Shown: positions 1-64,000 of the stretch, piece by piece
Position numbering within the stretch: position 1 is the stretch's first letter
Layout: each line of letters opens with the position of its first letter
Origin: Echinarachnius parma
Lineage: Eukaryota; Echinodermata; Echinoidea; Clypeasteroida; Echinarachniidae
Direction of reading: 5' to 3'
Assembly (NCBI GenBank): GCA_037951105.1
Contig: JBAMJV010003041.1
Span: 1-64,000, forward strand
DNA: 64,000 nt
Position numbers and translations under genes: made by a program
The notes under the pieces: model-generated
Told to the model about the DNA's origin: nothing
Databases searched by the model: none
The model's input: only the letters and a program-made list of their open reading frames with translations

Positions 1-480
1 TCTCTCTCTCCTTCTTACCTCCCTCTCACATTATATCTATCTGTCTTTTCTCCTATTCTTTCGTTTTCTCTATAATGCCTACCCATCTGTTATCCCCCTT
101 CTCTCCCCCTCTTCTCACTATATCATCCCCTCTATTATGTCTTTTAACTTTTCTTCTTTTAGTCTGTATGTATCTCTCTTCACCTTAGTCATGTGCGTGG
201 CATATTTAATTTTGTCCCCTGTATTTTCCCTTCTGTTACTTCATTCTACGTTTCTGGATTTCCCTTTCGTACGTCCTCTACCGTGTCTACATCACTACCT
301 GTATACCGCATCTTTCTATTAAGTGTGTTCCGTCCCCCGATGAGGGAAAACGATCAATGTGTTTGTTGCTGGTACAAAATGGATGACATTCTCCATCAAA
401 TGGGACGCGTCCCACATCCCAAAGAGCTGATGATGGACTACAGAAATCAACAAGCGTTTCCCTTGTGTCAACACTTAACC
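1..480. repeat. Pyrimidine-rich tract plus dispersed repeat, copy A
   Basis: Positions 1-340 are strongly C/T-biased on the plus strand. They are followed by a segment with gagggaaaacgatcaatg and gtgtcccacatc (about 405-420) that recurs near 1370-1480 and 2480-2600. Copies A and B share the order pyrimidine tract then cccacatc segment, about 1.04 kb apart, suggesting a large tandem or segmental repeat cut by the window start. Confidence 0.6.
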
Positions 481-782
481 TCAATTCCCAAATTCAGATA
501 CATCCTCTGAAACTTGAGCTAGAGAGTGAACGCAGTATTAATAGCGCCTGATATTATGTTGCACATTGATGGTCATGATCACCTCTCTGTGACCTAGCTG
601 GCCCGGCGTAAATGATCTATGTGATTATTATTACAGGTTAAAACTGATCTCCAAGATGTTGATGAAATTAATAATTCTACTAGCATGTCCCTCGCACCAA
701 CATTGATGCAGAAATTATGATGTGAACACTGGAGTCTGAAGGTCACAAACGACTGGTGAAAGAATAATCTCGCGTATTATAT
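480..782. other. AT-rich intergenic DNA, no clear feature
   Basis: No open frame or strong repeat is seen. A short stretch near 634-660 (tacaggttaaaactgatctc) resembles part of the repeat at 1405-1430, so it may be a decayed fragment of the same family. Confidence 0.4.
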
Positions 783-975
783 TAGTCTAGGTTCTATACT
801 CTGTTTTTTACACCTTTCCCCCATATACACATATAACCCGGTGCATCTGTACGCCCGGTGGATCTTTCCGTAGATCCACCGGGCGTACAGATGCATCGGG
901 TTACGCGTATATCACGGTATATCAGGCCTGGCGTATATGGGGGAAAGGTGTATACAGAGTATAGAACCTAGACTA
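783..975. mobile_element. Nested inverted-repeat MITE (193 bp)
   Basis: The outer arms start tagtctaggttctatactct (783) and end with the complementary copy at 975, extending through acacctttcccccatatac. An inner hairpin has 32-bp arms (834-865 and 872-903) with one mismatch and a 6-nt loop. No ORF is present. The two-level symmetry suggests a foldback-type non-autonomous element, or one inverted repeat inserted in another. A TAT(A)-type target duplication is possible but ambiguous in the AT-rich flanks. Confidence 0.75.
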
Positions 976-1186
976 TATATAGGAGGAGGCTGCAGCCGGG
1001 AGTTACCGCTGCTCGTGTGATAGTCGCGTTCGCCAGTTGTTCCTACCATGTATTCAGATCAGACGTGCATGAGGCCTCTCAAAAAGCCAGATATATGGGG
1101 TCTGTGGACCGATCATCAACTCCTGATTTGGCATGAAGATTGTAAGGTTAATACAAATCGTCCCTTTTAATATATAGTACCCGAGA

Positions 1187-1600
1187 CACGATATCAGTGC
1201 GCATCCATTATCCCTCGCTCCCCTCCATCCACCCCTCTTTCCTCCCTCTCTAACATATCTTGTTTCCACTTAATCTCTCTTTTCCACGTTATCTCCTTTC
1301 CACTTTATCTATCTGTTCTATACTTCATCTCTCTACCTGTATACTACCTCCTTTGCTATTTCCGTTTGCCAACCGGGGGTAACGATCGATTATTTTGTTT
1401 ATAACAGGTTAAAAAACGGTTCAGTTTCTCCACAAAAATAGAACGTGTCCCACATCTTGAAGAGCCGATGATGAAATGAAAAAATTAGATCAACACAAGT
1501 CATCTTCACCTTGTCCTGATTGTGTCAACACTGAGTTAGGATTCATCATGGACACTTAGTGCCAACACAGTAATAGATAATGTCTGTATGCTGCACCAGT
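1187..1600. repeat. Pyrimidine-rich tract plus dispersed repeat, copy B
   Basis: The C/T-rich block at 1200-1365 is followed by cgatcgattattttgtttat, an acgtgtcccacatctt segment (1443) and agccgatgatgaaatg, matching the copy near 340-440. A third, shorter copy lies at 2478-2600 with ggcccacatctcc. Copies are diverged with small indels, so the duplication is not recent. Confidence 0.55.
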
Positions 1601-2230
1601 GGCGTAATGAGCAAAAACTTTTTTTTATTTATTTTTTCTTTTTCTTCGTTTGTTTGTTTGTTTTTTTGGTGGGGGGGGGGGGGGGGTCTTATACCGAATC
1701 CGCATCACCACCAGATATAGCAAGGGAGCGAATTAGCCATCAAGCCCGAAGGAGCAAAGCGACTGAGGGATGTGGGAGGGGGTGTCCCCCCTCCCACGGT
1801 GGGGAGCTTTTGCATTTTGGGACATGAAACTATGCAATCTTGTGCATACCTAGGTATGACATTCTGACTTGACGACATGTACTATAATGTGGGTAACTGC
1901 GTCATGATTATACCGACTGGAAAAGAGATTATATTTGTTTCATGAAGAAAAAAACAAATATTCACCCCCCAAAATAACATTCGCAAAGTGACACATACAG
2001 TTCAAACAGAACATCACAAGCCACATTATGCATGATACAACAACATGAACAAAGTATTCCAGACGTAGACAAGACCGATTCCCGAGGGAGCTAAGCAACC
2101 GAAAGGGGGAAGGGTGATGGTAGGTGGGTGTCCGCCCGTGCACGGTAAGGGTGCTTTTGCAATGTTTTACTTGAAATTATGTAATCTGGTGCATACTGAG
2201 GAAGAAAATTTGACTTGACATGAAGTAAAA
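1600..2230. repeat. Two copies of a gagggagc...ttttgca poly-G-associated repeat
   Basis: Copy 1 (about 1600-1905) opens with cagtggcgtaatgagc, passes a G16 run (1671-1686), then gcaagggagcgaattagcc, gggggtgtccccc, gcttttgcattttgggac and actatgcaatcttgtgcata. Copy 2 (about 2060-2230) repeats the second half: cgagggagctaagcaacc, gtgggtgtccgccc, gcttttgcaatgtttta, ttatgtaatctggtgcata. The cagtggcgta start resembles the ends of non-autonomous DNA transposons in many animal genomes (recalled, not tested). Confidence 0.65.
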
Positions 2231-2314
2231 TATGAGTTATCTTGTCTAAAGAAATACCCTTTTTATCAAACATTGGTATCGAATTAGATAGAAGCCATGA
2301 TTGAAATTGTTATT

Positions 2315-2352
2315 GGGGGGGGGGGGGGGGCAAGAGCCCCCCCCCCCCCCCC
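2315..2352. repeat. G16-(6 nt)-C16 perfect homopolymer hairpin
   Basis: Sixteen G (2315-2330), the spacer caagag, then sixteen C (2337-2352). The two runs are exactly complementary and could form a GC-only hairpin or a G-quadruplex opposite an i-motif. Sequencing or assembly length error in homopolymers is possible. Confidence 0.85.
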
Positions 2353-2667
2353 ACCAGTACGCCCGTGTGCTGCACATTACCAATACACCTCCAGACTTTG
2401 CAAACATAGTATTATGAGGACTCGCATCCATGACAATATGCTGCACAAAATTATAACCATCTTAATCGTATATCGGGTAAGTAAACCAGCCGAGGGAAAT
2501 TATCAATCAATAATGTTTGTTGCCGGTAAAAAAAGGTTGAAAACGGAGGAGTTTCTCAAAGAAATGGGTCGTGGCCCACATCTCCAAGATCTAGTGAACT
2601 CGGAGATAATAATCAATGTGTATATGGGTGATGCTCGATTGGTCTTCACCCATTTCGCATACATCTC

Positions 2668-3241
2668 GGCCCCGTTGCAGAAAGAGACAATCGATTGTAA
2701 GTTATGATAAGTCGGATCATGTGTTCTATAAATGCGCAAATCTGATTGGTGGAAACACGCTTGCACATGCATTTTCTGTATTATACAGAGTTATATCAGG
2801 GAAATGGGAGTTTGAAACTCCCATTTCCCTGGTTATATAGTTGCTTGAATACTGTACTTAACAACTTTACGAATTACGTTATCAGTCGTTGGCTCCGTTG
2901 CAGAAAGAGATACAATCGATTGTAAGTTACGATTATTTATAAGTCAGATCATGTGTTCTAAATGCGCAAATCTGATTGGTTGGAACACGCTTGCGCTTGC
3001 ATTTTCTGTATTATACAGAGTTATATAGTTGCTTGAATACTACTTTACGAATTACGTATGTAATTACGAATCAGTCGTTGGCTCCGTTGCAGAAAGAGAT
3101 ACAATCGATTGTAAGTTACGATTAATCGTAAGAAAATTTACGTGTTTCAAGTACCAATCAGATTTGTGCATCTAGCACAGTCATGATCTGACTTATAATT
3201 AATGTACAATCGATAGCATCTCTTTCTGCAACAGGGCCCAG
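2668..3241. mobile_element. Compound MITE: three tandem forward units and one inverted end
   Basis: Units start ggcyccgttgcagaaagaga at 2668, 2891 and 3080 and continue caatcgattgtaagtta, agtcrgatcatgtgttct, aatctgattggt and ttatacagagttatat. At about 3130-3241 the same sequence is inverted and ends gcaacagggccc. The family thus has long terminal inverted repeats (gggccctgttgcagaaagag), and here the left end was amplified in tandem. No ORF. Unit 1 carries a 36-bp hairpin insert (2797-2832). Confidence 0.8.
2791..2838. mobile_element. 36-bp hairpin insertion with TTATAT duplication
   Basis: Positions 2797-2832 form a hairpin: 17-bp perfect arms (cagggaaatgggagttt and its complement) around a single G, plus a final G. 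It lies between two TTATAT copies (2791-2796, 2833-2838). The sister unit at 3016-3040 reads acagagTTATATagttgctt with one TTATAT and no hairpin. This gives both empty and filled sites in the same window. Confidence 0.85.
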
Positions 3242-3288
3242 ATTTGGTGTACTGATATACATGATGGCTGAAGCTGTCATGTCTCCCA

Positions 3289-3400
3289 ACTTAAACTTAA
3301 ACTTAAACTTGTCCCTTAAACCTCGACCCAACATTTACTTTAATCCTAACCCTACCCCTGATCCTTATCCCCAATCCTAATCCTAAACCTAATCATCTGA
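3289..3400. repeat. TTAAAC short tandem repeat and degenerate cctaa tract
   Basis: About four ttaaac units occur at 3289-3312. They are followed by a degenerate run of taatcctaa/ccctaccc/cctaaacc words to 3395. It resembles telomere-like sequence only loosely and has no regular TTAGGG array. Confidence 0.6.
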
Positions 3401-5440
3401 ATTTCATGTTGGCTAGTAGACCAGATAGGAGTAGACGAAATTGGTGCAAACCATGCACGCAGTAAGCTAGAAGAACAAAATAATGTGCCGAAAGATACTG
3501 TCATTTGGCCGAATACTGTCTTTGCTTTCAAAAGGAACACATTAAGACAATATTTGAGGGTCTTTATACCACACCGCTGCCGGATATGTGGCCGAGTATT
3601 GGCATTTTAATAACAAGTGGGGACTGTATCCCCCCCCCCCCCCCCCCCCACCACCCCCTTACCGTTCGTATACATTTAGGAAGTTATACTAAACCGTTTT
3701 CTACCAATTCATCCACATTTGCCTCAGGAGTCGAATTTATCTTCCACAATTCGAGGATTGCAGCCACCCCCCATCTCTTCCGCCCCTTCGTAAAAATGCT
3801 TAATCTGTATACAGTCAATTTATTACCTCTATTAAGGTAGTAATTTGGTGTTTTAATTGGGTCACCAATCATCTGTTATTGTACCCTCAAGACTCGGGGT
3901 TCAGACATTAGAGCGTGTAGACGTTCAATACTTAATTTCTTCAATTCATCATTGTTTGAAATCCAATTACAAAGATAAATACTATCTCATCAATAACGAA
4001 ATTGTTTGACTTGATGGGATGTAATATAATAGTATGGTAATGTGACCGTTCAACTTTCTTTTGAAAGTATGTCGAATTCAATATATGTGCATTTAATAGG
4101 CAAGTATATTCAATTGTATGAGTATAGCTGTCTGAAGATCAATGTGTATCAGTATCACAAAATATCAAATTTCATGTGCAATTCAAACTACAGTTATTCC
4201 ATCGTTTTAATCATGTCAATAGGACCCTATTGGACACCTGTCTAACAACTCTCGCGGCGCTTTAAAACAGATGATTATTAATATTATCAATAAATATGAT
4301 TTTAGCAAATTGGTAAAAGTATCTTATGATGATAATAGAATAATTTGACTGTATATTACTGTCGTTACACATAATGGTCCTATACCGTCCTGTGCGAGGC
4401 AAGAGCATATCTACACAATCAATGAAGATACATGTAGCCTTCATAATCATGATAATGAAATGTATCGCGACGTCTCAACTCCGGGCCAGTACATCTTGTT
4501 ACATTACAGGATGCTATATAATAGCTGGGGCATGTGGGTTATCGCATGTAGAAACATTATCATAATTATTCCGAAGATATGACATTTCATATCTAAAAAT
4601 AACACACACAGACTTGAGAGTGAGAAGGCCATAGTCCATACGTCGATTTTTTACTTAATTGAGTTATGTAAGACATCTTGCTGGTCGACTAATATGATGG
4701 TAATTTGTTAGGTTACCGTATTATCATTATTTATAATTTGGGGAATATTAATTATCAAAAATAAAAGAGCTAAATGTGGTTACTATACAGGTTGAGTTTT
4801 GGCATAGAGGGCGCTACACAAACTAATTTTATGTGAGATAATGAAAACCGAGTGTTAAATTTAAAATAACATACACTCTTTGACAGAATAAACTTATTTG
4901 ATCAAAATCGGTTCAGAGACGGCTGAGATATACATAAATATAACCATTTTGTATTTATTGTGGGGCCCCACGTAATAATTCAGCCGTTGAAAACAAAAAT
5001 AATTACTAAAATTCAGTTTGACCAAACCTTAACAATCCCTTTAAACCTGCCAGAATACCGGTAACACAAACAACCACTAGCACTTCATTCGTTTCCTTAA
5101 CGGGAGTTTGCATTATCGAGAGGCCAGACGCAGATTAAGAACGCACTTGAGGTTGGAGATTTTGGTAGACTAATGGTAACGGATTTACTCGAAATTGCAG
5201 ACAGTTTCAATTTTCCTGACCTTTTCAAGTCGTCTACGGCCCGATTTATCCTGCTTACAGGCATATTATACCGTTACAGTGACGTATTGGTGCTGCAGTT
5301 TCCTCGTATGTTGTGATAAATTAGGATGTTTTTCACTTACGTTAATGATTGCGAGTCAGAAAAGCATGGCATTAAATTATTTTTTGTTAATACCAAACTA
5401 CACTTATTCATGTACCACTAACAACAAACGGAAGAGTAAT
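3400..5440. other. AT-rich DNA with one poly-C tract, no gene seen
   Basis: A C20 run lies at 3630-3649. The rest is AT-rich with only short chance frames. A decayed TTAA-type terminus (aatccctttaaacc) lies near 5033-5046, suggesting an old transposon remnant. Confidence 0.4.
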
Positions 5441-5442
5441 GT

Positions 5443-5443
5443 C

Positions 5444-5497
<54 letters not shown>

Positions 5498-5608
5498 GTG
5501 ATGATGATGATGATGAGGAGAAGGAAGAGAAGGAAGAGGACGAGGAGGAAGAGAAGGAAGAGGACGAGGAGGAAGAGGAGGAGAGGACGAGGAGGAGGAG
5601 GGAAATGA
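5443..5608. repeat. (GAT)n microsatellite joined to a purine-only AGG/GGA tract
   Basis: About 20 ATG/GAT triplets (5443-5515) run into about 95 bp of almost pure purine (aggaagaggacgaggag variants). The frame encodes poly-Met then Arg/Lys, which is an artefact of the repeat and not a protein. Confidence 0.9.
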
Positions 5609-5754
5609 TGATGATTGTGTGTTTTCTTAATCGGTGATAACGGCTGGAAGTAAGTCTACATCTACTGTAGATTTCATTGTATACTTATAACAACATTATA
5701 ATAATGACAATCGTTTCTACAAACTACTAGTATTATTATACAAATAATACACGG

Positions 5755-5890
5755 TCTAGAGTGCATTGTGTAAATGCATTGCACGCGAGGGCTATGTTAG
5801 CTGTGCATTACGCACGAGGCGTAAGCCGAGTGCGCATGCGCACAGCTAACATAGCCCGAGAGTGTGATGCATTTACATGATGCACGATAA
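5755..5890. mobile_element. Inverted-repeat MITE with GC-rich centre
   Basis: The left arm 5761-5805 (gtgcattgtgtaaatgcatt through gctatgttagctgtgc) pairs with the right arm 5840-5885 with a few mismatches. The spacer, about 34 bp, is GC-rich and contains cgaggcgtaagccgagtgcg. Weaker symmetry continues outward (aataatac.acgg on both sides). No ORF; a non-autonomous transposon is the simplest reading. Confidence 0.7.
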
Positions 5891-5899
5891 TAAGGCCGT

Positions 5900-6710
5900 A
5901 GTATTATTTGTTTTATAAAACGAGCTCAACCACGGATTGTTTTATTTTGCTAGATTATTGAAAACAGACTTGCCACAATTAGTAACCCAGTCTATCTACT
6001 CTCTTAGAGTGTGAAATTATTAGGAATTTACCAAATTAATCATCACTACTGCATTCGCTTCACTGAATTTGACTCTGCAGCTCAGCAGGTCAAATGCAGT
6101 TGATTGGAAATTGCCGAATATTTTCCCATAAAAGTGAGAATTATCAAAGAATTGTATGCATTTCCATTCCAAAACTTACCAATATCAAACCACAAACCAT
6201 ATAATTTACGAAACTGCTAAGATTTATTTACTACAGAACAGATAATTTACAAAACGAAGCATTTTACATTTTCTCCACTTTCGCAAGTTTGTCTTCGTAG
6301 AACTATGTAAACAAGCATTGTGACGTCACGGGGTTGCACACCTTCGGCACGATGGTTGCGCAGTATCGGCACGGTGGCGCAGTTGGTGACAAGTAATCAA
6401 TGCCCACGTGATCGGTATTAGCCAATCACGTTACTGAATTTACCGGAGCCGTTTTAATGAATGGCAGATAATGTGTTATATTAGGTATATCAGCTATAAG
6501 AATCGAAACTATTATTATCAGTATCATGACTTCGGGTTTTTGTCATACTAACCCCTTTATTCTTTACCCCTCCCCCCCCCCCCCCCCCCCCCAATAAACT
6601 TTTTGTTTCCATTTTTGTTTCATTTTATACCCAAATGGCTTTATTAAGTTATTAAACAAACATATATCATAACATAATTATATTAACTAACAATATTAGT
6701 TATCCACACA
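5900..6710. other. AT-rich DNA with a C21 tract followed by AATAAA
   Basis: No gene is seen. A CpG-bearing patch at 6310-6430 includes a CRE palindrome (tgacgtca, 6320). A C21 run (6572-6592) is followed directly by aataaact; a second C17 run (6870-6886) is followed by the same aataaact. Confidence 0.5.
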
Positions 6711-7079
6711 ATGGCTGAAGTGAATCATTTATATATCATATGAAAACTATCAACTTTCATACAGGCGGACAAGTGAGGCTATACATCATAATAAAATATT
6801 ACGCTACACCGAACAACAGTAAATTGCATTCGCCAGTATTTGTCATTGCTGTATTTTAGGTTTTTAATACCCCCCCCCCCCCCCCCAATAAACTTCAAAG
6901 CCGTGTCAATCGTCCCTCGTTCCTGGCTATGCCCTGGCATTACGCCCTGTTTACAGTTCGTGGTGAGAAGGGTAGAGTAATGTATGCTCAACTCATTTTC
7001 ATCTGCAATTCTATTTCTGTAGCGGTAATGAATGATAATCGCATTATACAGTATAGACGGTCGCAAACTAAAATGTATG

Positions 7080-7325
7080 CTATTAGTATATATATGATGG
7101 TAATGGTGATGATGATGATGATGATGATGATGGTGGTGATGATGATGATAATGATCATGATCATGATGATCATGATCATGATGATCATGATCATGATGAT
7201 CATGATCATGATGATGATCATGATGATAATGATCATGATGATCATGATGATGATAATGATCACGATGATGCTGTTGATGATGGTGGTAGTGATGGTGGTA
7301 TAATGGTGGTGATGATGATGACAAA
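7080..7325. repeat. ATG/GATCAT minisatellite with 15-bp higher-order unit
   Basis: Starting as (GAT)n, the repeat becomes gatcatgatcatgat units (about 15 bp), repeated at 7155-7210, then degrades into tgatgataatgatc and ggtggtgatgatg forms. The motif is rich in the palindrome TGATCA, so each strand can fold on itself. Frames in all directions give His/Asp, Met or Ile runs, which are not genes. Confidence 0.9.
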
Positions 7326-7676
7326 GATGATATTCAGTATCAGATCACATGTATTTTACTAAAGTACATTCACGATGATAATGAGCTGAATATTATTCCA
7401 AAATATCAATAGGACAAGATGATCGATTGCATCCGCGGCACGTTACTGGGAATGCATTGGTAGCTTGGTAATCAATACATGAACACATGCCTCATGCACA
7501 AAGCTATGTACAGTATAATACAACAATGACAATAGGACTACCAGTGTGGGTGATTTATGTTATAATTTATTACCCTCTTTCATCGTGTCCCGTTAATATG
7601 TATTATAAATGATCATCAGTTCAGTTATTATAGTACAGCTCCATTTGTGTGTTTTATGATGCATGTATTTTATTAT

Positions 7677-8058
7677 AGGGATTTAGTAACTTTGTTGACA
7701 TGTGTAAAAAGTGATGAGTGGTTGATACAATGTATGTTGTTGTTATCTGATATGTCCACTGGGTGTTGTGTGAAAATTTAAAGTTAAATGGACGTTATTT
7801 GGCCGAGTAATGAGCAAAAATGCAAAGGGATATTCACTAACTCATTGCATTCACTTTGTACACGGTTTTCGCGGTCCAGTGGATAATTTAACATCTGAAC
7901 ACTTCCATCGTAAATATCTTTTTAACGAAAGGGAAATTTGAAAAACCGAAACCTGTCCCATGCTTTTATTGTTAATACAAATACGACAAGGTATGAGGGA
8001 ACCGTTATAACTCTAATTGGATGTTGAGGATTTGGACAATGCTACTAAGTCCCTTTAA
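7677..8058 (+). mobile_element. TTAA-flanked ~385-bp element, copy 1
   Basis: The left end reads agggatttagtaactttgtt; the right end reads ggacaatgctactaagtccct followed by TTAA. Internal landmarks shared with other copies include tgatatgtccactggg, taatgagcaaaaatgcaaag, actcattgcattcactttgt and aaagggaaatttgaaaaacc. Imperfect termini (AGGGA.TTAGTAAC / GTTACTA.TCCCT) and TTAA at the ends suggest a piggyBac- or Kolobok-type non-autonomous element. No ORF. Confidence 0.75.
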
Positions 8059-8334
8059 TTCAAGGCTCAGCTCCCTAATTACTATATAGCTACTGTGACT
8101 CATGCTGTAGCCAGTAACATTAATGTCCTGCGTTTATGATGCATACTATATAGGGCTATAAAGTATAGGTGATTGCATTTTGTACTATCATTACACTGTA
8201 TGTGTAATATACAGTCACTAGAAACGTTTAATCATTATTATTATTTATTCGGTATACAAAATACAAAATACAAAATACAAACAGTCAATAAAGAAAGTGA
8301 AGGAAAGGGAGAAGGAAAAAAAAAAAAAATGGTC

Positions 8335-8712
8335 TTAAATGGATCTAGTATAACATTGTCCAAATCATATTACTTACTAGGAACTCTAGCAGTTTCCTCA
8401 TACCGTTTTGTATTAGTATAATTTACAACAGAAGCATATGACAGGTTTCCCCCCCCCCCCCCCCTTTCGTTAAAAAGATATTTACGATTAAAGTGTTCAG
8501 ATGTTAAACCGCGGCTATCCACTGGATAGTCGTAACTGTGTATACAAAGTCAGTGCAATGAGTTTAACTCACTAACTCAGTGAATATCACTTTGCATTTT
8601 TGCTCATTAGTCCGCCATATAACGTCCATTTAACTTGAGATTTTAAAACAAGGACATAATTATCAGATAACAATACTATACCTATATGTTGTCAACCATT
8701 CATCAATTTTTC
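8335..8712 (-). mobile_element. TTAA element, copy 2 (inverted, end lost, poly-C expanded)
   Basis: This copy runs in reverse relative to copy 1, from ttaaatggatctag (8335) through tttcgttaaaaagatattta, tatccactggatag, cagtgcaatgag and tgctcattagtccgcc to about gtcaaccattcatca. The other terminus is missing. A C16 run (8449-8464) sits where sister copies have only ccc before tttcgt. Confidence 0.7.
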
Positions 8713-10320
8713 CTTTTCTTTTCATTATTTTTGTTCTTCCCTCTGCACCTCAGAATAGTTGAACTAGCTTGACGACGCACAATAAGTGCTATGTATTATT
8801 ATTATTATTATATGTATGATCTTTAAATAACAAATCACCAATGAAGAACAGACGTAAATGCATGGCTAATAGGTCAACTATTTATATATATATAATAATC
8901 AATAGTGCAGTTTTTAAAAAAGTCATAATTTGAAAAACATGCATATTGTTTTTGATTAAGTGAAGATATAAAAATTAGCATACGTGTACATTTCAACAAA
9001 GATGCCTGAGCGCTAGAAAGTTGACATGTCTTGCAAAAATCTCCGTTTCATGTGTTCTTAAACCTTGAAAGGCAAACGGCACAAATCAGCAACCAAACTT
9101 TAGGCTATATACAGGAAACATTTTCAAAAACATTACTATTACTGGATTTTCAGATCACATTTGACATTATAATTATAGTAGTTTTAGCATACGGCTGCAA
9201 AAAGATGTTACTGCCTGCATATGCGAATATTACTACCCTGGACAAGAATAATATAACCCCAACAATTATATTTTGTAACGATATTGTGCCAAAGTATATA
9301 TAGCCTACTATGCGCCTTATACAACTGCTACATCATGCGGCACTTTAAGGGCATCCTAACGTTTAAAACCGGAATTATACTGTCATGACTGTGGAAATGG
9401 TGATGACACTTTGTAATAAGTTTTTCGTTTGGAATGATCCGGGGAAAAATCCGGTAAAATTTCGATGCATTCAAGAAGTAGAACAAACAATCAACACCTG
9501 GTGAAAATATAGGAACAATACAAAATCGACAATACGCAATAAAAACACAGAAACATATATATGATTTATATGATTACTCACCTGTTATATGTTGTCAGCG
9601 TTTCATCCCGACTTCCTCCTAAATTCCCGCCACTTCTCCGGAAGATTAAAACTAATATATTCGGAATTTTAGTAGCGATACATTTGTTTTACTCCTGTTT
9701 ATCGTTGATAAGATCGGTTATCTTGATATATCTATACAGAAGGTTACAAGCGCATCCAAGACGAAGATATAATATTTTAGTGATGCACCTTTACGATGAT
9801 CTGTATTCCTATGCAAGCTACCTGTCTGATTTATCGTCCATAGTGTGTGTTCAATCGTCTGCTACACTACGAATTACCATGGATATACATTGGATGCACG
9901 TTTAATGTGTGTCGGTGTCTGTGTGTGGATTAATATACCGACAGTGTGTACATGTGTATGTACCTTTTACGTACGTGTGTGTGGATTATATCGGCGGTTT
10001 GTGTGCACTTAATGATATGAGTGCGGAAATGTGAAAGTGGTCGTGAGTGTGCGTCACCGTGTGCGTGCGTTCATGCTTTTTAGCATAACCCTTTTCCCGC
10101 CAACCAAGAAACACAGTGACATAGTGGAAATGCGTACGTACGGGTCCGCATACGCACGTATTATGCACACATTAGCGTTACACACCCTGCCTGTATATAA
10201 TATATACATGCTGTAAATTCGTTGGTGCGTACACACATACACACACACACAAAGCTAGCAGACGACGAATTATGATAATGTATGACGTGCGGTGAATCAC
10301 ATGTAATTGGTGTTTGCTTT
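8713..10320. other. AT-rich DNA, no convincing gene
   Basis: Open frames of 90-114 aa on the plus strand (9031-9303 and 9561-9905) have no recognisable domain and compositions expected of AT-rich DNA. A GT-rich segment lies at 9905-10075. No strong repeats were noticed. Confidence 0.4.
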
Positions 10321-10321
10321 G

Positions 10322-11080
10322 GTTGATGACTGCCTGGCTCTTGCCTGTCGGGATTAGAAAGTTCATATAATATATAGTCCAATCTAATCCCCATACCACA
10401 TATCTACCCCCCCCCCCCCCCCCCTCCCTCCCGTCTTTACCCCACCACCACCTGTTTTCCATCTCTCTTTAATTTCGTCCCTGTATGTATTTCCATATTA
10501 ATGTTTTTCTCGAAAGTTAAACAAAAGAAGTCAGTTTGTTTAGGTTGATGATTCCCTAACTCGTGTCCGATGGGATAGAGGATTCTTCTTTCTTGTCAAA
10601 TATAATCTCCCAGCGATACAACTACCACCCCCCCCCCCCCCCCCCCCGTCTTTATCCTACCATAAACTGTTTATATCTCTCTTTAATTTTGTTCCTGCAT
10701 TTTCCTAATACGTATTGTTTTACTCATACAAGTTAAACCAATCAGTCAGTTCGCTTTGTTGATGACTCCCTGGCTGTTGCCTGTCGGGATTAAAAGTTCA
10801 TCTATCTAGTCCAATATAATATCCAAACCATGTATCTACACCCCTCCCCCCCCCCCCGCCCCGCCCCCCCCCCCCCCCCCCCCCCAACCGTTACCGGCTT
10901 CACCCCCACCCCCACCTGTTTTCATTTCTCTTTTATTTCGTTCCTGTATTTTCCTACCCATTTTTTGTACTCAAAAGTTAAACCAAATTAATGTATTGTT
11001 GATGGCTCACTTGCTCTTGTCTGTTGGGATTATAAAGTTCATATATCTATTCCAATCTAATCTCTCTACCATACAACCAT
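10322..11080 (+). repeat. ~220-bp satellite, four monomers, poly-C in the first three
   Basis: The phrase gttgatgactgcctggctct and variants recurs at 10322, 10544, 10758 and 10998 (spacing 222, 214, 240). Monomers 1-3 carry a poly-C run of different length (C18 at 10407, C20 at 10628, and an interrupted block with C22 ending 10885), followed by cgtctttaccccacc-like sequence and ttaattycgttcctg. Confidence 0.85.
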
Positions 11081-11081
11081 A

Positions 11082-11205
11082 GGCGTACCCAGGGGGGGGG
11101 GGGGGTTCAACCCCCCCCCCCCCCCCCCCTGGGTACGCCTCCCCCCCCCCCCTCTTTGACCAAAAAATGACTGTTTTGGGGGGTTTGAACCCCCCCCCCC
11201 CTTTT
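11082..11205. mobile_element. Palindromic aggcgtaccca poly-G/poly-C element
   Basis: aggcgtaccca then G14 (11092-11105), ttcaa, C19 (11111-11129), then tgggtacgcct and C12. The ends aggcgtaccca/tgggtacgcct are perfect inverted repeats. A second ggggggtttgaac-C12 module follows to 11201. It resembles the gtggcgta/poly-G repeats elsewhere in the window. Confidence 0.7.
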
Positions 11206-11234
11206 AAATTATAACTGGTCTCAAGACCAAATTT

Positions 11235-11365
11235 TAGCGGCCTCGACCGTAATTGTCGATGGTCTCGCCTCGAAAAGTTCGAAAAACCGTGGTGACGGCC
11301 TTAAAAAGTGCGAAAAACCGTGGTCTCGGCCTCGAAAATGTCGAAAAATGTTGGTCTACACCCTG
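11235..11365 (+). repeat. ~31-bp minisatellite (ggcctcgaaaagttcgaaaa)
   Basis: Three clear tandem units of the form cctcgaaaagttcgaaaaac then cgtggtctcgg, with a degenerate first unit at the left. It is next to the poly-C module and may be part of the same compound repeat. Confidence 0.75.
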
Positions 11366-11828
11366 GGCTAAACCACACCCACCTATTTTCACCTTTAATG
11401 TAGGCCTATGTCTTGTGAAGGTAATGTCATCCAGGACATCATCGACTTTGTCATTTGTATAATATGATTATGATAATTTATGACTAAAGACATGATTGCA
11501 AATCCATTTTTTTTTCTTGCATTTTCCCATTTACTTTCTGATCACTGATGTTCCCCTCTGTGCTATACGAGTAGTATAGATTTCAATTATTTGCATTTTA
11601 TTTCAACAGAAAATCATGAATTTCCCTGTAAGAAAAAACAAAAACAACGATAAATATACAAATCATTCGGCTATCATTTAAATGTACAACCACTAAATTG
11701 AGTAGCTGGGGGGGGGGGGGGGGGGTGATTCCCAAGTTCACCGTATCCCATTCCGATCCCATTCCCTGAGTGGGAGAACATTATTATTTAAGTATTATTT
11801 GTATTATCGGCTCTGGCTCATGGCTGTC
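11365..11828. other. AT-rich DNA with a G18 tract
   Basis: No gene seen. G18 at 11708-11725. The remainder has no obvious structure. Confidence 0.4.
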
Positions 11829-11933
11829 CCCACGGGCGTAGACATGTCATTGATACCCATTCAACTGGGGGGATGAGCTATTCATCCATCCCCCCAGTTG
11901 AATATGTATTACGTAACTCGCTACGCCCGTGGC
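11829..11933. mobile_element. Inverted-repeat element with cacgggcgtag ends
   Basis: The outer arms ccacgggcgtag (11830-11841) and ctacgcccgtgg (11921-11932) are perfect. An inner hairpin attcaactggggggatg (11859-11875) pairs with catccccccagttgaat (11887-11903). The gcgtag end recalls the gtggcgtag repeats. C17 follows at 11971-11987. Confidence 0.7.
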
Positions 11934-12007
11934 TGTCCCCATCCACACCTCCCTCTCATAAGAAACCCTGCCCCCCCCCCCCCCCCCTCGCCTTCTCAGT
12001 CGACTCA

Positions 12008-12064
12008 GACAAGGCCATATAGAGCTGTATATTTCTTATATATACAGCTCTATGGACAAGGCCA
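12008..12064. mobile_element. 37-bp hairpin insertion flanked by gacaaggcca direct repeats
   Basis: The 10-bp direct repeat gacaaggcca occurs at 12008-12017 and 12055-12064. Between them lies a hairpin with 14-bp perfect arms atagagctgtatat (12019-12032) and its complement (12040-12053), with a 7-nt loop. The layout matches the TTATAT-flanked hairpin at 2797, but here no empty site is available in the window. Confidence 0.75.
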
Positions 12065-12390
12065 AGATATTGCAAGACCAACTATTAGCCATTTTGGCTT
12101 GTTTTGGTTTTCGAGAATATTTAAAAGTACATGCTAGATGGCGCTCTTCCTCTTTCAACGCTGCGAAGATGAGCTGCAGTCCGCAATCCAGTATAACCTG
12201 GCTCAGATCGAAAATAAATTGAATTCTTCTTCACACTGCATTTATCATCAGTATGCCTAATTTCGGTTGTACATGCGTATATTCGCAAAGTTACACCGAC
12301 TGCTTCGTAAGGTGGTTTAAAACCATGACCACTTCAAAATACACTATTGGAACATCCTGAGTACACAAACTCGGGGTTTATAATGATTTA

Positions 12391-13103
12391 AAGGGAAAGT
12401 TCAAACGAATTCAAGCTTCTAATGATTGAAAGACAGATATTCTAGGTCACTCAACACAATTTTGTATACAAAAAAGTATGATTGTGGGTTCTTATAATTG
12501 GTATTGAAATTATAATGACACAAATTCGCGAGCGAGCTTGTTCTCTCCCACAATGCACCAATTTGTGACGTGAGAGACTCACTATGCGCCTATTTATGTT
12601 CTTTCACTGCAGCGAATGTGTTCTTTTGATCGGACCAATACAATGCTCGATCATGAATAGTTTAGTTCACGCTGCGCCACTGACCGTGCCTTTGAGCATT
12701 ACTGCATTGTTGAACCGTTTGAAAATACTTGCCTGCCCGATATTGTAACACGTTTGGCTTTCATCGGAATTTGAATAGACACAACGTTTTGTAAATGTGT
12801 TATTGAATTTGCTGGCTCTGCATGACCGGCTATTATGAATGACACATGCAGTGATCACAATGCAGTGGCACCGGATTCAAGCCTACTCAAGAAATTGAGC
12901 AAAGTGAGGCTGCTACGTAAGGGTCTCTTGATTGTGTGCGGTAAATTTAATTATTTCCTCAGAGTTAATGACATTAGAAACATTCTTAGAAATCAACCAA
13001 AGTGAGTCAAATCTTGAAAATATTCAAGCACATCCCTAGATTTATTTCCAATATAGGCTACTGTATTTTTGTTTTAAATCGTCCGAATGTCCCTTTAATT
13101 CAA
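12391..13103. mobile_element. Possible ~710-bp TTAA-flanked element
   Basis: The left end ttaaagggaaagttcaaacg and right end cgtccgaatgtccctttaa are imperfect inverted repeats bounded by TTAA. The interior holds a CpG-bearing patch (12530-12680) and no credible ORF. It shares only the TTAAAGGGA terminus with the ~385-bp family, so it would be a separate family. Confidence 0.5.
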
Positions 13104-13940
13104 TAAGGTATGTAGTTTGTTGATGATAGTTTGACATCAGTATAGGTAAATATAAATCAGGCAAATTATAGGTTCAAGGGAAGGCCAAATTCGTCTACAT
13201 AACTTTTGCCGTTAACTTGAAGTAAATGTCATGTGACTAAAATATATCGTTAAAAATGCACCGAAAATAATCCACAATCATAATGTTTGTTACAACCACT
13301 CATTTGGGTATAGAGACGAGGATTGACAATTTGGTACTGCGCCATCAACGTTTAAAACATACATTCTACTTCCTCTGACATTCTGCTGCAGGTAACCTTC
13401 ACCCCAACTATCAAACTGTCTTTATTTATGAACATCTTCTTAGTAGTGTACTAGTATAATTATACGTAGAGTGTTAATAAACGAGCTCATGCTAAGATTG
13501 AAGATAATAAGAGATCATTTTTTAACAAAGTGCTTTAGTACTTTTCTCATGAGTACTGGTATAATTAAATTAGACAATCGAAACTTATTTTTGTAGTGTT
13601 TAAAATGTTAAATGTTCGTTTGTTCTAGCACTGTTTTTAGTCAAGTTTATAATAATATATGAAATACACTCTTTGTCAATATAATTGTAGTTTATTTTAT
13701 TTTCGATTATATCATTTATCATGAAGCTGACCGAATTTCTATAATTGATATTTTTTCCCATCCATTTCCCGTAATTTTCTACTTTCGCTCTCGGTATCCT
13801 TCCTTCATCTCTGACGCTTAATTTGGTCACAATCATGGACACGTCTTGAAGGTCAACCTAATATCAGCGTGATAAATATAATAAGGAGATAAATAAAAGT
13901 ACGTTAAATTCGGCAAAGCAGTAAAGATTTGTTGGTATGT
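13104..13940. other. AT-rich DNA, no feature seen
   Basis: Only short AT-rich frames. No repeats of note. Confidence 0.4.
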
Positions 13941-13954
13941 AAGATTGGTTTGAT

Positions 13955-14224
13955 ATGTGTGTGTGTCTGTGTGGTGTGTGGTGTGTGTGCGTGTGTGTGT
14001 AATGATCATTATTTGTTTGTAGTTCATAATTATGTAATGTAAGATTTGTAATTGTTTTATGTATGTAAGGTAATTATTTATACTTTCGTTCATTATAATT
14101 GTAATTTGTTATATTCTCTGTTTAAGATGTTCACATTGGACATTTTTTTGTTTATGTATATTCAATTGTAAAATGTTTTAATTTGGAGGAATAAAAACCA
14201 CTTTAAAAAAAAAAGTGTGTGTGT

Positions 14225-14264
<40 letters not shown>

Positions 14265-14285
14265 TGTGGGTGTGTGTGTGTGTGT

Positions 14286-14376
<91 letters not shown>
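13955..14376. repeat. GT microsatellites, the main one ~160 bp
   Basis: A short impure GT tract at 13955-14000 and a long (GT)n with rare GA/GG interruptions at 14214-14376. A duplicated word flanks the region: gtcaacctaatatcagcgtgat (13853) and gtcaaccaaatatcagcgtgat (14397), suggesting that the GT array is embedded in a ~545-bp tandem duplication. Direct repeats of this length are seen in the sequence. Confidence 0.85.
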
Positions 14377-14377
<1 letters not shown>

Positions 14378-14505
14378 TCATGCACACTTCTTGTAGGTCA
14401 ACCAAATATCAGCGTGATAGATATCTATTAAAGAAATTATATAATAATATGTTGAATTGTGTTTTATGTGGGCCTCGATTAGTTTGTTTGTGCATTTTCT
14501 TAGGT

Positions 14506-14545
14506 GGGGGGGGGGGGGGGGGGGTGGGGGTGGGGGGATTGACGT
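14506..14545. repeat. G19 tract with G5-G7 extensions
   Basis: G19 (14506-14524), then tgggggtgggggg: four or more G-runs in a row, a strong G-quadruplex candidate on the plus strand. Confidence 0.8.
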
Positions 14546-14629
14546 CTAATTAGCCTTCCCGCCCTTTTACCCGACAAGGCAACAACAACAACAACAAAAA
14601 GTGCTTGCCTCTTTGATCCAAAAATTACA

Positions 14630-14830
14630 CGCTTTTGCCGAAATATAAGACGATTTTGCCCGAACATGACGTTATTATGCCCTAAAATGACATGATTATG
14701 CCCGAATGTTACACGAGTTTGCCCTAAAAATATTTTGCCGGAATTCTACAGTCATGGTTTTGCACAAATATGACATGGCTTTAATGCCGTAATTCTCACA
14801 TGGATAAGCCTGAATATGACATGGTTTGCC
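14630..14830 (+). repeat. ~21-bp irregular minisatellite (tttgcccgaatatgaca)
   Basis: Units with the core ttttgcccgaa/atgccctaaaa followed by atgacatg-like sequence recur about every 15-25 bp from 14634 to 14830. A hairpin follows at about 14863-14897 (ggggggagg...cctcccccc). Confidence 0.75.
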
Positions 14831-14899
14831 AGAATTGGGGTGCTTTTGGTCTTTTTCAAAACTCCGGGGGGAGGGTGGATATCCCCCTCCCCCCGTAAT

Positions 14900-16340
14900 T
14901 ATTTCAGATGAGATTGTTCCCCCACAAATTGTATTTGCCCCTATAGGAGCGCCCACAAACAATAATATGTTTGTAGAAAAAAATTGTACGACAAAGGGAA
15001 TCAGCAAACATTATCTAATTTTTAAGCTTAATGTAACCATAACAACCAAATTCATGAAATTTTAAGGTAAATATAAACATTTAATATATAATAATGTCAT
15101 TAATTAGGTTAATAATCCGCCGAAACGAATGGAGACCTTGCTTAGTTCTGGACTTGGTAAAACAAATATATATATATAATATACCGACTCTACTTTTATA
15201 TCGGACTCTACCCCATTCCCGACCGTCGAACAGAAGAATATGGAGACTGATTTGTCGGTCTTTTCTGGCCTTTGCTTTTACCCCCTGAAAAATATATTTA
15301 TTTTTAGGCTTTTATGTTTTCCCTTATCTAGAAATTAGTCAAGTGTTCGGGAAGTTAAGTTACTAGCATTTTCCAAAGAGTGACCGCGCCTATATTAGCA
15401 TGATAGCTCTTTTTATAGCCAAGTCGTCATGAATCGTCACCTGCTGTGAGTGCTAAGACAATTCAAGTCGACAGGAAAAACAAAAAGATGTTAGAAGTTG
15501 TCTAAAATATATAGTCCAAGGTTCTCTTGTGATTGCATGCGTATGGCTTGGAAAATATAAGAAAATATACGGATCCTATTATAGTGTCGAAACAAGGACT
15601 TATCGCGATGAAAATAATGCGACAGAAACTTTTGAAATTCATGAGGGACGCGGCATTTCTTTTAGAAAATCTTGGATGTTTTGTGGATGAAATTTTCACT
15701 ATCATAACTTATTTTTGTATTATTCATTATTTCTACATCCTGGGACTTGCAGATAATGATAACGCTTCTCTTCAAACTGACTATATTGATTCAAAGGAGC
15801 CCCCCCCCCCCAAAAAAAAAACAACAACAACAAACAAACAAACAAAAACACACACACACACACACAAACAAAACTAATTTACATAATTATTTAAATAACA
15901 AACCGAAAAGTGCACGAACTCTTCTTCACAACAACTTAACCGATTACCTGCGGCCTACGGGACGGGAATCCTAATACACCACGTGCAACTTTATAGGGCG
16001 TGCAAGTAACTAGGATGACATAGGTTAATGTGTTAAGACGTTATTATCCCGAGCGTAACACAGACGACAGCGAAACTGAAAGTACGCAAGAGCTGAGAGT
16101 CATGGGGTAGTAGAACAGATCCCCGGGAAAGATCTTATCAAGTCAGCTATAGACCCTAGTAATGGTGTGTTCCATGTTTAATGTCTTATACATCTATATA
16201 TATATAAGTCGAAAAATAGCTTTAGAAATTATTGCCAGAGTGGCCAGAGTAAAAAGAAATAATCAATTTTAAATAGTTAAAAATTAGCACGGGTGTTATG
16301 TATGTGTATTTGTCATGTTTTGACACTCAGTGGAGGGCCG
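14900..16340. other. AT-rich DNA, no gene seen
   Basis: Contains a TA-rich tract (15167-15180), a C10-A9 run with CAA repeats and a CA repeat (15800-15870). The frame at 15533-15877 ends in that low-complexity DNA and shows no domain. Confidence 0.4.
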
Positions 16341-17060
16341 TGGGAGGGGGGGGGGGGGGGGGGGGGTCATTTGTGGATAGCGTAGGTGCTCGGAATCATT
16401 ATCGGAATTATACTTATTGTTAGTGGTGCCGACTAAGGGGAGCAAGAAGGGGGCTAGTGAGGTGACCATTTTCCCCCCTTATGGGAATGTTTGCACCCCT
16501 CCCCATGTGATGTAAATATACATTTACTTGATAGACAGAAAAAACAAATATTTTGTTCTGATGTAACATGCTACCCCCCGACACATAATATAACCACTCC
16601 TATGTTTACCATGCATGCCCAACGGGGGGAAATGAGGGGGGGGGGGGGGGAGGGGGATGGGGGTTATGCCCCCATTAAATGTTAAACGTGAAACGTAACA
16701 AAATCAAGGAAGTCATAACTGTCAGGGTGCCCCCGGTGGTATAGCATGGTCGGGAAGATTAGGTGGGGGGGGGGGGGGGGGGGGGGGGCTCATAACAATT
16801 CTTGGGGGGCACACCCTAAGTGTTTCTCTATTTTTTATTGAATGTTTATCATTATGTTTTTCATTGTTTTTTTGAAATTATTAGGGGCATGTACCCCCAG
16901 AGCTACACACCTTTAACAGTATTAGCCTGCATTATGTCACTGTTCTTTATCTAGATGTTTACGCAAATCATTTATGTTCCGTGCCCGAGTGAAAAGATAA
17001 CCAACAAAGGGGGGGGGGGGGGGGGGTATCATGCCCCCATTAACTAGTATTAAACAGTAT
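16340..17060. repeat. Cluster of four poly-G elements
   Basis: G21 (16346-16366), G15 (16636-16650), G24 (16765-16788) and G18 (17009-17026). Two of them share the following phrase tatgcccccattaa / catgcccccattaa (16665, 17029), about 364 bp apart, so part of the cluster is duplicated. Confidence 0.75.
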
Positions 17061-17329
17061 ACCCTCGCCCCTAAAAATAAGAGACTCAGCCCGCCAATAC
17101 GTCATTGCCCACTACCTAGAAGGGTATGTATACTCTGCCATGCCCGAGTGAATAGATTGTACAAGAATGTTCTAGATAATGAGCTGAAAATAACATGTGG
17201 CGTCTCTTTGTGTTGTCACGTGTAGACAAGGGGTTTTCCCTCGTGTGAGATGGGACTGATTTAGCAACGGCGATTCTAAAATAGCAGGTCTTAGAACTAA
17301 ATGGGAAACATATAAGGGGGAAGGACGGG

Positions 17330-17780
17330 TATGTACACACAGGTACATACATGCAAGTACAGACATCATCACAAACTTACAAACATACTAACCACTTTAT
17401 ATCGTAACAGACACAGACCGCCCAAACACACACACACGCAAAGGTATTAAAATAAGCAGGTTTTAAAACTAAATTGGAAAAATAAAAGGGGAATTACTGA
17501 TACATACAGATTACAGAAGTACAGACATAATAACAAACTTACAAACAGGCCGCCTTTAAATGGTAACAGACATGTATCCAATCCCAGACCGCCCAAACAA
17601 ACACACAAGACACAAGCACACACACACACACAGAGTTACAAACTTACAAACATATCAACCACTTTATATGGTCTTAGACATCCAAACACACAGCACAAAC
17701 ACAGACACAGACACACGCATACACACACACACACACACACAGTTACAAACTGACAAACATACAGACCATTTTATATGGTC
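17330..17780 (+). repeat. CA-rich tandem repeat with cttacaaacatac units
   Basis: The words aaacttacaaacatac, accactttatatggt and ccgcccaaacacacacac recur near 17375, 17535, 17640 and 17745. Unit lengths are irregular because of the CA runs. A perfect inverted repeat is inserted in the last unit after tttatatggtc. Confidence 0.7.
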
Positions 17781-18067
17781 ACATATCGTCGGTGACATTA
17801 CGTACCGGCGAATCTTCAAATTTCGGTCGATTTTTCGATTTTGAGTTTTTGGCATATTTTTGATGTCTATACCCAACTCTATCACAATTTTGTCTCTATT
17901 TTCGAATATCAATTTCTGAAAATCAATGATATCGTGAATTTTGAAGACTGAAATTCAGATATGTGATAGAGTTGGGTATAGACATCAAAAATATGCCAAA
18001 AACTCAAAATCGAAAAATCGACCGAAATTTGAAGATTCGCCGGTACGTAATGTCACCGACGATATGT
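17781..18067. mobile_element. Perfect 106-bp inverted repeat (287-bp foldback element)
   Basis: The arms 17781-17886 (starting acatatcgtcggtgacatta) and 17962-18067 are identical in reverse complement across all 106 bp by eye, around a 75-bp AT-rich spacer. The neighbouring tandem unit reads tttatatggtcttagacatc with no element, so it looks inserted. Identity of the arms implies recent origin or ongoing arm homogenisation. A transcript would form a long perfect double-stranded hairpin. Confidence 0.9.
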
Positions 18068-18093
18068 CCAAAAGCAGACAGCACAGACGGACT

Positions 18094-18124
<31 letters not shown>

Positions 18125-18414
18125 AAACTGTTCAATCCAAACAAAGCTCAAGCTTATTTTTAAATTATTGTTTGATAAATGACAAACTTCAAATCCATTC
18201 TATCATACAATCCCACACACACATACACACTCCATCTCAAAAGTTATCGGCTGGAATGAGGTTTATGTAGACCATGGTTCAAAAATTATGAAGTGCCACT
18301 TTACAGCGCGTATGTGTAAAAAGCGGAACTCACATTTGCAAATCTCTTATGATACGGCTGTTGGTGCTTGCCAGCTAACCAGCAGCACCAATCAAAATTC
18401 ACCATCTAAGAACA

Positions 18415-18698
18415 GGGGGGTGTTTCACAAAGATCCTAAGTTGAACTTAACTATTATGGAAAGCCATTTGTAGCCTTGGAATACAATATATTAAAAAGCA
18501 ACAAAGCAAGAATTTTAGACTTTTCATAAATGTTGCATACAGAACATGGAATCTCCTTGATAATAGAAAATATTAATGATTTAAATCAACATGTAATGCC
18601 TTTGAAAAAGCAATTTTTCAAAGAAACTAATGGCCCTCCATACTTTTTAAGTCCAACTTGAAGATAAGTTCAACTTAGGATCTTTGTGAAACACCCCC
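18415..18698. mobile_element. MITE with TGTTTCACAAAGAT termini, copy 1
   Basis: The left end gggggtgtttcacaaagatc and aagttgaactta mirror the right end taagttcaacttaggatctt then tgtgaaacaccccc. The interior is AT-rich without an ORF. A second member with the same ends lies at 60411-60740. TSDs are not clear. Confidence 0.85.
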
Positions 18699-18699
18699 A

Positions 18700-20390
18700 G
18701 ACCTTTATTTGGCGTCTTTAGCAAATGTGTAGCTTCAACATTCTTTAAATTAAATTGTACAAATTGGCACTCCCTCGTTTTAAACCTTGGTTGACATAAA
18801 CCACCTTTGTTAATTCCATTTCCAGCTAAAGATTACTTACACAAAAATACAAGACTCTGTAACACAATGTGGCTATTTTTTCATAGACTTTTACACAAAC
18901 GTGTATTATGTATTGAAAGTCATGGAGGGGAGGGGGCATACAGTATATATATAATTATTTACAAAGAAAAAACACAATAGCTGAATTACATCCAGAGAAT
19001 TAACAATGCAGAGATGTATCATTACACTTATTCAAAGCAGAAAGCCTAAACCAACGTTGTCCATCCCAAAGAGAGCATAATTCCACTCAAAACGATACTT
19101 TCTTTGGTTCGACACCTCTAAGAAACTTATTACGTTTATACATCAATACCAAATTTGTACACTTTCAAATAAAATTTCACAGAATATCATGATTAACATG
19201 TTGAAGAAAGTACTGGAAAACAACAAACACATAAAAAAAAGAACAGAAGTAGAACGAAAAATACACATTTCAATCATTATAAATTCACAAGTTAAAATAA
19301 CAATGACACAAATATTTAAAGCAAAGTCTCCTGCCATTTAACCATTTAAAAAAAACACATTTGTTAATATTTTTCCCACAAATAATTTCATATCACATGA
19401 TTTCTAAAGAGCATGGCGCTATTTCACCCAAGCATCATAAAATCCAAAATGACAAAAACAATTTTATTTCAGACTGGAATTAAGACTACCAATAAAAAGA
19501 ATGCTAAAGAAAAAACGACAACAACAAGGCAATGCCTATATACACACATATATAATAATGATATATAGTACACGGCCATTTTTTTTGTTTACAGATATTT
19601 AAGAGTTTAAAAACCAAAATTGATAAATATATTCACTCAACGATTGTGGAATGGTTTAGAAAAAAAGAAAAAAACAAGCCAAAATGCTACCAGCTGAAAG
19701 AGAGCAATATAACTTGCTCAAAATAAATATCAACTAGGTTCAAAATTCACCACTTTTTATGGACATTACATTTAAAAAATTTAAAACAAAGAAGAAAAAG
19801 CTCATGTCTAAAAAGATGTCATATATGCATTATCTTTTTACAACATTTCCCTTCCTGGGTGTTAACTTCAAGTCAGAAGATATCACATGATTTAACTTGT
19901 CTTATAATTATTACAAAGCTTGTTTAATTAAAAAAAACACACAACTCAAACACTTGATGCATTTAAAATGTACTTTGAATCAATATCCACTTATCTTTCA
20001 AAACTGAAACTATTTAATCTAAGCTTGGCAACATCACATCGATTAAATTAAATGAAAATCAATAAATACTAATATTTCCTTCCCATACAATCCATGGGAA
20101 ATCATTCAGTTTTCCAAATCAAACCAAATCATTCGCAAACAGAGAGTACAAATGGAATAAAGAGTTGTCACAATAAAACATTTAATTATTATTCACACCA
20201 AAACGTACTCCAATATTTAAAAAATTGATTTCAAAATGCATTCTCGAATTCATTTTCAAATTTTAGATTCAATAACCATTCTTAAATACAACCAATTCAG
20301 TGGCACTATCCGCCGATCAACCGATCTCATTTACAGAGACAGTGCCTCAATATCGCTCTATTCAAACGCACCTCTATGCAAGCTATTCTT
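18700..20390. other. AT-rich low-repeat DNA
   Basis: No gene, no poly-G and few repeats. It could be intergenic DNA downstream of HIVEP or distal 3' UTR; AATAAA words on the minus strand occur near 18705 and 19465. Confidence 0.4.
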
Positions 20391-20391
20391 G

Positions 20392-20583
20392 TACAGTGAA
20401 ACCTCTTTATAACGAGCTCCTTTATAACGAGCTCTGTTATAACGAGGTACCTGATATAACAGATATCACAGGTCCAGGTTCTTTGTATTTTCTTGTTTTT
20501 AAGCCCAGATACAAGAAGATATCTGATATAACGAGGTAAATTCAATGGACCCAACATGCTCGTTATAATGGGGTTTCACTGTA
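20392..20583. mobile_element. pogo/Tigger-like MITE (188 bp) with TA duplication
   Basis: The element (20394-20581) starts CAGTGAAACCTCTTTATAAC and ends with the complement gttataatggggtttcactg. TA flanks both sides (20392-20393, 20582-20583). Internal ttataacgag words recur four to five times. Ends beginning CAGT..AACCTC and TA duplications are typical of pogo/Tigger (Tc1/mariner) elements. It is too short to encode a transposase. Confidence 0.85.
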
Positions 20584-22120
20584 ATGGTTTTCATACCATA
20601 TATAAAAGCAAAGTACATACAATAAGTTGAATATGCAATCTCACGAGGACCAAGTACAAAAATAAAATGCCTACTATCCACATAGATTTTTTTGTTTGTA
20701 TTCATCAATATCTTTAAGTACACGCAGCTAATATATTTGTCTATATTTTGAGGTTATATGTTCATGATACACTTTATAAGCAACGCCACTTCATGGCATG
20801 CCATAAGTAAGCTCTATGTCGCCTTTATATTTCAATCGCACGTGATGAAATCAAGAAAAATTAGCAATACATTAATCATTTAAAACACATCCATGTATTT
20901 CATTTCTATGGAATTTGAGTTTTACTCAAAGTTTCTAACATAATGTAGAATGTTAACAATGAAACTAAACAGCCCGTCAATTCCATACATCCTTCATCTT
21001 TTATTTTTGAAGTGTTCCAATGTTCTAAGCGTGTGAATCATTGATGATACTTTCTATTTAATCAATACACCTGCTAATATAATGTTGACCCGACCTTTCA
21101 TAATTATTCACAAAGAAAAATTCAACAATAACAAAAACACATGGTGTATTGAAAGTAAAAATCCAATTTAGTTTGATTTCGTGAGTGGCCTTGAACCTGT
21201 CTATGAATTATATGTGCATATTTCTGTACACAATAAAATAACTAAACACGAAAACAAGAAAAAAATACATAAATCATACAAGGAATAAGGCAACATAGAC
21301 GCTTTGAAAGACTAAGCTTGCATGCAAATTTTGAAGAAAAAAATTATATATATATATATATAAAGCCTACCAAAGTTGTTAAATTGGTACAAGGGTTTGA
21401 AGCAATAACGGAGAGAAGTGAAGGAAAAAACTAAGGAGAAAAAGAAAGCTATTCTTTGTATTTTATAGTTCTGCCATGATGACGAAGGAATTTCATTACA
21501 ACAAAGTAATTAGTTGGATGTAAATCGATGTAAATCGTGTCCTATAAAGTAGAGCAGCTCAGGCTGATATGGTCCCAACTTCCCACGGGAGTTGAGATGG
21601 TGCACAAGATAACTGTATGGGTTTGAAGAGCACCCCAATGACCAAGGATAATACTAATGGTACTGTGCTTAGAAAACCCTGTATTAAACACTTGCGATCT
21701 ATTACTATTATTATTATCACTTCACCGCTCCAAAGGATTTGTTAAAGGGAGAGTCGTCGGCAGTCAAGTAAGAATGTGATGTGAAGGTAGACAAGGAGTA
21801 ACTAACCATAACACTTCAGGAAGAAGGAAGGATAAAACATTTTTACTTTTTAGGAACAGACGTAGCTTCCTCTTCATGTGATTAAAAGGAAAAGAAAGAG
21901 ATAAACATTCGCTATTTTGAAGTACTATATATTTGCTATTTTAAAGTGCTACGTTCTCCCCTTTCAGTTCATGTGATCCGTTCTCTTATCGGCATGTTTT
22001 CCTCTAAAAAAAACGTTTGTTATCGCGCAAAAGCATCAGGACTTTGGCGCTGTACGGGGCAAAAGAGAACAAAACTAGGCAATTAGGTTGCCATGGTAAC
22101 ATGTTGGGCTGCATCCCGTC
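20584..22120. other. AT-rich DNA, no gene seen
   Basis: Only short frames; a small TA tract near 21346-21361. No poly-G. Nothing further recognised. Confidence 0.4.
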
Positions 22121-23060
22121 AGGAGGCAGAGATGAGTTGATAGGGTCTGGCCCCTGGGTTTACTGGCTGCAATGTGTTATGCAGGAGTGAACAAAGGGAG
22201 GTGGTTTGTAAGGGCTGGGGTTGGGGGGTACTAGTGGAGCGGAGGGGTAAGTAGTGGGGGGGGGGGGGCTGGAGAGGAGAACATGAGAGAGGATGGGAGG
22301 GGCATTGTAGATGAGATGAGTTGATATGGTCTGGCCCCTGGGTTTAGTGGCTGCAATGTGTTATGCAGGAGGGAATAAAAGGAGGTGGTTTGTAAGAGCT
22401 GGGGTTGGGTGAGCTGGGGTTGGGTAAACTCATGGGGTTTGGAAGTGGGGCGGAAGAGAATTGAGGGGGGAAGAGGAGAGGGGATAGGAGGGGGATGTAG
22501 ATAAAGTGAGTAAAGTTTGAAATGGTCCGGTTTGAAATGGTATGGTCCGGTTCTACTGACTGCATATGTTATGCAGGAGTGAACAAAGAGAGTTTGCTCT
22601 GCTTGTAAGGTTTGGGGTGGGGCATATTTTTCATGGTTTGTGATGTGAAGTGGAGGGGAAAGTGCTGCAGGAGGGTGGGGGTGAAGGGAGGGGCATAAAG
22701 ATGAAGTGAGATCAGTTTGAAATGGTTAATATGTTATGTATGATTGAAGGGGAACATGATTGAACAGGGGGCTATGTAGGGGGTGGGAAGAAGTTTAGAA
22801 GGTGAGGGAAAGAGAGAGGGTACTATTAAATAGGAGGGGGTAAAGCAAGAAGGGATGTCGATAGGAGGGGCGAGATGAGAGGATCGAAGGGGAGAGAAAA
22901 GAGGACAGGGCGTTGGGATGGGAGTAAGATTGGAGAGGAGAGAAAGAGAGAGGAGGAAAATGAGGGGGTAAAGGTAGGAAGGAATGGAAATCAAGATACA
23001 AGTTTAAAGAAGAGGACACAGGGGAGAATAGAAAGAGGAAGGGAGGAAGGGTTGAAGCTC
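22120..23060 (+). repeat. Purine-rich tandem repeat (~165-209-bp units)
   Basis: The phrase ctgcaatgtgttatgcagga recurs at 22166 and 22351, with diverged forms at 22560 and about 22729. Between them the plus strand is almost all G/A (gggaggtggtttgtaagggc, ggagaggagaac and similar), with G13 at 22256. The right half (22740-23060) is purine-rich without clear units. Confidence 0.8.
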
Positions 23061-23099
23061 ATGTGGAAAGGTGGGGTCAAGGGAGACCCGTTAACCCCT

Positions 23100-23250
23100 T
23101 GCCTACTAGATTGTGCAATCCCAAAAACTAAACAAGTTATGATCATCATGCGCAGGGATGCTAAACCGCAGTTCACCATTTTGAACCAGGCTAGATTTTG
23201 CACCCTGTATAACATGGACTGTGCCAGTGTGTATCGGGCATCGTACATAA
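23100..23250. repeat. Dispersed repeat shared with 37770-37930
   Basis: The words ttcaccattttgaaccaggc and tttgcaccctgtataacatg correspond, in reverse complement, to the ccagcctatagttcaaaatg and gtgcagggtgcag segments near 37780 and 37895. The two copies are diverged. G14 lies at 23350-23363. Confidence 0.5.
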
Positions 23251-23459
23251 ATATCTGTGCCTAGGCATTCTGGATGATAAGGGTAATATGCAAAAAAAAA
23301 TATAAAGGCAAAACATGAAGAGAAAAAAAATACAAGAAAATAATCGGACGGGGGGGGGGGGGGCAACTTTGGTTGGGAAGGGCTTATGCTTATGATCGAG
23401 GTGACTGGAGGACACAAACAACAACCCAACAAACAATAATTACATCTACTAATAATTGA

Positions 23460-24085
23460 AATGAGTGAGCCGCAGCTTGCAACAAACAACTCTCCCTTTC
23501 CCTTCTGTTTTCTATACTCCACACTAAACCATTTGCCCAGGGTCTTTCCTCCCGTTTCTCCTTGGCTCACTTCACCCGCAAATTTGTCCGCGCTTCCCTC
23601 CCGAGAGTTGTCAAATTACGGGCTATCCACGCAGAACATTCCTCCCAGCGCAGTTTCAGTTCTATATTTGGAAGCGGGAAAAACAACTCAGGCACCTTTT
23701 GTCAATTTATTCCCCTTTTTTACCATCTAAATCTCTTTCTCTAAATCTTGTTCTCTGTTTTGTCCAATTCCTCCTTCCCCCCCCCCCCCCCCCCCCCATC
23801 TCTCTACTTCTATTTTTTTTTTTCCTCTCTAGATCTTCACCGTTTTGCCTGATTTCTTCGCTCACTCTTTCTAATTCTCCCTTTTTAACTCTAGTTCTTC
23901 ACTGTTTTGCCCGATTCCTTCTCTCTCCCTTTCCAAATCCTCCAGCTTTCCTTTTCTAGATATATTTTGCAGTCTTGCCCGATTCCCCCTCTGTCTAATT
24001 CTCCAGTTATATTTCTGTAGATCGCTTTCTAACGCTTTGCCCGATTTCCTTTAATATCTCTCTCTAATTCTCGCGATCTGTTTGC
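23460..24085 (+). repeat. Pyrimidine-rich block with ~62-85-bp minisatellite
   Basis: Phrases of the form tgttttgcccgattcctt recur at about 23757, 23842, 23904, 23972 and 24033, separated by C/T-only sequence (tctctctaattctc). C21 lies at 23777-23797. Frames here are Ser/Leu/Phe/Pro-rich and not genes. Confidence 0.8.
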
Positions 24086-24670
24086 GGGGGTAAACTGATA
24101 AAGAGGACTGTATAAACCCCAAAGTAAGAGTCAGATTGGGAGCAGTAATGGGGGTTTTGTTTCCCTTAAATTATGGCAGTCCTGATTATTGTGAACAACA
24201 AAAGAAGAACAGAACTACATGTATAGTCTACTAGGCAGTCTATGATTTTAAGAAACAATGTATGTTATACAATACTTTGTTGGTTCTACACCTCCTTCAT
24301 GTAACTTAATTAATCTGAAATGAAAAGAATTGGACAGATTTTATACAATAGTTTCTAACCAGTTTCTTCATTTCTCTAAATTAAAGGTAATTTAATGGTT
24401 TAAATGGGAAATTAAATAACAAGAAACCATTATTGACTACCGGTAGTTTTTTTTTTTTTTTTTTTTGGCAGCTTACTTGATAGAATGGAGAAGATGGAGA
24501 ATGGAAATGCTTTTGTGGAAACAGAAAAAAAAAGGAATTAAAAGAAATGTCACAAAGAATGAAAAAAGAAAGAGAGCAAATTAACATAAAATTATATTCA
24601 ATAATTGATAAAAACCCATTTTAGCTTGTACATATACTGAATTATCAAAGGATTCACATAAATACCAACT
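24086..24670. other. AT-rich DNA with T22 tract
   Basis: A poly-T run near 24445-24466 and no other feature. Confidence 0.4.
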
Positions 24671-24671
24671 C

Positions 24672-24765
24672 CTTATTTTCACATATATTTATGTTAAATA
24701 ATTCATGTACATGCAAAGTTTGCGTTTACATAAATTATTTCACATAAATATATGTGAAAAATAAG
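24672..24765. mobile_element. AT-rich inverted repeat (~38-bp arms)
   Basis: cttattttcacatatattta (24672 on) pairs with taaatatatgtgaaaaataag ending 24765, with few mismatches and an ~18-bp spacer (catgcaaagtttgcg). It could be a small MITE or a structured element. Confidence 0.6.
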
Positions 24766-27600
24766 TAATCGCAAACATGTATAACTGCCTCGTTTAAAAA
24801 CCATGTTACTTTTTATATCCTGAATTAATCATCACAAAATTTAGTTTGATAATTAGAAAAGACAACATAGTTTGTACCCAACTGCACACAGCTCTTATGA
24901 AGAAAAAGTTAATCATATCCTTCCAGTATGTAAACGATGTTAGAAACCTGTTTTCAAATGGTATCATGAATTTTAAAGAAATTCACACAAAAGTTTGAAC
25001 AGGACAAAGTTCAAACGGGCACACATTGTAATTATATCCTTCCATCCACGGTAGGTGCAGTGCTTTTATCTAGATAATCTAAAAGTTCATGAAAGGCAGA
25101 AGAAACATACAAATGTTCATCAACCCCACATCCATTACACCTGAATACTTGATCACTTTGTACATTTACACGCAGTAATATTTCTCTATGAATTTATGAA
25201 AATACAAAAGAGAATTATACCAAACCTATGCAGCACTATATGAAAAACTTCAGGTACAAAATGCAGGATGCAAATTTACTTTGAACTACAATATTTCTAT
25301 AAACCTCTATAATAAAAACGATTTAAAGACTTGTGATTACAGAGACACATACGGCACAGACTAGTAATAGTATAGAGCTCAGGTGGTAAAAAAAAAATAG
25401 GGGGTTTCTCTTTTTTCTATGAATTATATATATTCTATTACATATATCTATGTTTGACAGATGTAAATACTGAATTATAATCCTACTTCACACAATCGCA
25501 CAAGAATTGGTAGGCCGATTTCACACATATGGTATATACTATATATATACTTTTTTTTTGTTAGATTGGATATGTATTTATATATATTTCTATTGTTTTC
25601 TAAACATTTACTAAGGCAACGGTTTAGTGAGCTAGATTTTTTTTGATAAGTTTGGCGACTATAGTATGCGAGACTACAACACTACGTATGAAAATAAGTT
25701 AACGCACATCCTTTTTCATATATTGATTTGATTACATTTGACATTTACACAAAGTCATGCACCCCTGTCCTTTCTACTCATAGAATTTCTACCCAATGAC
25801 ATCATACTTTCACATAAAGAGAGATTTTAGAATGATTGGTGACATTCAAACAAGTTCAGTAACAAAAAGTGCAAGATCTTACTAATACTGCCTCCAATTT
25901 CCGAACATGGTTTGAAGTTTCGATCTCACAATCTCACAAACACAATATCCCTCTTAATTTCATCATTAGTTTAGTATTCAAAAATTAATTTCAATTGTTT
26001 CATAAACTACTTTGATATGTTACAATATTTCTTATTGTTTTCCAACCACTCTTAAACAAAAACATGTGTATCTGTCAGAATTACACAATCACAAAAATGA
26101 TGAAAACTTTTTAGCACATTTTTATCACACAAAAATGTCTACTAACCGCTACGAACCAGAAACAATCTTTTTTAAATATGAAATATTCAAACTTTTGTCT
26201 TTTCAACGTTTGGTCCTCAAAATCAATGCAGCTAAAAATGTTTTAAAAAGTGCCTAATTAAAGCAATTTTGGGTCCTATATTTAAATGTGTCATTTTCCA
26301 TAGACTTCTGCAGCAATCTTTGACCAACACAATCACATATAATGAACTACCAACAGTAAAAACGTTGATAAGCCAACTAGACCTACATAATTATATCATT
26401 TAAAAGAAAATAACATAAAGAAAAGAGCAGCAATTTAAAAACTTTTTTTGTGGAAAATTAGAGAACTATTGCTGTTTGAGACTCTACAAAAGCAGTATAA
26501 AAAAGTTGAGGAATTTTTAAAAATTCTTAAATCCACTTCAGCCTCAAAGACAAACAAAAGGGAAACCAAAAATAAAAAGGTTATTGTTTGCCAGATCTAG
26601 AGTTTTTCTAAGAAAAGTCTATGAAAAATTCTAGAAAATATCAATTATTCCTGAGAATGTAAAAATGCTGTACTACTACACCTTTACAAATGTGCAAAAC
26701 ATGTCATACAAATGTATCTGTCATCTATCCATTTCATTGTACATGTAAGCCTGCATCATATATACAGTTCCACCAATTGTGAATATGTCACTTGGCATTA
26801 TTACTAAACCCTCTAATTTTCTCACCAAAATTATTATAAATGAGTAGCATTGTAGTCGAGTCCACCATGTTTGTGTGTGTGTTCAGAACCAGAGTCTGCT
26901 TACACAGTGTTACAAATGTTCCTTTTCATTCCTAGCCTGTTTGGGCATGTAAAATCAAGACCATTTGGTGGCCCAAACATAGAAAAGCATCACAAAGTCT
27001 AATGACTTTTGTTGCTCAGTTGGGCAAGTGCAATTTAGCATTAACGTGATTAAGTGGCCCGGATTTCATTTTTTACCGGTCCTGGGCCCCGGGCAAGTGG
27101 GCCGGTGGTAATTTAAAGAACTGATTAGGCTTGAACCGACTACAACACTTTACGATGAGCTGCATTATATTAATAATTCTGAGCTTTCCAAATACATTTT
27201 TTAATCTGATCGTTTCACTTGACCATTTGGTAAATTTTTATTATAAAAAAAATATAATAACCACTTGAACAGAGGGGTTGAGGTGATATATATGTTTTTT
27301 TTATAAATCAAATACACTTCACGAAAGACTATGTGCACATACTATGCTATGCCAGTTTCTAACTTGACACATGCATGTCATGTACCATTTGATTACAATA
27401 ACTTCATTAACAAGTATTTATTCAATTTGACCTCCAGAGAAAGGATGACAAATGTTTATATAAAAAAGACTCAATAACTAGGAAAGAAAGATTTTTAAAA
27501 AATACAAAGTTTGGCACGAAATCGATTACCCAAAATGGGACCAATTCCCTGAAACTGCTGTTGAATTGTGGCATAGTCCCTTATTGACGTACAATGCACA
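24766..27600. other. AT-rich low-repeat DNA, no gene seen
   Basis: About 2.8 kb without poly-G tracts, clear repeats or credible frames. Near 26930-27120 there is a repeat-like segment with gggcccggg words (cctgggccccgggcaagtgg). It may be distal 3' UTR or intergenic DNA. Confidence 0.4.
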
Positions 27601-28080
27601 ACAAACTTATTTTGATGTTGGTATTTGGCACAAATTGTACCCCCAAACTGATTTTGATCTCATGTTTTTACTACAAAGAATTGATTTTTTGGCAAACCAA
27701 TGGAAAAGATGTTTATATTTATCCCTTCTCTCTCTTATCATTTTATTGCAGTGAAGCAGGTTTTAACCAAATGCTTCACATTATCGTTTATTACCATTGG
27801 TATTTGGCGCAGAAGGTACCCCAAAACTGATAATGATCTGTTTACTACAAAGAATTTCTTATTTTTTGGCAAACCAACGAAAATTAATGTTTGCACATGT
27901 ATATACGGTCAGCGAAGCAGATTCGAACCAAATGCTTCACATTTTTATAATGTGTGCAATCGTTTATTGCCGTTGGTATTTGGCACAGAACATAACCCAA
28001 ACTGATATCGATCTATGTTTACTAAAAAAAAGTTTCTTATCTTTTGGCATCCATATTGAAATAAACTCTTATAGGTTAAG
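27600..28080 (+). repeat. ~178-bp tandem repeat, three units
   Basis: ttggtatttggcacaaa/cagaa recurs at 27618, 27797 and 27973 (spacing 179 and 176), followed in each by aactgat...gatct, ttactacaaagaatt and ttttggcaaaccaa. Units are diverged 15-25% by eye. Confidence 0.85.
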
Positions 28081-29105
28081 ATTTGATTATCAATCCAAAC
28101 AATCTGACAAGTGCACAAGGTACTGGAAAATATAGCAGACCGTTCCTTACATTTTGGATCAAAAGGAAAATGTCAGCATTTCATGCAATATATGCATATT
28201 TTATCCTCTAAAAAAAAAAATGCAGCTCGAATTGAATCACAATCAATGCTACCCAATTTGTTGAAATATAGTGGCTGAATAAAAAATGTCAATGTAATTT
28301 CAAATATGATTTCATTTGATAACCAGAGTTCTAAAACTATTGATTTGTGCAAAAACTTAGTAAATAAATTATTCACATTTTTCAACACATCCATATTGTG
28401 AGCAAACAATATTATTGATATAAAACACTGATATTTCATATTCACTCTATAAATATATCAATATGATACAACATATCATTATAGAATAAATTGTCAAGCC
28501 AGCAGAAAGGGAATTTCCACTCAACGTCGCCGTTGTAACTATCGATCCATCACGTCGAATGTCATCACACTATAAAATGAGCAAACATAACTTGCTGATT
28601 TGAGTTTTTTCTTCTTTCCAATCCAAATTCTGAGCTTCTTTGAGAACAAGAAAGCAATTCCACGTTCAAAGCATTCCACTGAGATTTCCGCACAAGATAC
28701 AATGAAAAGCAAGAGATACAATTCTGTCGGCGATCCCATCCCAACCCTTCAATTCTCCTCCATTAACACAACAATCCGATTTGAATTCTTGTGATCCATC
28801 AAATTCATTTCTTGCTCATCCTCGGTCAGCAGATTCCTCATTAATTCTGCCTCACACACTTGCGATTCCTGTGCTTCATGACCTCATTCGAACATATACC
28901 ATATTCTAATTTCATTAGCCACAAAACATCTAGAAGCGACACACTTCTATCACTTTCTTCTCCACCGTCTTGATTCTTGATTTTCCAACTCTTCATCTAA
29001 GATGGTATACAAAACAAAAACGCTTTGATGACTTGCATTCAAAAGAAGCAAGAAATTTCAACATTTTCTTCCTCAAGATTTGACTTCCTCAGAAGCAAGA
29101 TACTT
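27963..29105 (-). other. Probable HIVEP 3' UTR with a candidate poly(A) signal
   Basis: Downstream of the TGA there is no further coding pattern. The first AATAAA I found on the minus strand is at 27968-27963, about 1.14 kb after the stop; others occur near 27793 and 27745. They lie in a ~178-bp tandem array, so they may be incidental. The extent of the UTR is inference and could be much longer, since the AT-rich, G-tract-poor DNA continues for kilobases. Confidence 0.3.
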
Positions 29106-32100
29106 TCACGACTTTCCTTCCTCGGTCTCGCTCGCGCTATCAGTTTTCTCTGATGACCCAGGACTTCCTGGTGCCTTCTGCTCACTCCTGCCTTCAGAAC
29201 CCTCTTCCGCAATCTGCTCGCTCCTGCCTCCAGAACCCTCTTCCGCAATCTGCTCGCTCATGCCTCCAGAACCCTCTTCCGCAATCTGCTCACCCATTTC
29301 CATATGTCCTTGCTCGCTCTCACCCCCAGGACCTTCTTCTGCGATGTCTGGATGCAGGTGCAGGAGATCCTGCTTGTGGGCAGGAAGTTTCCCCTGCCGC
29401 TCCAGGGTCATCAGGTGACCCTTGGACCTCAGGTGCTTGGCAAGGTGTCCAGGAATGCGGAACGCGATGGCACACTCCTTGCACTTGAATGGACGTGGGT
29501 TGGAGTCCGAGCCGGTTGTCGTAGAGAGCTCAACGCCTTCCACACGCAGGAAGTGCTCCTCTGAACGCTCATGCTTGGAGAGAAAGTACTTGGTGGGGAA
29601 GGTGACAGCGCAGTCGTGGCAGGTGAAGGAACCTTCGGTGGTGTGCACCCTGGCATGGATGCGCAGCTGGCTTGGCTTGATGAACGACTCCCCACACTGG
29701 GTGCAGCGATGGTGACCATGGCTACCAGATGGCGAGAGCGTCACTTCATCATCACTGGCTCGTTGCCTGGACTCGTCCATCGCAACATCACTGGAATGCT
29801 TGTCCTTTAGATGACCTTCTGAAGAACTAGATGACGTCGGGGAGATAAGAACAGGATGCTCTCCTTCACTGGCAAGAGATGACGCAGGAGATGCTTTTTC
29901 ACGCTGTGGTCCCGCCTTCGATTGACCTTGGTGCGATGACAGGTGCATGGGGAGGATGGTTGGCGGAAGCTGGAACATCTTAGATGGCAGCATGGGGGAC
30001 ACCAGTCGACTGTAGGGACTTGGTAAGAAGGGGCTGAGGAGTGTCGGTGATGCTACTGATGCACCGTGGAAGGATGGAGATGGAGGTAGGAAGGGTGACA
30101 CAAAGCTCTGAAGAGGTGATTTATCCCCTGGTGATGGCCACAGAGGCTTGGCCAAAAGAAGCTGCTTGATAGCCTTTCCAGGGTCCATCTCTTTATCTTT
30201 AACGCTCACGCTTGATTTAGGTCCACTTGCACTTGATGAGATGCTTGGTTTAGCCTTCTTGCGATGCACCTCATCATCTTCATCATCAGAGACAGGTTCA
30301 ATAATTGGTGAGGCGATTGGAGGTTGAGGTTCGTTCTGAGAACTTGGTTTGTAGTAGCTCATCTTCGAACTTGACCGCTCTCGCTCTCTCATCAAACTCT
30401 CGTGTGGCCTGACTGCTAAACTTGAAGGGCGGGTTTTAGCGTCCTCTTTTCTCTTTGATGGTTCTGATGAAGTCACATCTCCTACTCGTAGAGCTTTACT
30501 GGTGAGTGTGTCCACAGGTTTCTCCGACTTAGAGTCAGCATCTTCGGTGTTATCAATTCTTCTTGATGATGAAGATGCTTCTTGATTTAGCTTTTCTGTC
30601 TTTTGGCTGCTGACTGCAGTACCTGAACTTGATTTTGGGGTTTCCAAACTAGCCCCACCAAGATCACTAGTGATGCCAGTTTCCTCTTTTTCTTTTACAG
30701 AATTTGAAGGGATGACTGTACTTCCAGTGGCAAGACGATACTGATTCATGCATGGAACATAAGACTGCAGGGAGACGATGTGTCCATACTTATCAAGGGT
30801 TGGTGGTGGCTGTGATTTTTCTTTTGTAACCCTGCGACTGAATGCTTCACCCGATAGAGGAAGTTGTGAGAGACTCTGTGACTTGGTCAGTGGAGCATGA
30901 CCCTTCTCTCCTCCTATGTGAGCCCTCTGCCTGTTGGTAAGGTGCTGAGAGAGCTTGCACACCACCTCCGACCTTGAGAGCTTAGATCCTTGATCATCCT
31001 TCTCGGCCATATCCCGGGGCTCCAGGGTCTCGCTGAAAGACCTCTTCAGCCTGGGATGTCTCATGGTATCTCCTAGACTGGATTCATTTCCTTCCGGAGT
31101 CATCTCTGTGTTGTCGCCCTCCATTTCTTCATTCATACCATCGTCCATCTCCTCCTCCTCCGAATCCTCATCGGCTGAATCGGTGTCCTCGTTGTCATCC
31201 GCATCCGAGTACTGGTGGTCATCACACTCCTCGTATGCACTGGAATCGATACCGTGCTCATGCTCCAGGTCTGAGGGATTGATGCCATTCTCCAAGCATT
31301 TCTTTGTGTGTGCTTTGGACTTCATGTGCTTGGTCAGGTTACCCTTGGTCTTGAAAGCAAAGCTGCACACACTGCACTGGAACGGACGCACATCGGTGTG
31401 CGTCCTGATGTGCTTCTTCAGCATGCTTGGTTTCTTGCAGCGGATTCCACACTCCTGGCAGACATACTTCCCTCTGCCTCTCCCTCGGACGTAGACATAC
31501 TCCTCATTGGACTTGAAACCTCCCTCAAATATGGGTATTCTCTTGGCTTCCTTCCCCTTCACCGGTTTGGCAATGGTAGACTCACCCTCCTGAGTTTGTG
31601 TGGGATGCTCTGCATCAATAGGTGTAGTTGCAGTGGACGAGGTTGGTGTTTTCGTCACTCCATCTGGCTGCATCTCCTCACTGACTGCTTTAATTCTTTC
31701 CTCAGACATGTTCCATGCAGAAGAGTGCGTCAGAATACCACCACCCGCAGGGCTGATGCTGGACATCACATCCTTCACATCTTTCTTATTCATTCCGGAG
31801 TTGTACATTCCAAGATAAGCTTTCCATGACACTCCAAGTGAGTGCATCTTGTTGTTGCCACCGCATTTCCAGTTGGAATACATGGACAACTTGTGATTGT
31901 CTTTCTGCTGTACGTACATTGGTTGTGATTGACGTGTGCAGCAATCGGTGACCTGCGCAACACCCTTCATCCTGGATGATATGTTTGCATAGAGGAACGT
32001 CGGGGCTTGTGCAGGTCCGTTTCCAGCTTTGTTGGTTTTCACGCTGCTGAACCAATCTGCAAGGCTTTTCCCAGGCTTCTTTTGGGTTGACTTTGGAGCT

Positions 32101-35100
32101 TCCTTGGGGGTACTCGGGGCACTCCTGAGCAAGGTAGGTGTCAACACTTTTAAAAGCAGCTCTCCAGTTGTACTATCAATTCTCACAGGTTCAGGTTTAA
32201 CCACAGTTGGAGTTGGCTGATCTTTAACAGTCTCTGGAGAATCAACTTCATCCTCTACTTCAGGTTCCTCAGGAACGGTTTCCGTGTCTGCTGCTTTAGG
32301 TGCTTTAACAGTTGGAGACACATCCGTCAGATCCTTCTTTGCAGATGGAGGTCTTCCCTGTGATGGACTCAGGCTATCAGATGGTGTCAGAGGAGACTTG
32401 TCTGACCGTGGAGATGAGCTTGACGGGAAACTTGGAGCATGAGAGGATGATGGAGATGGCAGGATGAAGAATTTTGACTGAGGTTTACCTTCTGCAGTCG
32501 GCGTTGCGATGGGTCCAACAATGACTCCTTCATCTGAGGTGGTGAGAACGCTCTTCATGCTTCCACCAGCATTGTGGAAAGCGTGAGCCACAAGGCGACC
32601 CAGCTCACGTGCTGTTTCAATGGGAGTGCTCGGAGTCTTGGTTTTGAGTGGTGACTGCGACATCCTCATGACTGATTCAGCAATGGATAATGCTTCTGGT
32701 GAGAGCAGGACCCTAGGATCAATCCTTGGAGAAGACTTTGCTCCATCAGGAGTTGATGCCCCCCTCACTGCAGCTGTAAGGGGCTTCTGGAGGTCCAGGC
32801 TGAGGCGATGTCTTGCCGCTGCACCTGCTCCAAACTTCATTGGTGACTTGGGGAACTTTTTGCCCCCCTCCGTTGGAGTGTAGGCCCCGGACAGCCCTGC
32901 AACATCAAGCTTCGGAATCTTAGAAGACATGGGGGATCCCATAGACTGGAGTTTTGATGTTAAATCCAGCGCATGAGTTTGTTCACTAGGTGTTCTCTTT
33001 GTTGGCAGGGATCTCCCGGGGCTCATGTTTAGTCCAGGTATGGCTGGTAAATTCCTCCGCTTCTGCAAACTTGCACGAGCACTGTTTTCATCAAGAGCCA
33101 GAGTAAAGCTCTTTTTCTTCCTGGCAAGGGCTTCATTTACAGGCATATGTTCTAAATTTGGTGTCTTCTTAGACTGCTCTTCTCTGCCATGTAGATGTTT
33201 GGATGTGGGAATCATGGGGCTGCTCAGGCCTGGCGTCTTAGGAGTGAGTGGTGATTGCGGTGGCACAACCTTCAGCAGTCCATCGTAGCTGGGAATATCA
33301 TGCATTGTTGGCGTAGGGTGGCGATATTCCCCTCTGCTTCCAGCGCTTGAAGTCGTAGCATGAAAGGCTGACACTGGACTCTGCCTTTCCTTCGCTAGAT
33401 TCGAATACACAGCAGGTGATTCTCTTTTCCGTTCACTACTTTCTTGCCCGTGAGAAGATGAAGAGGGTCCGGGCATGAATGGGAACGGTGACGGAGTGTG
33501 AGGTGTAGTAGGAGTGTGCTGAATGACGGACACTCCGGGATAGTTCGCCTCCGGTGTCTTGATGGATGGGTTTGGTGAATAAGGGTTCCTGAGCGGGGTG
33601 GATGTGCCTTTCGGCATCGATGCGTGCAGCCCGAGTAAATGCGAAGCAGCCTGGTTCGTGTCTGGTCCGGGAAATGGAGGTGAAAACATTGGCAGCATGG
33701 AATGAGTGGGTGCAGCATTGTGATGAGGCAAGCCTTTCGTCACCTCCTCTTCATGAATCGGTGTGTGGTCGTGATGTTTACGCGCTCTCTTCTGCGAATG
33801 ATGCTGGTCGTGCGAGCCCGGAGCTTCACTCTCAGATTTGCTCTTTTTCCTCTTCTGTCCAGATTTCCCATATTCCTCGCGTTGATGAGTACTCTGCTCT
33901 CTTTCTCTATCTCTTTCTCGTCCATACTGATGTGTCTGCGGCAGCTCGGCAGGCAGGTGTTGCATCATGGGAAGAGGGTGGTACATGGCTGGCAGTGGGT
34001 ACCTCATGCCACTCTGCAAAGCTTCCTTCATCATCCACGGCGCTACCATACCAGCTGGAGCCCATAGGGGTGAGTACTGCTGTCGATCCATGGGTAAGCT
34101 CTGGCCTAGCATACCGCCAGCCGCCTGCTGAGTCAGTTTGTGCTGCAGCAGTATATTCCTAATCGTACTACTGTCGCCTGGCACTGACTGGTGAGAAGTA
34201 AGTGGCAAGGAAGTTGGCAGCTTAGTGGCTGCGCTGAGACTGGCTTCCTCTCCCTTGTACAGCTCGTGCCTCGAATGACCCGTGTGCTGCAGTGGCGCGT
34301 GCTGGCTGCTAGTGAGGGCTTGAGCTTCCCGCTGTCTATCATGATTTCCCCTCGCTTCCTGCCTGCTGTCCAAATTAGTTTGCTCGGCCTGCTCTGACCT
34401 TCTCCGCGTCTCCATGGCGACAGCGCTACTATCAGCACCGCCTCGCGACTCACTGCGCATGTCAGGGGGAGGCTGATGGGGTGGGGTGGCTGACAGACTC
34501 TCTCGGTAAGAGAAACTAGGTCTCCTTGGTTTCACCGACTCCAAATCTGAATCATCGACGATTGCCTCGTTTTGTGTGATAAGTTTTTGTATGTGTTGCT
34601 GCAGCTTGATTTGGGTGGATGGGGAATTTATCGATGGGCGGGACTTTCCCTCTCTCTCGGGCGCCGGTGGCTTCTCCCCTCCCCCGTACATTCCTTGTTT
34701 CTTCATCACCTCTTCTGATAAGCCAGGGATGCCCTCCACAGGAATCTGCACATGGTATTGCCCTCCAGATTTCACAATATTTAAGTTTGTAAGAGGGATC
34801 ATTATTTGGCCAGATGAGTTGGGTGTTTGCTGCTGCTGTTGGTGTAATTTTTCATGTTCTGATGTGGGGAATTTCTCCACCCTTGAAAATGCAGAACTTG
34901 AAGGTTCAGTGTCCCTTTTGACCTTATCAGATTTCCTCCGATGGTGGTCCGGGTAGGTACTGCCATGGTGCTTCCTCATTTCTTCTAACTGTGCATTTGC
35001 TGGGTGATGTAATGATGATTGAACTTCCTCAAAGTTTCTCCTTTGTCTTTCGTGACCCATGTTCGGTAATGTTCCCCACATCATGTTCCCCGTTTGGCCG

Positions 35101-36562
35101 GCAACGGGTGACGGCTGCGCTTTGCTGGAGGGAACGAACATCGGATGACCCTCAGGCAATGAATTGCGCCCCCCGTTGACGAAAGTCTGCAAACTTGTCT
35201 GCGTCATTGTCAGTCTATCTTGCTGCGCTGCAAGTTCTTTCTTTATTGGTTTCTGAACAGAGGTGATTTCTTGCGCCGTTCTCACTTCTGGAGTACTCTC
35301 TTCATCAGTGTCTGTTTCATCAGAACTCTCATTTTCAAAGTCCAGTGATTTTAGGTCTGGAATGCTTTCTGAGGATCCAGCCTTGGCTGCATGAGCGTGG
35401 CTTTTACAATGTTTGTAGAGATTGCTCTTTGTTTTGAAAGATATTCCACACGGTGTGCAGGGGTATGGTCGCTCACCAGTGTGCGATCGTATGTGCTTCT
35501 TCAACACACTCGGCTTCGAACACCTTCGTCCACAATAATTACAAACGTGCTTCCCTTGCTTCACACCTGACTGCCCGTCTACGTCACCGTTTTCTTTGGA
35601 GGCTGAAACTTTTTGCGGTAGGCTCTTCTCCAGCTCCAAATTATTGTTTATGTTTCGATTGTTTTCAGGATGCTTGTCAGAATTCTTCAAGTTTTCAGTG
35701 GCCACTTTCTGTGCATGGTCCACAAATTGCATCAATCGTGACTGGCTGATGTCTGGCTTGATGACAGCATTAGTTTGTTTGAACACGGAAGGGGGCGTTC
35801 GAGGTGCAATGATTGTATCGCCTACTGAAGACACTCCATGATGCTCTACAGCCAGACTGGTCATGCTCTTGAACTCCTGCCCGGTGATCTCCAGCAGAGC
35901 TTCCAGCGCTTGCTGCTTCAGGGCACCTTCCTCCTCGCTCTCCGAAGTCCTCAGTACTGATGCTTTCGCTTCTTTCTCGTCAATAACTAAATTATCGTGC
36001 AGGAGTTCTGTATTTGCTTCTGTCTTAACGCACACAGAATCATCCTTCAGTACTGATGCTTTGGTGTCTGCCTCCTTCCCAGAAGATGAGTGTCTCTGAC
36101 GACTCTTCTTTGGACTCCTTGGCAAAGTGTCTTTGGCAGTTTTAGTTGGCGACGCAGTCTTCCGCTCCTGGGAATCCTGCGACACAGACTTCCTGTCCTG
36201 CGACGCCCGTGACATGCGCGCCCGGCGCTCCTTTATGATATCATACTTGTCCTTGTAGATCACGTCAAAGACAGGGTCTGGAAGAATCTCTGCCACTTCC
36301 TGCTTTGGTTGAACCGTGAGGGTACCGATGTCCTCTGCTTCTCCTGTGATTTCCTGTGACTTGAGAGCAGACTCCTGTAACTGCAGGGCACCCAGAGTCT
36401 CTGGTTCACCTCGATGCTTCTCCCGCTGTGCTTTTGCTTCTCGTTTCTGTTTGACTCTGTCTGTGATCTTCACTTTCATGGCACTCTTGTACTTGGGTTT
36501 TTTGCCATGCTGTCGCCGGCCGGGGCGCTTCTGATCAGCTGTGATCCTGGCCAGGTCATCAT
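29106..36562 (-). CDS. HIVEP: Schnurri/HIVEP-family zinc-finger transcription factor, 3'-terminal giant exon
   Basis: The open frame encodes about 2,484 residues after a 3' splice site and ends at a TGA at 29106-29108. Seen in order: a basic N-terminal segment (KPKYKSAMKVK), a C2H2 pair at 35550-35390 with an acidic Ser-rich tail, an EAIVDD..VKPRR motif near 34520-34575, SVIQHT near 33515-33532, long Ser/Pro/Thr-rich low-complexity stretches, a conserved block at 31997-31706, the motif YVYVRGRGRGKYVC leading into a second C2H2 pair (31470-31308), a long acidic tract, and three more C2H2 fingers (29714-29408). The paired ZAS domains and YVYVRGRGRGK are hallmarks of HIVEP1-3 and Drosophila Schnurri, nuclear factors that bind kappaB-like sites and cooperate with BMP/Dpp SMADs. 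No Cys-rich central CCHC finger is seen. Codons upstream of 36562 are intronic. The first Met inside the exon is at 36479, but the true start probably lies in an upstream exon. There is one gene; the overlapping plus-strand ORFs are shadows. Confidence 0.94.
29178..29330 (-). repeat. 36-bp coding minisatellite near the HIVEP C-terminus
   Basis: The encoded 12-residue unit IAEEGSGGRSEQ occurs three times with small changes, plus a degenerate copy at the N-terminal side (IAEEGPGGESEQ). The 36-bp period is seen directly, with the same DNA phrase at 29197, 29233 and 29269. The frame is preserved, so copy-number change would alter protein length without frameshift. It lies after the finger triplet, 20-70 residues from the stop. 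Confidence 0.9.
29408..29714 (-). other. C-terminal triplet of C2H2 fingers (Schnurri-type)
   Basis: Three fingers are visible. Finger 1 runs from CTQCGESF to HARVH (C-X2-C-X12-H-X3-H). Finger 2 runs from CHDCAVTF to HERSEEH, and finger 3 from CKECAIAF to HLRSKGH (both C-X2-C-X12-H-X5-H). Drosophila Schnurri has a C-terminal finger triplet required to assemble with Mad/Medea on brinker silencers; the vertebrate HIVEPs I know end without one. A SMAD-linked role here is inference from position and number of fingers. Confidence 0.85.
31308..31470 (-). other. ZAS-C domain: second C2H2 pair with acidic tract
   Basis: The sequence [20 protein letters not shown] starts finger 1; the linker is THTDVRPFQC and finger 2 ends [20 protein letters not shown]. 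Upstream is YVYVRGRGRGK, diagnostic of the family. Downstream (about 31060-31260) is a dense Asp/Glu tract containing DEDSEEEEMDDG. Together they make the second ZAS domain. No intron interrupts it. Confidence 0.93.
31706..31997 (-). other. Conserved block preceding ZAS-C (W/C-rich module)
   Basis: The block includes FLYANISSRMKG, VTDCCTRQ, QQKDNHKLSMYSNW, SWKAYLGMYNSG and a final SSAWN. Vertebrate HIVEPs carry a recognisably similar unit upstream of the second ZAS domain, with a QxDxKxSxYxxW core and a following W or L..LNS segment. It is rich in Trp, Cys and Tyr inside otherwise disordered Ser/Pro sequence, so it is probably a small folded or binding module. The role is not known to me. Confidence 0.7.
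34515..34580 (-). other. Conserved HIVEP segment EAIVDD...VKPRR
   Basis: The encoded segment reads KLITQNEAIVDDSDLESVKP followed by RRPSFS. From memory of the family, vertebrate HIVEPs have a closely similar KLI..NEA.VD....SVKPRR.S.S segment between the first ZAS domain and the middle of the protein. Its function is not established as far as I know; a basic Ser-rich motif of this kind could be a phosphorylation or docking site (inference). Confidence 0.7.
35390..35550 (-). other. ZAS-N domain: first C2H2 zinc-finger pair
   Basis: Two adjacent C2H2 fingers are joined by a canonical TGERPYPC linker. Finger 1 is C-X2-C with KPSVLKKHIRSH. Finger 2 contains SFKTKSNLYKHCKSHAH. This pair is nearly invariant in HIVEP/Schnurri proteins and is the known kappaB-type DNA-binding module. 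It is followed by an acidic Ser-rich segment (ESSDETDTDEES), which completes the zinc finger-acidic-Ser/Thr (ZAS) layout. Confidence 0.93.
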
Positions 36563-36600
36563 CTGCAGCAAAATAGAAACAAAAAGTAAAGAAAATTGTG
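36561..36600 (-). other. 3' splice site opening the HIVEP giant exon
   Basis: Read on the minus strand, a pyrimidine-rich tract containing ctttactttttgtttc is followed by ttttgctgcag and then the exon sequence ATGATGACCTGG. The intron is phase 1: the G of a split Asp codon is supplied by the upstream exon. Before this point the frame encodes hydrophobic AT-rich intronic residues; after it, a basic hydrophilic protein. The change in composition supports the boundary. Confidence 0.8.
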
Positions 36601-36813
36601 ATTAGAAAAGTGGAACAATTACCATGATTATTTATAACTAAGTCAAGAAAGTAAGGAATAAGAAAATAAAGAAAGAGAATTGTAAAGTCATATAAATTTG
36701 TAAAAATATACTGGACTAAAATTACATTACTTTGTCGCTTGATGAAAGTAGCACACATCAAAATAGTAGTTACTCTGTTATTTCATTTCACACGCCCCCA
36801 TAATCATATCTTA

Positions 36814-36872
36814 CCCCCCCCCCCCCCCTCCCCCCCCCCCCCCCCTCCCCCCCCCCCCCCCCCCCCAATAAA
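36814..36872. repeat. Interrupted poly-C block (C15-C16-C20) ending in AATAAA
   Basis: 53 bp of C with two single T interruptions, then aataaagg. It sits about 250 bp inside the intron from the HIVEP splice acceptor; in the transcript sense (minus) it is a G-only run, a G-quadruplex candidate in the pre-mRNA. Confidence 0.85.
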
Positions 36873-38340
36873 GGAACAAAACCCTGACGTAATGGCTTCT
36901 CGGAATATACAAATCTGGGGCATGAACTAAGTTATTGTAATAACATAATTTCACACAAGGTGTCCACACATCGACGTTCTCTCTTCTTCTAGACTCGACG
37001 GCTGGCGATGCATCCAGCAGACAATACAGGAAGCAGAGACAAACATGACGACAAGCGGTTCGGGAAACAATTGATTTGGAACAACCCTGCTGAGTCATCA
37101 GCCCCCATTCATTTCTAAGCTACAATCATCAATGTACATATTAAATGATCACTGGATCACATATGAATATTCATGTCTGTGTCACATACATGTACAACCA
37201 TTGTAGTTCATCTCAAATACATTATGGATCATAGCCAAGGAAGAGGGGAGGGGGGGGGGGGGGGGGGGGTTAACCACTGGTAAACCCCCTTCCCAAACAA
37301 AATAATTCCTTCACTCCTGTGGTACTAATCAACTCCTATGAACATAGCAAAACAAATCCTCATATTCTAAGCTTATAAATGGAAACATACAAGAGTGTAT
37401 ATTCCTCTTACTTGCTATCTATAGATTCATTCTGGATAACATTCATTTTCAGTAGTGCTCACATGTGCATTCTAGGTCATAACTGACATAACCCTACGTC
37501 GATCTACACAGCATGTAATTAGGTTACAAAAGCAGCATGTATGCCTCTTACTTACTATATTACATTCATTTCTGGGTCACATACATGTACCGCCATTCAG
37601 TAGATCTATATCTCAATTCATTCTGGGTCATAGCATTACAAACACGGTGGCCTCGCAGTATGTCTCTAACCCCAATTCTCAGAGATGTTAAAGGCAGTTC
37701 GGATTCGTAAATCAGACGCGAGGTGCCATATTGTTAAAGCCTTGCGCATGGTGCGCTCAGTGTTATGTAGTGCGCACAAACCAGCCTATAGTTCAAAATG
37801 GGGATGCATGGTGTAACATCCCCATGCATGACAATTTCTGTAATGTTCACAGTTGTGTGACCCCTTTCCCTGGTACCATTACATTAGTGTGCAGGGTGCA
37901 GCACAGTTTGAACAGCGGACCCAACATTGCTTCTGGAATGATTGAATACTGACTGGTATGGGAAGATCCACCTTTTAACAAAAGTTTTCAACTTTGTGTG
38001 AAAAGGTAAACATTTGTTTACATTTTCAAGCATACAAATACATATATAGTAAATAGCCAAATCTTAATAAAAATGAGGATAACCAATTCTAAACAATACA
38101 CATTTTGAGCAACAAAAGAAGAAAACTCAGGAACTCCCAATTTGATTTTTGTTTGCATCCAAAGTGTTTTGGGCTTTCTTTTGCTGGAAGTTCAATAAAA
38201 AAAAAAAAAAGATTATAACTACGGATCGATCTACTACATCAGCTTTGAGGGGGGAAAAAGTAGCTCGAGTTCACATGATGTTGACTGCTAGGCAGTTGAG
38301 ACAGTGTGTTACCCTTTTTACTCCAAGTTGTGCTAAAAAT
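36873..38340. other. Intronic or 5' DNA with tcattctgggtcat repeats
   Basis: Words of the form cattctgggtcatag and cacatacatgtac recur around 37180, 37470, 37570 and 37620, a diverged local repeat. G20 lies at 37250-37269. A hairpin around ggggatgcatgg lies near 37800-37827. No exon recognised. Confidence 0.45.
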
Positions 38341-38439
38341 ATACATTCTCCTGTCCAATGGATTATTTCCCCCTCCCTGTTTCTAAGTCAGGTGCCTGTC
38401 ACTAGTATTCCCCACAAAATTGCTACTCTTAATATTCGA

Positions 38440-38960
38440 CCTCTTTATATTGGTAGCGTCAATATTCTGGTTTAATTCTGGATTATATCGCAAGTCTAGT
38501 CAGATACGCAAGACTTTTTGATGCCTCCATATGACATGACAGCCAGCCTTTTCTGTTACACCCAAACTTAAACTTAAGGGAAAGCCCACGCTTGTGGTCT
38601 ATGCTTCTTCTTGAATATGATAGCTAAATCTTCACTAGAAAAATCTCAATAGTGTGGCTTGGTTTTGGAGGTTTGCTCCATTTTGGGATTATTTCACAAA
38701 TCATGAGACCAATTTGTACTACCCTATGGTATGACAGCCTGTCAAATCTGTTACTCCCAAGCTTCTAAGTTCATTTAGGTTGATAATGAGATAGTCACTA
38801 CAAAAACTCTCAATATTGGGATTTGGTTTTGGTGTGCCCCATGTTTGGATTATTTCTAAGATAAGTCTAGTCAGATTCACAAGACTTGTTGATGCCCCAC
38901 ATGACATGACAGCCACCCTTTTATGTTACACCCAATGAAAGCCCAAGCTCTTTGCTGAAC
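38440..38960 (+). repeat. ~185-bp tandem repeat, three units
   Basis: atgacagcc at 38536, 38731 and 38906, followed by ctttt(c/a)tgttacaccc and preceded by aatattctggtttaattctg or aatattgggatttggttttg. Units 1 and 3 are closer to each other than to unit 2. Confidence 0.75.
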
Positions 38961-39534
38961 TTCTATCTCTAATCATTGAAGTTATTGAACTACAGATTAG
39001 TGATTTACTTTATCGAAGATTGATGCACAAAGTAAAACCTGTCAAAGTACATTGAAAAAATTATAAACTTTGAAAATTATTTTCTCTAAAAATATATACA
39101 GATGACTTTAAATCCTCCTCTTATAGACTACAAAGGTAAGGAAGAACTACAAATTTGGCCAATATTATGTCTTCACCAGACTACAAACCATTATCAATCA
39201 AAGTTATGTTACAATCAATGTGTGGATGTATGATCATGATGTGTAGTGATGCTGAAGGACTATATACAACTATTCATTGTCACCATAACATTGCCATTTT
39301 GAAATGTGAGTACTACTACAGAGATGAACCCAACGTAGTCGAGTCAGACATTAACCCTCCCTAACCTTCACAACCCTATCAATACAAACAGGAACAAAAG
39401 TGTTCAATTACTAAATGCCCTTTTCATTGCTTGGCCTTGCAGATGTTAGTCCTCTCATTAGCATGGGCTTGATATTGACTCTGGTCCACTGGTCCACTGG
39501 TCCCAGGCCCTCCAAAAAATGAGCTTTGGGCCAC

Positions 39535-39777
39535 CATATGTGACCGGCTATAGCAAAACCCTGTACTTGTCGGTAAAAATCAAAATGTAGATTTCCACAT
39601 CATTCGAAAGGCCTCATCACAAGCTTTCATTTGATGCTTTGTTCTAGCAAATTGGTCAATAATTGGCAAAGATATGATTGTTTCAATTTTACATACATTA
39701 TGGGAACTTAAAATGCCCATTTTCTTCAAAACATAATTACCGACAAGTGCAGGGTTTTGCTATAGCCGGTCACATAT
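39535..39777. mobile_element. MITE with 41-bp ATATGTGACCGGCTATAG inverted ends
   Basis: The left end atatgtgaccggctatagca and the following aaaaccctgtacttgtcggt are matched by the right end with one mismatch over about 41 bp. The interior is AT-rich, ~160 bp. A 1.1-kb element at 54031-55128 shares the first ~14 bp of the terminus. No clear TSD. Confidence 0.85.
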
Positions 39778-40240
39778 TTCTCTACTGCTAAATTGTTACT
39801 TTTCCTCTTGGAAACCAACATTATTAACTGACTTTTTAATATTTCCTTTGTATGGGAATACATTCTTGTTTCACTTCACCAGAATTTCTACCTTTTAATT
39901 ATATATTACAGTAATAATTCAATGATCCATCTCAGCTTGGTATCAAAGGGTTTACATACCTTGAAGCATAGTGGATGGGCACGGTATGTAATATTGAGTT
40001 ATTAACAAGAGTTACGGTTCTACGAAATTCAGTATATAGAGGAATGCTTAGTACATGTTTGAGTCGCTGTAAAAACATACTAAAAGCACTCTAGGGTGGG
40101 GATCAACTAGCTATACTATAGTGGATGTCGGGGGAATTAACAACCGTTCTAAGAACATAATCCTGGAGTGGCTATGACTCCCCTCCCAAAAGAAAAGAGC
40201 ATCACATGACAGTCTATAGCCATTATAAGGATCAGCCGAA

Positions 40241-41100
40241 TCTATCACCTCCAGTGGCGTAGCAGGAGTGAACCCAAACAGGGGGCAAGACTCTTGCACC
40301 CCTATTCTTAGACCGATGACACCCCTCTCACAAAAGCATCTCACGACAGTCTACAGGGACAGGGATCAGCAGAATCTATCACATCTAGTGGCATAGCAGG
40401 AGTGAACCCAAACAGGGGGCAAGACTCTTACACCCCTATTCTTAGACCGATGACACCCCTCTCACAAAAGCATCTCAGGACAGTCTACAGGGACAGGGAT
40501 CAGCAGAATCTATCACATCTAGTGGCATAGCAGGAGTGAACCCAAACAGGGGGCAAGACTCTTGCACCCCTAGTCTTAGACCAATGACACCCCTCTCACG
40601 ACAGTCTACAGGGATGGGGATCAGCAGAATCTATCACATCTAGTGGCATAGCAAGAGTGGACCCAAACAGGGGGCATGACTCTTGCACCCCTATTCTTAG
40701 ACCAATGACACCCCTCTCACGACAGTCTACAGGGATGGGGATCAGCAGAATCTATCACATCTAGTGGCATAGCAGGAGTGGACCCAAACAGGGGCACAAC
40801 GCTACCTATGCTAGGGGAGGGGGGGGGGGGGAGACCTTGTGCTCCCCTTTTCTAAGACAGATGACTCCCCTCTCACGAGAGCCTCACATGAAAGTCTATA
40901 GGGATGGGGATCAGTGGCGTAGCAAGAGTAGACCCACAGAGGTCCAAAGTTTCCTATGATGGGGGGGGGGGGGGGGGGGGGGCGACTATTTCCCCCCTAT
41001 TTTAAGACCATAATCCCAGGGTGTCGATGACTCCCCTCCCTAGAGAGCATCATATGACAAGTCTGGGGATAGGGGATTACTCCCTGGTTAGCGGCACCCG
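40241..41100 (+). repeat. 121/134-bp tandem array of a gtggcgtagcaggag repeat
   Basis: tctatcac recurs at 40241, 40375, 40509, 40630 and 40751 (134, 134, 121, 121 bp). The 13-bp difference is one segment (caaaagcatctca) absent from later units. Each unit has agtggc(g/a)tagcaggagtg, an aacagggggc G5 run and cttgcacccctattctt. Two more diverged units (to ~41100) have the G run expanded to G13 (40819-40831) and G22 (40961-40982). Confidence 0.9.
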
Positions 41101-42820
41101 ATACTCTTTAGCCCAATCCATCATCTCAAGGGGCGTAGCCCTGCTCATCCACTATCGGAGGGGGACGGGGAGGAGGGTGTGGAGGGATGAGAAGTAAAGG
41201 GAAATGTGAGGTATGACGATAGCAAATTGAGCAAAAACAAGGGAGTTAAACAGTGGCCCAAAATACACATGGCATAATGAATTAATTACATCAATTTTTT
41301 CTCCCACAATGGGGCACAGCAAGAGGGACAAGATGATCTTTAAGGGGGGGGGGGGGGGGGTGCAAGGTTCCCCCCCCTCCTCCCCCTCCAACTTAGCTAC
41401 ACCACAGAATCCATCACCCCAACGATCCCCTGGCTAAGAAAACTTGCAGCAGTCGTTTGGAAGCGTGGCTTAGCGATTTAGGAGCTATTCTTGGCTGGTT
41501 GGAAGCGTCGGGTTCCCCGTCTCACAGATGCATGATTAACGATCTAAGACATAGCGAGACACAGCCTTATACTACAGGCTATACATAATATACGCTAGTT
41601 GGCCCACGTGTATGTGTGCAACATACTATTAACAGATATTTTGTTAAAGTGATCCATTATCTTTATAAGGTTGTTCCAAAGTGATATTTAATACTTCAAT
41701 TATATACCAATAAGTCCAATATAATTGTAAGATTCTTATGAATGATATGCGACTACAATTAGAAAGTGTTTTGTAACGCTTTTCATTCAATCATATCTGG
41801 AAAATCTCCTATTACCATAAGCCAAACAACAAGGGAAATGTGAAACGTCCAAGTAATTATGGTTGAATTTGACTTTAAGTTAATGGATCACTTCAAAACA
41901 TATTTGGTTAAACCTGTTTTAAGGTGTGTAGGCTTCAATATGCATGAAGTGCTCGCAAGGTTGTTGTTTTTTAACATTAATTATCTTCTTTTGCAGCAAA
42001 CATTTGATTTTAGTTTAGCCTGTGATAATATAAGTAATCCTTTCCTAAAGCTTTAGAATTTCATTATTCTTATTTTCTTACTAGAGCCTTTTACGTTCAC
42101 AAATGATTACAGATCACTTTAAAGTCTTCCATCTGTGTGTGGCCTATTTTCTAACATAATATTTAGGCAAACTAATTACCACCTAGTTAGCAGACAAGGC
42201 CTAGTTGTTCTATATATATTATGATATGAAAACATAAATCATAACAGAAATAAATGTTAACCCCTTTGATACAAGTACCCTCTATAATCTAGACACAGAC
42301 ATCAGTGTACTGTCATGGCCTCCCTATATCAGCTTAAGATGTTTGTGGAGTTGATGGTCTATTAAATAATGTATGTTTGGGCACGGTTGTTTATTCTGTT
42401 CTTTTTTAAATGTTGTATTCATAACTTCACTACAACTAGTCAAAATGCAGTAAAACCGTGTACTAAACAATGGCCAGTCAGCTTGAGGCTGAGCCAATGC
42501 AGGAATAATTTTTTTTTATTTTAGGGGGCTACTTTTTCAATCTGATGGATATCACAAAATATTTAACATAATACCCTATGGTAATTTTAGGGGCTACCTA
42601 CTGAACTTAGGGGGCAAAATCACTCTCAGCCCCCATATATTTCCTACCCTGGCTTGAGCGAGGCTAGTGATGGTCTACTTTACACAAATTCAATTATTTA
42701 AGATTAGGCATGGCAGTTAGGAATGTCATAATATTAAGAACCATATATGTACAAGAAATATTATGTTCAGGGGTTGATGTACATAACAAAGTGTATTTTC
42801 AAAGTAAGAACTACTGAAAT
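41101..42820. other. AT-rich DNA, no gene seen
   Basis: G17 at 41344-41360 next to a c-rich run, the end of the gtggcgta-type repeats (aaggggcgtagccctg near 41130). From 41400 on nothing is recognised except a ggggctac-containing repeat fragment at 42530-42640. Confidence 0.4.
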
Positions 42821-42821
42821 A

Positions 42822-43583
42822 TTAAAGGGATCTAGAAACATTGTCCAAATCCACAAAACTTAATGGGGACCACAGGCAAAGAACAACACATTATTATGTT
42901 TTGGTACCGTTTTGTGATATCAAAGGGTTGAGTAATTCATAAACCAAGCAATTAATTTCCACCACTTACGGGCCAACCATTTGCGAGTGCGCCAATGCAG
43001 CTATTCACGAGCACGTTTGTAAACAATAGATTCGCGGGCGAATCGTTCGCTCTGCACGCATTGCAATTCACCGCACACATAGCAGTCTGCGTAATTCAGA
43101 CCGCATGAACGCATGCTTTAGAATGGTGATGCGTTTCCAATTTTTTTTTTCTTCTTTCGGGAAACATATTTTTGTGAACTTGTTGATGGAATGGAATGCT
43201 AAATATGTTACCTTTCTTTAATAAGAATATTATTTTTGGGTGGTGGTACCCTTTAATTAGAAATCGAATGTATCCGTATTACCAATGGAAGCATAGAATT
43301 GGTTTGGGTTTTTCAAATTTTCCTTTCGTAAAAAAGGAATTTACAATTGGAGTGTTCGATTTTTAACTATCCACTGGATAGTCATAACTGTGTACTAAGT
43401 CAGTGCAATGAGTTAGGGAATATCACTTTGTATTTTTACTCATTACTCAGCCATATAACATCAATTTAACGTGAAATGTTCACACAATACCCAGTAGACA
43501 TATGAGATAACAACAATATACATTGTATCAACCATTCATCATTTTCTGCACATCATGCCAACAAAGTTACTTGATCCCTTTAA
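42822..43583 (-). mobile_element. TTAA element copy 3 with nested ~380-bp insert
   Basis: TTAAAGGGATCTAGAAACAT at 42822 and cttgatccctttaa ending 43583 bound the copy in reverse orientation. About 42860-43250 does not match other copies; it contains a CpG-bearing patch and ends near ggtaccctttaatt, so a second element is probably nested. From 43300 the match to the family resumes (tttttcaaattttcctttcg on). Confidence 0.65.
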
Positions 43584-44008
43584 CTTTAAGGCCTGTGCTC
43601 CATATTGAGAGATCAAGGGGGCTAATTGATTGATCAATCTGCTGTCACATGAGACGGAATCTCCTCTTGACATTTGCACTTCAATCACTTCCCACACGCT
43701 TCCCCCGATTTATCATTTTCCCCTCAAATATAATAATTTTGTTTGCCTATTTTCTCTACGATATTCCTCCTCCCGCCCACCTATATACATGTACTTACAG
43801 ACACATGCATAACCTTACAAAATGTCTGCCCCACAACCTTCGAGAAAGTCCGCCAAATTTTGAAACTTCCTCGTCTCGACTTCCTGATTTCGTGGCCGGA
43901 TCTTGGGCAATTTTACGGCTTGTGGAGAGATGTTAATACAAGAAAACCACTCATCTCTCACCACCGCAACATGAAGGCATTATAGAGTGGTGAAGTGTGA
44001 TGTCATAA

Positions 44009-44374
44009 ATGATGTCATAAATATTCCTTTAAGAATTTTCAAATTTGGACTTCATTTTCAGAAAGAGCATAACAAATAATGTCCAAATACCAAAAATCAA
44101 AGGAATAGGTTACATATTGGCTGAGCTATGCCCATCCGAATGATTTTTTTTGTCAATGGGCAATCAGTGTTATAGCGCACTGGTTCATAAATTTATGAAC
44201 CAGTGCACTATAACACTGATTGCTCATTGAAGTAAAATTCATTTGGACGGGCATATCTCAACCAATACGTAACCTATCGCTTTGATTTTCGGTATTTGGA
44301 CATTATTTGTTATGCTCTTTCTGAAACTGAAGTCCAAATTTGAAAATTCTAAAAAAGTGTTTTTATGACGTCAT
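44009..44374. mobile_element. Near-perfect 366-bp palindrome with no spacer
   Basis: Symmetric about 44191/44192 (gttcataaatttatgaac). Outer landmarks: ttcaaatttggacttcattt (left) against aagtccaaatttgaaa (right); taacaaataatgtccaaata against its complement; caatcagtgttatagcgcac against gtgcactataacactgattg. Mismatches accumulate outward. A MITE made only of arms, or an inverted duplication. Confidence 0.85.
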
Positions 44375-45200
44375 GGCTTCTGTACTCTATAGGACTCAAA
44401 ACTAATTAGGCCCCATATTCATGAAACCTGCTAGCTCCATATTCATGAAACCCGCTAGCTTAGTTCCTTGATAAGCGTTTTTTTTTATATGCAATTTATT
44501 GTGCAACAAACAGTTTTCCTAGTCCCCAAATAGGGTCAACTGGGTAAGCCTTTGGTGCCCACTAAGTTAACATTCGTAAGCAACTAAAAGATCTTGCGTA
44601 TAAATCTTAGCCACGTCATCCAAAATAGACTTAGCAAGGAACTAAGCTAGCGGGCTTTCATTAATATGGGCCCTGGCAACTAAAAAATTAACTTATTTAT
44701 TCTGGCCCTCCGCCACTAAACATGAGCTTCGGACCACTACATTTCTCTGCAGTTGCCAACTTTTACTAACCCGACAAGACAACCAAAATTAAGCCTTAAT
44801 ATAAAAGATTGTCACTGTTTAGGGCAGGCACCAAAGTCTTGCTTTGGGCCCATCAACATGTTTAAAATCTTGATTTTACTTGCCCGACATGGCTACTGGT
44901 GGGGAAAATGGGTATTAATTTCACTTAAGTTCACATTAATGAAATTAAAAAGGAAGTAAAGTGTGGAGACGTTCTAGTTACTTGCTTTTCTTAGAACAAT
45001 CCAGACACAAATTCATTGCGCTTTTATTTCTCAACAAAAACCATGTTTGCTTTTGCCAATCTCATTTCTTATAAATGTATTTCAGTATAAGGATCTTAGG
45101 CATTGGCCCCATTTCAATCACACTCCCATAATGCTTCATGGCCCCGGGGAGCCGCAAATAAATCGAATAAGATAACTTCTTAAACAATATCACCGAGCTA
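44375..45200. other. AT-rich DNA with repeat fragments
   Basis: A short direct repeat, atattcatgaaaccygctagct, is doubled at 44419 and 44441. At 44640-44670 actaagctagcgggctttca is an inverted form, so 44410-44675 may be one more inverted-repeat element. No gene. Confidence 0.5.
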
Positions 45201-45631
45201 GAATAATGGCTTAAATTGACAATAAATTAGCACAGATAAGTGACAACTCTACGCTCAACAGTTCTTCCAAATTGTAGCCAAAAACAAATCCTCAAATAGC
45301 CCTTCCAGAACTTCAAACCTATACATGTATATTTGATTGAAGGTTTATACACAGTATATGGAAATGTTTGAATTTATTAGCACAGATAAATGATAGCTCA
45401 AAGCTTGGCAGTTCCTCCAGATTATAGCCAGAAACAAAACCTTCAAGTATAGCCTTTTCAGAACTTCATTATGTTTATTGAAGGTATTTATTGTTTTAAG
45501 TTTAAATTCAAATTGACAATAAATTAACACAGATAACTGCCAGCTCTAGGCTCAACCGTTCCTCCAAATTGTAGCCAAAAACAAAACCTCAAATAGCCTT
45601 TCCAGAACTTCAAACCTAAATTTTATTGAAG

Positions 45632-45950
45632 GTTTATATTAAGGCTGTTGACGAGTCCCGGGTACCCGGGTCCCGCCGAAAAATGTCGAGTCCCGGGCGC
45701 AAAAATCGATACTCGATATCCCGAAAAAAAGCAAAAAATTGATTTACGAATTTGCTGTATTTTATAAGATGATTTATTGTCATAAATGCGCTGCATTTTT
45801 GTCACTTGAATGAACATGTTTCCCAGCGGCGTGACATGCCTATAGCGAAATCAACAAATTTATAAATTTCGGGTACCCGGGACTCGCCCGAAAAATTATC
45901 GCGAGTCCCGGGTAGTAAATATACCCGAAATCGACAGCCTTAGTTTATAT
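45632..45950. mobile_element. hAT-like MITE (303 bp) with 8-bp TSD GTTTATAT
   Basis: Element 45640-45942 starts taaggctgttga and ends tcgacagcctta. It is flanked by exact GTTTATAT copies (45632-45639, 45943-45950). Sister tandem units read gaaggtttatacacagtat with a single copy, giving the empty site. Internal words gagtcccgggtacccggg and cgagtcccggg repeat in both orientations. An 8-bp TSD fits the hAT superfamily. Non-autonomous. Confidence 0.9.
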
Positions 45951-46190
45951 ACAGTGTATAAATGTTTGAATTTAAATTGACAATAAATTAACACAGATAA
46001 ATAACAGCACTATGTTCGATAGTTCTCCAAATTGTAGCCCAAAACAAAACCCATATATAGCCCTTTCAGAACTCAATTTGAAGCTATTTACTGAAGGTAC
46101 AATACATAGTGTATTTAAGTTTGAATTTAAATTGACAATGAAATAACACAGATAGATTTCAAGTTCTATAAAAGCTCAACAGTTCCTCCA

Positions 46191-46253
46191 AATCATAGCA
46201 AATAATGCCTCCGGCCACTTCGTTGGCGGAGGCATAAAAACAATCATAGCAAA
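46191..46253. mobile_element. 39-bp hairpin insertion flanked by a 12-bp direct repeat
   Basis: aatcatagcaaa occurs at 46191-46202 and 46242-46253. Between them is taatgcctccggcca, a short loop, tggcggaggcat and aaaaac (46203-46241). The arms pair with a single bulged G. The sister units have tccaaattgtagccaaaaac-type sequence at this place with neither hairpin nor duplication. I have the impression that gcctccgccaac-type hairpins occur in other marine genomes, but cannot verify it. Confidence 0.85.
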
Positions 46254-46290
46254 AGTACATGTTTAGCCCTTCAGACCTCCATAGCTCTGT

Positions 46291-47848
46291 TTCTTTATTG
46301 AAAGTATTAATTTTACTCTGACGTGAACAATATGGTTGACTGCCAAATCAAGTTCATCATGTTGTTTATGTGCAGCTGTTTTCTGAACAAACAGATAATG
46401 AGCTGAAGAAAATCAGTATGGATTAATAATCTTAGATTTAGAAATGGGGCTTTAAGATATCTATAAACCTAGATCCCCTTTGTTCGATTATTCGAACCAT
46501 GATTTCCTCTAAGGATTAATTTCCGTATAATTTGTTGCCACAAATCTTGTGAATCATCGTCATCCAAACAAACAAAAATGTAATCCTGATAAATCATTGC
46601 AATTGTCAGAAAATCTTCTGATCTTGTCTAACCCACATGTGGTAATCTCTTTCTCACCCTTGCTACAAGTTGACGAGCCACAAGTTTAATAAAGATTGTT
46701 AGTCTTCTCACATTCTATCAGATGATTCATTACTTAATAACATTTATACTTGAATAAATCTTTGTATGTCAAACATAAACCTAAAACGTATTATTTCATT
46801 GTTTTCATAACATGTTTAATCACAATTATCTCAAATTTGTAATAAAAAAAAGTCCATCACTTTCTGCATATATATAAATCCTTCATATATCAAAGAACTG
46901 TTTGATATGTGGTACACAGTTTCATAGTTTTGGGAGTTCCATCTAGTTTCATAATTTGAAGATTTTATTATAAAACGATCTTAGCATAAAAGTTTGTACC
47001 AAGGAAGTTTCGCATGAGCTGGACTAATCCCTCCACCTTTGTTAAAATAAGTAAAGAAAAATAATTCTTAACAGAAAACTTTTGCAAGTGAAAATGAAAA
47101 CTGGATGTGAGAGTCTGAGGGTGTAATTGGCAGGTGCCTGCAAGTTTGCTGACTGTAAAATGACAAGCAGAAACCTAAATTACTTTTATAGGGTAAAATT
47201 TCTCTGAATTAAGTATTTAGTCACTGTTTTTTATATATCTAAAATATATATGCTTGGCTCTCTTCAAGGTCATAATTAGTTTCTTAATAGTTTTTAAACT
47301 TTCTTTTATGAATGTACATTCCTTGCCAAGGCTTGTTGCTATTTTCAAATATTGCTAGGAACTTACTTCAAAGTAGAAATTGATAATAAAGTTTCTTTGG
47401 TTTAATTTTGCTGTCTCCTATCTTTAAAATTTATTCTTGGCTTTTTTCAATGTGAAAATTAGTTTTCAATAGGTTTAAAAATTAATTTAATATCTTTGTC
47501 ACGCTCATAGATCTCTAATGTTTCATTAAATAAATTTTATTTTTGCTTATTTTTTAAAGGTGAAATATGAAGTTTTTCAGAATATACTTGTCTCCAATCT
47601 TCCTTATGATGTAGTCCTTGTCTGACCAATACTTTTGAGTAAAGGCCCATTCATACAAGTATATTTTTTAAATAGTTGACACACACTTGCCCAAATAATA
47701 CTTTACTATAATAATTACTATAATACTATAATAACTTTAATAATATTTGACTGAAATGTACATGTACTTAGCTTATTTTCTTGCTTATCTTGCAACTACA
47801 ATGTACTTACCCAGTTCTTCCAAAATACATGCTGAAATTTTTGAGTAC
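46291..47848. other. AT-rich DNA, no gene seen
   Basis: Several moderately similar segments with ttggctctcttcaaggt/ttggcttttttcaatgtg and ttaatagtttttaaac-type words (47255, 47442) suggest a diverged ~190-bp tandem repeat. No exon recognised. Confidence 0.4.
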
Positions 47849-47943
47849 TTAAATGGATTTAGTAACTTTGTTGACAAGTGCAAGTTCCAAGTGAGTTCCA
47901 ATTAAGTTTTGAGGATTTGGACAATGTTACTAAGTCCCTTTAA
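47849..47943 (+). mobile_element. TTAA element copy 4, internally deleted (95 bp)
   Basis: TTAAATGGATTTAGTAACTT, a ~45-bp middle, then acaatgttactaagtccctttaa. Both ends of the ~385-bp family are kept and almost all of the interior is lost, the usual structure of a deletion derivative that can still transpose if the ends suffice. Confidence 0.8.
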
Positions 47944-47984
47944 TATGTATCCCTCTAGTTATCTATCTTATATCCATTTTTTTA

Positions 47985-48665
47985 TTATCTTCCTTCAAAA
48001 GTCTAGTGCAAATAAGGGAGCTAGTTGCCAGCAATATGCTATATAATTCTCTGATTCAAGTGTTTATATGTTTTGCTCTACTTTATCTCGATTTCATTTG
48101 GTTATTTTCTTCCTTCAAAGTCTAGTGCAAATAAGGGAGCTGGTTGCCAGCAATATGCTATATAATTCTCTGATTCAAGTGCTTATATGTTTTGCTCTAA
48201 TTTATCTATCCTATATCCATTTTGTTATTATCTTCCTTCAAAAGTCCAGTGCAAATAAGGGAGCTGGTTGCCAGCAATATGCTATATAATTCTCTGGTTC
48301 AAGTGCTTATATGTTTTGCTCTACTTTATCTATCCTATATCTATTTTGTTATTTTCTTCCTTCAAAAGTCCAGTGCAAATAAGGGAGCTGGTTGCCAGCA
48401 ATATGCTATATAATTCTCCGATTCAAGTGCTTATATGTTTTGCTCTAATTTATCTATCCTATATCCATTTTGTTATTATCTTCCTTCAAAAGTCTAGTGC
48501 AAATAAGGGAGCTAGTTGCCAGCAATATGCTATATAATTCTCTGATTCAAGTGCTTATATGTTTTGCTCTACTTTATCTCGATTTCATTTTGTTATTTTC
48601 TTCCTTCAAAGTCTAGTGCAAATTAGGAGGCTATTTGCCAGCAAGAAGCTGTATAATTCTCTGAT
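47985..48665 (+). repeat. 119/124-bp tandem repeat, six units
   Basis: gtctagtgcaaataagggag or gtccag variants at 48001, 48120, 48244, 48368, 48492 and 48611. Spacings are 119, 124, 124, 124, 119. The 119-bp type has tctcgatttcattt, the 124-bp type tatcctatatccatttt. Identity between units is very high, so the array is young. The 63-89-aa frames inside are repeat artefacts. Confidence 0.95.
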
Positions 48666-49049
48666 TCTCTGCAGGAATTCAATTAACTGGACTTGAGGCT
48701 CCAAAGTTGATTGAATTAAGAGAACCGGGGGGCTCCCCGTTTGATTAAATTGTCCTAAATACCTGTCTGGCATTCAGGTGCAACATTATGTACAAAACAA
48801 CGATTTTGAACATGTATACCATATCTGTATTAGAGAAAAAGTGTATTTGCAAAAACTTGTAATAAATTGATTACTTTTTAATCCAGTAAAGTACTGTTAA
48901 TTTGCATACAATCAAGATAGATTTTAAACAAAAATTAATTTGGATCATATACCCAAGAGAAATATTTCAAATCATCATAATGTACATACACATTTAAACA
49001 GTTGAGTTTGTTCTTTTTCAGTGGATAGGAGTACATGTATAATTATGTG

Positions 49050-49108
49050 TTTGTGTGGGTGTGTGTGTGTGTGTGTGTGTGTGTTGGGAGGGGGGGGGGG
49101 GGGGGGGG
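49050..49108. repeat. GT microsatellite followed by G19
   Basis: gtgggtgtgtgt run (49054-49084), then ttgggag and G19 (49090-49108). Confidence 0.9.
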
Positions 49109-49259
49109 CTGTGACTGTGGAAGGGGACTGTAATGTGAGGATTCCAAGTAAATGGTTCAACATGAAATATGTCTAAACGTCTAAACATTGGCTAAAAGGA
49201 GGACGATTTCCATGAACTCTGCGATAAACATGATCCAAACAATATGGATAAGCAAAAGG

Positions 49260-50215
49260 GGTTCTTAGAGGCTACCTATAAAATATTCCTAAAATAGTTT
49301 GAACTGTACAAACTGAACATGCCTTGTCATGTGTCCATGAAGAGCAGACAAGAGTCATTAGGAGGGAGAAATAAAAATGAATGTTCAGCTTGGCTTGACA
49401 GGTTTAACGCTTGTGAATTAATGCTGCTGTAGCCTTACAAAAGCAAATACCTGCATGAAACATGAAACATCATCATATCATGTCCCGTATGATTAACGTG
49501 CTGGATGAAATATTACTTTGGGGAAAAATAAACCCGAGAACCAAGAACCAGCACAATACAACCACTACATGGATATTTAGTCCAATAAAATATTCCTAAA
49601 ATAGTTTTGAACTGTACAAAATGTACCTGCCATGTCATGAGTGTCCATGACCAGCCAACAAGAGTTGTTACACGAGAGAAAGTTTAAAAGTTTGCAGACT
49701 TTATCACATAAATACTTGCCTTATAACAACCTGAAACATCATCATTATCATCGTTAAATACAATACATTTCCCCCAATATGATTTAAAAAGTAGGACACT
49801 ACAATCACTGCCTAGATTTCGAAACCAAGAAAATATTCCTAAAATAGTTTTGAACTGTACGAAGTGAACCTGCCATGTCATGTGTGTGCCCCTGAACAGC
49901 AGACGAGGGTGGTTACGACACAGAGGAAACCACCTGGAAAATACCCCTTCAACTACTTGCTGCGACTTTAAACGAAGCTGGAAGGGTTACTTTATTAACC
50001 CATTGAGGACCTGGCTGGGGTCATTCCTGGAGAATATGTGTAACACCAAACTAAGTCATTTCCAACAGGTTAATTAAACATATAATGGAATGCCTGTTGA
50101 GAATTATTACAAGTAAAATATTTCCATGGAAAATACCCCTGCAACTACTCTCACTGACTTTAAATAAAGCAGGAAGGGTAGCTGTATTAACCCATCGAGG
50201 ACTGGGCCTGCTATA
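49260..50215 (+). repeat. Diverged ~195-307-bp tandem repeats
   Basis: aaatattcctaaaatagttt at about 49280, 49587 and 49831, each followed by gaactgtac, ctgccatgtcatg and agcagacaagag-like words. A second phrase, ggaaaatacccctgcaacta and taacccatcgaggac, occurs at about 49935 and 50128 and weakly near 50750. Decayed satellite, no gene. Confidence 0.75.
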
Positions 50216-50297
50216 TCAGGCAAGGGTCTATGGAAACCTTTAATTGTACCCATGATTGAACTGCTAATTTGAAAGTAATGGAAAGCTTACTGAGTTA

Positions 50298-50687
50298 TTA
50301 AAGGGACTTAGTAACATTGTCCAAATCCTCAAAATAAAATTTTCATTCTAGCGGTTCCCTTATACCTTGTTGTATTATTTTGTATTAACAATAAAATCAT
50401 GGGACAGGTTTTGGTTTTTCAAATTTCCCTTTCGTTACAAAGATATGTATGATTGAAGTATTCAGATAAGAAAAACTCCGGGCGAGTTTTTCTTCCGTGT
50501 ACAAAGTGAGTGCAGTGAGTTACTTAATATCACTTTGCATTTTCGCTCATTACTTGTCCATACAATGTCCATTTGACTTGAAATTTTCACACAATACCCT
50601 GTGGACATATTAAATAGCAACAATATACATTGCATCAACCATTCATCACTTTTTGCACATGTCAACAAAGTTACTAGATCCCTTTAA
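50298..50687 (-). mobile_element. TTAA element copy 5 (390 bp, intact ends)
   Basis: TTAAAGGGACTTAGTAACAT at the left and caaagttactagatcccttt-aa at the right. The interior follows the family order in reverse orientation: ggtttttcaaatttcccttt, cgttacaaagatatg, tgcattttcgctcattac, ttcatcactttttgcacatg. The middle carries a small gaaaaactcc...cgagtttttc hairpin in place of the usual tatccactgg segment. Confidence 0.85.
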
Positions 50688-51703
50688 GAGCAAGGTGCCC
50701 CCATTGACATCAGATGTACAGGGTTAAACGGTTCTGCGAGAAAGGAAAACACCTGAAAACTACAGCTGCAATTACTTTTTGACACAGGAAGATGGACTTT
50801 ATTAAACCTAATTACCCGAAGTATGTGTACAAACACAATCGTCATTTGACTTACAAAGTTAAATATGAATTCAGGCTTCTGAAATTAATCTCAAACCTGT
50901 TCCTGGAGGTGGGTCATATCAGCATCACTATTGTATGAGGCTATGGATAAGTAAGGCTTTTATTTCTTATATTTTGTTAAGAAAAAAAGGGAAACTGATA
51001 TAAATCTAAACAGGAGCTTTGATAAATTCACACAAAACCGCTGTAATTAGACACAATAAAGGGCTTATAATTGCCCAATGTATGGCAAGGTCAGAAAAGA
51101 TTTGTAATCGTATACAATTTATTTTTATTTCAGATATTCAAATTTTTAATGTTCCAAAACACCAATTTAATCTTCAGTTATGGGACTATATTTAATTAAA
51201 TAACAACAAAATGAGTGGGAAAGCTTGTTCAGAAGAATATTGTCTACTCAATGTACTTTTCATTCTTAAAGATGCAAAAACACGAAAGGGACTTTTACAA
51301 AAATTAAAGAAAAGCCTTAAATGAATACCAGGAATGTGGAAGGGCAGGTTTATTATTAGAACATGAGAGAAAGAAAGTTCTCAGATGACGAAGCTCCTTG
51401 TGAAATCGCGCAAAAGTCTCAAAATTTATTTCGGCCAGGTGCAAAAATTAACTTTGATGGCAGGAATTTCTGAGGATTTTTGTCCAGCATGGACTTCAGA
51501 GCAGGGTGCACTAATTAACTCCGTGGATTGCTACAGATTCTTTTGGAACAGTTTGGAATATACTTCAATTCAGGTGTGAACATTAATTTTCGATTATGAG
51601 ATTTTATTTGATGCATTTCGGTACGATTATACAAATTATCAAAATAAGGTGGACAAATTACATACCACATGACATCCAATGGATTCTTGAACAGCCAATA
51701 TTA
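50688..51703. other. AT-rich DNA, no gene seen
   Basis: Only decayed satellite phrases near 50730-50810. Nothing else recognised. Confidence 0.4.
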
Positions 51704-51876
51704 TACAGTCACACGCGTCTTAGTGGCCACCTGTCTATAGCGGCCAACCTGCCTATAGTGGCCACCAAACGTGGTCCTTGCTGGGAAATATGTTCTGGAA
51801 CTTGTCTATCAGAGTCCAACAGCGGCCACTTTCCTTGTTACTCTTGGGAATCACATAATACACAGGTGTGACCGTA
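51704..51876. mobile_element. Tc1/mariner-pogo type MITE (169 bp), TA duplication
   Basis: Element 51706-51874 begins cagtcacacgcgtcttagtg and ends acacaggtgtgaccg, flanked by TA. Short inverted ends (TAC.GTCACAC). Internal words ctatagcggcc and ctatagtggcc repeat. The layout resembles the pogo-like MITE at 20394 with its repeated internal words. No ORF. Confidence 0.75.
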
Positions 51877-52879
51877 CCGCAGTACTATACTACTATATTT
51901 CACAATAATACATCCTGATTGTGATTCATGATCATACCAACTATGATCAGGATACGGGGGATTCAGGACATCCTTTTTTTTCCCATTTTACACTCAATTT
52001 TACCAGGAACATTCATCTCCCTGGGCTGGGCAAGTACTTTTCACTGTAATACAAAATGAAACCTTTCATGTCCGTAACCGATTCAGGAAAATTTGATTCT
52101 GCATAACATAACTCTCCATAGACACAGTATGCAAGAGTATTTTGTGGCACTGGTCATGAACGGATTAAAAAAATTAAGAATATTTCTCATACCGGCAAAT
52201 AAAAACTGCCACCCACGTTCTTTTATACGTTTGCACTTTTGCATGCAAAAAAAGAAAAGAAATAGGAAAACATGTCTGGTTTAGTCACAATTTTCCAAGA
52301 AGTATGAAATGAAAGACTGCAATATATTCCCAACAATTGTCTGGGTTTTGTGTAAGCAACAAAAAACATATTTTGATGCTGAAATCAGGAGAAGAAAAAA
52401 GCCAAAATTGTCTATAAATACCACCTAGAGGGACAGAAAATGTGTTTTCATAGACAGTTTGATTCCAAGGGAGTCATTAGTGATCTTTATAGACATCTTT
52501 ATATATTACAGGCAGTTGGTAGAACATATTTGACTTTACATCAAAATAATTTGTTTTTACATGAATGAAAATGTTGCTAATGTTTTAACTATTTAAAACA
52601 TACAGGGAAACTGACCAGAAACATATATATATAATATAAATAAAAAGGCATCCGGAAGCCTTGGGTTTGAATCCCGAAGAAACTCTATTTATATTTTCTT
52701 TGCTATTTTTTCATGATTTTTAACAATTTAAAATGTTCAAGTGGTAATGAAGAGAGGAATGACCTTCTTTGTAACAGACTTTATAATTTGAAACCAACTC
52801 CTGTTTTACATTAATACTTTACATTTTCAGTCAAGCACATTGCAACAATTATTTGCAGGGTTCTTTTGGTCCTCTTGTC
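51877..52879. other. AT-rich DNA, no gene seen
   Basis: A palindrome-rich gattgtgattcatgatcat stretch at 51913-51950. At 52650-52680 gggtttgaatcccgaa resembles a tRNA T-arm or B box but lacks the rest of a tRNA. Confidence 0.4.
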
Positions 52880-53360
52880 ATTTGTTACAAATTTCCTGCG
52901 CTACCGAAAATGAAATTCCGCAAACCGGCAATGCGCGCAGGCTTTCCAAGTATAGCTGACGCACTTGGCATTCTTGTCCAAAACACAGGAGGACTTTAAC
53001 AAAGATAACATCGCTCGCAGCGATATCCAACGACTTTCCGATGGGGGGAAGTGATCAAATTCTCGTTCAAGAATTAAGATCAAGACTTTGGGAACAAGTA
53101 CTCCCCCCCCAAAAAAAAAAGATCGACCGATCGTGTCTTTCGACCGCGGTCTTAACGCAAAGCACAACTCTGGCAGCGGGCACTTCCTCCCGAAGAAGTT
53201 ATTCTGGCCCGTGACATCACGAGTGACGCAGGCGTAACGGTCGTGGATCGTAAAGGACTTTATATGGCGAGTAAGTGACATCACAGTGCTATGAATGATG
53301 GGACAGGAAGCCTTCTTACGCACATGGCTATGCGGGACCCACTTCCTGTGTGCGTTACAT
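52880..53360. promoter_or_regulatory. CpG-enriched patch, possible promoter or 5' exon
   Basis: This ~480-bp patch is visibly richer in CG dinucleotides than the AT-rich DNA around it. It contains CRE-like tgacatcac twice (near 53211 and 53277), ETS-like cttcct/aggaag sites, and a minus-strand TATAAAG near 53265. Open frames of 179 aa (minus, 53440-52901) and 162 aa (plus, 53295-53783) overlap antisense; neither resembles a known protein. It could be a promoter for the minus-strand HIVEP gene, a regulatory element, or an old repeat. Confidence 0.25.
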
Positions 53361-54013
53361 GCAACAAGCATTGATGATATGGAACTATTCGATAAACAAT
53401 GCGCCAAATCTCTACTATGCAGGCACTCATCATTCCACAAACCACAAAAATTACTGAATATTGAATTGAACTTGAGTAATAACTATTTCCCTCATGATCA
53501 TGCTGTAATTCAGAACAGATTGAGATATAAATCCTCGCTCATGATTGCATTAAGTATGCTGGAACACACAGAGGTCATTCCGAGGGAGTTTCAGGGTCAA
53601 TGTTTGGTCACTCGGCTTTGGGTGATGAAACAATGTTCAAACAATAATAATAATACACCCAAACTAATTAGAATCGCAGAACCTTTTGTAAAAGGGCATT
53701 TGACCTATAGTATGTGCTACCTAATGTTAAATTATGGCTTCGCAAGGGAAAATATTATTCATTGTGGTAAAGTGACTTCATGACTTTGTAATGATAACTC
53801 ACATAATGACAGCCAATTCTCATACTCTGTGTTTTAGGAAGGTATTTAATACTTTGAAAAGATTTTATTTCTATGGGATTGAATGTATTTAATACTTAAA
53901 ACAGTTTTACTTTCTAAGGAACTGTAATTTTTGGATAAAGTAAGGTTAGGTCCATCTTGTGCCAAGATTATTTAAATTTAACCCATTGCCAAGGGAAGCT
54001 GGTGGACCCTGTA
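53361..54013. other. Intronic or 5' DNA, no gene supported
   Basis: A 162-aa frame (53295-53783, plus) covers part of it but shows no domain and becomes AT-rich and Asn-rich at its end. A short AAT run lies near 53640-53655. Confidence 0.3.
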
Positions 54014-54030
54014 TTAAAGGGACTAGTGTT

Positions 54031-55128
54031 CATATGAGACCGGCTCCCAGAGAATGGGTGTAAAGTCGGGATGGGTCTTTAGTACTTAGAGCCTCAAAAT
54101 CATAAAATATTGTCTTTGGCTGAAATTTTTAACTTTATGGGATTTGATACTTACATGTTTCATCTACATTCTCTGAAAATTTCAGGTCCTTAATCTAATT
54201 TTTTATGCCGTAAATAATGATTTTTCTAAGCTACCTTCATTTCGGTTTCGACCAGAAACTCAGTAAATCCGCGCTGGCTGATCATGATTGATTGTGAAAC
54301 GAACGCGCCAGCTATGTGTGTGTGATTCGACCGTGCCGCCGCGGCGAGCTGCAAGAAGAAAGCACTGTACATGTAGCTGTACAGTGATTGGTCAGACTAA
54401 CCTGAATAGAGTTGTATTGCCCGTGTGTTGTACATTTCCAGGAAGCGTTCGCGGCATTTAACTTACTGTATAGTAAACGAGTAGTTGGTTTGTTTATAAT
54501 TCTATGGGTACCGCATTGAATCGCGCTGGGCATGCCGCAAGTGTGCAGTGTGCGTGTGCAGCGTACCATATCATACGGTATCAAGCTGCGCTTTTCTTTT
54601 GTCTACCGGTGGTACAGCGGCGGTATGGTGAATATGATGCGGTGGGTTATGGCGGTACGTACATACACAATACACCGCGGTTGTAATACATGCACATCAA
54701 AGGGCAGCACATGGGCTAGTTTGTCGATCAATTGAGACTTAGGGCTGAGGCTTTGTACAATTACGTAATACCGGCGTAAGCGTTGCTGATTGGCCGATGA
54801 ATAACAGTATAACTGGTCATGCATTATTTCGTTTGCTGATCGATTACGAAAAGCGGAAAGGTGAAAGCGAACCGTTCAACTTCTCGCTCGGTGTGTGAGA
54901 ATGCTTTTCTGAATGGATGCAAAACTTTAGAAGCGATTTTCTCTGTTGTTTGACCAATCACGGGGCTCTGGTCCATGTTATTAATTTGCGTTTTTCTAGC
55001 CTTCAAGAAACTCATACTTATCAAGTTGTATATCATTTTAAAGCTGAAATCCTAGAGAATTCAAAACACTAACAATCTCAATTTTGATATTCCCGATGAA
55101 TTACCCAAAGTGACAGAGCCGGTCACAT
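54031..55128. mobile_element. ~1.1-kb element with CATATGTGACCGGCTC ends
   Basis: catatgagaccggctc (54031-54046) and gagccggtcacatatg (55113-55128) are 16-bp inverted repeats with one mismatch, sharing about 14 bp with the MITE at 39535. The interior is CpG-bearing (54290-54700) with frames up to 90 aa and no recognisable transposase. A clear TSD is not visible. Confidence 0.6.
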
Positions 55129-55291
55129 ATGTAAAATTATCCACTGGGCCGCGAAAACCATGTACAAAGTGAATGCAATGAGTTAATGAATATCACTTTG
55201 CATGTATGCTCATTACTCAGCCATTTAACATCCATTTAACTTGAAATTTCCATACACCTCTACAACACCCAGGGGACATATCAAATAACAA

Positions 55292-55405
55292 CAATATATC
55301 GGAAATAATATCGCTAGTGATATTCGTTTGTCTCGCAATGTATGGTCAACTAGGAATCTAAAAGATCACGACGTTTCGTGTGCCGCTGCAACACTTTGTC
55401 AATAT
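55292..55405. mobile_element. 102-bp insert with CAATAT duplication in TTAA copy 6
   Basis: caatat at 55292-55297 and 55400-55405. Sister copies read aacaacaatatacattg with one copy (e.g. around 43511 and 50619). The insert (55298-55399) has no inverted ends and contains atcacgacgtttcgtgtgcc. Confidence 0.75.
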
Positions 55406-55483
55406 ACATTGTATAACCGCTCATTACTTTTTGAACATGTCAACAAAGTTACTAGATCCCTTTAACTCTATCAACTCTTATTT

Positions 55484-55911
55484 AAGGGATCTAGTAACAA
55501 CTCTTTTATTAAAAATAAATCTTACATTAAAAATACAATCTACTATATCAAGATAAACATGATAATTGCTATGCCAGTGTTAAAAGTCTATCATCAAGTC
55601 TAAAACGAAAATGATGTGTTATTTTTCAAACTGATTAAAATAATATTTCTTCACCGATTCTTGGCAAAGCGATAATTGTTAACTTCTACTGCACTGAATG
55701 TACTATTGAAACTTGTTGACACTGTGGCCTACATGTATGACGATCTGATATTTGCAGTTGCTAGGAAATGCTGCAACAGTTTTTCATTATTTTTCTATAA
55801 TCATTTGCTATTCAAAATATGTGAATCAGTATTTATCACAGGGTTGGACCACAAAAAAGTGGCGCGAATCCAAAATCGCTCTCAATGTCGAATATGAATC
55901 AGTGATTGAGT
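55484..55911. other. AT-rich DNA starting with a lone TTAA-element end
   Basis: ttaagggatctagtaacaac at 55484 is an isolated family terminus facing the end of copy 6, about 20 bp away. The rest shows no feature. Confidence 0.45.
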
Positions 55912-56295
55912 TTAAAGGGATTGTTGTAACTTTGTTGACACATGCAAAAACTGACCAAGGGTTGATAAAATACGCATTTCTGTGATCTGATATGTCCACT
56001 GAGTAATGTGTGAAAATTTCATGGTAAATGAATGTCATATGACCAATGAGAGAAAATCCAAAGTGATAAGTGAAAAATACAAATTGATATTTGCTATCAA
56101 CTCATTGCACACACTGTACACAACTGAAAGTCTCCTAAGGAGACTTTGAAATCCAAACACTTAAATCATAAATATGTAATAACGAAAGAGAAATTCAGAA
56201 AACCTAAACCGGTTCCATGCCTCTATTGGTTATGCAACCAACGAGGTATGCAAGAAGTTTTGTCGATTTTGACAATGTTACTAGATCCCTTTAAA
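55912..56295 (+). mobile_element. TTAA element copy 7 (384 bp)
   Basis: TTAAAGGGATTGTTGTAACT at the left and acaatgttactagatccctttaa at the right, forward orientation. Interior landmarks tgatatgtccactgag, ccaatgagagaaaatcc, aactcattgcacacac and aacgaaagagaaattc match the family in order. A small palindrome, gtctcctaaggagac, is at about 56130. Confidence 0.85.
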
Positions 56296-56935
56296 CGTTT
56301 CAATCACACTCAAAATGGCTACTGTCCAACATAATTATGATGTTGTTTAGTTCAAGTCAGATTGTATGAATGTATTCCTACATTTCCTGGTAATATTTTT
56401 GTCTGACTGTCCAATGACTATTTCATATTTCGTCTCCTTCTCTCTTAGCAACAATGTAAATGGTGTCCAAACATTCATCTAATGAAGACATCAACTAATC
56501 AAACTCGACATGGGTGCCATTTTAGAATGGCAATACTCCAAATACGACTGCTTACTTCAATTATCTATGTTTTCGAATCAGTGGGTGGTATGATCATTCC
56601 CAGCCCTCATTTACTGGCTGACACCCCGATGTAAAGTACATGTACACGTGTACATCAATATGTGATACTTCCATTTATTAGTTGAACATGACATGACAAG
56701 AATATGTTTATGTCGGCCCATTCATATTTCATAATCACACATGCACCACATGTAATGAAATGAGTCTGCAGAAGTTCCTCTATTGATACATTTAACTTAG
56801 TAGTCATACAAATCTCTCATGTTAAAAATACAGTTACTGGATAAATTGATTTAAAAAAAAACACTAAAATAATGTGTTTTTTTTCTCACTAAAATAAACG
56901 TGAAACATAATATTTCAACTCATGTTCATCTCCTT
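56296..56935. other. AT-rich DNA, no gene seen
   Basis: Nothing recognised beyond short A/T runs. Confidence 0.4.
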
Positions 56936-57200
56936 AGTATCAGATAGCTGTGAGATCTGAAGTTATTTTGAACTTGAAACTGAAAAATCATACTAATCTT
57001 TTTCAGATGGCTAAAACTACAACAAAAAGATCACGAAAACTACACCAAATAAGGTATTTTTCTGACTACATTGAACATGAAATTTGAAACTTTTTATTTC
57101 ACACTCAAGTTCATCTTTTACGTCTGAGATAGCTGTGGGATTCAAAGTTATTTTGAACTTGAAACTGAAAAATCATGCTAATCATTTTCAGATGGCTTTG
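56930..57200 (+). repeat. 184-bp tandem duplication
   Basis: ttgaacttgaaactgaaaaa (56968 and 57152), preceded by agatagctgtg and followed by tcat(a/g)ctaatc.ttttcagatggct in both copies. Confidence 0.85.
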
Positions 57201-57299
57201 GGGATTAAAGTCTTTCTACACATACAGGACGTGAGATTCTTTTATGTTCGACATCTTCATTTTTATGAGTTTAGAAGGATATTATCAGTCTGGTGCATA

Positions 57300-57765
57300 T
57301 CATCTTGAAGTGCCCCCGCGGTATTAAACCCAATTGTGTAGTTTTATATAGGCCCCTAGGACGAATCAAAAGATTAAGACAAGGAAAATCATATAATCCT
57401 AAAAGTGCTTCTGATTTTAATATTTTCCGGTTGTATAACCCTTTGCTTACAAGAGTTGCAATATTCCTTTCATACGTGTACATGTACTTTTTACTAGGCC
57501 TGTTGGATGAATCGAAATATTATTAAAGAAAAGGAAAATCGTAACTATCGTCCCTAAAGTGCTTCTGATTTTAATGTTTTCCAGTCGTATAACCCTTTGC
57601 TTGCTATATTTATACATATATACCTTTCATACGTGTACTTTTAAATAGGCCTGTTGGATGAATCAAAAGATCAAAGGAAAGTCGTATCTATCATCCTAAA
57701 AGTGTTTCTGATTTTAAAGTTTTCCTGCTATCCTGCCGCATAACCCTTTGCTTGCTAGCATTACT
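57300..57765 (+). repeat. ~150-bp tandem repeat, three units
   Basis: gtgcttctgattttaa (57405, 57559) and gtgtttctgattttaa (57702), followed by rtataaccctttgctt and later cctttcatacgtgtac and ataggcctgttggatgaatc. Confidence 0.85.
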
Positions 57766-58400
57766 TACACAATACATTTCACAAGCATAATTGTGTTAGA
57801 ATATTTCAATATAGGACACTTTATGTGTTTGCATAACTATATACAACTTTACGAATCTGTAGAACTATTAACACCAACCTATGGCAGTGATATATTAATA
57901 AATGTTCCTGGCATTTTGAAGGGAAACTGAGCACTGAAGGAGCAGATCCCAAAGACCAGTGGAAAAATGTGATCTTAAATTATAAGAAAAACAAGAGAAT
58001 AGATCCCATAACAAACAAAAAAACGTATTTCATATTAATTTATAAACCTATGACACTGTTGGGCCAGGGAAATATTTGATTGCCTGCCATATACTTAGAA
58101 TTGTTGAACTCCATGATTTATCCTTTCTCTTTCTCACAAACTCCCCCCCCCCCCCCCCCCAATATACATTTCAACAAGTTTCTTAATTGCTACATGATGT
58201 CATGATATCGTAAATCATTTCAGAATAGTTTCTAATTTTTCTGACAAATTGAAACCCACTTCTGACAAAATAACATCTTTTTAAATACCTCGGCGATAAA
58301 TCTCACAGGTGGGGAAAGGCGGCCATTCAAAATTTACGAGACAGGAACTGCCTGTGCGCTGTAGTTCGCTCAAGCTGTCAAACCATGCCCTGCTCCATGG
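57766..58400. other. AT-rich DNA with C18 tract
   Basis: C18 at 58143-58160, directly followed by aatat. A short GC-richer segment at 58300-58385 includes aggcggccat and the palindrome caggaactgcctg. No gene. Confidence 0.45.
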
Positions 58401-58404
58401 ATAC

Positions 58405-58830
58405 AAACATCACCAATTGTCAGCACAAATTATGTTACTACAGTAACAATCAGGGACTTTTTCCTGCACAAATTACAACCTTACACTAGTTACAGTAAAA
58501 AAACATGAACTTTTCTCTCCACAAATTACAGCGCCACGGTTTAAAACATCGTGAACTAAATATTCCTCCAACAATTTACAGCACTGCAGACGAATCCAAA
58601 CGTGATCCCCAGCGAATTACATCGCTAATTGGCAGTCATTCTACCTTGCACAAATTACATTACTACAACAGCTAACATGAACTTTCTTTTTTTCTCTTGA
58701 CATATTATAGCGACATACTTCAATACATACGTGAACTGCATATTTCTCCACACGATTTTCAACACGGCAGACGCATACAAACGTGATCCCCAGCAAATTA
58801 CGCCGCTAATTGTCTGTCATTTGGCGCTGG
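58405..58830 (+). repeat. 181-bp tandem duplication
   Basis: cagacgaatccaaacgtgat (58587) and cagacgcatacaaacgtgat (58768), each followed by ccccagc.aattac, cgctaatt and gtcatt; preceded in both by tacatgaacttt/taacatgaactttc and cgtgaact..atattyctcca. Confidence 0.85.
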
Positions 58831-58899
58831 TCTCTGCTTAATGAGTACAGATTACAATGCAGGAATTATCCACTTATCAACGGCGTTTGCAATCCACCA

Positions 58900-59225
58900 G
58901 TAGCATGACTTACACCTCTGCCATGTACATGTAAAGCATCCACACAATTTATTACATGGATTTGACATGCATGTAGTCACCTTTCTAGTTACATGCTGAA
59001 CACACTATACATCGGTCGGCTAAGCTGCAGAAGGACTTTCCATGGACTGAAACCTAAAACAAAGCCTCTTTGCTGCTAAAAAAATGATATCCCACATGAC
59101 TTAGTCCTCTGACATGCAATGCATCCACAAACATTGTTACATGGATTGTACATGTATGTTATCAAATTTCTACATGCTTTGACTCACTAAATCATCAGCT
59201 ATGCTGCGGAAGGAATTTCCCTGGA
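58900..59225 (+). repeat. ~187-bp tandem duplication
   Basis: catgacttacacctctgcca and catgacttagtcctctgaca open two units near 58908 and 59095; both continue catccacaaa, ttacatggatt.acatg.atgt and gcttagctgc.gaaggactttcc-like ends. Confidence 0.8.
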
Positions 59226-59960
59226 CAAAAACTATATTGTTTCTTCGTATACATGTGCTGCCAAATGAAAGAAACGTGAAAGAAAGACACTTGCATTAAG
59301 AATTCATTCCCTCTCCAACAGTCTTCACCTGTCGTCTATATACAGTCTAACAACGTCCTTCTGCCAGTCAAAATCATGACATTGGTTGTAAAGAGACAAT
59401 CAAATTAATAAAGGTGAAAGAAAGTCATACACACACTGAAAATTAAATCAACTCCTTACGGCACCTTTTGGCACCTGTCACAATTTGTGAGGGAACTGCA
59501 TGACAGTTTCATGAGAAGTGACCACTACCTTTCGTTAGGTGCGTTAATTAATTTACTTCAAATTAACACCATGACTTGTTAGTTTTAAAGAAAATAAAGA
59601 AGAGGTGAAAAGGAGGCCAGGAAATCCTTTTAACACCATTGGCTTTTTCACCATCACGTACAACAGGTAGTTCTTCGCACCTGCGTGAATTCACTCAAAT
59701 GGCAAGTCACAAAGAAAGGTGAAGTTCCAAGCAAGAAATGTTTCTTATTTAAAAATTTAAAAACCTCTGTAATCTTTTTAATGATAAACCTATGTATATG
59801 GTTTAATGAACCCAGTTCCTTAAAGATTCTGAAATTCCCACGCCCACAGACTTTGTACAGTGCCCACCAGTTCCTGTAAAAACAACAATCATTCAGGAGA
59901 CGATGCTAGAAATTTATATTTTAGTTGCTGATATAAAACACATACTTTCTTAGCCTATCC
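59226..59960. other. AT-rich DNA, no gene seen
   Basis: No repeats or frames of interest. Confidence 0.4.
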
Positions 59961-61255
59961 TGTAGAAATCTTGTGATTGAGCAAAACAAAAAATTATGAT
60001 AATTTGCGCTACGGAAAGAGGCCATCCCAGAAAATATAGTATTGATCAGAATTGCTGGGGGTGACCCTGGGTAGTAGAATATCTTGAGTTAATAATGTTT
60101 TCATTGTGCATACTTCGCCAATCAACCTTCCCTCTAGAAAAAAACAACATGTGATTGATACAAAATGATAACTTGTGCAAGGGCAAGGCCGCAAGGGACC
60201 ATCCCCAAAATATATTATTAACAAACATGAATTTATATAGTTATAATCAGGAAAATCATGTGATCAGTTGTTTTTCTCATAATGCATATTACTAACCCAA
60301 CCTTACCTCTAGAAAATAACATGCGATTGAGAAAAAATGATAGTTCCTGCTAAGGAAAGAGGCCATCCTAAAAAATACAATATTGACAAAGTTTTACTAT
60401 AGAATGATCTGGGGGGTGTTTCACAAAGATACTAAGTTGATCTTAGCACTAAGATGGTCTTAAATATTATGGAAAGCCACTAGTGTCTTGAAACAGTTTT
60501 GTAAAAGTTATGTTGAAATGCATAAAATGTTGATTCAAATCATATATCAAAGAGATTCATGATCTTCACATAAAATTCGTGAAATTTCTTTGATAATTAG
60601 AAAATATATATGATTTGAATCAACATTTTATGCATTTCAACATAACTTTTACAAAACTGTTTCAAGACACTAGTGGCTTTCCATAATATTTAAGACCATC
60701 TTAGTGCTACGGTCAACTTAGGATCTTTGTGAAACACCCCACTACTAGGGTTAATAGAAATCATGTGATCATCTTTTCCCATCATTATCATTCGAACCTA
60801 CCCTCAAGAAAATGACATGTGATTGAGAAGAAACAAGAAGAAGAAGATAATTTATGCGAACGAAAGAAGCCATATCCCCCAAAATACTCTAAAGACGAAA
60901 GTTTTGCTAAAGAAATATCAATACACTACTAGAATTTAATGGAAAATTGTATGATCATCTTTCCCCTAACTCCGCATACTATCCTATCCAAGCCTTCCCC
61001 CCAAGAATGACATGTGATTGAGAAGGGGAAAAAGAAGGAAGCTAATTTGTGCTAGTGGAAAGAGGCCAACCCAGAAAATACAACAGTTACATAGATTCAT
61101 TTTCATATCTCGCTCAGGACTGCTGGGGGTTAACAGAAAATCATGCGATCATTTTTAGAAAAAATGACACGTGATTATAAAAAAAGACGATAATTTGCGC
61201 GAGGGTAAGGGGCCATCCCTGAATATAACGAACCCTGGGTTCGACGGAAAGATGT
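59960..61255 (+). repeat. ~170-bp tandem repeat, six units, one carrying a MITE
   Basis: gtgattga-type words at 59973, 60151, 60323, 60819, 61014 and 61171. Each unit has gataatttgygc, gaaagaggccatccc.aaaata and aaatcatgtgatca. Subtracting the 330-bp MITE, spacings are 178, 172, about 166, 195 and 157. Confidence 0.85.
60411..60740. mobile_element. MITE with TGTTTCACAAAGAT termini, copy 2 (near-palindrome)
   Basis: Ends ggggtgtttcacaaagatac and ttaggatctttgtgaaacac-ccc. The arms (about 125 bp) are nearly identical in reverse complement, including ttaaatattatggaaagcca, tgtcttgaaacagttttgta and tgaaatgcataaaatgttga. A short spacer (about 60538-60612) has its own weak hairpin. It sits inside the ~170-bp tandem array, so it is younger than the array. 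No ORF. Confidence 0.9.
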
Positions 61256-62315
61256 TTGGGGGGAGCACAGGTTGTTATTGCTACTGCAGTCCGCTACAGG
61301 GAGCTTCCACCCAACTTAATGAGTTTTCCTGCGAATGGAGTCACCCAGGATCGGAAGATGTGGGCCCATCATAGACCCTTTCATATCGAGAGGCAGGATA
61401 GTTCTACACTGGTCCTGACTCCTGAAGTGCTTTGAATGTTGATGTGTATATTATATACAAACAAACAAAAACAATCATAGGGTGCTTAATAAGCCCTTGA
61501 TTGATTGCCTGTGGCAAGCAAAAGTTGGAACTAATGTTTTGTGGAAAAAAAGAAGAAAAAGAGTCACCCTAATTGGGCAAAAACTAAATTTGTAGAAATA
61601 GTATATAAAATAAACGTAGGAATATGGCACTTTGTTGGTATAGTGATTTTTTTTCTCTTGGCCAGTGCTCTAATAGAGTTCCATATCACTATGTACAGTT
61701 TGTGATTTATTTCAATGTTAATAATTGAAATAGACAACATGCTAGTCATTTTTTCAAATCTTTTTAAGACATGACTTTGAAGATAACTTATTAAAAGCTA
61801 AACAAACTTTCACTAGAATTTGTTCTACAATGCTTCTGAAACGGGTGGAATTCATAGCCTTGGTGTGGAAGGGGTACTACCAAGCAAGGAGCCATATAAT
61901 TAACCCATTAACATCACTAACCTATCAAGTACTGCTATTCCTATCTATTCCCATACAGTTACCATATGACACACACTGACACATGGTTCCTGTAGGTAAT
62001 GGGTTGACTTAATGAATATGATTTAATTTCTATATAGAAGTTATAGACCCCGGTGAGAGGGAGATTACCTCAAGCAAGCGTTTCCTCAGTAGTTAAATGG
62101 AACTGTCTCATCTTGCAGGAGCCAAATCAGGAAGCAACTTATCACTTTAAACCAATCAAGTCTTCAGTATATTACTCTTTATATCTATACAGGCATACTC
62201 TATAGGCGCCAACCAAAGTATTTTAGGAACCAGTCTTGAATGGGGTGACCTTGCACTTTAATACCAAACCATTACAAGCGTCACTCACTTTCAGCAAGAA
62301 TCAATTAAATCACCA
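61256..62315. other. AT-rich DNA, no gene seen
   Basis: Nothing recognised; short A-rich runs only. Confidence 0.4.
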
Positions 62316-62318
62316 TAA

Positions 62319-62565
62319 CTACTTTGAATGTCTTTGATATATTCAATATCACTTCACTATTAAAACTTAGCAATACATTAATGTGCACTTTCACCAAAAA
62401 TAAAACAACTACCCCCCCCCCCCCCCCTACTTTGAATGTCTTTGATATATATATTCAATATCACTTCACTATTAATACTTAGCAATACATTAATGTGCAC
62501 TTTCACCAAAAATAAAACAACTACCCCCCACCCCCCCCCCCCCCCAAAAAAAAGGGGGGGGGGAA
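62319..62565 (+). repeat. 108-bp tandem duplication ending in poly-C
   Basis: actttgaatgtctttgatat at 62321 and 62429, nearly identical through caataaaacaactac-like sequence to a terminal C run: C16 (62412-62427) in unit 1, and ccccccac then C15 (62531-62545) in unit 2. Unit 2 is followed by A9 and G11. The poly-C differs although the rest is almost unchanged. Confidence 0.9.
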
Positions 62566-62779
62566 CAATACTGATGTTATATGAAAGTAATTTGCTGTGT
62601 CATGTATGGTACCTTCCCTTTTCAAAACCAACTTTCAAATGACCATTAATCATCACGTTATTAACTCTATAAGAACATTATCATCAAGAAACAATTAAGT
62701 CAAATCACATACCCACATGTACATTGATGTGTCTATGAGTATACAATGAGTTAAGGAGAATACATCTTATTATAAATGT

Positions 62780-63625
62780 CATGTCACATGATGGCTTTTA
62801 CTGCAAGCTAAACTCGAGGCTACTCCGTTCACGCACATCTAGGCCATAGGACCAGGGAGTTTTCAGTTGAAAGAGTATGTATTTTAAAAAGTCAGTATTA
62901 CATGTAGTCAAATCACATGTATACACGTGTACATTTCTGTGCCCATTAGTTGGAGATGGGTTAATCTCATTCTAACTGTCATGTTGTCAGGTTAGTGTGA
63001 GAAGGGCATTAAGTCAATGTTTGACTAAATGGAGTTCTTGTACATGTAGGTCAGGGCCTTTTCTATGAATGAAACAGGCATGTGAGTGGGGTAAGAAAAA
63101 AAAAGAGGAAAGTCGCAGCATAATTGCACAAGTGTCTGGGGTCCAGGCCTTGATGTTTTTTTAGTATTAAATGCATTCTCGACCCATTTTTCATAATTCT
63201 TCCAAAATTACTATGTAAGATTTGGTCAGATTTACGTTTAAATGTTGTCTCTATACATTTAATAAAGTAAAGTTAAAAAAAAAAAATAAAAAAAAAAATA
63301 AAGAAACAAGGAAGTCTTACATGCCTGATGAAATGTAACATTTTCAGAAAATAATCATATTTATCATATTTGTAATATTTATCAAAAAGTTAAAAATCTT
63401 GAGCTATATTGGATATGTACAAGGCTCCCTAACTTTGAATATGATTATCTCAGAAGTACAAAAAGTGACTTAGCGCCCTTCTCTTTCTCAAACGAGGATG
63501 GATGAAATCACATGACACGTCATATGATGCCTGAATAAATGGATGTTGCTTTTACCTCAAGCTACACTCGAGGGTACTCCATTCATGCACATCTAGGCCG
63601 CAAGGACCAGGAGTTTTGAGTTTCA
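62780..63625 (+). repeat. Dispersed duplicate (gctactccgttcacgcacat)
   Basis: About 85 bp at 62784-62870 (cttttactgcaagctaaact, tccgttcacgcacatctagg, ggaccagggagtttt) recurs at about 63545-63620 with moderate divergence. Between the copies: no gene, and an A-rich run at 63273-63300. Confidence 0.75.
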
Positions 63626-64000
63626 TATTTGGTTTCGGTTGGGCATCCATGGATATCAAAATTCATTCATTCATTCATCCATTCATTCATGAAAATTTCA
63701 TAATCAATTCTTGACCATAAACATCCTCCAAGACCGGAGTATCCCATTGACAAGTGAAATGAGACGGCTAATTTTGTTTCCATTGTCTTATCTCGAATCT
63801 TTGTCATTTTCTTTCATCCCTATAGTCTGGGGAAGGCCTGCACAAAAGCCAGAAAGGCCTCACATCGAAACCAGAAGTCATTTATTCAATGATCGGGAAT
63901 ATTCCCTATTTAGCCTTAGAACACAAGAGGTCAGTCCTTACTCTAATCACGCATCCTTTTGGCAGAGGGCATTAATACAGAGTTTTTATATGAACCCCTT
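63626..64000. other. ATTC microsatellite and unique DNA to the window end
   Basis: (ATTC)n at about 63660-63690. The rest has no recognisable feature. Confidence 0.6.

Follow-up and report, generated by a model that had tools for sequence, protein, structure and literature searches.

How did a short perfect palindrome come to occupy one unit of a tandem repeat, next to a unit in which the same site is empty? The locus that raises this question lies in a 64,000-nt stretch of the Echinarachnius parma genome (positions 1–64,000 of contig JBAMJV010003041.1), which we refer to as the window. The palindrome (2797–2831) is 35 bp long and consists of a 17-nt left arm, CAGGGAAATGGGAGTTT (2797–2813, plus strand), a lone G (2814, plus strand) and a 17-nt right arm, AAACTCCCATTTCCCTG (2815–2831, minus strand), which is the inverted copy of the left one. 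Direct reading of the sequence places a copy of GTTATAT flush against either side (2790–2796 and 2832–2838, both plus strand). The initial annotation recognized the hairpin but called it near-perfect, and described a 36-bp insert between 6-bp TTATAT repeats; the palindrome is perfect (17 + 1 + 17 nt), and the frame was one base off, G2832 being part of a 7-bp repeat. By a simple expectation, a palindrome with arms of at least 17 nt and a loop of 0–7 nt would occur about 7 × 10−5 times in 64 kb, and 6 × 10−9 times with flush 7-bp repeats. Among 40 simulated windows of 64 kb (first-order Markov), arms of at least 9 nt with a flush repeat of at least 6 bp appeared once in total, around a much weaker palindrome. 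A chance origin of the structure at 2790–2838 is excluded.

The host repeat is a tandem array with three units in the window, all delimited by unit alignment on the plus strand: unit 1 (2668–2890) carries the insert, unit 2 (2891–3079) does not, and unit 3 (3080–3238) is partial and terminates in an inverted terminal repeat. Between units 1 and 2, a 42-bp alignment gap corresponds exactly to the palindrome plus one GTTATAT copy and the flanks otherwise match, leaving a single GTTATAT (3020–3026, plus strand) as the unfilled site. The pairing of filled and empty sites seen initially is real: the hairpin entered a target that is still present in unfilled form in the adjoining unit. That the pair fixes the direction of change, as also claimed, does not hold. 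Slippage between direct repeats flanking a palindrome is a known process, and slippage between the 7-bp repeats could also have removed from unit 2 a hairpin ancestral to the host repeat. The comparison consists of the two units and their second contig, C5900, a 94% identical version of the locus with the identical insert, junction and duplication (one arm base differs) that is probably the other haplotype; the insert is present on both contigs. Unit 3 lacks the stretch that holds the insert in unit 1 and therefore offers no outgroup, and units 1 and 2 are the host-repeat copies of this stretch that were compared, with no third to polarize the change. The direction of change comes instead from many unrelated target sites, where the same hairpin is found between other duplications. 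These sites, together with the flush 7-bp repeats that an insertion is expected to leave, make ancestral presence followed by slippage loss very improbable.

The hairpin is dispersed through the host assembly (1.2 Gb, 14,790 contigs). A search with positions 2740–2900 of the window returned 27 matches, which include C5900 and 13 further hairpin loci. Seven of the 13 have an exact 7-bp duplication, two have a duplication with one mismatch and four have none; the exact duplications are ATGAAAC, CTATAAC, GTATAAT, GTTGTAC, GTTATAC and, twice, GTTATAT, and the centres differ too. The 17-nt arm was found at 409 places (195 + 214) with up to one mismatch, against six (3 + 3) for the reversed control, and two-armed hairpins (12 nt per arm, 0–24 nt between arms) at 29 places, against none. 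The initial annotation had proposed such a search and allowed that no other copies might exist; they do exist, with duplications of their own. Within the 64-kb window no second copy of the arm was found at up to three mismatches, nor any Rfam match, and no copy of the hairpin was found on viral contigs.

The exact 17-mer occurs at 77 places in 75 loci, 73 of which were scored; of the others, one lies near a contig end and one is the window locus, scored through C5900. A script reduced these to 66 independent sites, the denominator used below; on reading, L093 is the same repeat as L054 and L086, which gives 65 sites, 17 of them without a duplication. In all, 119 loci were parsed. In the part scanned, eight showed no end at up to one mismatch (L013, L020, L031, L033, L034, L040, L045 and L088, the last too close to a contig end), 38 loci with one-mismatch ends were left out of the duplication and junction counts, and L023 and L024, the window locus and its second contig fetched twice, were left out with L009 representing the locus. 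Because loci were selected through the 17-mer, scars with shorter remnants at both ends are under-counted. A variant of the end with TCT in place of TTT, CAGGGAAATGGGAGTCT, has 41 exact places in the assembly.

At 29 of the 66 independent sites, the last 7 bp of the left flank recur exactly 17–75 bp downstream; with flanks swapped among sites as a control, the figure is 0.57 per 66. When the left 7-mer is taken further out, the count falls to nine, eight, two and two sites at offsets of 1, 2, 3 and 5, and to between zero and two at offsets of at least 8. The eighth base matches in only 8/29 and 6/29 of the exact-duplication sites, so the repeat is 7 bp long. With up to one mismatch, 47/66 sites are duplicated, although in six of the 18 one-mismatch cases the match starts within the 17 nt and could be accidental. 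No duplication is found within 75 bp at 18/66 sites. At these 18 the common sequence likewise ends after 17 nt, and loss of the right flank, as in some P-element repair events in the available part of one account (PMC2895639), would fit them. The 29 duplications are not random in composition: T stands at position 2 in 25, A at position 6 in 23, C at position 7 in 20 and G at position 1 in 16, a preference for GTNNNAC (GTAGTAC at L061). A duplicated target around what would be remnants of one or both ends of an element is the layout of an excision footprint, and a duplication of 7 or 8 bp with a palindromic GT...AC preference is a P-superfamily trait.

What lies between the duplications varies from site to site. 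The inserts of the exact-duplication sites are 17–55 bp long and comprise 21 different sequences among the 29. Each begins with the 17 nt, followed by a variably trimmed inverted partner that is attached through microhomology, a blunt join or filler; among the 47 sites whose duplication is exact or has one mismatch, the two parts overlap by 1–3 bases at 20, meet bluntly at eight and are separated by filler at 19. Four sites share the join GGGAG(TTT)CCCTG, with a 3-base match. At L082, for example, the sequence reads CTCTTAC, 17 nt, CTCTTAC; at L060, GTTTTAC, 17 nt, G, GTTTTAC; and at L061, GTAGTAC, 17 nt, TCCCTG, GTAGTAC. Some sites are single-armed: two of the exact sites hold the 17 nt without a partner, and two more hold the 17 nt plus G. 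The junction therefore differs among independent sites, as is characteristic of footprints, and 21 junction sequences in 29 sites fit independent excisions and not copies of one 35-bp mobile unit.

This variation bears on two other accounts of the hairpins. In the first, a palindromic transposon of 28–37 bp, terminal repeat joined to terminal repeat, would move by itself, mobilized in trans; the initial annotation offered a kindred idea, a foldback transposon reduced to its minimal form. The coincidence of insert ends with 7-bp duplications at many sites agrees with this account, as does the recurrence of some inserts at different targets (CAGGGAAATGGGAGTTTCCCTG at four sites, CAGGGAAATGGGAGTTTCCCATTTCCCTG at three). 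Yet the joins that recur are the ones made through T or TTT microhomology, the 21 different inserts among 29 sites speak against one self-moving product, and the four one-armed exact sites lack the second end that movement would need. Foldback and palindromic MITEs resemble these inserts in being palindromes flanked by direct repeats, but they move as fixed units, complete and conserved at different targets, whereas here the centre and one arm vary. One candidate that looked like such a unit, a 28-bp hairpin at 11 of the 29 two-armed places, was rejected: all 11 have identical flanks and represent one event, in one host repeat and at one target site. We regard a self-moving micro-transposon as quite unlikely. 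The second account is a templated repair patch at a random break, with no transposon involved. The initial annotation had named repair at a break, which is right in kind: the variable centres would be end-joining junctions, and their filler and microhomology resemble end joining. Local templates cannot, however, account for 77 exact occurrences of one 17-nt sequence, nor for a duplication with a fixed length of 7 bp, and the dispersed copies refute the patch for the family, leaving it next to no credence.

The scars are inherited and were copied along with host repeats; they are not somatic events of the sequenced animal. We draw this from the junction common to both contigs of the window locus, from C992 and C1930 (L025 and L026), which have another junction in common and the same flanks, and from the 28-bp scar, whose target is AGCGACC and which is found in 11 copies of a single host repeat (L028–L030, L032, L036, L038, L039, L041, L042, L046 and L049).

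The length of the remnants bears on the kind of transposon. Among 18 independent hairpins found with 12-nt seeds, the 36 arms keep 12, 13, 14, 15, 16 and 17 nt in 2, 9, 3, 7, 4 and 11 cases, respectively, counted up to 17. After nucleotide 17, the next base at 71 TTT-type loci, not deduplicated, is C in 22, G in 21, T in 21 and A in 7, so that no base is common; the 17-nt limit rests on this absence of a shared eighteenth base and is partly tied to the 17-mer query. The TCT variant has A at position 18 in 6/7 loci read, compared with 7/71 in the TTT type, which suggests a subfamily whose limit may be 18 nt. The P transposase of Drosophila cleaves at a point 17 nt into the terminal repeats, so that 17-nt 3′ tails remain, according to the available parts of two accounts (PMC7776569; PMC2895639), the first of which calls this cut unusual and atypically long. 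The end-joining table in the available part of the second shows the two copies of an 8-bp duplication enclosing remnants of at most 17 nt from either side, which meet through microhomology or filler. For another member of the superfamily, Galileo, the accessible text reports 7-bp duplications with the consensus GTANTAC (PMC4168063).

We therefore favour the P superfamily on two separate counts, the 7-bp GTNNNAC duplication and the 17-nt remnants, and give a probability of about 0.75 to the reading that the hairpins are heritable end-joining excision scars of a cut-and-paste transposon of this superfamily. A transposon with terminal repeats starting CAGGGAAATGGGAGTTT would have inserted at GTTATAT and duplicated these 7 bp; the duplication and the empty neighbouring site are what the sequence shows. 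Its transposase would then have cut one strand at the ends of the element and the other 17 nt inside, so that 17 nt of terminal repeat stayed on each flank; we place the cut there because the shared sequence ends at that point and because the P mechanism is known to work in this way. End joining would finally have sealed the two identical 17-nt tails with one filler G, giving the 17 + 1 + 17 nt that now stand between the target copies. The same process would have run at dozens of unrelated sites, mostly with different junctions.

Excision scars could also have been left by another cut-and-paste superfamily whose members leave long terminal-repeat remnants. The inserts begin with CAGGG and finish with CCCTG, that is, with CA and TG; this agrees with the P superfamily without being specific to it, as CA...TG ends are common to several superfamilies, hAT among them. 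The failure to find a parent, or an end linked to a transposase, likewise leaves room for such an origin, which we nevertheless consider unlikely: the 7-bp GTNNNAC duplication and the 17-nt remnants both fit the P superfamily, and we know of no 17-nt cut in any other. Those two failures also count against the P-footprint reading itself, as do the 18/66 sites lacking a duplication and the 7-bp length, compared with 8 bp in the P elements of Drosophila and zebrafish.

The 73 scored loci yielded no full-length parent with these ends. Ends with one mismatch number 332, of which 23 and the 41 of the TCT type were listed. Two candidates, L050 (220–823, 604 bp) and L053 (5368–5972), seemed at first to be full-length elements with terminal repeats continuing as AAAGGGATAGTTGAG. 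We rejected them as parents because their interior, from position 15–16 to 585–590, aligns with copies at unrelated loci (L090, L062, L063 and L054). Both are a 34-bp scar (17 + 17) that holds a MITE with ends AGGGATAGTTGAG at a central TTAA; the MITE borders come from the alignment, and the pattern match, which presupposed TTAA, lends it no support. The 34-mer occurs at seven places at up to three mismatches, four of which are these two copies. Many of the loci retrieved contain related MITE copies, and the window has a fragment near 4791–5029.

The assembly does contain P-type transposases. Profile PF21787 has 68 matches on 49 contigs, some of which are parts of one gene. One of them, at L130 (1083–3374, minus strand), is a 764-aa open frame with the P helix-turn-helix, both RNase H parts and the GTP-binding insertion (Pfam), and it matches the Drosophila P transposase structure 6p5a with E 1.5 × 10−23. 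The 49 PF21787 contigs contain none of the 118 exact ends that were listed (77 TTT, 41 TCT), the other one-mismatch ends being mostly outside the list, and the 5-kb L130 locus contains no such end. A MITE with ends TTAAAGGTAACGTTGAG adjoins the L130 frame (3874–4656).

The closest likeness we found is to the repair junctions of P{wa} in Drosophila melanogaster as presented in the accessible portion of PMC2895639: the target is duplicated, each end retains at most 17 nt, and the joins are blunt or made through microhomology or filler. Those are laboratory events in marked flies, with an 8-bp target and a known parent, whereas the scars described here are inherited, in a wild-type assembly, with a 7-bp target, a different sequence and a parent that was not found. 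Galileo shares the 7-bp duplications and a near-palindromic GTANTAC preference but differs in its long terminal repeats and intact copies, and excision footprints do not appear in the available parts of its descriptions (PMC4168063, PMC2775673). The P-like elements Pdre2 and THAP9 of zebrafish place the superfamily outside insects, but they have 8-bp duplications and 13-bp terminal repeats, and the available part of PMC10983969 gives neither a cut position nor a scar series.

The E. parma series would thus be a known kind of event, the P-type excision footprint, in an unexpected form: dispersed and inherited, with a 7-bp target and a parent not found. Laboratory crosses are the known source of P-element footprints. 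If the scars described here are the natural counterpart, the genome itself records where a transposon sat before it left, how the transposase made its cuts and how breaks in the germline were joined. Computation could then address whether the P superfamily had the 17-nt stagger from its origin, and which kinds of junction are preferred in germline end joining. Such scars would also account for otherwise unexplained inserts and hairpins of 17–55 bp, a size that repeat finders designed for longer elements would probably overlook. Our search of the open-licence literature, in the parts accessible, found no description of such a natural series, which is weak evidence of absence. A bolder version of the excision reading, to which we give somewhat less than an even chance, is that a ghost P-type transposon, vanished from or not in the assembly, is known only through its inherited scars, of which there may be hundreds; that the scars are a natural archive of germline end joining, from which the transposase cut can be placed at 17 nt in an animal that is not an insect; and that a second family in the window hints at a general, unrecognized class of short palindromes.

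That second family is represented at 12008–12062 (plus strand), where a 39-bp near-palindromic insert, CATATAGAGCTGTATAT TTCTT ATATATACAGCTCTATG (12016–12054), stands between two copies of GACAAGGC (12008–12015 and 12055–12062). The exact direct repeat there is 10 bp long (GACAAGGCCA), and the 8-bp frame was chosen such that the insert begins with CA and finishes with TG. The core of the hairpin occurs at four assembly loci, against none for the control, with four different centres. At one of them, L132, there is an exact 8-bp repeat, GAGTAGTC, which is out of the CA...TG frame by one base; neither L131 nor L133 shows a direct repeat of at least 6 bp. On this thin evidence, 12008–12062 looks like a second, small scar family.

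Further hairpins of other kinds are present in the window. A 101-bp hairpin element, CACGGGCGTAG...CTACGCCCGTG (11831–11931), can be framed by 8-bp repeats, GCTGTCCC, within 11823–11939. A foldback of roughly 200 bp at 778–981 has a near-perfect 54-bp core hairpin (842–895), and two larger foldbacks have arms of 106 nt that are 100% complementary (17781–18067) and arms of 135 nt that are 98% complementary, with ends GGGGTGTTTCACAAAGATAC (60413–60740). Poly-G runs opposite poly-C runs form G/C hairpins at 2315–2353 and 11092–11124. The window also contains an intronless open frame of 2,558 aa with C2H2 zinc fingers (Pfam) at 29106–36782 on the minus strand, which we take to be HIVEP/Schnurri-like.
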